The notes under the pieces are model-generated. The model made no database searches. It was not told where the DNA came from and worked only from the letters and a program-made list of their open reading frames with translations. Of a stretch of DNA of 64,000 nucleotides, positions 1 through 64,000 are shown piece after piece; the first letter of the stretch is position 1; every line of letters begins with the position of its first letter. This DNA is from an uncultured Flavobacteriaceae bacterium. GTDB lineage: Bacteria; Bacteroidota; Bacteroidia; Flavobacteriales; Flavobacteriaceae. A program made the position numbers and the translations under genes. Location of the stretch: the NCBI GenBank assembly GCA_947500575.1, contig CANMSI010000001.1, forward strand, positions 744,001-808,000. Direction: 5' to 3'.

Positions 1-680
1 CGAACAGATTTTAGATCTTTTTCTGGCATACTTTTAATGAGTTCCACAGCATTGTGGTTTTCAAAATACGTTTTCACCTCTGCCTCCGTATATTTCTTTC
101 CACTTCCTTTTATCTGCGCTTTCAACTGTTCTAAAGTCAAAGGACCTACATAGGCGCTTAAGGGACAAGCAGACGAGAAAAGTTCTGGATGATGCAAGGC
201 ATACATAAAAGAGCCTCCGCCGCCCATGGAGAGACCTGCCACGGCTCTATAGCGCTTCTCCCTTTTTATTCGGTACTTTTTTTCTACATAAGGCATCAAC
301 TCTTTAAAAAAGAAATCTTCGTACTTCCAATCACCTTGATTAAAATACCCACGTTGTCCTGTATTTGCATCGGGCATTACAATAATCATAGGGGTCGCTG
401 TACCATCCTTGATGGCTTTATCAGTAATACGCAGTACTTCCCCGAATTGTATCCAACCCGTTTGATCGTCTCCTGCACCATGCAATAAGTATAGAACGGG
501 GTAACTTCTATTAGAGGTTTCATAGTCTGGGGGCAAATAGATAGCAAACTTGCGCGCTCCCTTCAAAATTTCGCTCTTCATAGAAAGATCATCAAATACC
601 TTTCCGGTCTGACCAAACCCGGCTGTTCCAAGTAGCATAAATAGACTAGATAGCGACAATAAAAACTTCATTCTTTTCAT
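1..680 (-). CDS. Secreted esterase-D-like alpha/beta hydrolase (3' end cut by window)
   Basis: Translating the minus strand from the ATG at 680 gives an open frame running off the left edge, about 226 residues seen. It starts with a signal peptide (hydrophobic residues 5-20, cleavage near GFGQ) and continues into an Esterase-D-type fold. The block PVLYLLHGAGDDQTGW near residue 61 is the oxyanion region, and AGLSMGGGG carries the probable nucleophile Ser151 in a GxSxGG elbow. Acid and His residues would lie beyond the window. The family includes feruloyl and acetyl-xylan esterases and carbohydrate-esterase-1-like enzymes acting in periplasm or outside. Substrate cannot be told. A second ATG lies three codons on. 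It is followed on the same strand, upstream, by another esterase-like lipoprotein gene with a 45-bp gap, so the pair may be co-transcribed. Confidence 0.8.
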   Translation of the reverse strand, partial: MKRMKFLLSLSSLFMLLGTAGFGQTGKVFDDLSMKSEILKGARKFAIYLPPDYETSNRSYPVLYLLHGAGDDQTGWIQFGEVLRITDKAIKDGTATPMIIVMPDANTGQRGYFNQGDWKYEDFFFKELMPYVEKKYRIKREKRYRAVAGLSMGGGGSFMYALHHPELFSSACPLSAYVGPLTLEQLKAQIKGSGKKYTEAEVKTYFENHNAVELIKSMPEKDLKSV

Positions 681-724
681 ATTTATTTAATTATAAAAAT
701 AAGATGAACTCACAGCTTTCATCT

Positions 725-2458
725 TTAACGGTAGCGCCAACTTGTTAAATCGGCACCTTTAGGAGCACTCTCCGCAATTCGTTTCATAATTTTAGGAACG
801 TACATACTGTTATAACGCATACGCGTAATATGGTTCGGAAGTTCGGGATCTCCATTCCAACAATGCTCGGCTTTATCTCCATAGGCCACTTCCCCATCAT
901 AATAAGGATCTGTGGTTCCTTCTAAAAAGTCTTCCATCAAATACACCGCATTATTGAGGTAGTAATTATCCATATCGCCACAATAAATGTGTATTTTCCC
1001 TTTTAAATCATCTCCTAGTTTATCCCAATCTCGTTCTAAAATATGGCGCAAATCATAATTCTCTTTCCAATAATTAGCTACTTCTGCGTCAATATCACCT
1101 GTCCTTTTATCCCATAAACGTTCTGGATAACCATCTGCTCCTTGGGGTGAGTAAGTCGCCTCCCAAATATCCCATTGCTGACCTGAACGCGATTTATCTC
1201 CTAATACCAATTCTAAATGATTTGCATCTTTTAAGGTAGACTGAATTTGTCCTAAATAATCTCTATGTGCGGGCACTTCCAATTTCTTATGAGCACTTTC
1301 ATAATAGTAGGCATTCTTATCTTTATAAATATCCGTAAGACAATAGGCTCTAAAATCAATGGGGTCTGGACAGGCTGCAAAGCAACCGTTATATTCCTCT
1401 GGATACTTCACTTGCACTGCCAAAGCCTCCCAACCACCAGTGGAGCCTCCATAAAGAAAACGAGACCAACCCTCACCTTGCCCTCGAAACTGTTCTTCTA
1501 TATAGGGAATAAGCTCATGTGTAATAGCATCTCCATATGGGCCTTGACTTGCAGAATTCACGGCATATGAATCATCATAATAAGGAGTAGGGTGTTGAAT
1601 TTCAATGATTAAAAAACGAGGGAAGTCTGGCTCATTCCACCGTTTATAAAAATCATAGGCTTCTTGTTGTTGTATGATATTATAGCCATCTACATCAAAA
1701 CGTGCTGAATATTCTGGTTCCAAATTTGGATCTGGAGGCGTGGTTCGGAATCCTCCAAAATCCGAAGGAAAATGCCCATGAAAAACCATGAGTGGGTATT
1801 TCGCTTCCGGATGTTCCTCAAAACCTTTGGGTAAAAGCACATGTGCTCCTAAATACATATCTCTTCCCCAAAATTTAGATAGTTTTTCTGATTTTATCTT
1901 TATATGCTTAATCCACTCTGTATCCTTGGCTTCTTCTATGGGCGGGATTACTTGATCCATAACCACTTCAACATCTTGAACACCTTTCTCCGTTATGGTA
2001 ATTTTAAAGGGTTTGCTGTAGCGGTTCCCAGGTGATCTATTCCATTGTTGCCCTTCGCCATTATCCATAGGCAACTGCACTGTTTGCCCTGTTTCTAAAT
2101 TAAAAGTTTCGTACACATGCAATAAGGCTTGCACATTATATTCTCCTGGAGGAACTTCGGCAAGGCTTGGATAAGGAAATCCAAAAACTTCTTGGGTAAA
2201 GGTGGCTGTTTCACCAGCAGCCATACCATTAACATTCATCCCATAAATAAGTTGGGTTTGAAGTCCATCATTTATTTGAAAACGCGGTTCTTTCGAATCG
2301 TCCGAAGAAAGCATTAATAAAAGACGTCCATCCAAATTTTTGGTATCAGTACTATCCGTAAAAGACACTTTAATTTCAAAATTATTTTCTTTTTCCGTCG
2401 TTTGGCAGCCCCAAAAGCATAAGACAGGAAGGAGTACGTAGAGAAGGTATTTTTTCAT
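725..2458 (-). CDS. Esterase-like alpha/beta hydrolase lipoprotein
   Basis: I place the start at the ATG at 2458 rather than 16 codons upstream, because the resulting 577-residue protein then opens with a clean lipoprotein signal (MKKYLLYVLLPVLCFWGC, Cys18). The N-terminal 180 residues look like a beta-rich domain. The C-terminal part is an alpha/beta hydrolase of the Esterase-D type: PLMVFHGHFPSDFGG, then a nucleophile elbow FLYGGSTGGWEA (Ser in GGSTGG), and a late EHCWNG segment that may supply the catalytic His. It is predicted to be anchored in the outer membrane or periplasm. The adjacent downstream gene is also esterase-like, which suggests a shared role on an esterified polymer or other ester, but the substrate is unknown. 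Confidence 0.8.
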   Translation of the reverse strand: MKKYLLYVLLPVLCFWGCQTTEKENNFEIKVSFTDSTDTKNLDGRLLLMLSSDDSKEPRFQINDGLQTQLIYGMNVNGMAAGETATFTQEVFGFPYPSLAEVPPGEYNVQALLHVYETFNLETGQTVQLPMDNGEGQQWNRSPGNRYSKPFKITITEKGVQDVEVVMDQVIPPIEEAKDTEWIKHIKIKSEKLSKFWGRDMYLGAHVLLPKGFEEHPEAKYPLMVFHGHFPSDFGGFRTTPPDPNLEPEYSARFDVDGYNIIQQQEAYDFYKRWNEPDFPRFLIIEIQHPTPYYDDSYAVNSASQGPYGDAITHELIPYIEEQFRGQGEGWSRFLYGGSTGGWEALAVQVKYPEEYNGCFAACPDPIDFRAYCLTDIYKDKNAYYYESAHKKLEVPAHRDYLGQIQSTLKDANHLELVLGDKSRSGQQWDIWEATYSPQGADGYPERLWDKRTGDIDAEVANYWKENYDLRHILERDWDKLGDDLKGKIHIYCGDMDNYYLNNAVYLMEDFLEGTTDPYYDGEVAYGDKAEHCWNGDPELPNHITRMRYNSMYVPKIMKRIAESAPKGADLTSWRYR

Positions 2459-2577
2459 TTGTGGTTGATTTTCACCAAAAGGTACTGAATTCCAGTACAT
2501 GAACAAATAAGAAAATACAATTTCGAACGTTTATGAAAGAAAGTAAGCTTGGTTTTGCACCTACTAAAAACAAGACG

Positions 2578-2739
2578 ATGAAAAAGCTAAAATGGATTGT
2601 ATTTATTTTCGCATTAGGATTCAGTATCTCCTGCACTAATGACGAAGGCGACACAGATTTAGATGTGATCAACCCCACTGAGGAAGAACAAGGAAGCCTC
2701 CCAACTGAAATTCTAAAAAAGAAGGATTCTAAAAACTAG
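2578..2739 (+). CDS. Small predicted lipoprotein, 53 residues
   Basis: From the ATG at 2578 the frame encodes a short protein with a convincing lipoprotein signal (MKKLKWIVFIFALGFSISC) followed by an acidic, low-complexity mature part of about 34 residues ending in a Lys/Asp-rich tail. An ATG 15 codons upstream (2533) would give a poor signal sequence, so the later start is preferred. It is divergent from the esterase lipoprotein and convergent with folD. Its TAG stop lies inside a 20-bp perfect palindrome. No family recognised. Small lipoproteins of this type are common in Flavobacteriaceae and are often unannotated. Confidence 0.5.
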   Translation: MKKLKWIVFIFALGFSISCTNDEGDTDLDVINPTEEEQGSLPTEILKKKDSKN

Positions 2740-2750
2740 TACTAGTTTTT
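2731..2750. terminator. Perfect 20-bp palindrome between convergent genes, probable two-way terminator
   Basis: AAAAACTAGTACTAGTTTTT is a perfect inverted repeat with A and T tracts on its flanks. It contains the TAG stop codons of both convergent genes: the small lipoprotein (2737-2739) and folD (2742-2744 on the minus strand). A tract of T follows in either direction, which fits a compact bidirectional terminator, although the stem is AT-rich and has no spare loop. Confidence 0.45.
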
Positions 2751-3626
2751 GGCATTATGTCTTTCTCTAGCCAATAGGGTGTTTTTTAAGAGCATGGCAA
2801 TAGTCATTGGACCCACACCACCTGGAACTGGGGTAATATAAGATGCTTTTTTGCTAACACCTTCAAAATCCACATCTCCTGCAATATAATACCCTCTTTC
2901 TCTGGAGGCATCTGGCACTCTTGTAATACCTACATCAATAATAACCACATCTTCCTTCACCATATCTGCGGTAAGGAATCCTGGAACGCCTAAAGCAGAA
3001 ACGATAATATCGGCCTGTAAGGTTAGAGATTTCATGTCTTTGGTACGACTATGGGTTAAGGTAACCGTAGCATTTCCAGCTTCTGCTTTCTGACTCATCA
3101 AAATACTAATAGGTCTTCCTACTATATGACTGCGTCCAATAACCACCGTATGTTTTCCAGAAGTCTCTACGCCATTTCTGCGTAACATTTCCATAATACC
3201 ATAAGGGGTAGCAGGCACAAAAGATTCCATATCCAAGGCCATTTTTCCAAAATTAGTAGGATGAAACCCATCTACATCCTTATCAGGGTGTACCGCCATA
3301 AGTACCTTCTCTTCATCTATGTGTCTGGGCAAAGGCAATTGCACAATGTAACCATCAATATCGGGATTGGCATTTAACTCGGCCACCTTCGCCAATAAAT
3401 AGGTTTCAGTGGTATCCTCTGGTAAGTGGATGAGTGTAGATTCAAAACCAATGCGTTCACAAGAGCGTACTTTGCTACCAACGTAGGTAAGACTAGCACC
3501 ATCTGTTCCAACTAATACTGCAGCCAAATGTGGCACTTTCTCTCCACGCTCTTTCATCTGACGTACCTCAACGGCAATTTCATCTTTTATTTGGTTGCTC
3601 AATTTTTTCCCATCAAGTATTTTCAT
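2742..3626 (-). CDS. folD: Bifunctional methylenetetrahydrofolate dehydrogenase / cyclohydrolase
   Basis: FolD interconverts 5,10-methylene-, methenyl- and 10-formyl-tetrahydrofolate using NADP, supplying one-carbon units in the cytoplasm. The 294-residue length is normal. Visible signatures are YVGSKVRSCERIGFES (the catalytic Lys of the YxxxK motif is in this segment), the QLPLPRHID block, the nucleotide-binding VVIGRSHIVGRP segment and the C-terminal PVPGGVGPMT motif. It lies 54 bp downstream of ffh on the same strand, so co-transcription is possible. Its stop codon sits in the palindrome shared with the convergent small lipoprotein gene. Confidence 0.97.
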   Translation of the reverse strand: MKILDGKKLSNQIKDEIAVEVRQMKERGEKVPHLAAVLVGTDGASLTYVGSKVRSCERIGFESTLIHLPEDTTETYLLAKVAELNANPDIDGYIVQLPLPRHIDEEKVLMAVHPDKDVDGFHPTNFGKMALDMESFVPATPYGIMEMLRRNGVETSGKHTVVIGRSHIVGRPISILMSQKAEAGNATVTLTHSRTKDMKSLTLQADIIVSALGVPGFLTADMVKEDVVIIDVGITRVPDASRERGYYIAGDVDFEGVSKKASYITPVPGGVGPMTIAMLLKNTLLARERHNAKN

Positions 3627-3680
3627 GCTCGTATCTTCTGGTATTGGTTCGTAATTAAAAATTTACAGGTTCTTATTAAT

Positions 3681-5018
3681 TTATTTCATCCCTTTCATGG
3701 CACCCATCATCTGCATCATCTTTTTGCCACCTCCGCCTTGCATCATCTTCATCATCTTGCTCATCTGATCAAATTGCTTTAGCAACTGATTTACTTCTTG
3801 GATAGTGCGTCCACTTCCTTTTGCGATTCTTTTTTTGCGACTGGCATCCAGTTTAGCAGGGGTAGAACGCTCATCTGGTGTCATAGAATGTATAATAGCT
3901 TCAATATGTTTAAATGCATCATCATCTACATCTAACCCTTTCAAGGCTTTTCCTGCTCCTGGTATCATACCCATCAGATCTTTGATGTTTCCCATCTTCT
4001 TGATCTGTTGAATCTGGCTCAAAAAATCATCAAAACCAAACTTGTTCTTGGCAATTTTCTTTTGAATCTTACGGGCCTCTTCTTCATCAAATTGTTCTTG
4101 AGCGCGCTCTACTAAAGAAATTACATCGCCCATTCCCAAAATACGATCTGCCATACGAGAAGGGTGGAATACATCTATAGCTTCCATCTTCTCTCCTGTA
4201 CCAATAAACTTAATAGGCTTGTTTACTACAGATTTAATAGAAATAGCTGCCCCTCCACGAGTATCTCCATCTAATTTGGTAAGGATAACCCCGTCAAAAT
4301 TTAAAATATCATTAAATGCCTTGGCGGTATTCACTGCATCTTGCCCTGTCATGGAATCTACTACAAACAAGGTTTCTTCAGGAGAAATAGCCTTATGAAT
4401 ATTTGCTATTTCATTCATCATCTCTTCATCTACCGCCAAACGACCTGCAGTATCTATAATCACAATGTTCTTTCCATTAGCCTTTGCATGGGCTACACCC
4501 GCCTTGGCAATGGCCACAGGATCATTATTTCCCCTATCAGAGTACACCTCTACTCCTATTTGGTCTCCAACTACATGTAATTGATCAATGGCTGCAGGAC
4601 GATAGACATCGCAGGCAACCAATAAAGGGTTTTTGGTTTTTTTATTTTTAAGATAATTGGCAAGTTTCCCAGAAAAAGTAGTCTTACCAGAACCTTGTAA
4701 TCCAGACATTAATATTACGGAAGGGTTCCCAGATAGGTTAATACCTTCCATTTCACCGCCCATTAATCTGGTAAGCTCATCCTTCACAAGCTTCACCATT
4801 AATTGCCCTGGCTGTAGCGTTGTTAAAACATCTTGTCCGAGTGCCTTTTCTTTTACGGTATTCGTAAACTCTTTGGCAATTTTAAAGTTAACATCGGCAT
4901 CTAGCAATGCTCTCCGAACCTCTTTAAGAGTTTCTGCAACATTAATTTCGGTTATTTGCCCATGCCCTTTAAGGACGTGGAGGGCTTTATCTAACTTTTC
5001 ACTTAAATTATCGAACAT
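3681..5018 (-). CDS. ffh: Signal recognition particle protein Ffh
   Basis: This is the SRP GTPase that binds 4.5S RNA and signal sequences of nascent membrane and secreted proteins and docks them at FtsY. It has 445 residues: an N-terminal four-helix domain, the GTPase domain with P-loop GLQGSGKTTFSGKLA, DTAGRL and TKLDGDTRGG, and a C-terminal M domain whose last 35 residues are rich in Met and Gly (MSKMMKMMQGGGGKKMMQMM). A TAAATTTG box ends 25 bp before the ATG. No SRP RNA gene was recognised in this window. Confidence 0.98.
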   Translation of the reverse strand: MFDNLSEKLDKALHVLKGHGQITEINVAETLKEVRRALLDADVNFKIAKEFTNTVKEKALGQDVLTTLQPGQLMVKLVKDELTRLMGGEMEGINLSGNPSVILMSGLQGSGKTTFSGKLANYLKNKKTKNPLLVACDVYRPAAIDQLHVVGDQIGVEVYSDRGNNDPVAIAKAGVAHAKANGKNIVIIDTAGRLAVDEEMMNEIANIHKAISPEETLFVVDSMTGQDAVNTAKAFNDILNFDGVILTKLDGDTRGGAAISIKSVVNKPIKFIGTGEKMEAIDVFHPSRMADRILGMGDVISLVERAQEQFDEEEARKIQKKIAKNKFGFDDFLSQIQQIKKMGNIKDLMGMIPGAGKALKGLDVDDDAFKHIEAIIHSMTPDERSTPAKLDASRKKRIAKGSGRTIQEVNQLLKQFDQMSKMMKMMQGGGGKKMMQMMGAMKGMK

Positions 5019-5042
5019 GATTTTTGCAATTTACAAGAACTG

Positions 5043-5050
5043 CAAATTTA
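5043..5050 (-). promoter_or_regulatory. Candidate -7 box of ffh promoter
   Basis: On the minus strand this reads TAAATTTG, an exact match to the Bacteroidota -7 consensus TAnnTTTG, and it would give a leader of roughly 20 nt for ffh. No TTG is present at the ideal -33 distance, so the call rests on the -7 box and position only. Confidence 0.35.
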
Positions 5051-5094
5051 AGAATATCAATGGTAAGTGCAGCTATGGACTTCAAAAATATATA

Positions 5095-5134
5095 AAGGAA
5101 AAGGGTAGCTTCAACGAAGAAACTACCCTTTTCT
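5095..5134 (-). terminator. Hairpin terminator after the repeat-lipoprotein operon
   Basis: AAAAGGGTAG (5099-5108) pairs perfectly with CTACCCTTTT (5123-5132), and CTTCAACGAAG extends the top of the hairpin. On the minus strand it follows the stop of the 158-residue lipoprotein gene by about 20 bp and runs into TTTTCC, so it can end that transcript before ffh. The T tract is short. Confidence 0.6.
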
Positions 5135-5153
5135 AAAAATTGGAGCAAAAGTG

Positions 5154-5630
5154 TTATAATTTTTCCAACGTGAGAAAGTCTGTACCCCCATTACCTCCAC
5201 TAACATCGGTTAATTTAAGGATGGTATCAGAATATTCTAAAATATCCCAATCATCACTTAGTTCTTCAAAATCATCTGGGGTAACAAAAAAAATATTGAA
5301 GTCGATATCTCCCATGTCATTCGAATCATTGCTATTGTCTGCAGAATCTGATATAGACCAAGCACCAGAAATTGATAAACTGCCATTTGAAGCTACTAAA
5401 GAACTATCTTGATTAAAGGAGAAAACATAGCCAAAATAATCTTGCGTTTCTTCTTTTTCGGAATCAAAATAATAGGCAATACGCCATTCTCCATTCATCA
5501 CAGCAGCTTGTATTTGCGCTACATCGGCTGATGTAATTTGATCATCTGTTTCGGTATTCTCTTCCTCGCAAGCAGCTAAGAAAAGTATACAAAACATCAT
5601 AATTGAGGCATTGATAAGTTTATTTTTCAT
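5154..5630 (-). CDS. Lipoprotein with a single copy of a lipocalin-like repeat domain
   Basis: A 158-residue protein with a lipoprotein signal (Cys21 in FLAAC). The mature part, residues about 38-158, matches one copy of the repeated C-terminal domain of the 585-residue lipoprotein just upstream. Shared features are an opening helix and Trp (NGEWRIAYY against GGDWVVTQY), a central SGAW/DGLW strand, and a near-identical tail (EELSDDWDI, SGG, final EKL). The pattern suggests a small beta-barrel of lipocalin-like type; this is inference. It follows the larger paralog with a 33-bp gap and probably shares its transcript. Function unknown. Confidence 0.8.
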   Translation of the reverse strand: MKNKLINASIMMFCILFLAACEEENTETDDQITSADVAQIQAAVMNGEWRIAYYFDSEKEETQDYFGYVFSFNQDSSLVASNGSLSISGAWSISDSADNSNDSNDMGDIDFNIFFVTPDDFEELSDDWDILEYSDTILKLTDVSGGNGGTDFLTLEKL

Positions 5631-5663
5631 TTTCCAAAGTTTATATAGTGTTCTCGTGCAAGC

Positions 5664-7421
5664 TTATAGTTTTTCAAAAACCAAATTGTCAATACTACCA
5701 TCACCACCACTGATATCTTTTAATTCTATCCTAGTGTTAGTAACCGACACAATATCCCAGTCATCTGTTAGCTCTTCAAACAAACTATTGCCATCAAGAT
5801 TTAGATATAGCTTCAGTTTTCCTTCGTCATCTCTAAGCACTCTCCATAAACCGTCTAAAAATGGATCTTGACCTTCCGATACAGTTACTCTATGCATAGG
5901 AGAAAAAGCAAGGCTATATCCTTGATAATTGGCTGTCTGCTCTATTCCGTCCTCTTTATATTGTGTAACAACCCAGTCACCACCCAACATATAGTTTCTA
6001 ATTTCGGCAACGTCTCCATCATTGGCTTGATCATTACAGTTTCGGATTAAAACTAATTCATAGTCCGTCTCCTCTACTTCAAATTTTAGTCTTTTATCTC
6101 TTAAATCACTTAGAGGCCATTCAAAACTAACTCCAGGTTCATTCCCCATGGTTATAGCCATAACCAAACGACCTTGATTATTTAAGGTAATTTCCCAGCT
6201 TCCTTCAGACGTATTCTCGCCATTGCTTAGGGTTACAACTCCCATTGGCTGAAAGCTAAACTCATATCCTAAAAGACGATCTATTTCTTCTCCTTGATTC
6301 TTTACGTTCTTAATTACCCAGCTACATTCTTTTAAAATTTCTCTTAAAGTATCTGGATCATCTGTTGTTGCATCACATAAAGATTTTAGAATAATTCGAT
6401 CTCCATCACCTGCATATAATTTAATTCTATTATCATCTATTTCATACACAAACCATTCTAAGCTAAAGTCTACAAGGACATCAAATTCTAATTTTAATAA
6501 TACTGCATGGTCTGCCACACGTGTATTCCATTCTCCGTTTAGTACATTTCCTTCTCTATCTCTAACCGTTACTTCACCGTTTTCTTTAAAGTTCATTACG
6601 TATTCGAAGTACTGATCTGTTTGGTTTTCACCATTTCTTTTTACTTCTCTTACCAACCAAGGGCATTCTACTAGATAGTTATCTAAACGTTCTTTTGTAA
6701 AATCGTCATCGTTAAAGTCATCATCATCGTCCTCATCACACATATCTTTAGCACTTTCTATAGCAGCAGCTAATTCTGCATTGTTACTTACACGCACTTC
6801 CGTACCATCATACAATTCCATTACAACTGGGAAATCAATGCTAATTAAATCTCCTTCGTCCAAGCCGGCAAGAAAACGTCTTAATTCTTTGTCGCTATTC
6901 ACGGTAACACTCCCTGTTTCTACTTCTTCTGCATTGAACGTAAAAAGTGTAATAGGGTATACAAAATCAATACATTCAATATCATCATCACCACCACCTT
7001 CTATACAATCTTCCGCAAGTTCACGCAGGTCTTGTTTATTATTAATTACGATTTCTGTAAAATCGGCCAAAGTAATGGTAATTGGAAAAATAATTTCCAA
7101 CAGATCCACATCATCTTCAAGCGCATCGAAGATCTCTTCAATTAGACGTAAGTCTTGTACAGAGTTAATAGTAATTTCTAAGCCATTCACTTCTACAGTG
7201 TACGGAAATTGAATAGCAAAACAACTGGCCCCATCAACAATATTGTCAAAAGAACCATCATTGGAAACGGTATTGGTAATTAACTTTGCAGTAGCAGAAT
7301 TAACATCAATAGTTTCTTGGTCATCAGTAGTGATGTTTTCGAATTCATCCTGACAAGAAGTAAACGCAAGCGCCATCATTAATAGGCTTACATAAGCAGC
7401 AAATTTTAAATACTTTTTCAT
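5664..7421 (-). CDS. Large acidic lipoprotein made of two kinds of internal repeat
   Basis: A 585-residue lipoprotein (Cys23 in LAFTSC). The N-terminal half, residues about 66-222, holds four degenerate repeats of a beta unit of the form FPhxhxhxxxxxxVxVNSxxDLR (near 72, 112, 155, 197), ending in an Asp-rich stretch (residues 228-240). The C-terminal half holds three copies (about 242-348, 356-462, 471-585) of a roughly 110-residue domain also present once in the next gene. The protein is strongly acidic, and such surface lipoproteins often bind metal or polymers, but no function can be assigned. It is transcribed divergently from the ECF sigma gene, and a 34-bp element in its upstream region recurs before the anti-sigma gene, so it is probably controlled by that sigma factor. 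Confidence 0.85.
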   Translation of the reverse strand: MKKYLKFAAYVSLLMMALAFTSCQDEFENITTDDQETIDVNSATAKLITNTVSNDGSFDNIVDGASCFAIQFPYTVEVNGLEITINSVQDLRLIEEIFDALEDDVDLLEIIFPITITLADFTEIVINNKQDLRELAEDCIEGGGDDDIECIDFVYPITLFTFNAEEVETGSVTVNSDKELRRFLAGLDEGDLISIDFPVVMELYDGTEVRVSNNAELAAAIESAKDMCDEDDDDDFNDDDFTKERLDNYLVECPWLVREVKRNGENQTDQYFEYVMNFKENGEVTVRDREGNVLNGEWNTRVADHAVLLKLEFDVLVDFSLEWFVYEIDDNRIKLYAGDGDRIILKSLCDATTDDPDTLREILKECSWVIKNVKNQGEEIDRLLGYEFSFQPMGVVTLSNGENTSEGSWEITLNNQGRLVMAITMGNEPGVSFEWPLSDLRDKRLKFEVEETDYELVLIRNCNDQANDGDVAEIRNYMLGGDWVVTQYKEDGIEQTANYQGYSLAFSPMHRVTVSEGQDPFLDGLWRVLRDDEGKLKLYLNLDGNSLFEELTDDWDIVSVTNTRIELKDISGGDGSIDNLVFEKL

Positions 7422-7448
7422 AACGATTTGGATTTAATTGTTCGTTCA

Positions 7449-7482
7449 ATCATAAAACAATCCACTTTAAAAATACCCTACC
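7449..7482 (-). promoter_or_regulatory. Copy 1 of GGTAGGGTAT element, upstream of repeat lipoprotein
   Basis: On the minus strand this starts GGTAGGGTAT and continues with TTGTTTTA. It matches the element at 8141-8174 at 23 of the first 30 positions. It ends about 28 bp before the lipoprotein ATG at 7421. The arrangement, a fully conserved 10-mer and a second conserved block 12 bp later, looks like a two-part promoter recognised by an ECF sigma factor. Confidence 0.55.
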
Positions 7483-7587
7483 TACTTTTTTAATTTTTTT
7501 TAAAATATCTTTGAAAAGCCTTTGATGCTATATTTCAGAGGTAATTGAAATTTATTAGCAAACCAACACAAGACGTCCAATACTATT

Positions 7588-8100
7588 TTGAATTCTATAA
7601 ATAAGAATAATGTTTGTGAGGAAGAGGTATTTAGCCATCTTTTTACCACTAACTCCAAAACGGTTTTTAATTATATATATTATAAATTTGGAAACCAAGA
7701 GAAGGCGTATGATGCTGTGCAAGAGGCTTTTGTTAAACTTTGGGAGAATTGTGAGAAAGTAACACCCGAAAAAGCAAAGTCGTACGTATATACAGTAGCC
7801 AATAATTTGTATTTAAATGTAATTAAGGCAGAAAAGGTGCGATTAAAGCATTCTAAAGACCTTAATGATCGCTCAAATGAATCTCCAGAATTTTTGATGG
7901 AGGAGAAAGAATACAAAGAAAAATTAGATAGGGCCTTGGATAGTTTACCAGAAAACCAACGTGTTACTTTTCTATTAAATAGAATTGATGGTAAAAAATA
8001 TGCCGAAATTGCAGAAATGGAAGGTGTAAGTGTAAAAGCAATTGAAAAAAGAATGCATTTGGCGCTGAAGGCTCTGAGAGCCCAAATAGAAGGAATATAA
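7588..8100 (+). CDS. ECF-family RNA polymerase sigma factor (FecI-like, Bacteroidota group)
   Basis: A 170-residue sigma-70 family protein of the extracytoplasmic-function type. Region 2 is at residues about 25-90 (FNYIYYKFGNQEKAYDAVQEAFVKLW). Region 4 is at about 115-165 (LPENQRVTFLLNRIDGKKYAEIAEMEGVSVKAIEKRM), the helix-turn-helix that reads the -35 element. It would redirect RNA polymerase to envelope genes when released by the FecR anti-sigma encoded next. No in-frame ATG precedes region 2; TTG at 7588 is the most likely start, although an ATG at 7610 is out of frame. Gene order sigma, anti-sigma, TonB receptor is the classic surface-signalling arrangement. Confidence 0.93.
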   Translation: MNSINKNNVCEEEVFSHLFTTNSKTVFNYIYYKFGNQEKAYDAVQEAFVKLWENCEKVTPEKAKSYVYTVANNLYLNVIKAEKVRLKHSKDLNDRSNESPEFLMEEKEYKEKLDRALDSLPENQRVTFLLNRIDGKKYAEIAEMEGVSVKAIEKRMHLALKALRAQIEGI

Positions 8101-8140
8101 GCTTTAGTGTTAGGAATCCCATCCAAAAGAATATAGTTAA

Positions 8141-8174
8141 GGTAGGGTATCTCTAAGGTAAGTTGTTATAGATA
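8141..8174 (+). promoter_or_regulatory. Copy 2 of GGTAGGGTAT element, between sigma and anti-sigma genes
   Basis: GGTAGGGTAT at 8141-8150 is identical to the 10-mer at 7473-7482 (minus strand), and TTGTTATA at 8163-8170 matches TTGTTTTA there at the same spacing. The element ends about 18 bp before the FecR-like ATG (8192). It is probably a sigma-dependent promoter giving extra anti-sigma and receptor transcription. An RNA-level element is an alternative. Confidence 0.55.
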
Positions 8175-8191
8175 TGTAAAGGCTAGAAATC

Positions 8192-9094
8192 ATGGAAGAC
8201 AATTATTTAGCTAAATGGCTCAACAATGAGCTTTCTGAAGAAGAACTCGCGGTATTTAAAAAGACCGATGAGTATGCTTCTTATGTGAAGATATTAAAGG
8301 CTTCTGACAACTTAGTTGCTCCAGAATATGATATGGAGCAGGCATTAGAAGACCTTAGAAATAAACGTACATCAAAAGTTATTAAGATGAACCCTGTAAG
8401 GAGGTTAATGCAAGTAGCCGCCGTGGTAGCATTGCTTCTTACAGGTACCTACTTTTACATCAACTCTCTAGGAGAAACCGTTGCTACACAATATGCAGAA
8501 AATAAAGAAGTAGTATTACCAGATGCTTCTGAAGTAATTCTGAATGCAGATTCTGAGATTAGCTACAATGATAAAGGTTGGGACGAGAAAAGGAATGTTT
8601 CTTTGGAAGGAGAAGCTTTCTTTAGAGTAGCGAAAGGAAAGAAATTTACTGTAACTACAGATCTTGGAGAAATCCAGGTATTGGGTACTCAATTCAATGT
8701 AGAACAAAGAAAAAATTATTTTGAAGTAAGTTGTTTTGAAGGTTTAGTTAGTGTAAGCTACAAAGATCAAGAAATAAAGCTTCCAGCAGGAACATCTTTT
8801 TTGGTAATTAATAATAAGATTATAAATGCGGAGAGCCCAACTACAGCAGAACCTTCTTGGATGCATAACGAAAGTAGCTTTAAAAGTATACCCCTTACCT
8901 ATGTACTAGATGAATTGCAAAGGCAATATAATTTAGAAGTAAATACCAAGGGAATTGATATAAATCTGCTATTTACCGGTTCTTTTAGCAATACCGATTT
9001 AGATGTAGCCTTACGCAGTATTAGTGCATCCTCTAAAATAAAGTTTAAATTAGAGGAGAACAAAGTGCTATTCTATGCCGAAAACGCACCTTAA
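8192..9094 (+). CDS. FecR-like anti-sigma factor
   Basis: A 300-residue inner-membrane regulator. The cytoplasmic N-terminus (about 1-70) would hold the ECF sigma. One transmembrane helix lies at about 73-91 (MQVAAVVALLLTGTYFYI). The periplasmic part begins with the FecR fold (DASEVILNADSEISY, GEAFFRV, VLGTQFNV, ASCFEGLVSV-like strands at 125-220). The last 80 residues resemble the STN-like C-terminal domain common in Bacteroidota FecR proteins (FKSIPLTYVLDELQRQYNLEV). It is expected to sense the substrate-loaded TonB receptor and release the sigma factor. Its 3' end overlaps the receptor gene by 20 bp, indicating coupled translation. Confidence 0.93.
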   Translation: MEDNYLAKWLNNELSEEELAVFKKTDEYASYVKILKASDNLVAPEYDMEQALEDLRNKRTSKVIKMNPVRRLMQVAAVVALLLTGTYFYINSLGETVATQYAENKEVVLPDASEVILNADSEISYNDKGWDEKRNVSLEGEAFFRVAKGKKFTVTTDLGEIQVLGTQFNVEQRKNYFEVSCFEGLVSVSYKDQEIKLPAGTSFLVINNKIINAESPTTAEPSWMHNESSFKSIPLTYVLDELQRQYNLEVNTKGIDINLLFTGSFSNTDLDVALRSISASSKIKFKLEENKVLFYAENAP

Positions 9095-11633
9095 ACACAT
9101 TCGACTTTTCTATTTGGTGTTCATTTTTGCTCTGAACATTGGTACATCTCAAGAAACGACCACCTCTCAAATAGATCTGATCCCATACCTTCAACAACTG
9201 GAAAAACAATTTAATATTAAGTTTTCCTATGTAGATGAAGATTTGAACACCCTAAAAGTTATCCTTTCTAAGCATACGAATTTAAACGCTATACTAGAGG
9301 ATATTAAAGATCAGACACTGCTTAAAATAGAAAAGCTGAATGAACGGTATTATACACTTACCAAGACTAGCACTGTAGATATTTGTGCAAAAGTGCTTGA
9401 TAATTTCGCAAACAATACCATTGCGGGTGCTACCATTGAGGTAATGGGAAGTTCCATTGCAATTACTACAGACATAGATGGTCACTTCTACTTGGAAAAC
9501 ATACCAAGAAAAGCAAATATTCGTATTCGTCATATAGGTTTTAAGACGCAATTTGTTCTTGCACAAGAATTGGCAAATACCGATCCTTGTAGTACTATTT
9601 TAATGGCTCAAAACTATCAAGAGCTTGAAGAGGTGGTAGTCTATAAATTTCTTACTACAGGATTAAGCAAACAGTTAGACGCTAGCATTCTTTTAAACAC
9701 CTCCGAGTTTGGTATTTTACCAGGCTTAATAGAACCCGATGTATTACAGACCGTACAGGCCTTACCCGGAATTAAAAGTACAGACGAAACGGTATCTGAT
9801 ATCAATATACGGGGTGGCACCAATGATCAGAACCTGATTCTCTGGGACGATATAAAAATGTATCAATCTGGGCATTTCTTCGGGCTTATTTCTGCTTTTA
9901 ACCCATATCTAATTGATAATGTAACCATTATAAAAAACGGCACCAGCGCAGCCTATGGAGATGGTGTAAGTAGTGTTATTAGCATGCAAACAAATAACGA
10001 CCTTGAAGACCGCTTTTATGGAGGTGCAGGTTTTAACCTAATAAGTGCAGATGTGTACGGGCAAATACCCATCAGAGACAAGCTTGCTTTACAATTCTCT
10101 GCCCGCCGTTCGGGCACCGACTTCTTTAACACACCCACTTATAATTCCTTTTTTGATCGTGTTTTTCAGGATAGTGAGGTAGAAGAAAACGACCCTTCTG
10201 TAGATAATAATATTCTTAGAGAAGAACGTTTCTTTTTTTATGATCTAACCGGCAAAGTGTTGTATGATTTTAATGAGAACCATAAAGTACGGCTGAGCCT
10301 TATTCATATGAATAACAATCTAGATTACTCCGAAAGTGTGGCCACAAGTGGGAGAACTTCCCAAAGTAATTTAAAGCAAACAAACTTGTCTTTTGGTGGG
10401 AGCTTAGAAAGTACATGGAACCCATCTTTTAGTTCTAAAATAAATTATTACTATACCCGATACAATTTAGACTCCAGAAGCATTTTTCCAAATAACAACC
10501 AGCAGCTTTCCCAAACAAATAGAGTAGAAGAAACGGGTCTAAAGATATATACTAACTATCAATTTTCTGATGAGCTTTCGCTTCAAACAGGATATCAATT
10601 TAATGAGACCGGGATTCTTAATTTCACCAGTGTTTCCTTGCCACCCTTTACCAGTGATGTTAAAGGAGTTATTAGAACCCATGCGGTATTCTCCGAAATA
10701 GGATATGAGTCTCCCAATAAAAAAATGCAAGCAAGGGCTGGAATGCGCCTTAATTACATAGAGAATTTGGGTACTTTTTCAAAGATCATTGCCGAACCAC
10801 GGGTTAATTTTAATTATGTACTTAGCCCATATTTTAAAATAGAAGTGTTGGGGGAGTTTAAAAGTCAGACCACCAATCAGGTAATAGACTTAGAACAGAA
10901 TTTTTTAGGTATTGAAAAAAGAAGATGGATTATATCCGATGATGAAACCCTTCCGATAACTACTAGCAAGCAAGGTTCAATTGGATTAAACTATGATCAG
11001 AATAACCTGTATGTAGGACTTGAAGGTTTCTACAAAGAAGTGCAAGGCGTGAGTATTAATACCCAAGGTTTCCAAAACCAAAATCAATTTGGCAATGAAA
11101 TTGGATCCTATGATATTAAAGGAATTGAATTTTTGATTAATAAAAAAAGTGCCTTGTGGAGTACCTGGTTAAGCTATGCTTTTAATGTAAACGATTATAC
11201 TTTTGAAAATCTGAATCCTAGTAGCTTTCCCAATAATTTGGATATCACCCACACCCTTACTTTTGCAGGCACCTATACCTATAAAAAGTTAAAACTTGGT
11301 ATTGGTTTGAACTATAGAACCGGGAAACCCTTTACAGAACCACAAGAAGGTACGAATGCTATAAACACCTCTGAATTCCCATTTACCATTAACTATCAAA
11401 ACGCAAATAGCAGTCGGTTGCCAGAATATATTAGAGCTGATGCTTCTGCTACTTATACTTTTGCATTAAGTCCAAATATAAAGGCTACTGCAGGAGCGTC
11501 CATATTGAATTTTACGGATAGAAAAAACATCCTCAACACCTATTACAGATTAAACAGTGAAGATAGAATAGAAACCGTGCAAAGTGTTTCTTTGGGCCTT
11601 ACCCCCAATCTAAGTTTTAGGGTTCAATTTTAG
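9075..11633 (+). CDS. STN-type TonB-dependent outer-membrane receptor (FecA-like)
   Basis: An 852-residue receptor with signal peptide (about 1-25). An STN signalling domain (about 33-98, IPYLQQLEKQFNIKFSYVDE) contacts the FecR partner. A carboxypeptidase-regulatory-like beta sandwich follows (about 101-180, ATIEVMGSSIAITTDIDGHFYL), then a TonB-box-like EEVVVY near 186. The plug (about 205-310) contains DINIRGGTNDQNLILWDDIKMY, and the rest is a beta-barrel ending in aromatic Phe (FRVQF). It imports an unknown ligand powered by TonB and signals to the adjacent sigma/anti-sigma pair. No SusD follows, so the ligand is not necessarily a glycan. Its last 17 bp overlap the convergent peptidase gene. 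Confidence 0.92.
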   Translation: MPKTHLKHIRLFYLVFIFALNIGTSQETTTSQIDLIPYLQQLEKQFNIKFSYVDEDLNTLKVILSKHTNLNAILEDIKDQTLLKIEKLNERYYTLTKTSTVDICAKVLDNFANNTIAGATIEVMGSSIAITTDIDGHFYLENIPRKANIRIRHIGFKTQFVLAQELANTDPCSTILMAQNYQELEEVVVYKFLTTGLSKQLDASILLNTSEFGILPGLIEPDVLQTVQALPGIKSTDETVSDINIRGGTNDQNLILWDDIKMYQSGHFFGLISAFNPYLIDNVTIIKNGTSAAYGDGVSSVISMQTNNDLEDRFYGGAGFNLISADVYGQIPIRDKLALQFSARRSGTDFFNTPTYNSFFDRVFQDSEVEENDPSVDNNILREERFFFYDLTGKVLYDFNENHKVRLSLIHMNNNLDYSESVATSGRTSQSNLKQTNLSFGGSLESTWNPSFSSKINYYYTRYNLDSRSIFPNNNQQLSQTNRVEETGLKIYTNYQFSDELSLQTGYQFNETGILNFTSVSLPPFTSDVKGVIRTHAVFSEIGYESPNKKMQARAGMRLNYIENLGTFSKIIAEPRVNFNYVLSPYFKIEVLGEFKSQTTNQVIDLEQNFLGIEKRRWIISDDETLPITTSKQGSIGLNYDQNNLYVGLEGFYKEVQGVSINTQGFQNQNQFGNEIGSYDIKGIEFLINKKSALWSTWLSYAFNVNDYTFENLNPSSFPNNLDITHTLTFAGTYTYKKLKLGIGLNYRTGKPFTEPQEGTNAINTSEFPFTINYQNANSSRLPEYIRADASATYTFALSPNIKATAGASILNFTDRKNILNTYYRLNSEDRIETVQSVSLGLTPNLSFRVQF

Positions 11634-12450
11634 GCATATGGTAATAATCCATATTCAACATCTTTTTTAGGGTCTTGTATAGCTCTGGGAATTTTTCTCT
11701 AAAGGTAGCAGGAGTCTCTACAAAATTCTCAATAATAACGGCAAAAAACTCGTGCATATTGGTTTTTCCGTACTCCCTAAAATAGCCCGTTTCGTCCATT
11801 CTAGACCAAAACGCATCACTTTCAAAAAAGCTTTTCAATCTGCGCATACCATTCCTAAAAAACCAAGTGCGTAATCCAAATTTACTTTCCAAATTAAAGC
11901 TCAGCGCATGGGCAAATTCATGGACTGCCAAGTTTATGTTGTCGTTAGGAATTCTAAACCCTTTTCGCAAATGATTGGCTGCAAAAATGAGGGTTTTCTG
12001 ATCTCGATTGTACTCGCCATAGTGATTGAGCCTAGTAAAGGCAGAATGGTATTCTTTGGGATAGATAATGATCTTTTTAACAGAAAGTATTAAAAAGTCG
12101 TACATCCCTAAAGTGAGCATAACGGCAGTTGCGCTAAGCAATAGTATAATTTCCTCCCTCCCTTCAACATCCTCATGAAATACAATGGTTTTTCGATGTC
12201 GAAAACGCACCACCCTGCGCTTAAACTTCTTTTGCATCTTGTCTGATAGCCCTCTATAAAAAGGAAGGTGAAAATTTATAACCTCTTCTTCCTTTTCAGT
12301 AAGCGATGGAATCCTAAGAAAGGGGTTTAAGAAAAACAGATCTAATGCGTAATAAATGAGGTACAAAAAATAACCAAAAACACATAAGAGCACCCCCAAC
12401 ATGATCATATATTCTAAAGTTCCCATGTCTTCGGATGCAAGTAAGAACAC
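11617..12450 (-). CDS. MtfA-like zinc-dependent peptidase (M90 family)
   Basis: A 277-residue protein with a transmembrane helix at about 15-37 and a gluzincin core. The motif AVHEFAHALSF supplies His177, Glu178 and His181, and NMHEFFAVIIENF near residue 231 may supply a third ligand, Glu234. This matches the Peptidase_M90 family whose E. coli member MtfA binds Mlc and affects glucose uptake. Here the partner is unknown, and the membrane-anchored N-terminus differs from E. coli MtfA. It is the downstream gene of argS (12-bp gap), so the two are probably co-transcribed. The 3' end overlaps the convergent TonB receptor. Confidence 0.85.
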   Translation of the reverse strand: MFLLASEDMGTLEYMIMLGVLLCVFGYFLYLIYYALDLFFLNPFLRIPSLTEKEEEVINFHLPFYRGLSDKMQKKFKRRVVRFRHRKTIVFHEDVEGREEIILLLSATAVMLTLGMYDFLILSVKKIIIYPKEYHSAFTRLNHYGEYNRDQKTLIFAANHLRKGFRIPNDNINLAVHEFAHALSFNLESKFGLRTWFFRNGMRRLKSFFESDAFWSRMDETGYFREYGKTNMHEFFAVIIENFVETPATFREKFPELYKTLKKMLNMDYYHMPKIEP

Positions 12451-12462
12451 TATTTATAGATT

Positions 12463-14250
12463 TTACATTCGTTCTGGCACATGAATCCCTAAAAGAAGCA
12501 AAGCCGACTGTATAACTTCCCCCACTTTTTTAGACAATTGTACTCTAAATACCTTCTTTTCTTCATTTGTTTCTCCAAGGATAGAAACATTTTGATAGAA
12601 AGAATTAAACTCTTTTACCAAATCATAAGTATAATTGGCAATTAATGCAGGGCTATGATTGGTAGCTGCTTGCTGAATGGTCTCAGGAAAAAGCTGTATT
12701 TGCTTAATGAGTTCCTTTTCCTTTCCATGCAAAGGCGCAATAGTATCATTTACTGTCTTGGGAATGCGAACATTGGTAGTTGCTGCTTTTCGCAAAATTG
12801 ATTGAATTCTAGCATAGGTATATTGAATAAAAGGTCCTGTATTTCCTTGAAAGTCTACCGATTCTTCAGGATTAAAAAGAATACGTTTTTTAGGATCCAC
12901 TTTTAAAATATAATATTTTAAGGCACCTAAGCCAATCATATTATATAAGTCTTGTTTTTCTTCTTCAGAATAGCCTTCTAATTTCCCTAACTCATTGGAA
13001 ATTTTTTCCGCAGTAGCAGTCATCTCCATCATTAAATCATCCGCATCAACCACGGTTCCCTCTCTACTCTTCATTTTACCACTGGGCAAGTCGACCATCC
13101 CATAACTGAGATGGTTCAGATTTTCTGCCCAAGCAAAACCTAATTTTTTTAAGATCAGAAAAAGTACTTTAAAATGGTAATCCTGTTCATTTCCAACGGT
13201 GTACACCATACCACTAATATCTGGGTAATCCTTTACACGTTGTATAGCTGTTCCAAAATCCTGTGTCATATAGACAGATGTCCCATCTGAACGCAATACT
13301 ATTTTTTCATCCAGACCATCCTCAGTGAGGTCTATCCAAACACTGCCATCTTCCTTTTCGAAGAATACACCTCTTTTTAGTCCATCGGCAACCACATCCT
13401 TTCCAAGTAAGTAGGTATTGCTTTCATAATACAGCTTATCAAAATTGACTCCTAAATTTTTATAGGTAATATCAAAACCATCATATACCCAAGTATTCAT
13501 TTTTTTCCACAAGGCAACTACTTTTTCATCACCTGCCTCCCACTTTCGCAACATCTCTTGCGCTTCTAGGAGAATAGGGGCTTTCTTTTCTGCTTCTTTT
13601 TGATCTACCCCATTAGCCACCAAAGTAGCAATTTCTGCTTTGTACATTTGATCAAAGGCTACATAGTAGTTTCCTACCAATTTATCTCCTTTCAAGATAT
13701 CTGTTGGCTCCTCCTCTTTTCCTTCTTTTACGTATGCCAACATACTTTTACAAATATGAATCCCTCGATCATTAATAATTTGGGTCTTATATACTTTCTT
13801 CCCAGAGGCTTTTAAGATTTCTGCCACAGAGTATCCCAAGAGATTATTTCTAATATGCCCAAGATGCAAAGGTTTGTTTGTGTTGGGAGAAGAATACTCT
13901 ACCATAATAGCATCTGTATCTGAAGGAACTACATATCCGAAGTTGGACGTGGCTAGGGTGGACTCAAAAAAATCTAAGTAAAATGCATCAGTAAGCACCA
14001 CATTTAAAAAACCTTTAACCACATTGAAATCGACCACTTCCGCAACCTCTCTCTTTAAATAGCTTCCTATTTGTTCTCCTATAACTGCAGGGTTTCCTTT
14101 GATATGGCGAAGCATTGGAAAGACCACTACGGTAATATCACCCTCGAAATCTTTTCGCGTAGGTTGAAATTCTACTTCGGGTAAGGACACACTAAAAATA
14201 GAAGTGACTGCTTCTTTTACTTTGGTTGATAGAACCTCCTGAATATTCAT
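12463..14250 (-). CDS. argS: Arginyl-tRNA synthetase
   Basis: A class I aminoacyl-tRNA synthetase charging tRNA-Arg in the cytoplasm. The 595 residues comprise an N-terminal additional domain (about 1-115), a Rossmann catalytic core with the HIGH-type motif PLHLGHIRNN (near 130), the KMSKS-equivalent SGKMKSREGT (near 390), and a C-terminal anticodon-binding helical domain ending LLLLGIHVPERM, which is typical of ArgRS. On the minus strand TAGTTTTG sits 23 bp upstream of the ATG (14273-14280) and fits the -7 consensus. Confidence 0.98.
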   Translation of the reverse strand: MNIQEVLSTKVKEAVTSIFSVSLPEVEFQPTRKDFEGDITVVVFPMLRHIKGNPAVIGEQIGSYLKREVAEVVDFNVVKGFLNVVLTDAFYLDFFESTLATSNFGYVVPSDTDAIMVEYSSPNTNKPLHLGHIRNNLLGYSVAEILKASGKKVYKTQIINDRGIHICKSMLAYVKEGKEEEPTDILKGDKLVGNYYVAFDQMYKAEIATLVANGVDQKEAEKKAPILLEAQEMLRKWEAGDEKVVALWKKMNTWVYDGFDITYKNLGVNFDKLYYESNTYLLGKDVVADGLKRGVFFEKEDGSVWIDLTEDGLDEKIVLRSDGTSVYMTQDFGTAIQRVKDYPDISGMVYTVGNEQDYHFKVLFLILKKLGFAWAENLNHLSYGMVDLPSGKMKSREGTVVDADDLMMEMTATAEKISNELGKLEGYSEEEKQDLYNMIGLGALKYYILKVDPKKRILFNPEESVDFQGNTGPFIQYTYARIQSILRKAATTNVRIPKTVNDTIAPLHGKEKELIKQIQLFPETIQQAATNHSPALIANYTYDLVKEFNSFYQNVSILGETNEEKKVFRVQLSKKVGEVIQSALLLLGIHVPERM

Positions 14251-14370
14251 TGCTACAAGCTATTTAAGGGAGCAAAACTACGCATTTTAGAGAAACTAAT
14301 TTCTGAAAACCACTGAGGAAACCAAGGAATTGACCTCATTTTCTTTAACTTTAATAAAAACATTGGATAA

Positions 14371-14796
14371 ATGCTCGTAAACGTTTCTTATAACAACAAA
14401 GAAATTACTCGTAAGGTCGATAACGAAGTTGGAAAACCTTTTACGCTTAAGGAGCGTTTTGCCATGAAGGGTATTGGTTCTCCAAAATTATATATTAAGG
14501 AAACAAGTGTTGAAATTGCCAATTTGCTACTCTTAGACAATAATTTAGACTCCTGTAACATTGAAATGCGTCCAAAAGGAATCATCATTCGATTTCGCTC
14601 ACTATTAGAGACCTATGCCCTTGTAATTCCATATTATAAACTAAGCGTGTATAAAGGTGATCTTGGAATATATTCGGTGTTCAAAGATCATCATTTTATA
14701 AAAGTAAAATCAGACACCAAAGCCATCCAGAAGTTCTTTCGAAAGTTCTTAGATTATAAGGCAGATAATGCCCCAACTTCTATTGAAGACCTTTAA
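14371..14796 (+). CDS. Uncharacterised conserved cytoplasmic protein, 141 residues
   Basis: No signal peptide or membrane segment. The sequence alternates charged and hydrophobic residues as in a small alpha/beta or beta-rich fold (MLVNVSYNNKEITRK, then ETYALVIPYYKLSVYKGDLGIYSVFKDHHFIKV), with a basic C-terminal helix (KAIQKFFRKFLDYK). I do not recognise the family; a PH-like or small-molecule-binding fold is possible. It starts 120 bp from divergent argS and is followed after 16 bp by an NAD(P)-binding epimerase-like gene on the same strand, so the two are likely one transcript. Confidence 0.75.
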   Translation: MLVNVSYNNKEITRKVDNEVGKPFTLKERFAMKGIGSPKLYIKETSVEIANLLLLDNNLDSCNIEMRPKGIIIRFRSLLETYALVIPYYKLSVYKGDLGIYSVFKDHHFIKVKSDTKAIQKFFRKFLDYKADNAPTSIEDL

Positions 14797-14812
14797 AAAA
14801 TCCAGTAAATAA

Positions 14813-16237
14813 ATGAAGATATTAGTTACAGGTGCAAATGGGTATATTGGAATGCGATTGCTTCCTCAACTTCTAGAATTAGGGCACGAAATTGTGTGCG
14901 CCGTTCGTGATGCAGACCGACTCTCGGTTCATAAAGACATTCGTTCTCAAATAACCGTTATTGAAATTAATTTTTTAGAACCAGTAGTCCCTGGAAAACT
15001 ACCTAAGGATATCCAGGTTGCGTATTTCTTAATTCATTCCATGAGCACCTCTACCAAGGACTTTGATGCACAAGAAGCCATTACTGCACATCATTTCAAT
15101 GCCTATTTAAAAAATACTATTGCAGAGCAAGTAATCTACCTGAGTGGAATTGTGAATGATAAAAACCTTTCCAAACATCTATGGTCCCGTAAAAATGTAG
15201 AAGAAATTTTATATCAGGGAGATTTTAACCTCACCGTTTTAAGAGCTGGGATTATTGTAGGATCTGGTAGCTCTTCTTTTGAAATTATAAGAGATCTATG
15301 TGAAAAATTACCTTTTATGATTACCCCTAAATGGGTGCTTACCAAAACCCAGCCAATTGCCATTAGAGATGTTATCTTGTTTTTAACCGGAGTCCTAAAC
15401 AATAGAAATACGTATAATGATTCATTTGATATTGCTGGTCCCAATGTGCTTACTTATAAGGAAATGTTGCATGAATATGCAAAAGCCAGAGGCTTCCGGA
15501 ACTGGATTCTAACGGTTCCCATAATGACTCCTAAAATTTCTTCTTATTGGCTATATTTTATTACCTCAACTTCTTATAAACTTGCTTTAAACCTAGTTGA
15601 TAGTATGAAAATGGAGGTTATTGCCAGAGATACGCGCTTGCAAGATTTATTAAAAATTCAACCACATACCTACCAAGAAGCCATAGCAATGGCCTTCAAA
15701 AAAATAGCACAAAACCAGGTAATAAGTAGCTGGAAAGACAGTATGGTTAGTGGACGGTTTAGAGCAGATCTAGAGCAGTATATTCAAGTTCCTAAGTTTG
15801 GTGTTCTAACCGATAAACAAACACTAAAAGTAACCGATAAAGATGCGGTTCTTAAGAATATCTGGAAAATCGGCGGGGAAAACGGATGGTATTATGGGGA
15901 TTGGCTCTGGAGAATTAGAGGATTTCTAGACAAACTCATTGGTGGTGTAGGGTTACGAAGAGGGCGTACCCACCCAGATAAGTTGTACCCAGGCGATGCG
16001 TTGGATTTTTGGAGGGTACTGTTGGCCGACAAAGAAAAAAAACGCTTATTACTGTTTGCTGAAATGCGGCTGCCAGGGGAAGCATGGCTCGAATTTAGAA
16101 TAGATGAAAATAATACACTTCATCAAACCGCTACATTTAGACCCAAAGGATTATCTGGTAGGTTGTATTGGTACAGTGTTGTACCCTTTCACTATTTTAT
16201 TTTTGGCGGGATGATTCGTGGTATTGCCAAAACATAA
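14813..16237 (+). CDS. NAD(P)-binding epimerase-like protein with C-terminal DUF2867-type domain
   Basis: A 474-residue protein. The N-terminal 300 residues form an atypical/extended short-chain dehydrogenase-like Rossmann domain with TGANGYIGMRLLPQL (GxxGxxG at residues 7-14), a CAVRDADRL segment after beta-2, and VIYLSGIVND, which resembles the NmrA/complex-I-associated branch rather than a classical YxxxK dehydrogenase. The last 150 residues (from about WKIGGENGWYYGDWLWRIRG) resemble the DUF2867 lipid- or ligand-binding domain often fused to such proteins. Substrate unknown. Probably co-transcribed with the preceding small gene. Confidence 0.85.
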   Translation: MKILVTGANGYIGMRLLPQLLELGHEIVCAVRDADRLSVHKDIRSQITVIEINFLEPVVPGKLPKDIQVAYFLIHSMSTSTKDFDAQEAITAHHFNAYLKNTIAEQVIYLSGIVNDKNLSKHLWSRKNVEEILYQGDFNLTVLRAGIIVGSGSSSFEIIRDLCEKLPFMITPKWVLTKTQPIAIRDVILFLTGVLNNRNTYNDSFDIAGPNVLTYKEMLHEYAKARGFRNWILTVPIMTPKISSYWLYFITSTSYKLALNLVDSMKMEVIARDTRLQDLLKIQPHTYQEAIAMAFKKIAQNQVISSWKDSMVSGRFRADLEQYIQVPKFGVLTDKQTLKVTDKDAVLKNIWKIGGENGWYYGDWLWRIRGFLDKLIGGVGLRRGRTHPDKLYPGDALDFWRVLLADKEKKRLLLFAEMRLPGEAWLEFRIDENNTLHQTATFRPKGLSGRLYWYSVVPFHYFIFGGMIRGIAKT

Positions 16238-16377
16238 ACTATTGTTAATCTGTAGCATAACGTCTGGATAATCGTCTTATAAAGAGTTGCTTTGAACATA
16301 TTTAAAGCATCAGGCAACTATTATGCATTAGGCTTCGTCTTAATTCATAGAACATATTTATAAAGACATTATTGAAC

Positions 16378-17886
16378 ATGAGACAAACCACAACTCTATT
16401 TTTAATTGCAGCCTTCCTATTTTTTAGTTTTTTATCATCAGCGCAAACGGTTACTTCCAAACTGGTTGATAAAAAAACCAATGAACCCATTCCTTTTGCA
16501 ACCATACAACTATCGGAGCACACGGGCGTTATCACCAATGAAGAAGGTAGGTTTAGCTTTACATTGGACGCCGAACTCTCCAAAATAGATTCTATTTATA
16601 TCTCCAGTATGGGCTATGAAAAAATAGCACTTGCGCTTTCACAGACAACTGATAGTATCATTTACATTATTCCAAAAGCCATTGAACTAAAAGAAGTATT
16701 TCTTTTTAAGAAAAATCTTTCCATTGAAGAAATAATAGCCAATGTAAAAGAAAAATTACCTCAAAATTACAATCATGGGTTAACCCAGAAAAGATTATTT
16801 TTTAGAGAATCGTCTACCAATTTCTTAAACAAGCTTGACATAAATTTTAAAAAATCTACCATTCCTGAATTGAATAAAAAGTTCATAGATAGTGTCACTG
16901 GAATTATTCCAAAAAACTCGGAATATTACACCGAGACTTTAGGTGACCTGTATGGAAATTATGATAAACAAAAACTACATATTATTAAAGCCGCAGAGCT
17001 CTACGATAAAAATAATAATGGTTCTATGGAACACCTATCTGAAAAGCTCGAGGATATTTTTAAGAAGAACGTAAAACGCAATTCCTATTTAAAGATTAAA
17101 TCGGGCATCTTTGGACAAAAGGTACAGTTAGATTCCGTTTTAGACGAGATGGATGAAGCCAAAGAAATTGAAGAAAGCTTAGAAAAACCAAAACACAATC
17201 ATCTATTAGATTCTAGAAGATCGAGCATTCGGGGTTTACTAACAAATTTATTCTTCCAAGAGGATTCTAAATTAAATATGCTCCGAAAATCTAATAGATA
17301 TCTGTTTGAGTTGGTAGACTATACAACAATTGATGAAGAAGTCGTATATATTGTAGATTTCGTCCCTAAAAGAAGAGCCGATTTTAAAGGAACATTATAT
17401 ATCAACACAGATGATTTTGCCGTTGTGCGCGTAGATTATGAAAATGTGAAACTGCTTAAAAGAATTAAATTACTTGGTATCAGTTATGAGGAAAATGTAT
17501 ACCGAGGAAAAACCATTTTTTCTAAAGATAGCAATGGCAAGTATAGTCCTAGGTTCATTGAAAAGGAAGTAGGAAACAAGGTGGGGGTAGATAGACCGTT
17601 AAAAGTCATTGAAAAGAACAAATACGTTAAAGGGAAACGCAAGCAAAATGAATTGTCTTTAGGTATTGACGTAATTAACTCTTCCGTGGAAAAATACGAG
17701 TTAGTGGTATTCAATTCTCAAGGTTTAGCAGAGAGCAAATATTCCAACACAAAAGAGAACAAAACGGTTACGGCTCAATATCTATCCCAGTACAATCCTG
17801 AATTTTGGAAAGGATACGACATTTTAGAACCCAATGCCGTCATCAGAAGTTTTTCTGTAACAGATGCAGAAGAAACGAATCAATAA
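16378..17886 (+). CDS. Secreted protein with carboxypeptidase-regulatory-like N-terminal domain
   Basis: I use the ATG at 16378; a TTG two codons earlier is possible. The 502-residue protein has a signal peptide (about 1-22, ending LSSAQ), then a carboxypeptidase-D regulatory-like beta sandwich (about 23-100: SKLVDKKTNEPIPFATIQL, EEGRFSFTL, SMGYEKI). The remainder is a long domain with many Lys/Glu, including DFVPKRRADFKGTLYINTDDFAVVRVDYENV, which resembles the DUF5686-like periplasmic proteins without their full barrel. It is not a TonB receptor. Function unknown; probably an envelope protein. The following transporter gene begins about 60 bp downstream. Confidence 0.8.
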   Translation: MRQTTTLFLIAAFLFFSFLSSAQTVTSKLVDKKTNEPIPFATIQLSEHTGVITNEEGRFSFTLDAELSKIDSIYISSMGYEKIALALSQTTDSIIYIIPKAIELKEVFLFKKNLSIEEIIANVKEKLPQNYNHGLTQKRLFFRESSTNFLNKLDINFKKSTIPELNKKFIDSVTGIIPKNSEYYTETLGDLYGNYDKQKLHIIKAAELYDKNNNGSMEHLSEKLEDIFKKNVKRNSYLKIKSGIFGQKVQLDSVLDEMDEAKEIEESLEKPKHNHLLDSRRSSIRGLLTNLFFQEDSKLNMLRKSNRYLFELVDYTTIDEEVVYIVDFVPKRRADFKGTLYINTDDFAVVRVDYENVKLLKRIKLLGISYEENVYRGKTIFSKDSNGKYSPRFIEKEVGNKVGVDRPLKVIEKNKYVKGKRKQNELSLGIDVINSSVEKYELVVFNSQGLAESKYSNTKENKTVTAQYLSQYNPEFWKGYDILEPNAVIRSFSVTDAEETNQ

Positions 17887-17950
17887 TTATCTGGTAAGAT
17901 GCTGGTTTCGGACATTCTTGTAACTTTATAGCGAATTATAAAGCAGCACT

Positions 17951-19459
17951 ATCGTACAATTTATAAAACAAAATAGATCTCTATCCATTTCTATTGCGCT
18001 TATCCTTGTTTTTACATACATTATTGCCTGGGAAACTGCGGGGAGTTACCATGCTATTGAAATTGCTTCTATTTGGGTAAGAGACGTTTTTGGGTATTTC
18101 TACCTCTATTTAGGATTGGGCTGTGTATTATTGCTCCTAGGCATTGCATTTTCGCCTTTAGGCAAAATGAAATTAGGTAAAAAAAATGAAAAACCAGAGC
18201 ATTCTTTATGGGCGTGGACCGCTATGCTTTATAGTGCTGGCATGGGAGCAGGGATTTTATTGCGGGCAGTACAAGAACCCGTCTTTATGCAGCAAAACCC
18301 ACCTTATGCTTCTTTAGTATCTCCGGAAGTTTTAGCCTTAGAATTCACTTTTTATCAATGGGGGTTTACTGCATGGGCATTCTACGGACTCTTTGCAATG
18401 ATCATTGGTTACGCCCTATTTGTGCGCAAAAAGAAGGTACAGGTAAGTGCAGCTATTGAAGATGTTATACCAAACAGTACGGTTAAAATGAGCATAGATA
18501 TCATCGCTATTTTAACCACCATTTTTGGTCTTATTGCTGCTATTGGCCTTGGTACTGCCCAGATAAACGGAGGGTTAAACCATCTTTTTCAGACCAATTT
18601 TGGATTGGGTAGCACTCTTCTATTAGCGTTCATAATTTCAACTATTGCCTTTGTATCTGTCTGGATAGGTGTAAATAAAGGAATTAAAATTATTTCTAAA
18701 TTCAATATCCTTGTTACACTTGCACTCTTGCTTTTTGTCTTTTTCACAAGTGACATGAGTGCTATCATAGTATCTTTTGGAAAAGCCACTTTACAGTATT
18801 TAAAAGACTTTATTCCCATGAGTTTGTCTTATGGAAGCTATGACCCAGGAATTAAATTTCTAACGGATTGGACCTTTTATTATTGGGCCTTTTGGTTAGC
18901 GTGGGCACCATTTACAGGGATTTTTATTGCCCGTATCTCTAGAGGTAGAACTCTGAGACAAATACTATTAGGCGTATTGCTGATACCCTCTCTAGGCACA
19001 TTCTTCTGGTTTGCCGTTTTTGGAACATCTGCCTTTCAAATGATCGAAGAATGGGGAAGGTACCAGAACGAGTTCAGTAATGTGTTCTCGTCCATCTTTG
19101 TTTTTTTTGAGCACTACCCAATGGCTACAGTACTCAATTTTACAACCATTTTTCTTTTGATTAGTTTTTTGGTCACTTCTGTAGATTCGGCCGTTTTCGT
19201 GATTAGTATGTTCACCGATAAAGGGAAGCAACTACCTTCCAAAAAACATCGATTGATCTGGTCCATTTTTATATTTCTTGCCACTGCAGCACTATTGATG
19301 CTAGGCAGTGCAAAACCAGACATTGATGTATTGGAAGCCGTTCAAAAGCTGCTTATTATTACCTCTTTGCCTTTTGCATTTTTTATGGTAATCATGACCT
19401 TGATATTTCTATGGGGTATATATCATAAAAAATTCAGAAATTCAAAATCCATTACCTAA
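17951..19459 (+). CDS. BCCT-family osmolyte/betaine transporter (start uncertain, no canonical start codon for full length)
   Basis: The BCCT family takes up glycine betaine, choline, carnitine and related compounds, usually with Na+ or H+. The signature NWT-x-FYW is seen as TDWTFYYWAFWLAWAPFTG, followed by IFIARISRGRTLRQ, and the glycine-rich AMLYSAGMGAGI is near the first conserved helices. A start at TTG 18116 would give only 447 residues and remove the first helix. The frame is open to a stop at 17939 and upstream codons encode a good transmembrane segment (ISIALILVFTYIIAW) and the following loop. Between 17942 and 18116 there is no in-frame ATG, GTG or TTG; ATC at 17951 would give 502 residues, the normal family length. 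The substrate is not known; the Gly-rich motif suggests a Na+- or H+-coupled type. Confidence 0.85.
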   Translation: MVQFIKQNRSLSISIALILVFTYIIAWETAGSYHAIEIASIWVRDVFGYFYLYLGLGCVLLLLGIAFSPLGKMKLGKKNEKPEHSLWAWTAMLYSAGMGAGILLRAVQEPVFMQQNPPYASLVSPEVLALEFTFYQWGFTAWAFYGLFAMIIGYALFVRKKKVQVSAAIEDVIPNSTVKMSIDIIAILTTIFGLIAAIGLGTAQINGGLNHLFQTNFGLGSTLLLAFIISTIAFVSVWIGVNKGIKIISKFNILVTLALLLFVFFTSDMSAIIVSFGKATLQYLKDFIPMSLSYGSYDPGIKFLTDWTFYYWAFWLAWAPFTGIFIARISRGRTLRQILLGVLLIPSLGTFFWFAVFGTSAFQMIEEWGRYQNEFSNVFSSIFVFFEHYPMATVLNFTTIFLLISFLVTSVDSAVFVISMFTDKGKQLPSKKHRLIWSIFIFLATAALLMLGSAKPDIDVLEAVQKLLIITSLPFAFFMVIMTLIFLWGIYHKKFRNSKSIT

Positions 19460-19498
19460 ATTGTTATATCTTGTGCTTGTAGAATTTATGAAATACAT

Positions 19499-20830
19499 AT
19501 GCTAAGCGTAATTTTGTTTTCTAAAAAATTGCTTAGAATACTTATTATAATTCTCCTATTTATGGGTTGTTCAGATACAGAAATGGACACACCTACTGTT
19601 TCAATAAAACAAACCACACAAGGCTACCGCCTACTTCGAAATGGAGTTCCTTTTTTAATAAAAGGAGCTGGTGGGGATTTAAAGTATTTGAAGGAGCTAA
19701 AAGAGGCTGGTGCTAATACCATTCGCATTTATGACACCCTACATTTAAGTACCAAACTAGATAAAATTAGTAGGTCAGGACTGTTCGCCGTAATAGATAT
19801 TCCTGTACCCAGATTTGATAGCAAAATGGACAGCTTTTATACCAATAAAACTAAGGTAAAAAAACTGATGATTACCATTAAAGCATTTATCGAACGTTTC
19901 AAAAACCATCCAGCAGTATTATATTGGATCCTTGGTAATGAAGTCCAATATCCAGAATTATCCGGAGATAAGCGTTTTGTAACTGCTTTTAACCAACTGG
20001 TAGATTTGATCCATGAAACAGATAAAAATCATCCGGTTAGTACGGCCATTGCAGGGGTAAGTAGAAAAAGGCTAATTAGTCTTAGCCAGCGAAGTCCACA
20101 ACTTGATTTTATTTCCATCAATGTATTTGGACAATTAAGTGATTTAAAAAAACGTACAAATAGTATTGCGCTATTCTGGAGAGGACCTTTCGTAATAAGT
20201 GAATGGGGCATCAACGGGCCTTGGGAAGCAGAAAAAACAACATGGAGCGCACCTATTGAACAAACTAGCACAAAAAAAGCGGAACAATTAAAAAAACGCT
20301 ATGAATTATATATTGAACCAGTGATTCACAACAGATGTATGGGTACTTTGGCTTTTTTTTGGGGTCATAAACAAGAGACAACTCATACTTGGTTTAGTAT
20401 ATTCTCCGAACAAGGAGCTCATACAGAAATGGCAAGTACCCTAGAAAGTATTTGGAAAAAACACCCAAAAAACTATACAGGCCCAAAATTGGAGTATGTA
20501 CTTATGAATGATCAAGGTGCTAATCAAAGTATTTTGATTAATACCGAACAAAAAATTGAAGCAAAATTGATTCACGTGCGGCAAGATGCTGGCAATTATA
20601 AAGTAGTTTGGGAGGTAGTACCGGAAGGATGGTTCTATAATAAGTGGGAAACAGAAAAAAAGTTACCTCGCATACGTACTCATCAACAAAAGAATACTTC
20701 CCTATGGAAATTTAACGCTCCACATCAGCAAGGACCTTATAGATTATTTGTAACACTGCATGATTCAAAAGGGAAAATTGCCCGCACAAATATTCCTTTT
20801 TATGTTCTAAATAAGGAGGCTGATGAGTAA
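19499..20830 (+). CDS. Glycoside-hydrolase-like lipoprotein (clan A TIM barrel, GH2-type catalytic core)
   Basis: A 443-residue predicted lipoprotein (Cys24 in LLFMGC). The barrel spans about 35-325: GVPFLIKGAGGDLKYLKELKEAGANTIRIYDT, then WILGNEVQYPE with the probable acid/base Glu148, and FVISEWGINGPW with the probable nucleophile Glu235. Such LGNE/SEWG pairs are typical of the GH2 TIM-barrel core and clan GH-A. The last 100 residues look like an Ig-like domain. Full GH2 enzymes carry extra N-terminal sandwich domains that are absent here. Its stop overlaps the next gene by 8 bp, showing tight coupling with the glycosyltransferase fusion. It probably trims or transfers the glycan made by that enzyme. 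Confidence 0.85.
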   Translation: MLSVILFSKKLLRILIIILLFMGCSDTEMDTPTVSIKQTTQGYRLLRNGVPFLIKGAGGDLKYLKELKEAGANTIRIYDTLHLSTKLDKISRSGLFAVIDIPVPRFDSKMDSFYTNKTKVKKLMITIKAFIERFKNHPAVLYWILGNEVQYPELSGDKRFVTAFNQLVDLIHETDKNHPVSTAIAGVSRKRLISLSQRSPQLDFISINVFGQLSDLKKRTNSIALFWRGPFVISEWGINGPWEAEKTTWSAPIEQTSTKKAEQLKKRYELYIEPVIHNRCMGTLAFFWGHKQETTHTWFSIFSEQGAHTEMASTLESIWKKHPKNYTGPKLEYVLMNDQGANQSILINTEQKIEAKLIHVRQDAGNYKVVWEVVPEGWFYNKWETEKKLPRIRTHQQKNTSLWKFNAPHQQGPYRLFVTLHDSKGKIARTNIPFYVLNKEADE

Positions 20831-23800
20831 ATTCTATAAAATTAAGGCTCCCACAAAAAGAGAAAGCCGTGTTATTAAATTAATGGTATTTGTAGGGATC
20901 ATTGCAATCATTAATTTTTTATATCATTTTTTTCAGCCGAATTATAAAGGTCATTCACTCCTATACTATTTGCTTAGCATTACTTTACTGTATGGTATTT
21001 ACAAAATATTGTATATGTGGTATCATTATATCAATATATCCATACCAAATATGCCCTTAAATTCAAAAAAATTTAAGGTAGACATTTTTACCACATTTTT
21101 CCCTGGAGAACCCTACGAAATGATTGTAGCAACGCTAGAAGCAATTCAAAAAATTAAGTATCCTCATACTACTTATTTATGTGATGAGGCCAATGATCCT
21201 TACTTAATTAAGGTGTGTAAGCGATTAGGAGTAAAACATGTAAGCAGAGATAATAGAATTCATGCAAAAGCAGGTAATATAAACAATGCATTGCAGTTTG
21301 CTACTGGGGAAATCTGTGTAATTCTAGATCCTGATCACGTTCCAGAACCCGACTTTCTAGATCCAATTATCCCTCATTTTAATAGGCCAGAAATAGGTTT
21401 TGTTCAAATTGTTCAGTCGTACTATAATCTTAGAGAATCCCTTGTAGCCAAAGGTGCTGCTGAACAGACGTTTCAGTTTTACGGTCCTATGATGATGAGC
21501 ATGAATTCCTATGGTACCGTAAATGCTATTGGGGCCAATTGTACTTTTAGAAGAGCTGCATTGGATAGCATTGGTGGACACGCTCCAGGTCTTTCAGAAG
21601 ATATGCATACGGCAATGTTATTGTATGCAAAAGGCTGGAAGTCTGTCTATGTGCCTCAAGTACTTGCTAAAGGACTGGCTCCTTCCAATCTCATTTCTTT
21701 CTACAAACAACAATTAAAATGGTCTAGAGGTACTTTTGAACTGCTATACTCCGTGTATCCTAAAATTTTTAATCACTTAACTATCCGACAGAAAATACAT
21801 TATCTCCTCTCCCCTCTTCACTATCTCATTGGGCTAATTTATTTTATAAACTTTCTTATCCCCATTTTGGCATTAGTGCTTTCCAGAAGTCCCTGGGAAG
21901 GAGATTTACTCATCTTTATTTTGAATGCCGCTCCTATTATTGTTTGTGCTGTTCTTATTAGAGCTTATATTCAAAAATGGGTAATTGAAAAAAAAGAAAG
22001 AGGTTTCCATTTTATTGGTGGCTTGCTACAAATTACCACTTGGTGGGTATATTCTTTAGGATTCATCTATACCTTATTTAGAAAAAAAATACCTTATCTA
22101 CCCACACCAAAAGAAGACTCTGAACAAAGCAGTCCATTACTAATCTTACCAAATGTTCTCATAGGTTTTGTTTCCTTATTTGCAATTGTATTTGGCATAC
22201 AAAGAGACCTCACTCCCTATTCAATAGTGATGGCCTTGTTCTGTTTGATCAATGCTTTCTTTATGTTCTTTAGCGTATACCTTGCCTCTAGAGTAACGAA
22301 TAAAAATAGAATATTACGTACCGTCCTTCAAAAAAATATTGTTGCCGTATTAGTGCAACTAAAACAATTTTCAAAATCAACTTCGGGCGTACTATTTAAG
22401 TTAACCCGTATCATTGCTTTTCCATTGCTCATCATAAGTTTTGTAGTAGCTCAATTTGGATTGAAAAAGATAGAACAGGGTACATGGGAAAATGTAAAAC
22501 CAAGCTACTTTGAACCTAGATCGGAGCAATACCTAGGGATTTTTCACCCTGCTGATACGAATGGAAGATCTGACCTCAATCAGATTTTAAAGATTGAAAA
22601 AGAGCAACATATTAATTTCGATATTATATCTACCTATATCCCATGGGGTGATAGAACCATAGACTCCTTCCCTTCGAATGAGGTGGAAGCAATTTTAAAT
22701 AAGAAGGCTATTCCAATGATTACCTGGGAACCATGGAGCAGTAATTTTAAAATTGCAGATACTATTCCAAAACTAAGATTGGAGAAAAACATTCTTCCAT
22801 ACATTACTCAAGGCTTTTTTGATAACTATATTGATAGTTTTGCTTTGCATCTCAAAAGTTATCAAAAACCCATTTTCCTAAGATTTGCCCATGAATTTGA
22901 TAATCCCAACTATCCTTGGAGTAGTAAAACTACACTACGTGCAGAACAATACAAATTAGCCTGGATCTATATCCATAGTAGATTTCAAAAATTAAAAGCG
23001 ACCAATGTGGTGTGGGTTTGGAATCCATGGAAGTCTTCAAGCATGGCTTCTTACTACCCCGGTCAAAACTATGTAGATTGGATAGGAATTACTGGCTTAA
23101 ACTATGGCAGTCTTAACGAAAAAGGTAGGAGTGTTTCCTTTAAAGATTTGTACCATCCTTTTCATGAAGAAGTTAAAAGATACCCGAATAAGCCCGTAAT
23201 GATATCAGAATTTGGCAGTTTGCAATTAGGTGTAGATCAAAAGCAATGGTTAAAAGAAGCACTTGCAAGTATTGACTCCGAGTTTAAAGAAATTAATGCT
23301 ATTGTCTTCTTTAACTCAAGTTTTGATAAAAATATACCCCAGCATTCTAATGAAAGTTTAAGGTATCTAAATTGGAAATTACCTTCTTTTTCTTTCATAG
23401 AAAGTGCATATCCGCACAGGATACCCCCATATTTTTTTAGCACCGATCTTTCTACAAATAATGCTAAAAGAAAAATTACAGGTCTACAAGTACTACCTAA
23501 AAAAGTAATTAAAGGCGTAGGGTACAAAAAAGGGCAAAACTGGAAGGCAAATCATTACGTTCTAAGCAGACAAGAACTTGAAAGGGACTTTATATTGATG
23601 AAACGCGCAGGTATTAATCATATTAGATACCAAGGTGGGTTCTACGATACCAATGTAATTAACATTTCGAAGACAAATGGTATTGATATTCTATATAATT
23701 TTTGGATCCCTGACACCCTTGACCATTTAGACAATAAGACCCAGCAAGAAGCGCTAAAAAAGAGCATTTCAAAGACAATCCATAAACTAAAAAAACATTC

Positions 23801-24656
23801 AAACATCAAGGCATGGGTGTTGGGTAATAAAACCTTGGAATCTATTTCTAAAACTGTTCATGCGCCAAAAAACTATTATCAGAAAGAAGCATATTTTAAA
23901 TGGTTAAAAATTTTGCTAATAGCATTAAAAGAGATAGATCCCAAAAGACCACTTATTTTAGAAATTACAGCTTCTTCCGAAAATTTTAATTTCTTTGAAG
24001 AACTAATAGAATTGAATCTTCCATTGGATTATTTTGGTTTTAAGGTGATTATCAATGAGGATTATTTACAATTTAAAAGGAAAGCTGAAAAACACAAAAT
24101 ACCTTTCATTATTGCCGACATAAGCTCCGAAAACCTGCGAAAACTATCATCCAAAAATAAAACCAAACACAGCATCATAGGGAATTGGCAAGATCAGTGG
24201 GAAAACAATAAAATAACATTTGACGGACTATTAGACAGAAAAGGCAGAACAAAAAAGAATTATTGGTGGTTGCATAGCTTTTGGAGTTCCAAGAAAGAAA
24301 CTTTCACTCCTAAAATAAACATACTAGCTCCAGCAGTGCTGATGTATCCAAACAAAAAAGTAACTTTTAACGCTTTGATACAAGATAACAATCAATGGAT
24401 TTATCCGTCCCATAAACATACAGCTGAGCAATTCGAATGGGTCTTGGTTAAACAAGATCTTTATGGAAATAGTATTGCTCTTAAACACCTTGGAAATGGA
24501 AACAGAATTACTTTTAAAGTACCAAAAGACCTAAGTCTAGAAATACAGTATCAAATTCTGCTAAGCTACGCATTTGATGAAGATAAGAATGTAGTCACAC
24601 GTCGTATTCCAATAAAGACCCCCTTGAACACAAGTGTTTCTGCTAACATCAAATAG
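20823..24656 (+). CDS. Membrane GT2 glycosyltransferase fused to GH26 and a degenerate hydrolase-like domain
   Basis: A 1277-residue fusion. Residues 1-545 form a cellulose-synthase-like family 2 glycosyltransferase with about eight membrane segments (near 17, 45, 333, 362, 397, 439, 466, 526). Catalytic residues are DEAND near 121, DPD (Asp169, Asp171), SED (Glu259, Asp260) and a QxxRW-equivalent QQLKW (296-300) with Lys for Arg. Residues about 550-865 form a GH26-like barrel with RFAHEFD (Glu691, acid/base) and MISEFGS (Glu796, nucleophile). Residues about 890-1165 resemble the barrel of the preceding gene, but the matching positions read LGNKT and IIADIS, so both catalytic Glu appear lost. 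An Ig-like tail ends the protein. Topology puts the GT in the cytoplasm and the later domains in the periplasm. I infer synthesis, export and trimming of a beta-linked glycan; the sugar is unknown. Confidence 0.85.
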   Translation: MSKFYKIKAPTKRESRVIKLMVFVGIIAIINFLYHFFQPNYKGHSLLYYLLSITLLYGIYKILYMWYHYINISIPNMPLNSKKFKVDIFTTFFPGEPYEMIVATLEAIQKIKYPHTTYLCDEANDPYLIKVCKRLGVKHVSRDNRIHAKAGNINNALQFATGEICVILDPDHVPEPDFLDPIIPHFNRPEIGFVQIVQSYYNLRESLVAKGAAEQTFQFYGPMMMSMNSYGTVNAIGANCTFRRAALDSIGGHAPGLSEDMHTAMLLYAKGWKSVYVPQVLAKGLAPSNLISFYKQQLKWSRGTFELLYSVYPKIFNHLTIRQKIHYLLSPLHYLIGLIYFINFLIPILALVLSRSPWEGDLLIFILNAAPIIVCAVLIRAYIQKWVIEKKERGFHFIGGLLQITTWWVYSLGFIYTLFRKKIPYLPTPKEDSEQSSPLLILPNVLIGFVSLFAIVFGIQRDLTPYSIVMALFCLINAFFMFFSVYLASRVTNKNRILRTVLQKNIVAVLVQLKQFSKSTSGVLFKLTRIIAFPLLIISFVVAQFGLKKIEQGTWENVKPSYFEPRSEQYLGIFHPADTNGRSDLNQILKIEKEQHINFDIISTYIPWGDRTIDSFPSNEVEAILNKKAIPMITWEPWSSNFKIADTIPKLRLEKNILPYITQGFFDNYIDSFALHLKSYQKPIFLRFAHEFDNPNYPWSSKTTLRAEQYKLAWIYIHSRFQKLKATNVVWVWNPWKSSSMASYYPGQNYVDWIGITGLNYGSLNEKGRSVSFKDLYHPFHEEVKRYPNKPVMISEFGSLQLGVDQKQWLKEALASIDSEFKEINAIVFFNSSFDKNIPQHSNESLRYLNWKLPSFSFIESAYPHRIPPYFFSTDLSTNNAKRKITGLQVLPKKVIKGVGYKKGQNWKANHYVLSRQELERDFILMKRAGINHIRYQGGFYDTNVINISKTNGIDILYNFWIPDTLDHLDNKTQQEALKKSISKTIHKLKKHSNIKAWVLGNKTLESISKTVHAPKNYYQKEAYFKWLKILLIALKEIDPKRPLILEITASSENFNFFEELIELNLPLDYFGFKVIINEDYLQFKRKAEKHKIPFIIADISSENLRKLSSKNKTKHSIIGNWQDQWENNKITFDGLLDRKGRTKKNYWWLHSFWSSKKETFTPKINILAPAVLMYPNKKVTFNALIQDNNQWIYPSHKHTAEQFEWVLVKQDLYGNSIALKHLGNGNRITFKVPKDLSLEIQYQILLSYAFDEDKNVVTRRIPIKTPLNTSVSANIK

Positions 24657-24672
24657 TACTTCTTTACTACCA

Positions 24673-25605
24673 TTAAATAGAAGGCAAAAACACCTCTGCC
24701 ATCATACAACGTGCGCTACCGCCTCCACAAGTCTCTATAGTGTCTAAGGAACTATGGATAATAGGGTTGTGTTTTTCTAATTTAGCCAACTGTTCTGCAT
24801 GTAAACTATTATAAGCGGCAGAACTCATCACCAAATAACGTTGTCCATCTGCACTTGCTAGTTGTAACATATTACCCGCGAATTGGTGCATCTGACTTTC
24901 AGTAATCGCTATTATTTCTTTTCCACTTTCTTTTAGGTGATGCACTACATTTTTTTTCTCCTTTTTATCATCTATTGAATCCAAGCAGATGACCGCATAG
25001 GATTCTCCAAGGCACATCATAACGTTGGTGTGGTAAATAGGAAGTCGCGCTCCTTCAACCGTCTGATTGGCAGTAAAAATTACCGGCAGACAATCAAAAT
25101 CTTCACAAAATTCAATGATTAAATCTTCGTGTGCTCTTGCAGAAAGTGCGCAGTATACTTTTTGGTGTACCCTATCTATTAGAATACTTCCTGTTCCTTC
25201 TAAAAAAAGTCCTTCTTCCTCGGCAGTGGTATAATCAACTACGTTCTCAATGGTAAACCCTTCCTTTTCTAAGGTATCTAAAACATCTTCTCTTCGCTCG
25301 TTCCTTCTATTTTCAGCAAACATAGGGTATACTACTACTGTGCCATTGGCATGAAAAGATATCCAGTTATTAGGGAAGATAGAATCTGGTGTATCTGGTT
25401 CTTTGGTATCTTCGATCACAATAACCCGTATTCCTTTTTCTCGAAGTACTGCAACAAAAGCATCAAATTCTTGTTGTGCTTTTGAATTTATTTCCTGATT
25501 TTTTAAATCGAGTTCTTCTTGAAAGTAGTTATTAACTGCGGTCTGTTCATTCATCCTAAAGCTAACTGGACGAATCATCAGAATGGTATTGGTAATTTGT
25601 TTCAT
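24673..25605 (-). CDS. ctlX: Citrulline-utilisation hydrolase CtlX-like (amidinotransferase fold)
   Basis: A 310-residue protein of the amidinotransferase/arginine deiminase superfamily. Seen are the N-terminal TILMIRPVSFRMNEQTAVNNYFQ segment characteristic of CtlX, FPNNWISFH, FLEGTGSILIDR, a His in IYHTNVMMCLG, and the catalytic Cys in ETCGGGSARCMMAEVFLP near the C-terminus. CtlX-type enzymes hydrolyse citrulline toward ornithine, which would link this gene to arginine or citrulline breakdown. It lies 17 bp downstream of a second amidinotransferase-fold gene and is convergent with the glycosyltransferase fusion gene. Symbol from recognised family, moderately sure. Confidence 0.85.
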   Translation of the reverse strand: MKQITNTILMIRPVSFRMNEQTAVNNYFQEELDLKNQEINSKAQQEFDAFVAVLREKGIRVIVIEDTKEPDTPDSIFPNNWISFHANGTVVVYPMFAENRRNERREDVLDTLEKEGFTIENVVDYTTAEEEGLFLEGTGSILIDRVHQKVYCALSARAHEDLIIEFCEDFDCLPVIFTANQTVEGARLPIYHTNVMMCLGESYAVICLDSIDDKKEKKNVVHHLKESGKEIIAITESQMHQFAGNMLQLASADGQRYLVMSSAAYNSLHAEQLAKLEKHNPIIHSSLDTIETCGGGSARCMMAEVFLPSI

Positions 25606-25622
25606 TATCTCTTTTGTCCCCT

Positions 25623-26552
25623 TTAAATCAAATTCTCATTTGTACGTATTAATGGCAAGGTACTGCATCGCAATAATCCTTCTTGTTTGGCAATTTCAGC
25701 ATAGGCAATTTCTTCTACTGTAAACCCTTGTTCTCGTAGCCAATTATTTAAGCGTGTAAAATTTCGTTCAGAAACCACCACCTCTGGAGAAATAGAAAAT
25801 ACATTACTACACATTTGATACATTTCGTCTTTTGAAATTTCAAAAATATTTTCCTTCCCAAAGTAGTCCACTAGCCATTGATATTCTTCTGCTATCAAAA
25901 ATCCATTTTTATGTAAAATAGCTTTGTCTTTTCCAATAGGCTGAAAACAGCAATCTAAATGCAAGGCATTCTCCTTAGCGTTGCTATTGGATTTACGCAA
26001 TTCAAAAGCCTTCACCTTCTTATGAGGAAAAAGTTGTGCTATATATGCCACTGCTTCCTTATTGGTTCTGGCGGTAATAAAATCCGGGTAATCCTCTCCA
26101 GTATAGGTTCCTATAAAGATATACTCCATCCAAGGCATTACATCCCCGCCTTCTATATGAACTTCTTCTGGAGGATATATAATTTGTTCAGGAGCTATCT
26201 TATCTAATACATGTTGGATAGCCTCAAATTCTTGCTCCCTATCCGGTAAAATATTTGCTTTGATTAGTTTATCCTCAATAACAAAAGCAATGTCTCTAGA
26301 AAATATTTGATTACAATTTTCTAAAACTTTTGGTCGAAACACTTCCACATTATACTTCCGAAAAACCTTCGCAAAACCTTCCATTTCATGGATCATATCT
26401 GCTTCCACCGGATATGTACCCGCTAAAATATGTTCCAATGATTTTGGATCATAGGCCTCTTCTGGTTTGGGTGTAGGCCCACAACTTTCAGCAGTTCCTA
26501 AAATAACCGCTTTTAAATGAGTTGTTTCGTCTTTTATATCTAGATGAAGCAT
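25623..26552 (-). CDS. Amidinotransferase / dimethylarginine dimethylaminohydrolase-like protein
   Basis: A 309-residue cytoplasmic enzyme of the same superfamily as the downstream gene but only distantly similar. Visible catalytic elements: IFSRDIAFVI near 85, VHIEGGDVMPW near 135, LHLDCCF (catalytic His) near 205, and RCSTLPLIR with the probable nucleophile Cys near 297. The residues fit hydrolysis of, or amidino transfer from, a guanidino compound such as arginine or a methylated arginine. Automatic names vary between dimethylargininase and glycine amidinotransferase, and I cannot decide. It is the first gene of a likely two-gene operon with ctlX, following the terminator of gltA. Confidence 0.85.
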   Translation of the reverse strand: MLHLDIKDETTHLKAVILGTAESCGPTPKPEEAYDPKSLEHILAGTYPVEADMIHEMEGFAKVFRKYNVEVFRPKVLENCNQIFSRDIAFVIEDKLIKANILPDREQEFEAIQHVLDKIAPEQIIYPPEEVHIEGGDVMPWMEYIFIGTYTGEDYPDFITARTNKEAVAYIAQLFPHKKVKAFELRKSNSNAKENALHLDCCFQPIGKDKAILHKNGFLIAEEYQWLVDYFGKENIFEISKDEMYQMCSNVFSISPEVVVSERNFTRLNNWLREQGFTVEEIAYAEIAKQEGLLRCSTLPLIRTNENLI

Positions 26553-26598
26553 TGCTTATTTTTGGGCAAATATAGAAATTGTTATTTGGAATAATCTA

Positions 26599-26636
26599 TA
26601 AAAAAAGCCTCTTTCGATCGGAATCAGAAAGAGGCT
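26599..26636 (-). terminator. Intrinsic terminator of gltA
   Basis: AGCCTCTTTC (26606-26615) and GAAAGAGGCT (26627-26636) form a perfect 10-bp stem with an 11-nt loop. On the minus strand the stem is followed by TTTTTTT, and it lies 27 bp after the citrate synthase stop codon. Confidence 0.9.
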
Positions 26637-26662
26637 AATTTATCTTTAAATTTTATCATTAT

Positions 26663-27946
26663 TTATCGTTCTGCAACGGCAACGAAGGGTCTACTATTTT
26701 CACCAATGTATACTTGTCTTGGACGACCAATTGGTTCATTCCTTAAACGCATTTCTCTCCATTGGGCAATCCACCCTGGCAGCCTTCCTAAGGCAAACAT
26801 TACGGTAAACATTTCCGTTGGGATTCCAAGTGCTCTATAGATAATTCCAGAATAGAAATCTACATTTGGATAAAGTTTTCTTTTTACGAAGTACTCGTCT
26901 TCCAAGGCTTCTTTTTCTAATCCTTTCGCGATTGCTAATATAGGATCATCAATCCCTAAATCTGCTAGTACTTCGTCTGCAGCTTTTTTAATAATCTTAG
27001 CTCGGGGATCAAAGTTTTTATATACTCTATGTCCAAAGCCCATCAATCTAAAAGGATCGCTTTTATCTTTTGCTTTCGCCATGTACTTTTTGGTATCTCC
27101 TCCATCATCTTCAATTGCCTGAAGCATTTCTAGAACTGCTTGATTAGCACCTCCATGCAAAGGACCCCACAGTGCCGATATTCCGGCAGATAAAGACGCA
27201 AATAAACCTGCATGAGAAGAACCAACTATCCGCACAGTAGAAGTAGAACAATTTTGTTCATGGTCTGCATGCAAAATTAATAACTGATCTAAGGCATTAA
27301 TTACAATATCATTCTTTTTATATTCTTGATGCGGTTTTTTAAACATCATTTTATGGATGTTTTCTACATAGCCCAAGGTATCATCTCCATAATCTAGAGG
27401 AAGTCCCTTTTTCTTTCGCATCGTCCACGCCACCAAGACAGGAAATTTGGCCAAAATACGCACAATAGCTTCATACATATCCTTTTCTGAAGAGACATTC
27501 ACCGAGGTAGGGTTGAAAGCTATTAATGCACTTGTAAGAGAGGATAATACGCCCATGGGATGCGCTGATTTTGGAAAACCATCCAAAATCTTTTTCATTT
27601 CCTCATCTACCATAGATTCTGCTTTGATGTCCGTGTGAAAAGCTGCAAGTTGTTCAGAGTTTGGTAATTCTCCAAAAATTAATAGATAAGCTACTTCCAA
27701 AAAATCTGCCTTATCTGCCAATTCTTCAATGGAATATCCACGGTAACGCAATATCCCTTTTTCACCGTCGAGAAAAGTAATAGCACTCTCGCAAGAACCT
27801 GTATTTTTATAACCAGGATCTATGGTCGTCATGCCCGAAACACCTCTTAATGTTTTAATATCTATGGCCAATTCGTCTTCCGATCCTTTTATGACAGGAA
27901 ATTCGTATTTTTCTCCGTTGTACTCTAAAGTCGCTTTATCTGACAT
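26663..27946 (-). CDS. gltA: Citrate synthase
   Basis: Condenses acetyl-CoA and oxaloacetate to citrate at the entry of the TCA cycle. The 427 residues match type II bacterial citrate synthase. The N-terminal small beta domain is visible (MSDKATLEYNGEKYEFPVIKGSE). The active site region includes LILHADHEQNCSTSTVR (His), the GPLHGGANQAVLEM segment (His) and MGFGHRVYKNFDPRAK (His and Arg). It is an independent unit: TTG-N20-TAAATTTA upstream and a strong hairpin downstream. Confidence 0.98.
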   Translation of the reverse strand: MSDKATLEYNGEKYEFPVIKGSEDELAIDIKTLRGVSGMTTIDPGYKNTGSCESAITFLDGEKGILRYRGYSIEELADKADFLEVAYLLIFGELPNSEQLAAFHTDIKAESMVDEEMKKILDGFPKSAHPMGVLSSLTSALIAFNPTSVNVSSEKDMYEAIVRILAKFPVLVAWTMRKKKGLPLDYGDDTLGYVENIHKMMFKKPHQEYKKNDIVINALDQLLILHADHEQNCSTSTVRIVGSSHAGLFASLSAGISALWGPLHGGANQAVLEMLQAIEDDGGDTKKYMAKAKDKSDPFRLMGFGHRVYKNFDPRAKIIKKAADEVLADLGIDDPILAIAKGLEKEALEDEYFVKRKLYPNVDFYSGIIYRALGIPTEMFTVMFALGRLPGWIAQWREMRLRNEPIGRPRQVYIGENSRPFVAVAER

Positions 27947-27978
27947 CTGTATGATTTACGTGTTTTTAATCCAGTTAG

Positions 27979-28009
27979 TAAATTTAAGAAAAACAAGGCA
28001 TGTTAACAA
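27979..28009 (-). promoter_or_regulatory. Candidate gltA promoter
   Basis: On the minus strand TTG (28009-28007), a 20-bp spacer and TAAATTTA (27986-27979) approximate the Bacteroidota housekeeping consensus (TTG, N19-20, TAnnTTTG), with one mismatch at the last base. It would give a leader of about 27 nt. Confidence 0.45.
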
Positions 28010-28092
28010 TTTAACAAGCTGTTTCTCTTTAACTTTTTTGATAAATTTATGATATGAGATTGGTCGAAAAAACTCTGAAAAATTTCAAATAA

Positions 28093-29637
28093 TTACGACT
28101 TTATAGCGTACAGAAATTTATAGTACTCGTCTACCGATTTTTTCCATGTAAATCGAACTTTTTTGGCGTCTTTTTGGATCTTATTCCAAGCAGGTTTATC
28201 TGAAGTAAAAAGATGTACTACCATATCAAAAGTAGCAACCATATTCTTAATCTTTTCGTTGTAGGTATTCCCATCAAACCGAAAACCTGTTTCCATATGA
28301 CTAACCGTATCTTTTAGTCCACCTGTATGGTGCACTAAACAGGGATTTCCGTTCCTCATAGCTAGCATTTGACTAATTCCGCAAGGTTCAAAAAGACTGG
28401 GCATAAAATACAAATCTGTTTCTAAGTAAATAGAATCAATTACGTCTTCGGATTGGCCATTGATAAAAATAAAATTTTGATACTCATAACTAATATCCCT
28501 GAACAGCTTTTCATACTCAGGAGCTCCAGTTCCAAGCAATACAAAAACCCCATTTATACTAGCCAAACGCTCTAATATAGCTATTAGGGCATCTGGGGAT
28601 CTTTTAAAAAAGTAAAACTTTTGTTCGGTTAAGCGTGCCACACTTGAACATACGAAAGAAGGAGGTGTCTGTAAAAGGTTTAAGACTTTTTCTCCTGTAT
28701 GTGCCAAAAAATCGGCTTTGTATTTTTTAGATTCTTCTTGCAACCAAGGGAAAATAGCACTAAGAATATTGAGGTATAATTTTCCTTTAGCAGCTGTGCG
28801 TATATTTTTGTAGTTACATCCATTTAAAATTCCAAAAAGACGATTATCTACTGCCGCCTGTTGCAAGTCTTTTTCTAAACCTTCTCCTCCAATAAATTCA
28901 GGAGGTGTACTTGGCAGTAGTACATCATCTTTATACGATGGCGATACCGTATGTACGGCATCGGCCAAACGAATGCCGAGAGCCATTAGATTTACGCAAT
29001 CTTGGTACCTATAATCCATTAAGCCTTTTTCATCAAGGACTATATCAGGAAACCAATGTTGTAGAGAAGAATAGTTATCTGTAAAAGGGCGAATCCCCTG
29101 AATGGCTAAATTGTGAATACTGTATACAAACCTAATTGTGCTCAATGACTTATACTGTGGGTGATAGGTTTTTAAAAACAATAGCAGGCTAGAATGCCAA
29201 TCATGTAAATGGATTATATCTAAGCTTCCAAAAGCACCTTTCTTTATGGCTTCTGCAACAGCGGTACAAAAAATAAAGTACTTAACAGCATCTGTATAAA
29301 ATGGTTCTTTTGGGTCATTATGATAGATATGTGCTATATCTCCAGCTTCTATTTCTGGATGATGGATAGCATAATGATAGATATTATTAAACTCTTTCTT
29401 AGGTATTAGTTCATATAACTCTGCATTATAGGTTATACCTCTTAGTTGAAAAGTAAGAAGTGTTTTAAGGGAACCTCCATCTTTATGCAATCTAGAATAG
29501 GAAGGAACAATAACATGCACCTTATCTCCTCGTTCTGCAATTTGTCTAGGAACATCTCGGACCACATCGCCCATACCCCCAGCTTTACAATTGGCAATAG
29601 CATCGTTCTCTGCGGCTACGAAAAGGAAATTATTCAT
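28093..29637 (-). CDS. glgA: Glycogen synthase (ADP-glucose-type, GT5)
   Basis: Transfers glucose from ADP-glucose (or UDP-glucose in some members) onto the non-reducing end of alpha-1,4-glucan. The 514 residues show the GT5 N-terminal motif KAGGMGDVVRDVP (K-x-G-G substrate loop, residues 18-21), DIIHLHDWHSSLLL, RLTEQK in the C-terminal nucleotide-binding domain, and the conserved late loop PSLFEPCGISQMLAMRNGNPCLVHHTGGLKDTV, whose Glu is catalytic. The other glycogen genes (glgB, glgC) are not adjacent. It stands between gltA and eno and is preceded by the eno terminator, so it is probably transcribed on its own. Confidence 0.93.
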   Translation of the reverse strand: MNNFLFVAAENDAIANCKAGGMGDVVRDVPRQIAERGDKVHVIVPSYSRLHKDGGSLKTLLTFQLRGITYNAELYELIPKKEFNNIYHYAIHHPEIEAGDIAHIYHNDPKEPFYTDAVKYFIFCTAVAEAIKKGAFGSLDIIHLHDWHSSLLLFLKTYHPQYKSLSTIRFVYSIHNLAIQGIRPFTDNYSSLQHWFPDIVLDEKGLMDYRYQDCVNLMALGIRLADAVHTVSPSYKDDVLLPSTPPEFIGGEGLEKDLQQAAVDNRLFGILNGCNYKNIRTAAKGKLYLNILSAIFPWLQEESKKYKADFLAHTGEKVLNLLQTPPSFVCSSVARLTEQKFYFFKRSPDALIAILERLASINGVFVLLGTGAPEYEKLFRDISYEYQNFIFINGQSEDVIDSIYLETDLYFMPSLFEPCGISQMLAMRNGNPCLVHHTGGLKDTVSHMETGFRFDGNTYNEKIKNMVATFDMVVHLFTSDKPAWNKIQKDAKKVRFTWKKSVDEYYKFLYAIKS

Positions 29638-29708
29638 GAAATAGATATCATTTAGACGTTATTATAGTAAGATAACTATTAAATTTCTAGAAAACTTAGA
29701 AGATTACA

Positions 29709-29745
29709 AAGAAAAAGCCTTTCTATTTCAGAAAGGCTTTTTACA
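29709..29745 (-). terminator. Terminator downstream of eno (symmetrical, could work both ways)
   Basis: AAAAAGCCTTTC (29712-29723) pairs with GAAAGGCTTTTT (29731-29742) over 12 bp with a 7-nt loop. A tracts on one side and T tracts on the other make it a standard terminator on either strand. It follows the enolase stop codon by about 22 bp on the minus strand. Confidence 0.9.
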
Positions 29746-29764
29746 TATTACTAAAAGGTAATTT

Positions 29765-31069
<1,305 letters not shown>

Positions 31070-31091
31070 TTACAGTTGATTATCAAAGTTG

Positions 31092-31099
31092 CAAATATA
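31092..31099 (-). promoter_or_regulatory. Candidate -7 box of eno promoter
   Basis: On the minus strand this reads TATATTTG, an exact TAnnTTTG match, 38 bp before the enolase ATG. No TTG at the -33 distance was found, so activity is plausible but unproven. Confidence 0.4.
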
Positions 31100-31160
31100 C
31101 AAAAGCATCGCCTTACCATAGGGTTAGAGCCTTAGATATTGATCGATATATAACAATTTT

Positions 31161-32288
31161 TTAAACGAAAACGTTAGAGTTCACATCTGTTTCTATCATT
31201 TCAAAAAACTGATCAAATAGATATTCCGCATCATGAGGACCAGGACTTGCTTCTGGATGGTATTGCACTGAGAATACTTTTTTATTTTTCATTCGAATCC
31301 CTGCTACGGTTTGATCGTTCAAATGAATATGCGTTATCTCTAGCTCCGTATTTGCTTCTGTTTCCTCTTTATTAATTGCGAAACCGTGATTCTGTGATGT
31401 AATCTCTCCTTTTCCTGTAAGCATGTTCAATACGGGATGGTTAATTCCTCGGTGTCCGTTATGCATCTTATAGGTAGAGATACCATTCGCTAGTGCAATG
31501 ACTTGATGACCTAAGCAGATACCAAAAAGTGGTTTGTCTTTTGCTATAATATCTTTGGCTGTAGCAATAGCCGCCTTTAATGGTTCTGGATCACCAGGAC
31601 CGTTTGAAATAAAATATCCATCAGGGTTCCAAGCACTCATTTCCTTAAAATTGGTATTGTACGGAAACACTTTGATATATGCCCCACGTTTGGCAAGATT
31701 TCTAAGGATGTTCTTTTTGATACCAATATCTAAAGCGGCAATTTTAAATTTTGCACTCTCTTCTCCATAAAAATAAGGTTCTTTCGTAGATACTTTCGAC
31801 GAGAGTTCCAAACCTTCCATGCTTGGCACTTCACTTAGTCTTTGCTTAAGAGAATCTATGTTTTCTACTTCTGTAGAGATAACGGCGTTCATAGCTCCAT
31901 GATCTCTTATATAACTTACCAATGCTCGTGTATCTACATCAGAAATAGCAAACAATTCATTTTCGTCTAAAAATTCTTGAAGGCTCTTATCTGCATCGGG
32001 TCTCGAATACTCGTAATTGAAGTTCTTACAAATCAATCCCGCGATTTTCACTCCATCAGATTCAACTTCGTTTGAATTTGTTCCATAATTCCCAATATGG
32101 GCATTAGTGGTTACCATTAACTGTCCAAAATATGATGGATCCGTAAAGATCTCTTGATACCCGGTCATTCCAGTATTAAAACAAACCTCACCAAAAGAGG
32201 TTCCTTCATTACCTCCTACTGCTTTTCCATAAAAAATAGTGCCATCAGCCAATAACACTAAAGCTTTCTTTCTCGATTGATATTTCAT
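31161..32288 (-). CDS. carA: Carbamoyl-phosphate synthase small (glutaminase) subunit
   Basis: Hydrolyses glutamine and passes ammonia to CarB for carbamoyl phosphate, used in arginine and pyrimidine synthesis. The 375-residue protein has the N-terminal CPSase_sm domain (LLADGTIFYGKAVGGNEGTSFGEVCFNTGMTGYQEI) and a C-terminal class I glutamine amidotransferase domain with FGICLGHQVIALA (nucleophile Cys) and VQYHPEASPGPHDAEYLFD (His, Glu). carB is not next to it. It follows rplQ after a terminator hairpin, so it needs its own promoter or read-through. Confidence 0.98.
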   Translation of the reverse strand: MKYQSRKKALVLLADGTIFYGKAVGGNEGTSFGEVCFNTGMTGYQEIFTDPSYFGQLMVTTNAHIGNYGTNSNEVESDGVKIAGLICKNFNYEYSRPDADKSLQEFLDENELFAISDVDTRALVSYIRDHGAMNAVISTEVENIDSLKQRLSEVPSMEGLELSSKVSTKEPYFYGEESAKFKIAALDIGIKKNILRNLAKRGAYIKVFPYNTNFKEMSAWNPDGYFISNGPGDPEPLKAAIATAKDIIAKDKPLFGICLGHQVIALANGISTYKMHNGHRGINHPVLNMLTGKGEITSQNHGFAINKEETEANTELEITHIHLNDQTVAGIRMKNKKVFSVQYHPEASPGPHDAEYLFDQFFEMIETDVNSNVFV

Positions 32289-32321
32289 TTACACTAAAAA
32301 AATTTAAGTTTAACAAATAAA

Positions 32322-32356
32322 CATAAAAAAAGGATAAGCTATGAGGCTTATCCTTT
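32322..32356 (-). terminator. Terminator of the S10-spc-alpha operon, after rplQ
   Basis: AGGATAAGC (32331-32339) and GCTTATCCT (32346-32354) form a 9-bp stem with a 6-nt loop, extended by A/T pairs. The A run at 32324-32330 becomes a T tract on the minus strand. It lies about 28 bp after the rplQ stop. Confidence 0.9.
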
Positions 32357-32383
32357 TACAATTATCAACTATTTAATAACAAT

Positions 32384-32884
32384 TTATTCTTCTGAATCAT
32401 CTGCTTTTGTTTCTGTTTCAACAGCAACCGGCGGAGTAACGGTAGTTTTCTTAGTTCTACCTCTCCTTGTAGATTTCTTCTTAGGCTTCCCAGCATTATA
32501 AAGTTCGTTAAAATCTACTAACTCTATCATGGCCATATCTGCGTTGTCACCAAGTCTATTTCCTAACTTAATGATTCTAGTATACCCACCTGGTCTTTCT
32601 CCTACTTTTTCCGCTACAGATCCAAACAACTCCGTAACCGCGTATTTATCTCTTAAATTCTTAAAGACGATACGTCTGTTATGCGTTCCTTTTTCTGTAG
32701 TCTGATTGTTTTCTACCTTAGATTTCGTAATCAAAGGTTCAATAAACTGCTTTAGCGCTTTTGCTTTCGCTACAGTTGTATTGATTCTTTTATGTTCTAT
32801 TAGGGAGCAAGCCATGTTTGCTAACATTGCTTTTCTGTGAGCAGCTTTTCTTCCTAAATGATTAACTTTTTTACCGTGTCTCAT
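32384..32884 (-). CDS. rplQ: 50S ribosomal protein L17 with acidic C-terminal extension
   Basis: The N-terminal 120 residues are standard L17 ([37 protein letters not shown], then [29 protein letters not shown]). The protein is 166 residues against about 120-130 in E. coli and Bacillus. The extra tail first is Lys/Arg/Thr-rich ([14 protein letters not shown]), then acidic ([11 protein letters not shown]). Such tails occur in other Bacteroidota L17 proteins. L17 binds 23S rRNA near the exit tunnel. It is the last gene of the alpha operon, before the terminator. Confidence 0.97.
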
Positions 32885-32933
32885 TGTTCTATGCTATATA
32901 TATCCTTATACGTACTGATACTGCTAAGAATAC

Positions 32934-33926
32934 TTAATCCTTATCCAATTTATATTTTGATAAATCCATCCCAAAACTCAATCCTTTATTAATCACTAAC
33001 TCTTCTAATTCAGTTAATGACTTTTTTCCAAAGTTTCTAAATTTCATCAAATCATTTTTGTTGAAAGAAACTAAATCTCCCAATGTATCCACTTCTGCTG
33101 CTTTAAGGCAGTTTAGTGCACGTACAGAAAGGTCCATATCTACCAACTTGGTTTTCAATAGCTGACGCATATGCAACGATTCTTCGTCATAGGTTTCAGT
33201 CTGCGCTATTTCGTCTGCTTCCAAAGTAATACGCTCATCAGAGAATAACATAAAGTGGTGTATTAATACTTTAGCAGCCTCTGTCAATGCATCCTTAGGA
33301 TGAATAGAACCATCACTTACAATTTCGAAAACCAATTTTTCGTAATCTGTTTTTTGCTCTACCCTAAAGTTTTCAATACTATATTTTACATTTTTAATGG
33401 GTGTAAAAATAGAATCTACTGCAATAGTACCTAGTGGAGCACCAGATTTTTTATTTTCTTCTGCTGGAACATATCCTCTTCCTTTTTCGATAACCAACTC
33501 TAGGTTGATACTTACTTTAGGATCCATGTTACAGATCACCAAATCTGGATTCAACACTTGGAAACCAGAAATAAACTTCTGAAAATCTCCAGCAGTCAAT
33601 TGTTCTTTTCCACTTACTGAAACAGATACTGTTTCGCTGTCTACATCCTCTATTTGTCTCTTAAAACGAACTTGCTTTAAGTTTAAAATAATTTCTGTAA
33701 CATCTTCTACAACACCTGAGATCACAGAAAACTCGTGTTCTACTCCGTCTATTCTAACTGAAGTAATTGCAAAACCTTCTAAAGATGAAAGTAGTACTCT
33801 TCTTAATGCGTTCCCAACGGTTAATCCATAACCAGGTTCCAAAGGACGAAATTCAAATTTCCCTTCGAAATCTGAAGAATCGATCATTATTACTTTATCG
33901 GGCTTCTGAAAATTAAATAATGCCAT
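32934..33926 (-). CDS. rpoA: RNA polymerase alpha subunit
   Basis: The alpha dimer scaffolds RNA polymerase assembly; its C-terminal domain contacts upstream DNA and activators. The 330-residue protein has the N-terminal domain ([30 protein letters not shown], about 25-55) and the C-terminal domain ([47 protein letters not shown], about 265-315). A flexible linker lies between. Order rpsM-rpsK-rpsD-rpoA-rplQ is the standard alpha operon. Confidence 0.99.
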
Positions 33927-33941
33927 ACGAATCAGTGTTGT

Positions 33942-34547
33942 TTATTTAGAGTATAACTCGACTATTAATTGTTCTTTGATATTTTCTGGAATTTGCAATC
34001 TTTCAGGAATAGTTACAAAAGTACCTTCCTTCTTTTCTGAGTTCCAGGTAATCCATTCATATACACTGCTATTTGCTGCTAATGCATCTTGAATAGTTTG
34101 AAGTGATTTGGATTTTTCTCTTACCCCAACAACATCGCCAGGCTTCAAAGAATAGGATGGTATATTTACCAACCCTCCATTAACAGTAATGTGTCTATGA
34201 GAAACCAATTGTCTTGCTCCTCTTCTAGAAGTAGAAATACCCATTCTGTAAACTACGTTGTCTAAACGGGCTTCGCACAACTGAAGTAACACCTCACCGG
34301 TAACTCCTTTACTACTGTTTGCTTTTGAAAATAAATTTCTAAACTGACGTTCCAAAATACCATAGGTGTATTTTGCTTTCTGCTTTTCCATTAATTGAAC
34401 TGCATACTCGGATTTTTTTCCACGACGTCTGTTGTTTCCGTGTTGTCCAGGAGGATAATTTCTTTTCTCAAAAGATTTATCATCTCCAAAAATCGCTTCT
34501 CCAAATTTACGAGCGATTTTACTCTTAGGTCCTGTGTATCTTGCCAT
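33942..34547 (-). CDS. rpsD: 30S ribosomal protein S4
   Basis: Primary 16S rRNA-binding protein that starts 30S assembly and, in E. coli, represses the alpha operon. The 201-residue protein has the N-terminal S4 region without the zinc cysteines ([21 protein letters not shown]), the basic [21 protein letters not shown] segment, and the S4 RNA-binding fold ([50 protein letters not shown]). A 108-bp gap separates it from rpsK; no hairpin strong enough to call was seen in the gap. Confidence 0.99.
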
Positions 34548-34655
34548 TTTCTTTTAGTTTGGAAATATGATTATGAATTAAGGCTTATCCTTCGATAATC
34601 GTAACTATATCTCCAGTGAAACTCGGTTTTACCGAAATTATTAATTAATACTTAT

Positions 34656-35048
34656 TTAAACTCTTCTTCTTTTAGGAGGTCTACATCCATTGTGTGGTAG
34701 TGGTGTAACGTCAATGATTTCTGTTACCTCTATCCCAGCATTATGTATAGATCGAATGGCTGATTCTCTACCATTCCCTGGACCTTTAACATATACCTTC
34801 ACCTTTCTAAGACCTGCTTCATGTGCAATTTTAGCACAATCTTCAGAGGCTACCTGAGCTGCATATGGAGTATTCTTTTTAGAACCTCTAAAGCCCATTT
34901 TACCCGCAGAAGACCATGAAATTACATCTCCTTTTTTATTGGTCAAAGAAATAATGATATTGTTGAAAGACGCTGTAATGTGTGCTTCACCTACAGATTC
35001 TACAACTACCTTACGTTTCTTCGTTGCTTTTGTACTTGCCTTTGCCAT
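34656..35048 (-). CDS. rpsK: 30S ribosomal protein S11
   Basis: Part of the 30S platform, near the E site and mRNA. The 130-residue protein begins with a Lys-rich tail and shows the universal core: [34 protein letters not shown], then [47 protein letters not shown]. The 98-bp gap upstream to rpsM contains short repeats described separately. Confidence 0.99.
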
Positions 35049-35146
35049 ACTTTTTAAGTATTGAGTAATTTGTATTGAGTAGTTAGTACAACGACAGTAG
35101 CTTTTATACGTGCCACTCAGTACTAGTTACTCTGCACTAGTTATTA
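35049..35146. repeat. Short repeats in the rpsM-rpsK gap
   Basis: GTATTGAGTA occurs twice (35058-35067 and 35072-35081), and two ACTAGTTA units occur nearby, with a near-inverted partner CACTCAGTAC between them. Gaps inside the alpha operon are otherwise a few bases, so this 98-bp spacer stands out. No protein-coding potential was seen. Confidence 0.4.
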
Positions 35147-35521
35147 TTATTTAGTTGCTTTCTTTTTATTGGCAACCGTCTTTCTCTTTCCTTTACGTGT
35201 TCTGGAGTTGTTCTTGGTACGCTGCCCTCTTAACGGCAATCCAACTCTGTGTCGAATTCCTCGGTAACAACCAATGTCCATTAAACGTTTAATGTTCAAT
35301 TGAGTTTCTGATCGTAACTCTCCTTCAATAGTATACGTAGATACTGCATCACGGATACGTCCTATCTCGTCATCATTCCAATCTGACACTTTGGTATCTT
35401 CACTTACTTTAGCCGCGCTTAATATTTCTTCAGCTCTACTTTTACCAATTCCGTAAATGTAAGTAAGGGAGATTACTCCTCTCTTTTGTTTTGGTATATC
35501 TACACCTGCGATTCTTGCCAT
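35147..35521 (-). CDS. rpsM: 30S ribosomal protein S13
   Basis: Located in the 30S head, contacts the P-site tRNA and the B1 bridges to the 50S. The 124 residues show [31 protein letters not shown], the helix-two-turn-helix, and [28 protein letters not shown], followed by a Lys-rich tail. Its ATG starts two bases after the rpmJ stop codon, so they are translated from one transcript. Confidence 0.99.
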
Positions 35522-35523
35522 AA

Positions 35524-35640
35524 TTACCCTTGTCTTTGTTTAAATCTAGGATTCTTTTTGTTGATTACGTACAACCTGCCTTTTCGACGTACAATCTTGC
35601 AGTCGGCACTTCTCTTTTTTACTGATGCTCTTACTTTCAT
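35524..35640 (-). CDS. rpmJ: 50S ribosomal protein L36 (zinc-independent form)
   Basis: A 38-codon gene too short for most ORF filters. The translation begins [20 protein letters not shown] and ends NPRFKQRQG, the typical L36 C-terminus. Zinc-binding L36 has Cys and His at four positions (C, C, C, H); here only the second Cys is kept, so this is the C-minus form that does not need zinc. It sits between infA and rpsM, the usual place in Bacteroidota. Confidence 0.97.
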
Positions 35641-35651
35641 CGCATTAATGC

Positions 35652-35867
35652 TTAATATCTATATGTAATTCTTGCCTTAGTCAAATCGTAAGGGCTCATC
35701 TCTAGTTTTACCTTATCCCCGGGAAGAAGTTTAATATAATGCATACGCATCTTCCCTGAAATATGTGCCGTTACAACATGACCATTCTCTAATTCTACTC
35801 GGAACATTGCGTTAGACAATGCTTCAATTATGGTTCCATCTTGCTCTATTGCTGCTTGTTTAGCCAT
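35652..35867 (-). CDS. infA: Translation initiation factor IF-1
   Basis: Binds the 30S A site during initiation with IF-2 and IF-3. The 71-residue OB-fold protein is almost standard: [71 protein letters not shown]. It lies directly after secY (5-bp gap), without the adk and map genes found there in Bacillus. Confidence 0.99.
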
Positions 35868-35872
35868 AATAT

Positions 35873-37216
35873 CTATGCTACTTTTCTATTCTTACCTGTT
35901 TTCATTAATCCATCATAATGCCTATTCAGCAAGTATGAATTTACTTGTTGAACCGTATCAATGGCTACACCCACCATAATTAATAGGGAGGTACCTCCAT
36001 AAAATAGTGCCCAACCCGCTTGCACATCACCCAACTTCACAACAACAGCAGGTAATACCGCTAGCAATGCGAGAAAGATAGATCCTGGCAAGGTAATTAA
36101 TGACATAATTTTATCTAAATAATCACCAGTCTCTTTCCCTGGTCTAATACCTGGGATAAAACCGCCACTTCTTTTTAAATCATCCGCCATCTTATTTGTA
36201 GGCACGGTAATAGCCGTATAGAAATAAGTGAAAATGATAATCAATAAGCCAAATAAAATGTTGTAATACAATCCAAAAATATCTTGGAAATTTACTTCCA
36301 TCCATTGTCCTACAGCTGTATCATTAAAAGTCTTCCCAATAAGCCCTGGTGCAAACATAATTGCTTGAGCAAATATAATAGGCATTACCCCAGAAGCATT
36401 TAATTTCAATGGAATATATTGCCTAGATCCCATCACATTCTTTTCGTATCCTCCAGAAGCCGTTCTTCTTGCATACTGCACTGGAATTTGACGTGTTGCC
36501 ATTACCAACAAGACACTTGCAAGAATTACAACAAACCAGATAATGACTTCGATTAATACAAACATAAGACCACCATTATTATTGGTAGTTCTTGCAACAA
36601 ACTCCTGTAAAAAGGACTGCGGCATGGTTGCTATAATTCCAATCATAATTAATAAGGAAATACCGTTTCCAATTCCCTTATCTGTTATCTTTTCACCCAA
36701 CCACATAGCAAATACACAACCTGTTACTAAAATAATAACAGAAGGAACTATAAAGTTGAGTCCTTTCCCTAAAAGGAAAGCGCTATCTGGAACTCCTAAT
36801 GCACTTAAGCTATATAGGTAAGCTGGCGCCTGAACTATACATATTCCGATGGTCAACCATCTTGTAATTTGGTTGATTGTTTTTCTACCACTTTCTCCTT
36901 CTTTCTGCAATTTCTGCAGATACGGAATAGCGATTCCCATCAATTGCACTACAATAGAAGCAGAAATATAAGGCATAATACCCAATGCAAAAATAGAAGC
37001 ATTGGCAAAAGCCCCTCCCGTAAATGCATTAAGAATACCTAAAATTCCTTGATCCGTACTATCTGTTAATCCGCCTAATTGGGCCGTATCAATACCTGGT
37101 AATACAATTTGTGCACCAAAACGGTATACCAATAACAAACCAAGAGTGACAATAATTCTGCCTCTTAGTTCGTCTATTTTCCAGATATTTGATATGGTCT
37201 CAAAAAACTTCTTCAT
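35873..37216 (-). CDS. secY: Preprotein translocase channel subunit SecY
   Basis: Forms the inner-membrane channel for Sec export. The 447-residue protein has ten predicted transmembrane helices. It includes the plug-region sequence [12 protein letters not shown], the [24 protein letters not shown] cytoplasmic loop, and the basic loop [20 protein letters not shown] that contacts SecA or ribosome. It follows rplO by 11 bp, as in most spc operons. Confidence 0.99.
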
Positions 37217-37227
37217 AGTTATTCTAC

Positions 37228-37680
37228 TTATAAACTTATAGCTTCACCTCCGGCAGCCTCTATGGCCGATTTGGCACTGGCTGTAAATTTATGTGCCGTT
37301 ACTTTAAGAGCGGACTTTAATTCTCCACCTCCTAAAATCTTTACTAAATCATTTTTACCAGCTAACCTATTTTCTATTAGAGTTTCCAATGTTACAGTAT
37401 CTTTTACTGCCTTCTTTTCTACTAACTCTTGTAGCTTATCAAGGTTAATTCCCTGGTATTCTTTTCTATTTATATTGGTAAAACCAAACTTAGGAACACG
37501 TCTCTGCAATGGCATTTGACCTCCTTCAAAACCAATCTTTTTAGAATAACCAGATCTAGATTTTGCACCTTTATGTCCTCTAGTAGCGGTACCACCTTTA
37601 CCAGAACCCTGGCCTCTACCTACTGTTTTTCCAGCTTTATTTACTGCACCCTTAGCCGGTTTTAAATTGCTTAAATTCAT
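37228..37680 (-). CDS. rplO: 50S ribosomal protein L15
   Basis: Late-assembly 50S protein. The 150-residue protein has the glycine-rich N-terminal tail (GKTVGRGQGSGKGGTATRGHKGAKSRSG) and the core EGGQMPLQRRVPKFGFTN. The C-terminal part contains LKSALKVTAHKFTASAKSAIEAAGG, the L15 signature region. Confidence 0.99.
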   Translation of the reverse strand: MNLSNLKPAKGAVNKAGKTVGRGQGSGKGGTATRGHKGAKSRSGYSKKIGFEGGQMPLQRRVPKFGFTNINRKEYQGINLDKLQELVEKKAVKDTVTLETLIENRLAGKNDLVKILGGGELKSALKVTAHKFTASAKSAIEAAGGEAISL

Positions 37681-37700
37681 TACAGTGATCTTATTGTTAC

Positions 37701-37880
37701 TTATGCTTCTTCCGTAGAAACTAAGTGTTTAACTTTATTTATCATTCCAAGGATAGTAGGTGAGTCATCGTGCTCAACAACATGTCCAATTTTACGAAGT
37801 CCTAGTGCTTCTAAAGTTCTCTTTTGATTCTGAGTTCTTTTGATGCTACTTTTTATTTGTTTTACTTTTATCTTTCCCAT
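37701..37880 (-). CDS. rpmD: 50S ribosomal protein L30
   Basis: A 59-codon gene below usual size filters. The translation starts MGKIKVKQIKSSIKRTQNQK and continues RTLEALGLRKIGHVVEHDDS, matching the small L30 family: a conserved Arg-Thr-Leu-x-x-Leu-Gly-Leu-Arg segment and a helix ending in KVKHLV. It lies between rpsE (6-bp gap) and rplO (20-bp gap), the standard place. Confidence 0.97.
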   Translation of the reverse strand: MGKIKVKQIKSSIKRTQNQKRTLEALGLRKIGHVVEHDDSPTILGMINKVKHLVSTEEA

Positions 37881-37886
37881 TACTTC

Positions 37887-38411
37887 TTATCCTTTAAAAA
37901 CTTTTTCCAAAGAAATACCTCTCTGACCTGCTACTGTTCTAGCATCTCTTAGCTGTAAGAGCGCATCAAATGTAGCTTTTACTACATTGTGCGGGTTAGA
38001 AGATCCTTGCGACTTAGAAAGTACATCGTGTACTCCCACTGCCTCTAATACAGCTCTCACTGCACCTCCGGCAATTACACCGGTACCTTGTGATGCTGGT
38101 TGAACATATACGCGTGCTCCTCCATACTTCCCTTTCTGCTCGTGTGGTAAAGTTCCTTTATTCAAAGGTATTCTCACTAGATTCTTTTTCGCATCTTCTA
38201 TTGCTTTGGCTATAGCCGTTGCAACTTCTTTAGACTTACCAAGACCATGACCTACTACGCCATTCTCATCGCCTACAACAACAATTGCGGAGAAGCCAAA
38301 AGCTCTACCACCTTTTGTTACTTTAGTAACTCTTTGAACTCCTACCAAGCGGTCTTTTAATTCTAACCCTCCAGGTTTTACCGTTTCTGCATTCTTGTAT
38401 TTCTGGTACAT
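37887..38411 (-). CDS. rpsE: 30S ribosomal protein S5
   Basis: Part of the mRNA entry region, affecting fidelity. The 174 residues include the N-terminal double-stranded-RNA-like domain ([46 protein letters not shown]) and the C-terminal domain ([43 protein letters not shown]). It follows rplR by 6 bp. Confidence 0.99.
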
Positions 38412-38417
38412 AATTTA

Positions 38418-38774
38418 TTAGAATTTAAGTCCTGCTTCTCTGGCACCTTCTGCCAATGATTTTACTCTTCCATGATACAAAGAACCACCTCTATCAAAAG
38501 CGATTGCTTCTATACCTGCTTTTTGTGCTTTAGCGGCAATGGACTTCCCTACCAAATTGGCAATTTCCGTCTTTGTCCCTTTTTCAGCACTAATATCCTT
38601 ATCTCTAGACGATGCAGCTACTAAAGTAACTCCTTTATTATCATCTACAATTTGAGCATAAATCTCCTTATTGCTTCTATACACAGATAACCTTGGTCTT
38701 GCTTCTGTACCGAAGGATATTTTTCTAATTCTTCTCTTTATACGCTGTCTTCTTTGCGTCTTTGATAATGCCAT
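38418..38774 (-). CDS. rplR: 50S ribosomal protein L18
   Basis: Binds 5S rRNA with L5 in the central protuberance. The 118-residue protein has the usual basic N-terminus ([38 protein letters not shown]) and ends with [26 protein letters not shown], the family signature. Confidence 0.99.
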
Positions 38775-38785
38775 AATCCTTTAAA

Positions 38786-39328
38786 TTAAGCTGATTTACC
38801 TGCTTTTCTTCTCAGTTGTTCACCTACAAACTTGATCCCTTTTCCTTTGTATGGTTCCGGCTTACGGAAGGATCTAATTTTAGCGGCTATTTGCCCCACC
38901 AATTGCTTATCGTGGGATGTTAACTTTATGATTGGATTTTTTCCTTTTTCAGAAATAGTTTCCACTTTTACCTCTGGTGCTAGGTTCATCACTATATTAT
39001 GAGAGAATCCTAAGGCTAAATCCAATTTCTGTCCTTGGTTGCTTGCACGATATCCTACACCAACCAATTCCAATTCTTTACTCCACCCCTTGGAAACACC
39101 TTCCATCATATTGTAAACCAAAGATCTGTATAAACCGTGCTTCGCTTTGTGCTCTTTCGAATCTGAAGGTCTGGTTAACATCACATTTCCATCTTCCACC
39201 TTAACTTCTACAGCAGAATATTCCTGTGTTAGTTCTCCTAACTTTCCTTTAACCGTAATCACATTGTCCTGCACTTCTACAGTGACTCCCTCAGGGATTG
39301 CTACCGGGTTATTACCTATTCTAGACAT
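38786..39328 (-). CDS. rplF: 50S ribosomal protein L6
   Basis: Binds 23S rRNA near the factor-binding site. The 180 residues make two similar domains. The start is MSRIGNNPVAIPEGVTVEV and the C-terminal signature is RSFRKPEPYKGKGIKFVGEQLRRKAGKSA, with the glycine-rich PEPYKGKGI stretch universal in L6. Confidence 0.99.
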   Translation of the reverse strand: MSRIGNNPVAIPEGVTVEVQDNVITVKGKLGELTQEYSAVEVKVEDGNVMLTRPSDSKEHKAKHGLYRSLVYNMMEGVSKGWSKELELVGVGYRASNQGQKLDLALGFSHNIVMNLAPEVKVETISEKGKNPIIKLTSHDKQLVGQIAAKIRSFRKPEPYKGKGIKFVGEQLRRKAGKSA

Positions 39329-39348
39329 GCTTCTAAAACTTTAAACTA

Positions 39349-39747
39349 TTAGTATACGTAACATAAAACTTCTCCACCTACATTTTCTTGTTTGGCCTGT
39401 TTGCTAGTCATTACTCCATGTGAAGTAGAAACTATTGCAATTCCCAAACCATTCAGAACACGTGGTAAATCCGCAGAACCAGAATACTTACGCAAACCTG
39501 GTTTACTGATACGTTGTATTTTTTTAATTACAGGCTCTTTGGTTAGCTTATCATATTTCAAAGCTATCTTAATTGTACCCTGTACTTTACTTTTTTCAAA
39601 TTTGTAGCTCAATATGTAGCCTTGATCAAATAAGATTTTAGTCATCTCCTTCTTCACACTGGAAGCGGGGATTTCTACCACTCTATGACCTGCTCTACTG
39701 GCATTTCTAACTCTTGTTAAATAATCTGCTATAGTATCTGTTACCAT
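39349..39747 (-). CDS. rpsH: 30S ribosomal protein S8
   Basis: Central-domain 16S rRNA protein and in E. coli the translational repressor of the spc operon. The 132 residues begin DTIADYLTRVRNASRAGHRVVEIPASSVK and end GLGIAIVSTSHGVMTSKQAKQENVGGEVLCYVY, which contains the S8 signature. Confidence 0.99.
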   Translation of the reverse strand: MVTDTIADYLTRVRNASRAGHRVVEIPASSVKKEMTKILFDQGYILSYKFEKSKVQGTIKIALKYDKLTKEPVIKKIQRISKPGLRKYSGSADLPRVLNGLGIAIVSTSHGVMTSKQAKQENVGGEVLCYVY

Positions 39748-39767
39748 CTTCTTGCCTTTTTAAGCTA

Positions 39768-40037
39768 TTACCAACTTGCTTTTTTAACCCCAGGAATTAA
39801 TCCTTTATTGGCCATTTCTCTGAACATTACCCTTGAAAGTCCAAAAGTTCTCATATATCCTTTTGGTCTTCCTGTAAGCTTGCAACGATTGTGCATGCGC
39901 ACAGGAGAAGCATTTTTTGGTAACTTCTGTAACCCTTCATAATCTCCAGCTTCTTTCAAAGCTTTGCGTTTAGCGGCATATTTTGCTACAGTTTTTGCCC
40001 TTTTTACCTCACGGGCTTTCATTGATTCCTTAGCCAT
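39768..40037 (-). CDS. rpsN: 30S ribosomal protein S14 (zinc-independent form)
   Basis: Head protein of the 30S subunit. At 89 residues this is the long, C-minus type without the CxxC zinc motif. Signatures include [20 protein letters not shown] and the C-terminal [39 protein letters not shown]. It lies one base after rplE. Confidence 0.99.
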
Positions 40038-40038
40038 A

Positions 40039-40590
40039 CTAGTTCTTTTTAAAGGGTAGTCCTAATTCGGTTAATAATGATTTTGCTTCTTTATCTGTCT
40101 TTGCAGTTGTTACAAAGGAGATATCCATTCCATTAATTCTATTGATTTTATCAATATTAACTTCTGGAAATATAATTTGCTCCGTTACCCCTAAGTTGTA
40201 ATTTCCTCTTCCATCAAAACCAGTGGCTCTAATTCCTTGAAAATCTCTTACTCGTGGCAAAGCAGATGTAATTAATCTATCTAAAAACTCATACATGCGT
40301 TCCCCACGCAAGGTTACTTTGGCACCAATAGGCATTCCTTTACGCAACTTAAACGCAGCAACGTCTTTCTTGGAAACGGTAGAAACCGCTTTCTGCCCAG
40401 TGATCATAGTAAGCTCATCAATAGCATGATCTATCAGTTTTTTGTCAGCTACGGCAGCACCTACCCCTCTACTCACTACTATCTTAGTAAGCTTAGGAAC
40501 TTCCATCACATTGCTGTAACTAAACTCGTCTTTAAGCGCCTTTACAATACGCGCTGTATACTCTTCTTTTAATCTTGGAACGTACCCCAT
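40039..40590 (-). CDS. rplE: 50S ribosomal protein L5
   Basis: Binds 5S rRNA and contacts the P-site tRNA. The 183 residues include [39 protein letters not shown] and the conserved [33 protein letters not shown] 2-bp gap separates it from rplX upstream. Confidence 0.99.
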
Positions 40591-40592
40591 AA

Positions 40593-40904
40593 TTAAATTA
40601 CTTCATTTGATTTTTTAGAAACTCGCACTTTTTTTCCATCTCTTGTTTCATAACCTACTCTAGTAGTCTCTCCTGACTTAGGATCGATTAACGATAAGTT
40701 CGAAATTTGAATTGGTGCTTCTTTCTGTACTATACCACCTTGAGGATTCTTTGCACTAGGCTTCTCATGTTTCGAAACCATATTAGCACCTTCAACGATA
40801 GCTTTATTCTTCTCACGATCAACCGATAGGATCTTACCTTCTGTACCTTTATGGTCTCCAGCTATCACTCTTACGGTATCCCCTGTTTTAATCTTTAATT
40901 TCAT
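40593..40904 (-). CDS. rplX: 50S ribosomal protein L24
   Basis: One of the first proteins to bind 23S rRNA in assembly, located at the exit tunnel rim. The 103-residue protein has the KOW motif ([43 protein letters not shown]). The tail is Lys-rich. Confidence 0.99.
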
Positions 40905-40915
40905 CTTCCTATATA

Positions 40916-41284
40916 TTAAAGTACCTCTGGGGCCAATGATACAATCTTCATAAACTGCTTGTCACGCAATTCTCTTGCAACAGGTCCAAAAACACGTGTA
41001 CCTCTCATTTCCCCTGTTGGATTCAACAATACACAAGCATTGTCATCAAAACGAATATATGATCCATCAGGCCTTCTTACTTCTTTCTTGGTGCGCACTA
41101 CAACCGCTGTAGAAACCGCTCCTTTTTTAATACCTCCATTTGGAGTAGCTTCTTTTACAGTAACAACGATTTTATCACCGATAGAAGCATACCTTCTCTT
41201 TGTACCTCCAAGTACTCTGATTGTTAACACTTCCTTTGCACCGGTATTATCGGCCACCTTAAGTCTTGATTCTTGCTGTAACAT
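40916..41284 (-). CDS. rplN: 50S ribosomal protein L14
   Basis: Forms inter-subunit bridges near the factor-binding site. The 122-residue protein starts [50 protein letters not shown] and ends with the [25 protein letters not shown] signature. Its start follows the rpsQ stop by 2 bp. Confidence 0.99.
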
Positions 41285-41286
41285 AG

Positions 41287-41544
41287 TTATTTAGCTCTTT
41301 CAATGATTTCAACTAATCTCCAACATTTAGTTCTACTCAATGGACGTGTTTCCATTATTTTTACTGTATCACCAATGTTGCAATCGTTTGTTTCGTCGTG
41401 AGCGACATATTTCTTTGTCTTTAACACGAACTTACCGTACATAGGATGCTTTACTCGTTTAACTTCTGAAACCACAATTGATTTCTCCATTCTATTGCTA
41501 GTAACAACCCCTATTCTCTCTTTTCTTAAATTTCTTTTTTCCAT
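41287..41544 (-). CDS. rpsQ: 30S ribosomal protein S17
   Basis: Primary 16S rRNA-binding protein. The 85-residue OB-fold protein shows [77 protein letters not shown]. It lies between rpmC and rplN, as usual. Confidence 0.99.
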
Positions 41545-41557
41545 AAAGCAGAGCCAG

Positions 41558-41749
41558 TTATTGGATTTCCCTTTTTGATAATTCTGTAGCCAATCTTGCG
41601 ACCGATCTTCTTGTTTGTCGTATCTGAAGCGGATTCTCTAGTGGAGTAACTGAATGGGCCATTTTCAAATCTGCGTGTTGTTTTTTATATTCAGCCAGCT
41701 TGTCTTTAAGCTCGTCAACGGATAGTTCCTTTATTTCTGATTGTTTCAT
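41558..41749 (-). CDS. rpmC: 50S ribosomal protein L29
   Basis: A 63-residue helical hairpin protein at the tunnel exit, part of the docking site of SRP and trigger factor. Visible: [32 protein letters not shown] and [24 protein letters not shown]. Confidence 0.98.
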
Positions 41750-41770
41750 GATTTCTTTCTATTAAAAAAA

Positions 41771-42190
41771 TTATGCGGAATAATCGCGTGCAACAATAAA
41801 CTTCGTTTTTACTGGTAATTTTTGAGCTGCTAAGCGTAAAGCTTCTTTTGCAATATCCATAGGGACACCTGCTACTTCAAACATTATTCTTCCTGGCTTC
41901 ACTACGGCAACAAAATACTCTGGAGCACCTTTACCTTTACCCATACGTACTTCTAAAGGCTTCTTTGTAATAGGCTTATCTGGAAATATCTTGATCCATA
42001 ATTGTCCTTCACGTTTCATATATCTTGTAGCTGCAATACGTGCTGCTTCAATTTGACGCGATGTAATAAATTTGGAATCCAAAGATTTTATACCAAACAT
42101 ACCATTAGATAGTTGATAACCTCTTCCTGCGAGGCCCTTCATTCTACCTTTTTGAGCTTTACGAAACTTCGTTCTTTTTGGCTGTAACAT
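41771..42190 (-). CDS. rplP: 50S ribosomal protein L16
   Basis: Sits near the A-site tRNA elbow, needed late in 50S assembly. The 139 residues begin [37 protein letters not shown] and include [35 protein letters not shown]. No oddities. Confidence 0.99.
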
Positions 42191-42210
42191 TTCTCTTTAC
42201 TTCTTTAAAA

Positions 42211-42927
42211 TTACTTTCTACGACGTGGTTTTTTACCTCCATCTTGCTTACCACCTTTGCTTTGTCCTTTAGACATACCAACTAATGGGGAAAGCTCTCT
42301 TTTTCCGTATACCTCGCCTTTCATGATCCATACTTTTACTCCTAATCTTCCATAGGTTGTATGCGCTTCATGCAATGCATAATCTATATCTGCTCTAAAG
42401 GTTGATAATGGAATTCTACCATCCTTATAGGATTCTGAACGTGCCATTTCCGCACCATTCAAACGACCTGATATCTGAATTTTAATACCTTCTGCATTCA
42501 TACGCATTGCAGCAGCAATAGACATTTTTATGGCACGTCTGTACGATATTCTATTCTCTATCTGACGCGCTACACTAGCTGCTACCAAATTAGCATCTAC
42601 CTCTGGTCTTTTAATTTCGTAGATATTGATCTGAACTTCTTTATCCGTAATCTTCTTAAGCTCTTCTTTTAGCTTATCTACTTCCTGTCCACCCTTACCA
42701 ATAATAATTCCCGGTCTTGCAGTTGTAATTGTTACCGTAATTAACTTAAGCGTACGTTCTATAATTACTCTAGATACACTAGCTTTCGCCAAACGTGCAT
42801 GCACATATTTTCTGATCTTATCGTCTTCGGCTAATTTATCGCCATAATCGTTTCCACCATACCAGTTAGATTCCCATCCTCTGATAATACCAAGACGATT
42901 TCCGATTGGATTTGTTTTCTGTCCCAT
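42211..42927 (-). CDS. rpsC: 30S ribosomal protein S3
   Basis: Part of the mRNA entry tunnel. The 238 residues have the N-terminal [25 protein letters not shown], the KH domain with [19 protein letters not shown], and the C-terminal S3 domain ([48 protein letters not shown]), then a Gly/Lys-rich tail. Confidence 0.99.
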
Positions 42928-42933
42928 TGTGCT

Positions 42934-43341
42934 CTAGCTTTCTACGTTATTGTTAGATCCCAAAACCATTGTTACATGATTGGAACGCTTTCTTATTCTG
43001 TGTGCTCTTCCTTGAGGTGCAGGTCGCAACCTTTTTAACATTCTACCGCTATCAACTCTAATCTCTTTTACAAAAAGATCTGCATCTTCAACGCTAGCAT
43101 CCTCATTCTTAGCTTGCCAATTTGCAATGGCAGACAGTAACAACTTCTCTAATCTACGAGAAGCTTCTTTTTGGCTAAACTTAAGAATTGCAAGTGCTTT
43201 CTCTACCTGAACTCCTCTTACCAAATCTGCTACTAATCTCATTTTTCTTGGAGAAGTAGGGCAATTGTTCAATTTAGCAAATGCAATCTGCTTTTTCTCA
43301 GCCTTTATTCTTTCGGCCATTTCTCTTTTACGAACTCCCAT
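42934..43341 (-). CDS. rplV: 50S ribosomal protein L22
   Basis: Lines the peptide exit tunnel together with L4. The 135-residue protein shows [54 protein letters not shown] and the hairpin region [25 protein letters not shown]. Confidence 0.99.
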
Positions 43342-43344
43342 AGC

Positions 43345-43623
43345 TTACTTTTTTCCTTTGTTTTTCGCTCCTGCATGACCCCTAAAAGATCTTGTTGGAG
43401 AGAATTCACCTAATTTATGTCCTACCATATTCTCCGTTACATATACTGGTACAAATTGTCTTCCATTATGTACGGCGATCGTTTGGCCAACAAAATCTGG
43501 TGTAATCATAGAAGCTCTAGACCATGTTTTAACAACCGTCTTTTTTCCAGATTCTAAATTTTGCTGAACTTTCTTTTCTAAGCTATGATGAACGTAAGGT
43601 CCTTTTTTTAGTGAACGTGCCAT
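43345..43623 (-). CDS. rpsS: 30S ribosomal protein S19
   Basis: Head protein that forms bridges with the 50S and contacts S13. The 92-residue protein has [22 protein letters not shown] and the signature [27 protein letters not shown]. Confidence 0.99.
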
Positions 43624-43637
43624 TTCTTTCTACTTTT

Positions 43638-44462
43638 TTATTTCTTTCTACGTTCTATGATATATCTATTGGTATCCTTTGTCTTAGAACGAGTTCTAAA
43701 GCCTTTTGCAGGCAACCCTTTTCTAGATCTTGGATGACCCCCTGAAGCTCTACCTTCACCACCACCCATTGGGTGATCTACTGGGTTCATCGCTACTGGT
43801 CTTGTTCTAGGTCTTCTACCCAACCATCTTGTTCTACCTGCTTTACCAGAAACCAACAATTGATGATCCGAGTTGGAAATTGCGCCAATAGTAGCCAAAC
43901 AACCCGCCAATATCAATCTAGTTTCCCCTGAAGGCAACTTAACCGTTACAAACTTGCCATCCTTTGCCATTAATTGTGCAAATGTACCAGCACTTCTTGC
44001 CATTACCGCTCCTTGACCAGGACGTAATTCTATACAAGAAATAATTGTCCCTAACGGAATATCACTCAATGCAAGCGCATTTCCAATTTCAGGAGACACT
44101 CCTTTTCCTGAAGCTACCTTCTGACCCACTTGCAAACCATTCTGGGCAACAATGTATCTTTTTTCTCCATCCTTATATTCTAACAAAGCAATAAATGCCG
44201 TTCTGTTAGGATCGTATTGGATAGATTTAACTTCAGCTTCCATACCTTGCTTATCTCTTTTAAAATCGATAATACGGTACCTTCTTTTATGACCCCCACC
44301 TCTATAGCGCATGGTCATTTTTCCTTGACTGTTTCTACCTCCCGACTTTTTTAACGGAGCAAGCAAGCTTTTCTCCGGCTTATCAGTAGTAATGGCGTCA
44401 AATCCGTTTACTACTCTAAAACGCTGTCCTGGAGTGATTGGTTTTAATTTTCTAACTGACAT
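43638..44462 (-). CDS. rplB: 50S ribosomal protein L2
   Basis: Near the peptidyl-transferase centre; needed for subunit association. The 274-residue protein includes [52 protein letters not shown] and the conserved C-terminal [31 protein letters not shown], whose conserved His lies in the [10 protein letters not shown] loop. Confidence 0.99.
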
Positions 44463-44471
44463 TTCTTGTCC

Positions 44472-44762
44472 TTATAGATTACTGTAAAAATCAATGATAT
44501 CTCCTTCTACCACATCAACAATTGCTTTCTTCGTTGCATTGGATTTCCCATGCTGAATACCAGTTTTTGTATAACGTGTTTTACGAGAAGGACCATAATT
44601 CATCGTACGAACTTTTTTCACGGAAACCCCGTAAGCTGCTTCAACAGCTTCCTTGATTTGCAACTTATTTGCTGCAGGGTTTACATAGAAGCCATACCGA
44701 TTATACAACTCGCTGTCTGCGGTCATTTTTTCTGTAATTATTGGCTTTATCAACACACTCAT
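44472..44762 (-). CDS. rplW: 50S ribosomal protein L23
   Basis: At the tunnel exit; docking site for trigger factor and SRP. The 96-residue protein has LIKPIITEKMTADSELYNRYGFYVNPAANKLQIKEAVEAAYGVSVKKVRTMNYGPSRKTRYTKTG, the standard L23 core. Confidence 0.99.
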   Translation of the reverse strand: MSVLIKPIITEKMTADSELYNRYGFYVNPAANKLQIKEAVEAAYGVSVKKVRTMNYGPSRKTRYTKTGIQHGKSNATKKAIVDVVEGDIIDFYSNL

Positions 44763-44768
44763 GATTTC

Positions 44769-45398
44769 CTATTTATTTAAGTTCAATTCAATTCCTTCTA
44801 AAGCGCCTTCCAATAATACAATATTATTTGCATTCATAATCTTGTAAGTGCTTAATTCTGAGGGAATTATAACCTCAGAACGCTTTAAATTGCGTGACGA
44901 CAAATATACGCTATTATTTGAATCGCCCAACACAAATAAAGATTTTTTGTTTTCGAGTGCTAATGACTTTAAAACTTGAACAAAATCTTTTGTTTTTGGC
45001 GACTCAAAATTAAAGTCTTCAACAACCATAATTGCCTTCTCCTGAGCCTTTAAACTCAAGGCAGATTTACGTGCCAAACGCTTTACGTTTTTGTTTACTT
45101 TTTGAGTGTACTCTTTTGGTCTTGGGCCAAAAATTCGACCACCACCTCTAAAGATAGGAGACTTGATACTACCTGCACGTGCAGTACCAGTACCTTTTTG
45201 CTTCTTAATCTTTCTTGTACTACCAACAATATCTGCTCGTTCCTTAGCACTATGCGTACCTTGTCTTTGATGCGCCATATAGCGTTTTACATCCAAGTAA
45301 ATAGCATGATTGTTTGGCTCTATTCCGAAAACAGCGTTAGAAAGGTCTGCCTTTCTTCCTGTTTCTTTTCCTTTAATATCTAAAACTGCTACTTTCAT
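44769..45398 (-). CDS. rplD: 50S ribosomal protein L4
   Basis: Exit-tunnel protein; in E. coli also the S10-operon autorepressor. The 209 residues include the tunnel loop segment QGTHSAKERADIVGSTRKIKKQKGTGTARAGSIKSPIFRGGGRIFGPRP and a C-terminal globular part ending GALEGIELNLNK. Its ATG shares one base with the rplC stop codon, so translation is coupled. Confidence 0.99.
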   Translation of the reverse strand: MKVAVLDIKGKETGRKADLSNAVFGIEPNNHAIYLDVKRYMAHQRQGTHSAKERADIVGSTRKIKKQKGTGTARAGSIKSPIFRGGGRIFGPRPKEYTQKVNKNVKRLARKSALSLKAQEKAIMVVEDFNFESPKTKDFVQVLKSLALENKKSLFVLGDSNNSVYLSSRNLKRSEVIIPSELSTYKIMNANNIVLLEGALEGIELNLNK

Positions 45399-46015
45399 TA
45401 CTTCTTAATCGTTATGTAAGCGTTTTTATGACCAGGAACACATCCCTTTACTACAATTACATTCTTCTCAGGCACTACTTTCAACACCTTCAGATTCTGA
45501 ACAGTTACACGCTCACCTCCCATACGGCCAGCCATCTTCATCCCCTTGAATACTCTTGCCGGATACGATGCTGCTCCAATAGAACCCGGAGCTCTTAGCC
45601 TGTTATGTTGTCCGTGAGTTGCTTGTCCAACACCGCCAAAACCATGTCTTTTAACAACCCCCTGAAAACCTTTTCCTTTAGATGTACCTGCTACATCTAC
45701 AAATTCTCCTTCTACAAACAAATCAACACCTACCGTGTCTCCTAATTTGTATTCTCCTTCAAAATCTTGGAACTCAACGACTTTTTTCTTGGGAGAAGCA
45801 CCTGCCTTTTTAAAATGACCCGTTTGAGCCTTATTAGCACGTTTTTCTGCCTTGTCATCGAAACCAAGTTGAAGGGCACTGTACCCGTCTACCTCTTCGG
45901 TTCTGACTTGGGTAACTACGCATGGCCCAGCTTCGATTACTGTACATGGAATATTCTTTCCATTTTCATCAAAGATGCTGGTCATACCTACTTTCTTTCC
46001 TATTAACCCAGACAT
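45398..46015 (-). CDS. rplC: 50S ribosomal protein L3
   Basis: Early-assembly 50S protein with a loop reaching the peptidyl-transferase centre. The 205 residues begin [37 protein letters not shown] and show [46 protein letters not shown]. It is preceded by a 170-bp gap with a terminator-like hairpin, separating it from rpsJ, unlike the tight spacing elsewhere. Confidence 0.99.
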
Positions 46016-46061
46016 ATTTATATTTAATTAAATTATTTACTCTTTACTATGACATACTTAT

Positions 46062-46100
46062 TGAAAAAAAAAACAGGGTCAAAATAGATTCAACCCTGAA
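46062..46100 (-). terminator. Terminator-like hairpin (possible attenuator) between rpsJ and rplC
   Basis: CAGGGT (46074-46079) pairs with ACCCTG (46093-46098) around a 13-nt loop, and a run of ten A (46064-46073) gives ten T after the hairpin on the minus strand. It lies about 50 bp before the rplC ATG, inside the str-S10 transcription unit. It could be a partial terminator or an attenuator controlling read-through into the rplC-rplQ genes. Confidence 0.7.
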
Positions 46101-46185
46101 TTTATTTTTTCCGTTTTTCCATCGCGAAACGCTCAGGACATGTCTTTTTCTTTTCAGAAACTAAATTCTGAAGATGCAATCAGCA

Positions 46186-46491
46186 CTAAACTTTTATCTC
46201 TACCTCTACACCACTTGGAAGCTCCAACTTCATTAGAGCATCAATAGTTTTTGAAGAAGAACTATAGATATCCAAAAGTCTCTTGTAAGAACTTAATTGG
46301 AATTGCTCTCTAGATTTTTTATTTACGTGCGGTGAACGCAACACTGTAAATATCTTCTTGTGTGTAGGTAAAGGAATCGGTCCTGTTACAACCGCTCCAG
46401 TAGTCTTTACTGTCTTTACGATTTTCTCAGCAGATTTATCTACTAAGTTGTGATCGTAAGATTTTAATTTTATTCTAATTTTTTGACTCAT
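46186..46491 (-). CDS. rpsJ: 30S ribosomal protein S10
   Basis: Head protein of the 30S; also NusE, part of the antitermination complex with NusB. The 101 residues include [63 protein letters not shown], the standard core. Follows fusA by 10 bp and precedes a hairpin before rplC. tuf is not between fusA and rpsJ. Confidence 0.99.
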
Positions 46492-46501
46492 CTTCTAAAA
46501 A

Positions 46502-48628
46502 TTAAGCGGTTACACCTTTAGCTGCCTTAATTACTTCTTCTGCGATATTTGATGGTGTTTCTGCATAATGAGAAAACTCCATCGTAGACGTTGCTCTACC
46601 AGATGACAATGTTCTTAACGATGTTACGTAACCAAACATTTCCGATAATGGAACCGTAGCTTTTATCACTTTTGCTCCTGCACGATCTGACATATCACTT
46701 ACTTGGCCTCGTCTTCGATTTAAATCCCCAACGATGTCACCCATATTCTCCTCAGGTGTTAACACCTCGAGCTTCATAATTGGCTCCATAATTACAGCTT
46801 TTGCTGCTTTCGCAGCCGCTTTATATCCAAGCTTGGCAGCCAATTCGAAAGATAATTGATCCGAATCCACATCGTGATACGATCCATCTCTTAAAGTAAC
46901 TTTCATGGCATCCATTTCATATCCTGCTAAAGGACCATTCTGCATCGCCATTTTGAATCCTTTTTCAATTGAAGGGATAAATTCCTTAGGAACATTACCT
47001 CCCTTAATCACAGAAACAAATTCAAGACCACTCTTACCTTCCTCTGCAGGTTCTAATGTAAATACAATATCAGCAAATTTACCACGACCACCACTCTGCT
47101 TTTTGTATACTTCTCTATGATCTGCGGTTGCAGTAATAGCTTCTTTATACTCTACTTGTGGCTGCCCTTGATTTACCTCTACCTTGAATTCACGTCTAAG
47201 ACGATCTACAATAATATCTAAGTGCAACTCACCCATACCAGAAATAATGGTCTGACCAGAAGCCTCATCTGTCTTTACTTGGAATGTTGGATCTTCTTCC
47301 GCTAACTTAGCCAAAGACATTCCTAACTTATCTACATCAGCCTTCGTCTTAGGCTCCACCGCAATACCAATTACTGGATCAGGGAAGTCCATGCTTTCCA
47401 AAACAATCGGGTGTTTTTCAGCAGACATAGTATCACCAGTCTTAATATCTTTAAACCCAACTGCTGCACCAATATCTCCTGCCTCGATATAATCAATGGC
47501 ATTTTGCTTATTGGAATGCATCTGATAAATTCGAGAAATACGCTCTTTTTTACCAGAACGGTTATTCAATATATAGGAACCCGCATCTAAACGTCCAGAA
47601 TATGTTCTAAAGAATGCCAGTCTACCCACGAAAGGATCCGTGGCAATTTTAAATGCCAAAGCAGAAAAAGGCTCTTTTACATCCGGTTTACGAGTAATCT
47701 CTTCACCTGTATCAGGATCCGTACCTACAATATCGTCCTTATCTATCGGAGAAGGCAAGTATCTACATACCGCATCCAATAAAAATTGAACTCCTTTATT
47801 TTTAAAAGAGGAACCACAAATCATAGGAATGATTGCTCTATCCATCACAGCTGCTCTAAGCGCTGCATGTACTTCTTCTTCTGTAATGGAGTCTTCATCT
47901 TCGAAGAATTTTTCCATCAACTCTTCATCGTACTCTGCAACTGCTTCAATCAAAGCAGCTCTGTATTCTTTTACTTCCGCTTCCATTTCGGAAGGAATAT
48001 CTACAACATCGAAAGTAGAACCGAAGTTATCCTCGTGCCATACAATAGCTCTGTTCTTGGCTAAATCTACAATACCTTTAAAATCTGCTTCATCTCCAAT
48101 TGGCAAAACAATAGGAACCGCATTAGACCCTAACATGTCTTTTACCTGCTTACAAACCATAAGGAAATTAGATCCCTGACGGTCCATTTTATTTACAAAA
48201 CCAATACGTGGCACCTTGTAATTATCCGCTAGCCTCCAGTTAGTTTCAGATTGTGGCTCTACACCATCAACTGCACTAAATAAGAAAACCAAACCATCAA
48301 GTACTCTTAAAGATCTATTTACCTCTACGGTAAAATCTACGTGACCAGGGGTATCTATAATATTAAAGTGATATCCTTTTGCATCCGCAGTAGGCTCTCC
48401 GTTTTCTGTTGGAAACTGCCATTCGCAAGTAGTTGCCGCAGAAGTAATCGTAATTCCACGCTCTTGCTCTTGCTCCATCCAGTCCATGGTTGCCGCACCA
48501 TCGTGCACCTCACCAATCTTATGACTTACTCCCGTATAAAAAAGAATACGTTCAGTAGTAGTAGTTTTTCCAGCATCAATATGTGCTGCAATACCTATAT
48601 TTCTAGTAAATTTTAAATCTCTTGCCAT
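46502..48628 (-). CDS. fusA: Translation elongation factor G
   Basis: GTPase that moves tRNA and mRNA during elongation and acts with RRF in recycling. The 708-residue protein has G1 [15 protein letters not shown], a G2 region with [18 protein letters not shown] and NKMD (G3-G4). The later domains are seen in [14 protein letters not shown] and the C-terminal [47 protein letters not shown]. Third gene of the str operon, 9 bp after rpsG. Confidence 0.99.
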
Positions 48629-48637
48629 TTCTGATAA

Positions 48638-49114
48638 TTAAAATCTAAAGTGAGAGAATGCTTTATTTGCTTCGGCCATTTTATGAGTATCAACTCTTTT
48701 CTTTACCGCTGCTCCTTCTTCCTTTGCCGCTGCTAAAACTTCTGACGCCAATTTTTGAGCCATAGATTTCTCGTTTCGTTTGCGCGCAAAACTAATCAAC
48801 CATTTCATTGCTGTAGCAATTTTACGATCTGGTCTTATTTGCATTGGAATTTGAAATGTTGCACCACCCACTCTTCTACTTCTAACCTCTACATGTGGCA
48901 TTACATTAGATAAGGCATCTTTCCAGATCTCTAAACCTGTTTTCTCCTCATCTGTCTTTTTCTCGTCTACGATATCTATTGCATCGTAAAATACTTTAAA
49001 GGCTACCGACTTTTTACCATCCCACATCATCATGTTAACAAAACGTGTTACTAACTGATCATTAAATCTTGGATCTGGTAAAATAGCTCTCTTTTTTGCC
49101 TGTCTTTTTCTCAT
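48638..49114 (-). CDS. rpsG: 30S ribosomal protein S7
   Basis: Starts assembly of the 30S head and contacts E-site tRNA. The 158 residues begin [49 protein letters not shown] and include [32 protein letters not shown]. In E. coli S7 also represses the str operon; whether this holds here is unknown. Confidence 0.99.
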
Positions 49115-49136
49115 GTCTTCGCTTTACAAGTGTTGA

Positions 49137-49511
49137 TTACTTCTTAGGACGTTTAGCACCATATTTTGACCTACGTTGCGTTCTTCCGGCTACCCCTGCG
49201 GTATCCAAAGCTCCTCGAACGATGTGGTATCTAACTCCTGGTAAATCCTTAACTCTTCCGCCTCTTACTAATACTATCGAGTGCTCTTGAAGATTGTGTC
49301 CTTCTCCAGGGATGTATGCATTTACTTCCTTACCATTGGTTAACCTAACCCTTGCAACTTTACGCATTGCTGAGTTTGGTTTCTTTGGCGTAGTTGTGTA
49401 AACACGTGTACAAACCCCTCTTCTCTGAGGACACGAATCCAAAGCAGCCGATTTACTCTTCTTAGTAATTGTGGCCCTTCCTTTTCGTACTAATTGTGAA
49501 ATTGTTGGCAT
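49137..49511 (-). CDS. rpsL: 30S ribosomal protein S12
   Basis: Decoding-site protein. The 124-residue protein has [56 protein letters not shown] and [23 protein letters not shown]. Lysines at the two positions where streptomycin-resistance changes usually occur are wild type. It is the first gene of the leftward ribosomal transcript, preceded by a consensus promoter at 49556-49585. Confidence 0.99.
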
Positions 49512-49555
49512 ACTATATTATATGTATAAATAATTTCCCCTCTTTTAAGGGCTGG

Positions 49556-49585
49556 CAAATGTAGTGATTATTCACAATAATTCAA
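49556..49585 (-). promoter_or_regulatory. Consensus housekeeping promoter of the rpsL (str-S10) transcript
   Basis: On the minus strand: TTG at 49585-49583, exactly 19 bp of spacer, then TACATTTG at 49563-49556. This is a perfect match to the Bacteroidota consensus TTG-N19-TAnnTTTG. The predicted leader before the rpsL ATG (49511) is about 38 nt and contains a small hairpin CCCTTAAAAGAGGGG. Confidence 0.85.
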
Positions 49586-49887
49586 ATCCTAGGAGATTAA
49601 TTTTCTATATTTTTTTCAGACAACAAATTTCTCAGTTAAAAACGTCCCGAAACCTACTAATTGTTTTTTCACACTATGTTAAATATTTACAATTATTTAA
49701 CTCAGAAATAAGCTGATTTTATATCAAAATTCTAGAGGCTTTAAATTTACTAAAACACTCGTGACTAGCTAAAACATAACAATTTGCGAATTTAATGTGA
49801 TAAATATCTCAAATTCTTAAGGAACACCCCTTTTAATTATTCAGTTCGTATTTAAGCAGAGTATCTTAAAATTTTATTAAAAAACCC

Positions 49888-49917
49888 TTGGATTATTAAC
49901 ATGAAATTGTGATTTTA
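49888..49917 (+). promoter_or_regulatory. Candidate susC promoter
   Basis: TTG at 49888-49890, a 19-bp spacer and TGATTTTA at 49910-49917. It matches the consensus -7 TAnnTTTG at four of six fixed positions, so it is a weaker match than that of rpsL. A leader of about 20 nt would result. Confidence 0.4.
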
Positions 49918-49945
49918 GCGGTTAGCTAATTCAAATAATTTAAAA

Positions 49946-52900
49946 ATGAGAACAAAACTAAATGGAATCCTAACGCTGCTTTTGGCGTTCGTTGTGCATT
50001 TATCTTTTGCACAGGAAAAAACGATTTCAGGTACAGTTACAGATCAAGATGGTCTGCCCTTACCTGGTGTAAACATCGTTGTTGAGGGCACTACTAATGG
50101 AACACAAACCGATTTTGATGGAAATTATTCCATTAATGGAGAGGTGGGCCAGACTCTTCTGTTTACTTACATCGGTCAAACGGATGTACGTATTACAATT
50201 GGAGCAAACAACACCATTAATGTACAAATGGTAGAAAATGCTCAAGCATTAGAAGAAGTGGTAGTTACCGCTCAAGGTATTAAAAAGGAAAAGCAAGCAT
50301 TAGGTTATGCCGTATCCGAAGTGAAAAGTGACGAATTAGAGCAACGCGCCGAAGGTGACGTTGGTCGTATTCTTACTGGTAAAGCTTCTGGGGTAAACAT
50401 TACTGCTCAAAGTGGTCTTTCTGGTTCTGGTACAAGTATCATAATTCGTGGTCTTAGTACTTTTAGCGGAAGTAACCAACCTCTATTTATTGTAGATGGT
50501 GTTCCCTTCGATAGTGGAACAAACAACCAAGGAGATTTCGTGGATGGTAATAACGGTTCCAGTAGATTCTTAGATTTGGACCCTAACAATATCGAAAGCG
50601 TAAACGTACTTAAAGGTTTAGCAGCAGCAACCTTATACGGTACGGCTGGTAGAAACGGGGTAATCTTAATTACTACAAAAAGCGGATCATCTGCAAGTGC
50701 CGTTAAGAAGAGTGAGGTGACGGTTAGTAGCTCCTTATTCTTTAATGAGATCGCTTCCTTACCAGATTACCAAGATCAATACGGTAACGGATTTGATCAA
50801 GCTTTTGGATGGTTCTTCAGTAACTGGGGACCAAGTTTTGATAGAGGAGGTATCGCTGGTTGGGGTACGCAAGCTGCCATAGACGATCAAGGTACTTTAG
50901 CGCACCCTTATTCAACATCAACTTCTGCAATTAGAGCAGCATTCCCAGAATTGGCAGGAGCACGTTATCCATGGCAACCTTATGACAGTGTAAAGAACTT
51001 CTTTAGAACTGGTGTCGTACAGAGTAATTCTGTAAATTTCAGAGGTTCCTCTGAAGATGGTAAAATGTCTTTCAACGCTAACTTTGGTCATTTAGACGAT
51101 CAAGGATTTACACCTGGCAACAACTTAGGTAGATATACTTTAGGTCTTGGAGGTAGAGCAGTACTTTCTAACAAGTTCACCGTTTCTGGAACTATGAACT
51201 TTTCTAGAACTGATTTCAAAACGCCTCCAGTTGCAGCAAGTACAGGAAACAGTGTATTTGGCACAGGGTCTTCAATCTTTGCAAACTTGTTTTACACTCC
51301 ACGTAGTGTTGATATTCAAGGATTACCTTTTGAAAGCCCAATTGATGGATCTAGTGTTTACTACAGACAAAACAATAGTATTCAGCACCCATTATGGACG
51401 GTTCAAAATTCTGTGAACAGACAGGTTACGAATCGTGTATTTGGAAACGCTGCTATTGCATATGACATCAATGACAACTTAAACCTTACGTATCGTTTTG
51501 GTTTGGATGTATATAGTGAGAACAATACGAACTCCCAGAATAAAGGTGGAGTTGGTGGTAGCGTTGCCACTCAGAGTGGTATTTTACAAACTTGGAACAA
51601 CACTAACACTATCAATGATCATAACCTTATTATTTCTGGTCAATATGAAATTTCTGAAAAAGTAGGATTCAGTTTTAATGGGGGTGCTACTACTAGAAGA
51701 GAAGTATTTGACCAAAATGGTGTTGCTAGTTCAGGACAACAAGTATTTGGAGTATTAAGGCACTTTAACTTTGCATTGCAAGATGAGATTCAATTCTCAC
51801 AAGAAAGAAACATTGCTGGGGTATATGGTCAATTAGATTTTGATTATGATAGAATGCTATACTTAACACTTTCAGGAAGAAATGATTGGGTATCTAACCT
51901 GGCGCAAGCAAATAGATCTATTTTCTATCCCAGTGCCAGTATTTCTATAATTCCAACAAAACTAATTGATGGCCTGAGAACAGAAGGTGGTTTAAACTAC
52001 CTTAAGTTAAGAGCTGGTTATGGTACTTCTGCGAACTTTCCAACAGGATTCCCAGTGGCTGCTACTTTAGATCTTGATACTCAGTTTTTCCAAAATGGAG
52101 ATGGTACAGATGTGGTAGCTAATACTAGTGCTAATCGTTTAGGAAATCCTGATTTGAAGCCAGAACTTTTAGAAGAAATCGAAGTTGGTTTGGAGGCAAG
52201 ATTTTTAAAGAACAGAGTTTCTTTAGATGTTTCTTACTATAACAGAACTACACAAGATTTAATTATTGATAGACCTTTAGATCCTTCAACAGGATTTACA
52301 ACTACGCAAACAAACATTGGTGAAATTAAATCTGATGGTTTTGAAATTGATTTAGGTGTAGATGCTTTTAGAAGCGATGAAGAAGATGGATTTAACTGGA
52401 GCATCAACGCTAACTGGACTGCCAACGAATCTGAAGTGACTGATTTAGGATTGGATACGGATTTAGTAGTATACTCAGGATTTAGCAACCTTGGTAACGC
52501 GGCAATCGTAGGAGAGCCATTGGGTGTTATTGTTGGTAGTAGAATCCAAAGAGATGACAATGGAGATTTCTTGGTAAATGCAGCCGGCTCATATGTTGAA
52601 GAGCAGGGAACTTTTGTAATTGGTGATTCAAACCCAGATTGGCAATTGAATGTTGGCAGTAACATTAGATGGAAGAATTTCAATTTTAACTTCCTAGTAA
52701 ACTATACACATGGAGGAGATATCTATAGTAGAACAACATCAACCTTGTTAGGTAGAGGTTTAACTACAGATACCGTAGATCGTTTAAATACTTTTATTCT
52801 ACCAGGAGTCCAGGCGGATGGATCTGTTAATACAAGACAAATTAACAACTCTACGTTCTACTTCTCCAATGTATTATTTGGACCGGATGAATTAGGTGTA

Positions 52901-53161
52901 TGGGATGCTTCTGTTGTTCGTCTTCAAGAAGTATCTTTAGGATACTCACTTCCAACCAAGTGGTTAGATAGAACACCATTTGGATCTTTAAGCTTCACTG
53001 TTTCAGGATTCAATCTATGGTATGAAGCAATCAACATTCCAAAAGGAACTAATTTTGATCCTAATGTTGCTGGCGTAGGTATTGGGAACGGTAGAGGTTT
53101 TGACTTCTTAAACGGTCCAAGTTCTAGACGATATGGACTAAGTGTAAAAGCAACATTCTAA
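49946..53161 (+). CDS. SusC/RagA-type TonB-linked outer-membrane protein
   Basis: A 1071-residue outer-membrane porin-like TonB receptor. After a signal peptide (about 1-23, ending SFAQ) it has a carboxypeptidase-D-regulatory-like domain (KTISGTVTDQDGLPLPGVNIVVEGTTNGTQTDFDGNYSING). The TonB box region ALEEVVVTAQGIKKEKQALGYAVSEV and plug follow, with GLSTFSGSNQPLFIVDGVPF and the SusC-specific LAAATLYGTAGRNGVILITTKSG. The rest is barrel ending AFVKATF-like (KATF). No STN domain, so no FecR-type signalling is expected. It partners the following SusD-like lipoprotein. No glycoside hydrolase or regulator is adjacent, so the substrate may be a peptide, glycan or other oligomer. Confidence 0.97.
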   Translation: MRTKLNGILTLLLAFVVHLSFAQEKTISGTVTDQDGLPLPGVNIVVEGTTNGTQTDFDGNYSINGEVGQTLLFTYIGQTDVRITIGANNTINVQMVENAQALEEVVVTAQGIKKEKQALGYAVSEVKSDELEQRAEGDVGRILTGKASGVNITAQSGLSGSGTSIIIRGLSTFSGSNQPLFIVDGVPFDSGTNNQGDFVDGNNGSSRFLDLDPNNIESVNVLKGLAAATLYGTAGRNGVILITTKSGSSASAVKKSEVTVSSSLFFNEIASLPDYQDQYGNGFDQAFGWFFSNWGPSFDRGGIAGWGTQAAIDDQGTLAHPYSTSTSAIRAAFPELAGARYPWQPYDSVKNFFRTGVVQSNSVNFRGSSEDGKMSFNANFGHLDDQGFTPGNNLGRYTLGLGGRAVLSNKFTVSGTMNFSRTDFKTPPVAASTGNSVFGTGSSIFANLFYTPRSVDIQGLPFESPIDGSSVYYRQNNSIQHPLWTVQNSVNRQVTNRVFGNAAIAYDINDNLNLTYRFGLDVYSENNTNSQNKGGVGGSVATQSGILQTWNNTNTINDHNLIISGQYEISEKVGFSFNGGATTRREVFDQNGVASSGQQVFGVLRHFNFALQDEIQFSQERNIAGVYGQLDFDYDRMLYLTLSGRNDWVSNLAQANRSIFYPSASISIIPTKLIDGLRTEGGLNYLKLRAGYGTSANFPTGFPVAATLDLDTQFFQNGDGTDVVANTSANRLGNPDLKPELLEEIEVGLEARFLKNRVSLDVSYYNRTTQDLIIDRPLDPSTGFTTTQTNIGEIKSDGFEIDLGVDAFRSDEEDGFNWSINANWTANESEVTDLGLDTDLVVYSGFSNLGNAAIVGEPLGVIVGSRIQRDDNGDFLVNAAGSYVEEQGTFVIGDSNPDWQLNVGSNIRWKNFNFNFLVNYTHGGDIYSRTTSTLLGRGLTTDTVDRLNTFILPGVQADGSVNTRQINNSTFYFSNVLFGPDELGVWDASVVRLQEVSLGYSLPTKWLDRTPFGSLSFTVSGFNLWYEAINIPKGTNFDPNVAGVGIGNGRGFDFLNGPSSRRYGLSVKATF

Positions 53162-53180
53162 TTAAAAAAAAGTTTTAATC

Positions 53181-54824
53181 ATGAAAAGAATACTTAAATA
53201 TATGTTCGTTATTGCACTCGGAGGAGTTTTCCTCTTAAATTCGTGTGAAACGACAGAATTGGATCTTACAGAAAATCCTAATGCACTAACACCTTCTCAG
53301 GCAGATCCAGATTTTTACCTCAATGCCGTTCAAGTAAGGTTCGCGCAGGTAGTAGAGACTTTGGGAGAAAATGGTGCAGAGGTAACTAGAATCGAAAATA
53401 TGTTTGGTAGAGATTATCAGAACAATTATTCACCTGCTAGTTTTGACCTAACATGGGAGCGTGCATATCAGGAAGTAATTAAGAACATTCGAGATATGAA
53501 TATTCTTGCTGAAGAAGCAGGTCTTACTTATCATATTGGAATGGGGCAATTTATAGAAGCCTATACCATTACTTTATTAGTAGATTATTTTGGTGATGTT
53601 CCTTACTCTGAAGCCTTTTCAGCTCCTGAAATTCTGAACCCGCAAGTAGATGCTGGTTCAGACATCTATGCTGCTGCTTTAGCGCTCATAGATGATGCCA
53701 TTGTAAACTTCAATGCTACATCATCAGCACTTCCTCAAAATGATTTTTTCTATGGCGGTTCAGCTTCTGATTGGATTAGAGCATGCAATACCTTAAAGAT
53801 GAGATTGTATATTAGTACTGGAAACCTAAGCGGATTTAATAGCATTTTGGCAACTGGAAACTATATCCAAGATTCTGCTAACGATTTACAGTTTACGTGG
53901 GGAACCAATGCTGTTCAACCAGATTCTCGTCATCCTAATTATAGACAGACCTACACGGCTCAAGGTGCCCAAGGAGATTATGCTTCTATATGGTTAATGG
54001 ATTTAATGAGTAATTCTAGTGATCCGCGAATTCAATACTACTTTTTTAGACAAAGTGCTACAGTTCCTGGTGCACCAGGTATAGCCCCTAATGAAGAAAC
54101 CTTAAGTTGTTCTCTTACTAGCGCTCCCCCTCAATACATTGCTGGTGATTATCCTTTTTGCTCATTACCTAATGGCTACTGGGGAAGAAATCATGGAGTA
54201 GATGAAGGTATTCCACCAGATGGATTCTTGCGTGTAGCTCCTGGCGTATATCCCTCAGGAGGTAATTTTGATGACTCTCGTTTTGGTGAAATTTCTCTTG
54301 GAGGTGGTGGAGCTGGTGCTGGTATTACACCAATGCTCTTAGCATCCTGGGTAGATTTCTGGCAAGCAGAAGCTGCTATGCTTGGAAATCCAATGGCTGG
54401 AAGACCATTTTTGTTAAATGGTGTAGCAAAATCTATCGCAAAAGTACAAACATTTGGAAGCTTAGACGGAGCAGCAGATTTATCTGTCGCGCCCATGCAA
54501 GCAGACATAGACGCTTTTTTACTTACGTTAGGAGCGGATTTTGATGCTGCAGACAATGAGGAAAAATGGAACCTAATGGCAGAACAGTTCTTTATTGCAC
54601 TAAAAGGAAATGGACATGATGCCTATAACTTTTACAGAAGACAAGGTTTCCCAACTGATATTGAGCCAAATGTAGAGCCAGATCCAGGAGGGTTTATTAG
54701 ATCTTTCTTTTACCCAGCCAATGCTGCAACAAACAACCAATTTGTTGTTCAAAAATCTAGCGTTACGGAACAAGTGTTTTGGGATACAAATCCTGCCTCA
54801 CCAACATTCCCTATTGGAAATTAA
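53181..54824 (+). CDS. SusD/RagB-family outer-membrane lipoprotein
   Basis: Surface lipoprotein that caps the SusC barrel and binds the substrate. The 547-residue protein has a lipoprotein signal with Cys22 (FLLNSC). It is of the SusD-like-2 type: LTENPNALTPSQADPDFYLNAVQVRFAQV near 30, TPR-like helices with ANNTLKMRLYISTGN-type text near 210, and a C-terminal WNLMAEQFFIALKGNGHDAYNFYRRQGFP. Begins 19 bp after susC. Followed after 14 bp by a third lipoprotein gene. Confidence 0.96.
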   Translation: MKRILKYMFVIALGGVFLLNSCETTELDLTENPNALTPSQADPDFYLNAVQVRFAQVVETLGENGAEVTRIENMFGRDYQNNYSPASFDLTWERAYQEVIKNIRDMNILAEEAGLTYHIGMGQFIEAYTITLLVDYFGDVPYSEAFSAPEILNPQVDAGSDIYAAALALIDDAIVNFNATSSALPQNDFFYGGSASDWIRACNTLKMRLYISTGNLSGFNSILATGNYIQDSANDLQFTWGTNAVQPDSRHPNYRQTYTAQGAQGDYASIWLMDLMSNSSDPRIQYYFFRQSATVPGAPGIAPNEETLSCSLTSAPPQYIAGDYPFCSLPNGYWGRNHGVDEGIPPDGFLRVAPGVYPSGGNFDDSRFGEISLGGGGAGAGITPMLLASWVDFWQAEAAMLGNPMAGRPFLLNGVAKSIAKVQTFGSLDGAADLSVAPMQADIDAFLLTLGADFDAADNEEKWNLMAEQFFIALKGNGHDAYNFYRRQGFPTDIEPNVEPDPGGFIRSFFYPANAATNNQFVVQKSSVTEQVFWDTNPASPTFPIGN

Positions 54825-54838
54825 TTAAAAAAAAAACA

Positions 54839-56146
54839 ATGAAAAAAATAACATTATATCTAACATTACTAACTTTCTTTGCCCTTGCTATTTCTTGTGA
54901 GAGTGATGACAAAGTGGTCGAGGGAGTTCTTGCTGGTAATACTTCGGGCGCAATATTGCGTACCTTAGATTCCGATGGTTCTTTTGATATGTTTCGTATT
55001 GAAAATACGTTTATGGTTACCTTGGAGGAGCAAGATGAAGATCAAGGAGAACTTATAGACAGGGTTTTAGTTACTATAGACTTCGTGGATAACAACGATG
55101 ATATGGCTACTGGAGACGATGGTGTTGAAGGTGTTGAATTTGCAACGATCCCAGCCTCAGCTTTCAGTATTGGAGAAAGAGGGCTTCCAACAACAGATTT
55201 TTCTTTTACTATGGAAGAAGCATTAACTGCTATGGGTATTCCATTAACGGAAGTTCTCCCTGGTGATAGAATTACTATCAATTTGGAATTATTTTTTACG
55301 GATGGAAGGTCATTTAACGCTGGTGATGCTGCTACCACAGTAACAGGAGGTTCATTTTTCAGTTCACCATTTATGTATTCATTACTAGTTGATGATGGTG
55401 TTGTCTTTGAGCGTAAAGGTGTTAATGCTAATGATCTTAACCTAGTACCAGGAGAAGTTAACGGTGATTACTCTGTAACCATAAGCATTGATGATGAAGA
55501 AGAAGGTGCACTCTTAGAAACATTAAATATCTATAGAACTTTTAGAGACTTAACAATTGATGAGACTGGAACTGATCTTTCAGAAACAGAAGCTCTATTT
55601 GCTACGTTTCCGGTATCTAGTCTTATGTTAGACGATGAGGCCAGAACTTTAAGCTATGTGATTCCGTTGAATGATCTTTTAGGTAGCGTAATGCTTACAG
55701 ATCTTGGTCTTGGAGATGATTTTCAACTAAGGTATGAACTTGTCGCAGCAGATGGAAGAATCATAACTACAGACGAGCCTGGAACAGAATATTTTGATGT
55801 AGTTCCAACAACGCGCTGCATCCAATTAAATAGAGATATGCCGGTCGCGGGAGAATATGTCATTGAATTTATTGATAGTTTCGGTGATGGATGGGATGGT
55901 GCTTCAATAACTGTTGATATTGATGGTTCTGCTACGGACTATACACTAGAAAATGGAAGTGAAGGAGAACAAGCATTTACAGTTCCTGAAGGAGCTATGT
56001 CTCTTATTCTTACCTACAATTCTGGTAGTTTCGAATCTGAGCATTCTTATGTAATTGTTGATCCTTTTGGTAGCGATGCGGCTTCCGATGGACCTGGACC
56101 TAACGTAGGTGTAATTGACCTAAGAGTTTGTCAACCTGAAGAATAA
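54839..56146 (+). CDS. Surface lipoprotein of the SusCD locus with DSFGDGWDG C-terminal domain
   Basis: The start is placed at ATG 54839, because it gives a clean lipoprotein signal (Cys20 in ALAISC); an earlier frame start overlaps SusD. The 435-residue acidic protein has two similar beta domains (about 30-180 and 190-330), each containing a DLNxV or DVNGD-like strand and a DLLG/EALTAMGIPL segment. A C-terminal domain of about 80 residues has VIEFIDSFGDGWDGASITVDIDG, a motif seen in many Bacteroidota surface proteins. In position it is comparable to SusE/SusF but not recognisably related. Same transcript as SusCD; a terminator follows. Confidence 0.85.
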   Translation: MKKITLYLTLLTFFALAISCESDDKVVEGVLAGNTSGAILRTLDSDGSFDMFRIENTFMVTLEEQDEDQGELIDRVLVTIDFVDNNDDMATGDDGVEGVEFATIPASAFSIGERGLPTTDFSFTMEEALTAMGIPLTEVLPGDRITINLELFFTDGRSFNAGDAATTVTGGSFFSSPFMYSLLVDDGVVFERKGVNANDLNLVPGEVNGDYSVTISIDDEEEGALLETLNIYRTFRDLTIDETGTDLSETEALFATFPVSSLMLDDEARTLSYVIPLNDLLGSVMLTDLGLGDDFQLRYELVAADGRIITTDEPGTEYFDVVPTTRCIQLNRDMPVAGEYVIEFIDSFGDGWDGASITVDIDGSATDYTLENGSEGEQAFTVPEGAMSLILTYNSGSFESEHSYVIVDPFGSDAASDGPGPNVGVIDLRVCQPEE

Positions 56147-56168
56147 TATTTTTCTATATCATATTATT

Positions 56169-56200
56169 AAAAGACCACTTTTTAAGTGGTCTTTTTTTTT
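56169..56200 (+). terminator. Terminator of the SusCD-lipoprotein operon
   Basis: AAAAGACCACTT (56169-56180) pairs perfectly with AAGTGGTCTTTT (56184-56195) across a 3-nt loop and is followed by T (56191-56200). It lies about 20 bp after the lipoprotein stop codon. Confidence 0.92.
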
Positions 56201-56347
56201 CATTAGCATTATTTCTTTTTCCTTAAAACTTTAACACCTTAATCCAAAAAAACAACTGTTTCATGCACCTAAATACACTAAACATATGAAACAATAAATG
56301 AATATCAATTATTAGTCTGTATTACCATAAATAGTTAACATTTGAAG

Positions 56348-56366
56348 CATTTTTTTTATCTTGTAG
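56348..56366 (+). promoter_or_regulatory. Motif shared upstream of two paralogous secreted-protein genes (copy 1)
   Basis: CATTTTTTTTATCTTGTAG here and CATTTTTTCGTATCTTATAG at 58029-58048 are nearly the same and lie 21-26 bp before the respective ATG. The TATCTT core resembles a relaxed -7 box, so this is either a promoter or a duplicated upstream segment. Confidence 0.4.
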
Positions 56367-56387
56367 CAACTAATTCAATTTTCAAAA

Positions 56388-57149
56388 ATGAAACTACCCT
56401 TTCAATTACTATTCCTAAGCCTGATTTTCACAAATGCCATTTGCGCACAAAACTTAAGCTCCGCTCCTGTTGGAGAGGCAGGGCTTTTTGGGGCTGCTCA
56501 AGGAGGGAATCCCACCCTGAATCTAGTAATGATGGAAATTAGAACTTCTGCAACAGCCCGCTTTGGAAATGAAGAAATTCTAGGCTCTCCCTATCTAACA
56601 GAGAATTTTATTAAAAGTAGAGTGTTTTATGGCGATGATGTCATGGGTGATTACTATGTGCGTTACAATGCGCTTAATAGTGAAATTGAGATTAAGGAAA
56701 CCATGGATACCGAGGAGAAACCTAAACGTTTGCTTGCAGATAAAAAAATACGAGTCAAGTATCAAGGCAAAGAACTAAAGTTTACCACTTATATAACAAA
56801 GAAAAGTGAAACAAAAAACGGGTATTTATCATTACTAACCAACGGAAAAAAATACCAACTCTACCATAGGCTGGCAGTAAAATATGCTGAAGGAAAATCA
56901 GCAGCCAATTCAATGGTAAATCCAATTCCAAGCAGATTTGCACAGTTTGTGGAATACTATTATAAGATAGACGGTGTGGATAGAATAGATCAATTACCTC
57001 AGAAAAAAGGCAAGTTCCTAAAACTATTCCCATCAGAAATAAAGGAAGATCTAAAAACGTTCGTAGAAGAGCACAAGATTAACCTAGGTGAAGAAAAAGA
57101 CTTAGTTAAAACCTTTGAGTTTATTAACCAAAAAGTATCAGACGAATGA
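56388..57149 (+). CDS. Secreted protein of unknown family, paralog 1 of 3
   Basis: A 253-residue protein with a signal peptide (about 1-20, ending ICAQ). The mature part shares a core with the next two secreted proteins: GSPYLTENFIKSRVFYGDDVMGDYYVRYNALNSEIEIK, then KFTTYITKK, GYLSLLTNGKKYQLYHRLAVKYAEGK and AANSMVNPIPSRF followed by EYYY. It ends with a helical, Lys/Glu-rich tail (KKGKFLKLF, EEHKINLGEEKDLVKTFEFIN). I do not recognise the family. Its stop overlaps the next ATG by 4 bp (ATGA). Confidence 0.8.
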   Translation: MKLPFQLLFLSLIFTNAICAQNLSSAPVGEAGLFGAAQGGNPTLNLVMMEIRTSATARFGNEEILGSPYLTENFIKSRVFYGDDVMGDYYVRYNALNSEIEIKETMDTEEKPKRLLADKKIRVKYQGKELKFTTYITKKSETKNGYLSLLTNGKKYQLYHRLAVKYAEGKSAANSMVNPIPSRFAQFVEYYYKIDGVDRIDQLPQKKGKFLKLFPSEIKEDLKTFVEEHKINLGEEKDLVKTFEFINQKVSDE

Positions 57150-57937
57150 AAAATTTAGTTTTAATTACATTAGCGTTTTTAGTGAATCTCACTTTTACCA
57201 ATGCACAGGTGTTGGATGCGGGTAATCCAGATGTGGCTGCAGCACTTTCTAATGCTCAGGTAGAAGGAAGCCCCTTGTCTAATGCATTTCAGCGTAGAAC
57301 GCCTATGATGGACAAAATGTTCAGAGATGTGAAAGATAATGGAAATTTTGAGTATTATTATGTTGGTGCAGAAGTAGGCTCTGCCTATGAAACAGAGAAC
57401 TTTGCAATAGGACAGGTTTTTTACGAAAATGAATTCCTGGGAAAATTCTATTATAGACACAATGCATTCTCAAATGAAGTTGAAGTAAAAAGAACTTTAC
57501 TGGAGGAAGAGAAACACAAAGCCCTCGTAAAAAATGAAAAAGTATACCTGCTATCTCAAAAGGGGCAAAAAATGCAATTTTTAAGCTTTTTCAATAGAAA
57601 AAATGTGCTCAAAGAAGGCTATTTAACCTTGCTATTTGAAGGTGAGAATTACAGCTTACACAGAAGACTACGCATTAAGTTTTCCGAAGCCAAGCCAGCT
57701 GCAAACTCCATGGTAAATCCAATTCCAAGTAAATTTACCCAGTATACAGAGTACTATATTCAAAAGAAAGGAGCCGATAAAATTGTAGAATTGCCAGGCA
57801 AGAAAAGCAAATTTTTAAAGCATTTTGAAGGTTCAAAGGGAGGAGAGATAGCCGCTCTGATAAAAGAAAAAGAGCTGGATATTTCTTCCGAAAAAGATCT
57901 CATTCAGTTATTCACATTTGCGGATAGTTTGAAATAA
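57146..57937 (+). CDS. Secreted protein of unknown family, paralog 2 of 3
   Basis: A 263-residue protein with signal peptide (about 1-20, ending TNAQ). The core matches paralog 1: GSAYETENFAIGQVFYENEFLGKFYYRHNAFSNEVEVKRTLLEEE, GYLTLLFEGENYSLHRRLRIKFSEAK and AANSMVNPIPSKF, then EYYIQKK and a Lys-rich KKSKFLKHF element. Only a 4-bp overlap separates it from paralog 1, so they are translated from one message. Function unknown. Confidence 0.8.
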   Translation: MKNLVLITLAFLVNLTFTNAQVLDAGNPDVAAALSNAQVEGSPLSNAFQRRTPMMDKMFRDVKDNGNFEYYYVGAEVGSAYETENFAIGQVFYENEFLGKFYYRHNAFSNEVEVKRTLLEEEKHKALVKNEKVYLLSQKGQKMQFLSFFNRKNVLKEGYLTLLFEGENYSLHRRLRIKFSEAKPAANSMVNPIPSKFTQYTEYYIQKKGADKIVELPGKKSKFLKHFEGSKGGEIAALIKEKELDISSEKDLIQLFTFADSLK

Positions 57938-58028
57938 TGCATCGCTAAAATTACACAGCATTTGGTGTGAAATTATTAATTCTTTAGTGATTTAGACATA
58001 ATTTATTAGCTATCAATACATTACTATT

Positions 58029-58048
58029 CATTTTTTCGTATCTTATAG
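58029..58048 (+). promoter_or_regulatory. Motif shared upstream of two paralogous secreted-protein genes (copy 2)
   Basis: CATTTTTTCGTATCTTATAG, matching the copy at 56348-56366, 26 bp before the ATG at 58075. It suggests that paralog 3 has its own promoter. Confidence 0.4.
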
Positions 58049-58074
58049 ATTCAAAACTAAAAAATCAACCCGTT

Positions 58075-58893
58075 ATGAAAACAAAAGTTATTCTATCTGC
58101 CCTATTTCTTATTGGTCTTAATTTTGCGTTTGCCCAAAAAGTAGTTGTTCAAAATAATTTAGAAAGCCTATCTCAGTTACAATCTCAGGCGATTACCTGT
58201 GGTGATCATGCCAATGCTGGTGCTCAGGGAGGTGTTCCCGGATTAGCCTTTGCTGCTTCGGACTTACGTTCATCTAATGTTGCAGCAACTATTCAATTAG
58301 CCAATGTAAAAGGTTCTCCATATTTAGCAGATGCTTTTGAAAAGAGTACCATCTATTCAAATAACGAGCTAGTTGGTACTTACTACACAAGATACAATGC
58401 TTATAGCCAAGAAATAGAACTTAAGAAAACTACCTTAGCGGAAGAAGATTATAAATCTTTAGTTAGAAATGAGAAATTCCGTGTTGTTTCTGCTAATAAG
58501 GAAATAAGATATACCACTTTCATAGATAGCAAAGGGAAAAAGCAGGGAGATTATTTGATTTCAATGACAAATGGAGATAAATATACTTTGCACAAAAGAT
58601 TTAAAGTGAAATTTGTAGAAGGGAAAGAAGCAGCAAATTCTATGGTAAACTCAATTCCAAGCAGATTTACAAATTCTACCGAGTATTATCTAGAAGATTC
58701 CACTACCAATTTGGTGAGTTATATTCCCACTAAAAAATCCAAATTAATTTCTCTTTTTAAAGACAGTGATAAAATTCAGATTGCTGCACTTATCAAAAAG
58801 AAAGGTTTCAATATTAAACAAGAACAAGACTTAGTTCAGATTTTTAACTTTGCTAATACGCTCAACGAAAACTATGCTTCTCAAGGGAAGTAA
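58075..58893 (+). CDS. Secreted protein of unknown family, paralog 3 of 3
   Basis: A 272-residue protein with signal peptide (about 1-20, ending AFAQK). The shared core is seen in GSPYLADAFEKSTIYSNNELVGTYYTRYNAYSQEIELKKTTLAEEDY, RYTTFID, KYTLHKRFKVKFVEGK and AANSMVNSIPSRF followed by EYYL. Paralog 3 carries an extra N-terminal Gly/Ala-rich part with CGDHANAGAQGGVPG. A 137-bp gap separates it from paralog 2, and a strong terminator follows. Confidence 0.8.
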   Translation: MKTKVILSALFLIGLNFAFAQKVVVQNNLESLSQLQSQAITCGDHANAGAQGGVPGLAFAASDLRSSNVAATIQLANVKGSPYLADAFEKSTIYSNNELVGTYYTRYNAYSQEIELKKTTLAEEDYKSLVRNEKFRVVSANKEIRYTTFIDSKGKKQGDYLISMTNGDKYTLHKRFKVKFVEGKEAANSMVNSIPSRFTNSTEYYLEDSTTNLVSYIPTKKSKLISLFKDSDKIQIAALIKKKGFNIKQEQDLVQIFNFANTLNENYASQGK

Positions 58894-58920
58894 GTGCTAA
58901 AAATTCGTCACTAAAAACAA

Positions 58921-58950
58921 AACCATCCTACTAAAGTAGGATGGTTTTTT
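58921..58950 (+). terminator. Terminator after the paralog cluster
   Basis: AACCATCCTAC (58921-58931) and GTAGGATGGTT (58936-58946) form an 11-bp stem with a 4-nt loop, followed by TTTTTT. It lies 27 bp after the paralog 3 stop. Confidence 0.93.
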
Positions 58951-58953
58951 AGT

Positions 58954-58961
58954 TACCTTTG
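58954..58961 (+). promoter_or_regulatory. Candidate -7 box very close to the rlmB start (possible leaderless mRNA)
   Basis: TACCTTTG at 58954-58961 matches TAnnTTTG exactly and its last base is only 5 bp from the ATG at 58967. Transcription would then start at or next to the A of the ATG. The -33 position has no TTG, and the box overlaps the end of the terminator region, so this is tentative. Confidence 0.35.
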
Positions 58962-58966
58962 AGGCC

Positions 58967-59704
58967 ATGCAAAAGACAACACAAATATATGGTATACGTG
59001 CCGTAATTGAAGCTATACAAGCAGACAAACCCATTGACAAAGTATTTATTCAAAAAGGACTTCAAGGTAGTTTATCAAAAGAGTTAGAAACGCTTATACG
59101 CAAGAATGGACTAACTGCCTCTTATGTTCCCTTTGAAAAACTAAATAGATTAACCCAAAATAATCATCAGGGAGTAATTGCTACCATCTCCCCTGTTGCT
59201 TTCCACAATTTTGAAGAATTGGTAGAAACGATAACTACAAGTAAAAAAAAGCCCCTTTTTCTTTTATTAGATAAACTTTCTGATGTTCGTAATTTTGGAG
59301 CTATTATAAGAACAGCAGAATGTACCGGAGTAGATGCAATTATTATTCAAAAAAAGGGAGCGGCTCCTGTAACTGCAGATACTATAAAAACATCTGCTGG
59401 TGCAGCATTCAAAATACCTATTGCTAAGGTAGACCATATTAAAGATGCCGTTTTTTACCTCCAAGCACATGACATTAAAGTTGTAGCGGCAACCGAAAAA
59501 ACGAATGATACGGTGTACGACTTAAATCTGAATCAACCCATAGCTATTGTTATGGGATCTGAAGATATAGGTATATCTCCTTCTATCTTGAAAGTAGCAG
59601 ATCATAAAGCTAAGCTTCCACTTATGGGAGAAATAGAGTCATTAAATGTGTCTGTAGCCTGTGGCGTTTTCCTATATGAGACGATACGTCAACGCTTCAA
59701 TTAA
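58967..59704 (+). CDS. rlmB: 23S rRNA 2'-O-methyltransferase RlmB-like (SpoU/TrmH family)
   Basis: Methylates ribose of a 23S rRNA guanosine (G2251 in E. coli) using SAM. The 245-residue protein has the N-terminal substrate-binding domain (YGIRAVIEAIQADKPIDKVFIQKGLQGSLSKEL) and a SPOUT fold with motif 1 LDKLSDVRNFGAIIRTAECTGVDA, motif 2 IVMGSEDIGISPSIL and motif 3 LPLMGEIESLNVSVACGVFLYE. Assignment to RlmB rather than another TrmH-family enzyme is by length and N-terminal domain. Confidence 0.95.
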   Translation: MQKTTQIYGIRAVIEAIQADKPIDKVFIQKGLQGSLSKELETLIRKNGLTASYVPFEKLNRLTQNNHQGVIATISPVAFHNFEELVETITTSKKKPLFLLLDKLSDVRNFGAIIRTAECTGVDAIIIQKKGAAPVTADTIKTSAGAAFKIPIAKVDHIKDAVFYLQAHDIKVVAATEKTNDTVYDLNLNQPIAIVMGSEDIGISPSILKVADHKAKLPLMGEIESLNVSVACGVFLYETIRQRFN

Positions 59705-59705
59705 A

Positions 59706-60449
59706 TTATTCGGAGGTATCTTTTGGCTCGGTAGGTTTAAAGTCATAGGTAATTTTTAACCCAGCCTCTTCTGTTACTTCTTGGTCTATATGTTCAATAA
59801 AATTTCCATCCTCATCAAAATGCTTTAAAAATTCGTCTTCCTCTTCATTGTAATCTTTTGCTTCCCAAGCATATTTTTTAATAGATGGCATTTGCACTTT
59901 CATAAAAATGGCTAAAACGAGTCCTGTGATAAACCCTCCAAGGTGCCCTTCCCAAGATATTCCTTCCTTAATTGGAAAAATATACCACAAAAGACTACCA
60001 TAGATAAAAACTACAAAAAGAGATAGTGCCGTGAGTCGGTAATGTTTTGTGAAAATACCTTTGAAGAAAATAAAACTCGCCAGAACATAAATAAGACCAC
60101 TAGCGCCAATATGATACGAAGGTCTTCCGATACCCCATGTTATTATCCCTGAAACAATAACACCGAGCAACAACACCTTAAAGGCAATTCCTCTATAGAA
60201 ATACATTAAGGCAGCAGTTAATATAGCTAAGGGCAAGGTATTGTTGTAAAGATGATCTAAAGATCCATGAATAAATGGACTAAGTACGATACCTTTTAAA
60301 CCAGAAAAAGATCGTGGGTATATGCCAAAATCGTTCAGATTTACATGAAAGCGTATTTCAAACCAATATACCGTCCATATGAGCAAAATGGCAAGCAACG
60401 GGGCCACAAGTACGGCGTTCGTAAATTTAAAATACTGCTGCTCAGACAT
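59706..60449 (-). CDS. Rhomboid-family intramembrane serine protease
   Basis: Start placed at ATG 60449 (MSEQQYFKFTN). The longer frame from 60575 has a poor N-terminal extension overlapping the divergent rarA gene. The 247-residue protein has about six transmembrane segments. The motif GASG holds the catalytic Ser117, and WEGHLGG near the last helices holds His169. HGSLDHLYNN includes an HxxxN motif (His66, Asn70) found in rhomboids. The C-terminal acidic tail is cytoplasmic. It would cleave membrane proteins within the bilayer; substrates unknown. Convergent with rlmB, a single base between stops. Confidence 0.88.
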   Translation of the reverse strand: MSEQQYFKFTNAVLVAPLLAILLIWTVYWFEIRFHVNLNDFGIYPRSFSGLKGIVLSPFIHGSLDHLYNNTLPLAILTAALMYFYRGIAFKVLLLGVIVSGIITWGIGRPSYHIGASGLIYVLASFIFFKGIFTKHYRLTALSLFVVFIYGSLLWYIFPIKEGISWEGHLGGFITGLVLAIFMKVQMPSIKKYAWEAKDYNEEEDEFLKHFDEDGNFIEHIDQEVTEEAGLKITYDFKPTEPKDTSE

Positions 60450-60539
60450 CTTCTTGAATTTACCATTTTTATAGCAATTTGTTCGCCATAATTTAAAAAC
60501 CTGAAAGATTGTCACACTAAATATGCTTATTTTTATCCC

Positions 60540-61817
60540 ATGAATGAGCCACTTGCGGAACGGGTTCGACCCCAAACTCTAGAAGATTATATTAGTCAAC
60601 ATCATTTGGTTGGTGAAACTGGTTCTTTGACGCATCAAATTAAGAAAGGAATTATTCCTTCTATCATTTTATGGGGGCCTCCTGGTACTGGAAAAACTAC
60701 TCTTGCCAATATCATAGCAAATCAAAGTGAACGACCCTTTTATACACTAAGTGCTATTAGTAGTGGCGTTAAAGATATTAGAGAGGTCATAGATAAAGCA
60801 AAACAAAGTGGAGGATTATTTACTGCCAAAAACCCCATTTTATTCATAGATGAAATCCATAGATTTAGTAAATCTCAACAGGATTCTTTATTAGGAGCAG
60901 TAGAGAAAGGATGGGTTACTTTGATAGGAGCCACCACAGAAAATCCCAGTTTTGAGGTTATTCCTGCCTTATTATCCAGATGCCAGGTATATATTTTAAA
61001 TGCTTTTGACAAAAAAGACTTAGAAGCCTTATTAAAAAGGGCGATTCAACAAGATTCCATTCTGCAAAGCAAAACCATAGAGCTGAAAGAAACGGAAGCT
61101 TTGTTGCGTCTCTCAGGAGGGGATGGAAGAAAACTTCTGAATATTTTCGAGCTTGTTGTCAACTCTGAAGATAAAGACACTATTACCATTACAAATGACC
61201 TTGTAATGAGTAAGGTCCAAAAAAATACTGTTTTATACGACAAAACAGGAGAACAACATTATGATATCATCTCTGCGTTTATAAAATCTATTCGTGGTAG
61301 TGATCCCAATGGAGCGGTCTATTGGTTGGCAAGAATGATTGAAGGTGGAGAAGATATTAAATTTATTGCCAGGCGTATGGTTATTGCCGCTTCTGAAGAC
61401 ATTGGATTAGCAAATCCTACTGCTTTGGTAATGGCGAATGCCACCTTCCAAGGAGTTACGGTAATAGGTTACCCTGAAGCGAGCATATTGCTAGGACAGT
61501 GTGCAGTATACCTTGCAACATCACCCAAAAGTAACGCCAGTTATATGGCCATTAAAAAAGCACAACAAACCGTTAGGGAAACAGGAGATTTATCGGTGCC
61601 TTTGCCACTTCGAAATGCACCTACCAAATTAATGAAAGATATTGGCTATGGGGATGGTTATAAATATGCGCATGATTATCAGAATAACTTTGTAGAAGAA
61701 GAATTCTTACCTGAAGAATTAATGGGTACTTCTTTTTATACGCCAGGGGAAAACTCGCGAGAAAAAACGATAAAAACATTTCTACAAAATAGATGGAAAG
61801 ACAAGTATAAACTTTAA
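60540..61817 (+). CDS. rarA: Replication-associated recombination protein A (RarA/MgsA AAA+ ATPase)
   Basis: Clamp-loader-like ATPase that acts at stalled replication forks. The 425 residues include the RarA N-terminal [22 protein letters not shown], the P-loop [13 protein letters not shown], Walker [12 protein letters not shown], the sensor [18 protein letters not shown] (arginine finger), and the C-terminal domain with [18 protein letters not shown]. Its stop codon overlaps the stop of the convergent envelope gene by 2 bases. Divergent from the rhomboid gene. Confidence 0.97.
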
Positions 61818-62689
61818 AATTTAATAGCCAACTCTTCTATTTGTAATTCTTCGCCTTCATAATATTCAAAAAACCATTTTCCTTCCCTATTCAATACAAT
61901 TCCTTTTTTACTTTCCGTTTGCGCATGATACAAATTGGGTACAGAACTTCTATAAAGTCGATATAAGATCTTAGGTGTGCTATCTACTATTTGGTATCCG
62001 TTAGCTATTTCCTGAGCATACAACATCTCACTATTAGCAGAATTCACTGGCTTTTCCATAACTTCTGACACCACTTCCTTTTCCACTTTTTTAACAGTAG
62101 AGTTCACTGGCGTTTGATCTTTATAGGCTTGATTCTCGAGAGTTGCTTTTTGTGTAACCATTTCTTTTTTTTCTGTTTCAGCTTGGGCTTCCTTTTCAGG
62201 TTCCATCTGCTTTACATCATCTTTAAAACTCACTGTGATGGGGGCTTCTGATTCCTTCTCGACAGGCTTATACTCGTAAGCAAGACCATTGTACGAAATA
62301 AATGCAGCTCGTATTGCTTCACTATATGCCGATTTAAAATCTTTTTCCTTGCTTATTCCTACCTGAGAAATAAATACCTCCTGATCATTACAATCTTTTA
62401 ACGCAATTTGCAACTTGGTTGAAAACATAGAAGAGTCTTCTTTCAAATCTGTAAACAATCCTAAACACCGATTCTTGTTTAAATCTTCGGGCAACGCATC
62501 GTCATAAATAACGGTGAATCCTCTTTCTACAAATAGATATTTAACAAGTGTGCTTGTTTGATATTGATTGGTTCTTTTAAAACCCTCAAACTTTTTGGGA
62601 ACAACGATGTACTTATAGTTGTTGAGTTCCTGTTGTGCAATACCAGAAAAACTGATCAATACAATTAGAGAAAACAAAATGCGTTTCAT
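61814..62689 (-). CDS. Secreted protein of unknown function with long charged linker
   Basis: A 291-residue protein with signal peptide (about 1-18, ending GIAQ). Residues about 25-150 form a globular part (YKYIVVPKKFEGFKRTNQYQTSTLVKYLFVERGFTVIYDD, CLGLFTDLKEDSSMFSTKLQIALKDCNDQEVF). Residues about 155-230 are Lys/Glu/Val-rich and probably disordered. The C-terminal 60 residues (YQIVDSTPKILYRLYRSSVPN, GIVLNREGKWFFEYYEGEE) form a beta-rich motif. I do not recognise the family. It follows the partial barrel-like gene by 13 bp, so they are likely a shared operon. Confidence 0.75.
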   Translation of the reverse strand: MKRILFSLIVLISFSGIAQQELNNYKYIVVPKKFEGFKRTNQYQTSTLVKYLFVERGFTVIYDDALPEDLNKNRCLGLFTDLKEDSSMFSTKLQIALKDCNDQEVFISQVGISKEKDFKSAYSEAIRAAFISYNGLAYEYKPVEKESEAPITVSFKDDVKQMEPEKEAQAETEKKEMVTQKATLENQAYKDQTPVNSTVKKVEKEVVSEVMEKPVNSANSEMLYAQEIANGYQIVDSTPKILYRLYRSSVPNLYHAQTESKKGIVLNREGKWFFEYYEGEELQIEELAIKF

Positions 62690-62702
62690 GGATCTTTATC
62701 TA

Positions 62703-64000
62703 TCATTTCTTACCGAAAGATATGATATTTAATCCTAACTGAAAAGAAGCATAATGGCTGTCGGCTATGTTTCTATAGGCAAGCAAGTTGTCGGCCATGG
62801 CATACATATTTACAGGACCTGCTTGTATACTAATACCTAAGCCCACATTAGTGAAGCTGTATTTATCTACCGTATAAGCCGCTTTAAGAGACATTATATT
62901 GCCGAAACGTCTCTGATAAAAAGCAGTCAATGCTGCTTGTGGACCTCTAGGTCTATTAATTACATACAAATGAGCTCCTGCACTGTTGGTGTATTTATAT
63001 CCTAAATCCCTACTACTTCCAGTCTTATAATTACAATCACAGTCTTGCCTTCTTAGTACAGGTTCTCCAAAATCGTGTCTAATGGAAGCATTTAATTTAG
63101 TAGGTCTGAAAGTGATATAGCTTTTTTCTACATTTTCAAAAGGAATTAGATTTTCAATGTCATCTATTAAATTTTGATAAAAATCTTGACCTGGATCCAA
63201 TAATGCATCTGGCAAAATAACTTCTACACCTTCAACTGTTGCGTTTCCCTTCAATGAAACCACTCTCGTATCTGACGAATGATACACAAAACCCACATCT
63301 AACAGACTCCCAGTAAGAACGGTTTGTTCGCTTAGTTTGTAGGTAAACCCTAGATCTACTCCAAAACCAAAATTACCGCTAAAAATAGCTCTCTTGGTTA
63401 AAAGGCTAGAAAGTTCAGCCGCTCTATCTGCAGTATCATCTCTTAAAATATCTCGGATCTCATTTAAACCAGAGGTCCTTAATTCCAAATCTGCATTTAA
63501 GGTATTTGCCAAAATATTATTTTGACCTTCCGTGGTCACAAAAAACCCATCGTTTCCTGTAGAAGAAAAATTAAGAATACTATTATACAATTTCGCTCTT
63601 GCCCCAATGGTAAGATTTCTATTTACTTGTTTATTTATGCCAAAGTGGTAGACCGTTAGTAACTCTCCTCTCGTTTTCAAATGACTAAGATCAAAACGTC
63701 TACCCAACATATCTGCATTTCCATCGACTGCTAAAATTGCCAAATCTTTAAACCAATATCCAATGGCATCGCCTTCGTTATATATTCCAAAAGAGTAAAA
63801 ATTTTCTGGGTGGTATTTACTCCTATAGCCTCCACTTAGTATTTCTACTTGATAGGTACCACTTAAATCGTCTCTTGGAGTCATTCCATTCAGTGCTCTA
63901 TCTCGGATTTTATCATTGATATCCAGCCCGTCATTCGCAAAGAGATCAAAAGCTGTAATGCCACTAGAACCTGCTTGAAAAGAAATACCTGAAAGCAATG
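62703..64000 (-). CDS. Outer-membrane beta-barrel protein, DUF5723-like (5' end cut by window)
   Basis: The frame is open to the right edge, so the N-terminus and signal peptide lie outside; about 432 residues are seen. The text is typical of a family of Bacteroidota proteins with outer-membrane-type strands and aromatic alternation: FQAGSSGITAFDLFANDGLDINDKIRDRAL, LTVYHFGINKQVNRNLTIGARAKLYNS, FGFGVDLGFTYKLSEQTVLTGSLLDVGFVYHSSDT. It ends in SFGKK after VGLGISIQAGPVNMYAMADNLLAYRN. The DUF5723 assignment is by recall and moderately sure. Function unknown. Confidence 0.7.
   Translation of the reverse strand, partial: LLSGISFQAGSSGITAFDLFANDGLDINDKIRDRALNGMTPRDDLSGTYQVEILSGGYRSKYHPENFYSFGIYNEGDAIGYWFKDLAILAVDGNADMLGRRFDLSHLKTRGELLTVYHFGINKQVNRNLTIGARAKLYNSILNFSSTGNDGFFVTTEGQNNILANTLNADLELRTSGLNEIRDILRDDTADRAAELSSLLTKRAIFSGNFGFGVDLGFTYKLSEQTVLTGSLLDVGFVYHSSDTRVVSLKGNATVEGVEVILPDALLDPGQDFYQNLIDDIENLIPFENVEKSYITFRPTKLNASIRHDFGEPVLRRQDCDCNYKTGSSRDLGYKYTNSAGAHLYVINRPRGPQAALTAFYQRRFGNIMSLKAAYTVDKYSFTNVGLGISIQAGPVNMYAMADNLLAYRNIADSHYASFQLGLNIISFGKK

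Follow-up and report, generated by a model that had tools for sequence, protein, structure and literature searches.

The DNA analysed here encodes an overlapping two-gene unit: gene U, which specifies a separate GH158-type enzyme, and gene P, which specifies a membrane GT2 synthase fused to a GH26 domain and to a second GH158 copy (psiGH158) whose catalytic residues have decayed. The functional unit is U together with P, not P alone. With moderate confidence, we read it as a system that makes and processes a β-glucan of the cell envelope. P is probably an inner-membrane β-glucan synthase, of either mixed 1,3/1,4 or 1,3 linkage, coupled to periplasmic cutting or transglycosylation. Table 1 lists the features by position in the window, by which we mean the whole analysed stretch of 64,000 nucleotides.

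Table 1. Positions of the two genes, their domains and their catalytic sites in the window
Feature	Position	Strand	Basis
Gene U: GH158-type enzyme, 443 aa, TIM barrel + Ig domain	19499..20830	+	
U acid/base E148	19940-19942	+	
U nucleophile E235	20201-20203	+	
Gene P: synthase of three modules (GT2, GH26, psiGH158 with barrel + Ig), 1277 aa	20823..24656	+	
Membrane GT2 synthase part of P, residues 1-555	20823..22487	+	BcsA homology, constant motifs
Last predicted transmembrane helix, ~residues 530-550	22410..22472	+	hydropathy peak at 540
GH26 domain, lichenase-like, ~residues 575-860	22545..23402	+	CtLic26A match, model
GH26 catalytic-position Glu691	22893-22895	+	
GH26 catalytic-position Glu796	23208-23210	+	
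psiGH158 barrel, ~residues 886-1165	23478..24317	+	profile comparison, model, residue tallies
Lys1003 at acid/base position of psiGH158	23829-23831	+	
Asp1099 at nucleophile position of psiGH158	24117-24119	+	
Ig-like domain of GH158 unit, residues 1166-1277	24318..24653	+	GH158 alignment covers barrel + Ig

An earlier note on this DNA had described a single 1277-residue protein combining a cellulose-synthase-like glycosyltransferase with a GH26-like domain, and both the open reading frame and the Pfam matches bear this out. The frame opens with ATG and runs without interruption over exactly the interval given for gene P; its start lies within the end of U, directly upstream, with an overlap of 8 nt. 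Gene P is neither a chance product nor a mis-join, as the alignment holds 22 unbroken homologues of equal length and domain order at 41-52% identity. We collected 79 further P loci from named genomes; these and the earlier homologue loci come in part from the same genomes, so that the two sets of counts are not independent. A broken synthase in two ORFs (L141) was excluded from the 79-ORF tallies; the same gene, as L065, contributed only its second half to one catalytic-residue analysis. Alignment A1 lacks L065 and L074, A4 lacks L136 and L137, and A3 lacks L096, L104, L131, L134, L140 and L143.

The N-terminal part of P is homologous to BcsA (5e-32, phmmer against PDB sequences) and matches Pfam Glyco_trans_2_3 over residues 166-350 (2.8e-24). 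It carries Asp121, Asp169/171, Glu259-Asp260, QQLKW at 296-300 and a gating-loop-like YxPTxK at 425-430. Columns 121, 169, 171, 259, 260, 296, 299 (Lys) and 300 are invariant in 80 of 80 rows, and Y425, T428 and K430 are kept just as strictly (80/80). One study gives the GT2 motif set of bacterial β-glucan synthases as D, D, ED, QxxRW, FxVTxK and KAG, with QxxRW and FxVTxK fully conserved among the synthases studied there (PMC6821405). P shows D, D, ED and KAG but has QQLKW for QxxRW and YxPTxK for FxVTxK, and the motifs therefore cannot give the product. None of the NCBIfam synthase models reached its cut-off on P. A cellulose synthase proper was rejected, since the BcsA equivalog TIGR03030 scored 157.6 bits against a cut-off of 699.1 and the genome of the window, the one searched, holds no BcsB (0/1). 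The Pfam scan of P returned no PilZ match and, at E <= 0.1, no GH17 match, which sets P apart from the GT2-GH17 synthases of the Orphan/NdvB type. The loop preceding the last membrane helix (487-530) holds 9.2 Lys + Arg and 2.1 Asp + Glu per sequence; hydropathy and the positive-inside rule thus predict that the barrels of P sit on the periplasmic side. The idea of a polymerase carrying its own glycosidase domain outside the membrane, put forward in the earlier note, is supported as a prediction.

The GH26 domain is a sound family member, scoring 39.2 bits against the Pfam cut-off of 20.2 (Glyco_hydro_26, 6.9e-10). Its nearest solved relative is the lichenase CtLic26A (4.7e-25), followed at a distance by a β-1,3-xylanase (1.1e-6) and then by the remaining GH26 entries (1.2e-5 or weaker). 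The structural model gives the same picture: CtLic26A aligns over 267 residues with Z 30.7 and rmsd 2.2, while no mannanase among the listed rows exceeds Z 22.9. Glu691 and Glu796, which the earlier note had called intact, align with the HE and EF glutamates of CtLic26A, which we take to be its catalytic pair, and recur in 79/80 and 78/80 rows, respectively. CtLic26A (PDB 2bv9 and others) and P further share the GH26 fold and a YPW soon after the first Glu, but the one is an endoglucanase domain and the other belongs to a synthase. The GH26 domain therefore points to mixed-linkage glucan as the product. The domain is missing, or lacks one catalytic Glu, in L144, L151, L154, L074, L159 and L160, and likewise in L161 and L162, both without the third barrel. 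GH26 cutting is thus not essential everywhere. A separate GH26-type gene lies directly downstream of two of the three synthases without GH26. A separate GH26 protein, S, accompanies 5/6 Glu-lost or GH26-less cassettes against 16/50 others (p = 0.024, uncorrected); under another definition of GH26 decay, the figures are 6/11 against 15/45 (p = 0.30). The S search behind these figures covered 50 of the 79 named loci and 6 further genomes; the statistics ignore kinship, and the definition of decay was chosen afterwards. The genome of L074 yielded no S protein. Whether S appears to stand in for a decayed GH26 thus depends on the definition, and the case for such a replacement is at most suggestive, in L159 and L160.

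The earlier note had seen a further hydrolase-like barrel followed by an Ig-like tail; both are present, but together they form one unit of the endo-β-1,3-glucanase family GH158. This unit has lost its acid/base residue and is probably no longer a hydrolase. This identity follows from profile comparison, fold and intact relatives taken together. Against the profile of U, the barrel scores a probability of 98.3 and E 1.2e-14 (hhalign), and its model matches the GH158 structure 9oro with Z 26.9 and rmsd 3.4 over 332 aligned residues (model residues 337-716); GH2-type chains follow at up to Z 25.0, no more than two units below the GH158 rows, and their aligned ranges take in both barrels. L155, a relative with an intact third barrel, matches 9oro at 4.7e-28. 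Searched alone against PDB sequences, the barrel of the window retrieves no GH158, the best hit being 5t98 (0.021, named Glycoside Hydrolase), and the Pfam match here is to Glyco_hydro_2_C (1.5e-4, residues 908-1099). The acid/base Glu occurs in only 3/80 rows, a Glu at the nucleophile position in 16/80 and both in 3/80. Since 77 of 80 rows have lost the acid/base, the fused GH158 is probably a pseudoenzyme; loss of all activity may have followed, a reading to be weighed against the 13 of these 77 rows that retain Glu at the nucleophile-aligned position. Acid/base loss defines one clade of 81 rows in the GT2 tree, a quick IQ-TREE run with SH-aLRT as its only support measure. That the third barrel lacks its catalytic residues had gone unseen in the earlier note.

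U, on the other hand, has the sequence and fold of an intact GH158. It matches 9oro over positions 7-408 of 416 (phmmer, 5.8e-55), BuGH158 (6pal) at 3.3e-47 and the GH158 profile at 1.7e-97; the best Foldseek matches of its AlphaFold2 model (pLDDT 92.7) are GH158 structures (8.1e-42, TM 0.85). N147-E148 and E235 correspond to N136, E137 and E220 of BuGH158, and the catalytic Glu residues are kept in every covering row (80/80 and 81/81). The N-terminus is hydrophobic and lipobox-like. As described for BuGH158, GH158 is a family with β-1,3-glucanase activity that serves glucan degradation in Bacteroides (PMC7157763). U shares with BuGH158 and with GH158(Pro) (9oro, 9p2f) the entire fold of TIM barrel plus Ig, the NE acid/base and the Glu nucleophile; BuGH158 takes part in glucan utilisation (PMC7157763), whereas the neighbour of U is a synthase, and the copy fused to that synthase lacks the acid/base.

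The gene-neighbourhood survey proposed earlier brought up a partner that the note had not mentioned: a U-type GH158 gene lies beside the synthase in 79/79 intact ORFs of the named loci. In 76 of these pairs U is on the same strand directly upstream, overlapping P in 58; the other three are divergent. Close U homologues (best E <= 8.6e-92, a cut placed after a gap in E values was seen) occur in 17/289 genomes of the family, all on one earlier genome list, and in 20 other genomes, none of them on that list, the closest GH158 is more distant (best E 1.7e-73 to 7.4e-55). In three genomes GT2 and GH26 are encoded by separate genes, an independent link of the two functions. Viral contigs gave no match in a scan with the single protein P0001.

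Taken together, these observations suggest the following course of events. The GT2 part would polymerise a β-glucan on the cytoplasmic side from a nucleotide sugar, probably UDP-glucose, and the chain would be threaded through the membrane channel of P itself, as homology to BcsA implies. Emerging in the periplasm, it would meet the fused GH26, whose active site is known from sequence and whose action we infer, and be cut, or cut and re-joined, at a 1,3/1,4 motif. Most likely, psiGH158 would hold or orient the chain, or dock U, and U, envelope-anchored and intact, may then cut or transfer in trans with β-1,3 specificity. The product would then be a mixed-linkage or β-1,3-glucan of controlled size, which may be branched or cyclised and would either stay periplasmic or leave via unlinked machinery.

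The principle is already known. A synthase-glycosidase fusion has been described before in the GT2-GH17 proteins of pseudomonads, in which the synthase is proposed to pass its chain on to the glycosidase (Orphan/NdvB; PMC10237404). They and P share a BcsA-like cytoplasmic GT2, a membrane region and a periplasmic TIM-barrel glycosidase; however, Orphan/NdvB has a single GH17 ahead of the GT2, whereas P has GH26 and psiGH158 behind it and a separate adjoining GH158 gene. The impression of an unfamiliar architecture agrees with our searches as to the exact layout, if not the idea: the literature searched, which covered few subscription papers, yielded no description of GT2-GH26-psiGH158 with a separate GH158 partner. 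BcsA and the mixed-linkage glucan synthase RiGT2 of Romboutsia (PMC10374906) have in common with P the GT2 core, D,D,D and a gating-loop-like motif; P differs in having no PilZ match, QQLKW in place of QxxRW, the fused glycosidases and a genome without BcsB. In cyclic β-1,2-glucan synthase, too, a single membrane protein unites synthase and processing domain, but the GT and GH families and the linkage are different. That enzyme is of the GT84-GH94 type.

A special case of our explanation, tentative at best, is a Bacteroidota version of osmoregulated periplasmic glucan synthesis: a short or cyclic β-glucan would be retained in the periplasm, the GH domains acting as cyclising or chain-ending transglycosylases, the role proposed in the pseudomonad GT2-GH17 proteins. 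The layout resembles that of GT2-GH17, proposed makers of cyclic β-1,3-glucan (PMC10237404), and no candidate exporter recurs within 10 kb of U-P (clusters of non-U/P ORFs reach at most 12/79 loci), although this is weak evidence and some flanks are incomplete. The single-linkage clustering behind these counts seems to have put S proteins in with P. A gene for a BCCT osmolyte transporter stops 39 nt before U in the window, but BCCT genes are nearby in just 7/79 named loci, at varying offsets.

It seems unlikely, in turn, that P, like cellulose synthase, makes a long polymer as an exopolysaccharide or capsule synthase, with GH26 and GH158 merely clearing or editing stalled chains, as BcsZ (GH8) does for cellulose synthase. 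BcsA homology would fit, and so would the split relatives, which adjoin a TPR protein whose C-terminal part is long (perhaps an outer-membrane porin) and in two of three cases also sugar-nucleotide-type genes, resembling an export system. The lack of BcsB in this genome and of any exporter-like gene recurring beside U-P argues against it. GH26 includes many mannanases, for example 4zxo and 7eet among the matches, and Pfam assigns the domain to GH26, which the earlier note had taken as a hint at β-mannan or mixed-linkage glucan. The latter is supported; a mannan or glucomannan synthase with its own mannanase is very improbable, because the grouping with CtLic26A and the GH158 partner U both indicate glucan. 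Hardly credible is a locus for breaking down β-glucan of dietary or algal origin that captured a synthase by chance: GH158 does degrade glucan in Bacteroides (PMC7157763), and clusters that read as SusC-like and SusD-like are found no farther than 10 kb away in 10 and 12 of 79 loci, respectively, but their offsets are scattered, and the fusion with adjoining U persists across classes.

Returning to the making-and-processing unit, one could go further and speculate, though we hold it unlikely, that U-P represents a new envelope synthase class of Bacteroidota and Balneolota, in which a disabled fused glucanase steers the chain to an active paralogue in trans. The mixed-linkage glucan so made would be controlled in size and linkage and perhaps cyclic, and U-P would be the first system of the phylum to resemble osmoregulated periplasmic glucan synthesis. 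Bacteroidetes and osmoregulated periplasmic glucans do occur together in the literature, in PMC12871550 as a passing mention, so that such priority is not established. The U-P set is carried by many soil and sea Bacteroidota, and our reading predicts a β-glucan in many free-living members of a group better known as glucan eaters. An active enzyme beside its apparently inactive fused twin would also offer a natural experiment on how polymerase and processing are coupled, with natural variants at hand in cassettes without GH26 and in others where the fused GH158 is still intact.

The earlier note had described a single protein combining a membrane GT2 glycosyltransferase, a GH26 domain, a further barrel and an Ig-like tail, and profile searches and a structural model recovered all of these domains in P, the 1277-residue synthase. 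Residues 1-555 form a membrane-embedded, cellulose-synthase-like GT2, which matches BcsA structures at 5e-32 and the CelA model at 3.3e-46, yet falls far under the CelA equivalog cut-off. Lys is constant in its QQLKW motif, where QxxRW is expected, which warns that the GT2 product may be unusual. Family-mean hydropathy indicates two helices ahead of the GT domain and two behind it, then an interface-like helix preceding a constant YxPTxK motif and two more helices; the loop 487-530 is basic (9.2 K+R vs 2.1 D+E) and the last helix lies near 540. With BcsA as a guide, the GT domain would be on the cytoplasmic side and both barrels in the periplasm, a predicted topology that depends on the helix near 406 being read as non-crossing.

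The GH26 assignment also holds, and the sequence bears out the intact catalytic residues claimed for it. Residues 552-1277 were modelled with AlphaFold2 (mean pLDDT 90.6). The closest relative is the lichenase CtLic26A (4.7e-25; Z 30.7, rmsd 2.2 over 267 aligned residues for the model); a beta-1,3-xylanase comes next (1.1e-6), and the other GH26 entries score 1.2e-5 or weaker. In the history of the lineage there have been at least two deletions of GH26, one in L074 and one in L159/L160, and one of its catalytic Glu is gone in two Dyadobacter and one Larkinella.

Features of the window and of homologous loci (L numbers)
Feature	Location	Strand	Basis or remark
P, synthase gene	20823-24656	+	ORF
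GH26 domain of P	residues 575-860	+	domain search, AlphaFold2 model, structure alignment
Second TIM barrel and Ig domain of P	residues about 886-1277	+	domain search, model, structure alignment
U, GH158-type gene	19499-20830	+	ORF overlapping the start of P by 8 nt
BCCT-type betaine/choline transporter gene	18116-19459	+	lies 39 nt upstream of U
Two tandem genes downstream of P	24673-26552	-	one DDAH-type match, the other looks similar
Split GT2 and GH26 sets	L075:190-7509; L076:7146-14253; L163:4684-9198
S, separate GH26-type protein (examples; others exist)	L159:7991-9679; L160:4469-6148; L157:15532-17319
GT2-GH26 synthases with no third barrel	L161:6349-10385; L162:7318-11232		some or all catalytic residues of GH26 lost
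U-P pair present twice, in tandem (Chitinophaga japonensis)	L113:3491-13777

The upstream partner U belongs with GH158: it matches GH158(Pro) at 5.8e-55 and BuGH158 at 3.3e-47, and the top Foldseek matches of its model (pLDDT 92.7) are GH158. BuGH158 is described as an endo-beta-1,3-glucanase that consists of a TIM barrel and an Ig domain and has the residues N136, E137 and E220 (PMC7157763), to which N147-E148 and E235 of U correspond in position. Both Glu are kept by U wherever rows cover them (80/80 and 81/81).

The third barrel of P, together with the Ig tail, is a diverged copy of this same GH158 unit. It aligns with the U profile in hhalign at 98.3% (1.2e-14, 321 columns), and the P model superposes on GH158 across barrel and Ig (Z 26.9, rmsd 3.4, 332 residues); GH2-type chains come next, with Z up to 25.0 and ranges spanning both barrels. 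When the window's third barrel was itself searched by sequence, GH158 was not among the matches; the intact third barrel of a relative, L155, matches GH158 at 4.7e-28. Among 80 rows (the window and 79 unbroken synthase ORFs from named contigs, drawn from the best 80 of 557 relatives), the acid/base Glu is present in 3 and a Glu at the nucleophile-aligned position in 16, both together occurring only in Algoriphagus L152, Pontibacter L155 and Aquiflexum L158. The window has Lys and Asp, respectively, at these positions. The barrel is nevertheless retained despite the Glu loss, with Trp907 (80/80), Tyr941 (79/80), Asn944 (77/80) and Asp1124 (73/80) conserved, and it is the least conserved part, with a mean pairwise identity of 31.5% (GT2 part 54.5%, GH26 41.0%, U 40.3%). 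Judging by the loss of the acid/base Glu, the fused copy is probably a pseudoenzyme, and we infer that it would be devoid of all activity.

The pairing of U and P is constant. U adjoins P in all 24 cassette (U-P) loci of family genomes, one U and one P being interrupted, and in 79/79 of the named ORFs (best 80 of 557 relatives). In that same set U lies directly upstream on the same strand in 76, overlapping P in 58 of them, and is divergent in 3, which are the three whose third barrel is intact. A close U, defined by a best E of 8.6e-92 or better (a cut placed after the gap was seen), occurs in 17/289 family genomes, all matching the survey query of GH26 plus third barrel; 20/289 have more distant GH158 only (1.7e-73 to 7.4e-55), none of them query-positive. 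U and P clusters aside, even the most frequent ORF clusters are shared by at most 12/79 loci (best 80 of 557 relatives). Within this named set from the best 80 of 557, a BCCT gene lies within 10 kb of the cassette in 7/79 loci at varying offsets, and clusters of both tandem downstream genes are found near it in 10/79, as shared synteny. In Gelidibacter contigs, U is interrupted in L136 and P in L141, loci that are identical with L062 and L065.

The query matched 24/397 family genomes at E <= 1e-30, the window's included. The cassette is present in 22 of these, one of which lacks GH26, and the split form in 2. At E <= 1e-20 it matched 17/395 phylum genomes: 10 with the cassette (2 without GH26), 2 without the third barrel, 1 split and 4 with short GH26-type frames, classes assigned by inspection for 5 of the 10 cassettes and by match extent or frame length for the other cassettes and the short frames. 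Named carriers among the best 80 of 557 relatives include Flavobacteriaceae, Chitinophagaceae, Sphingobacteriaceae, several Cytophagales, Prolixibacteraceae, Lewinella and Balneolota.

In the split form, found in three genomes, separate GT2 and GH26 genes lie close to each other and are preceded by a TPR-type protein or its homologue; in L075 and L076, genes read from sequence as cytidylyltransferase-, CDP-glucose dehydratase- and epimerase-like intervene. The separate protein S has about 585 residues in tandem GH26-like halves, beginning with a hydrophobic segment. The first half is apparently inactive, the nucleophile motif seeming absent (this and the hydrophobic segment were read by eye in four sequences), and the second apparently intact, with HE and EFG motifs in 15/15 aligned. 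S lies near the cassette in 12/79 loci (best 80 of 557 relatives), and two of three GH26-less synthases have it as their immediate downstream neighbour. It is over-represented among cassette-bearing genomes: 4 of its 5 carriers have the cassette both among 397 family genomes (p = 3e-5) and among 395 phylum genomes (p = 1e-6), values uncorrected for kinship that assume identical genomes in the cassette and S surveys, G147 being common to both draws. S occurs in 21/56 chosen genomes of cassette type and was absent from the window's genome at the survey cut-off.

A quick GT2 tree of 89 rows, with SH-aLRT support only, sets the three split forms apart from the rest. The remaining 86 rows form three lineages of unresolved branching order: L161 and L162, with decayed GH26 and no third barrel; L152, L155 and L158, with an intact GH158 barrel (support 87); and a single clade of 81 rows (support 99). 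Since the acid/base Glu is missing in 81/81 rows of this clade (77 tallied plus L074, L159, L160 and L164), a single loss is enough to explain it. The third barrel may have been gained after the L161/L162 lineage split off, or may have been lost within it. An intact-looking GH158 gene is convergent to both of these synthases. Balneolota and Prolixibacteraceae are nested in a clade otherwise made up of Flavobacteriaceae and one contig named just Bacteroidota, which suggests horizontal transfer. The Balneolota copies nesting among Bacteroidota are L098, L101, L109 and L114.

The coupling of a GT2 to a periplasmic glycosidase is a principle already known from GT2-GH17 proteins (PMC10237404). The architecture of P with its U partner is apparently undescribed, no published account of it having been found within the literature covered by our search. 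Because the BcsA-type GT2, the lichenase-like GH26 and the beta-1,3-glucanase-like U agree, P would be expected to make a glucan. It may thread this chain into the periplasm, where GH26 and U would cut it or perform transfer, and the disabled third barrel might have a guiding role.
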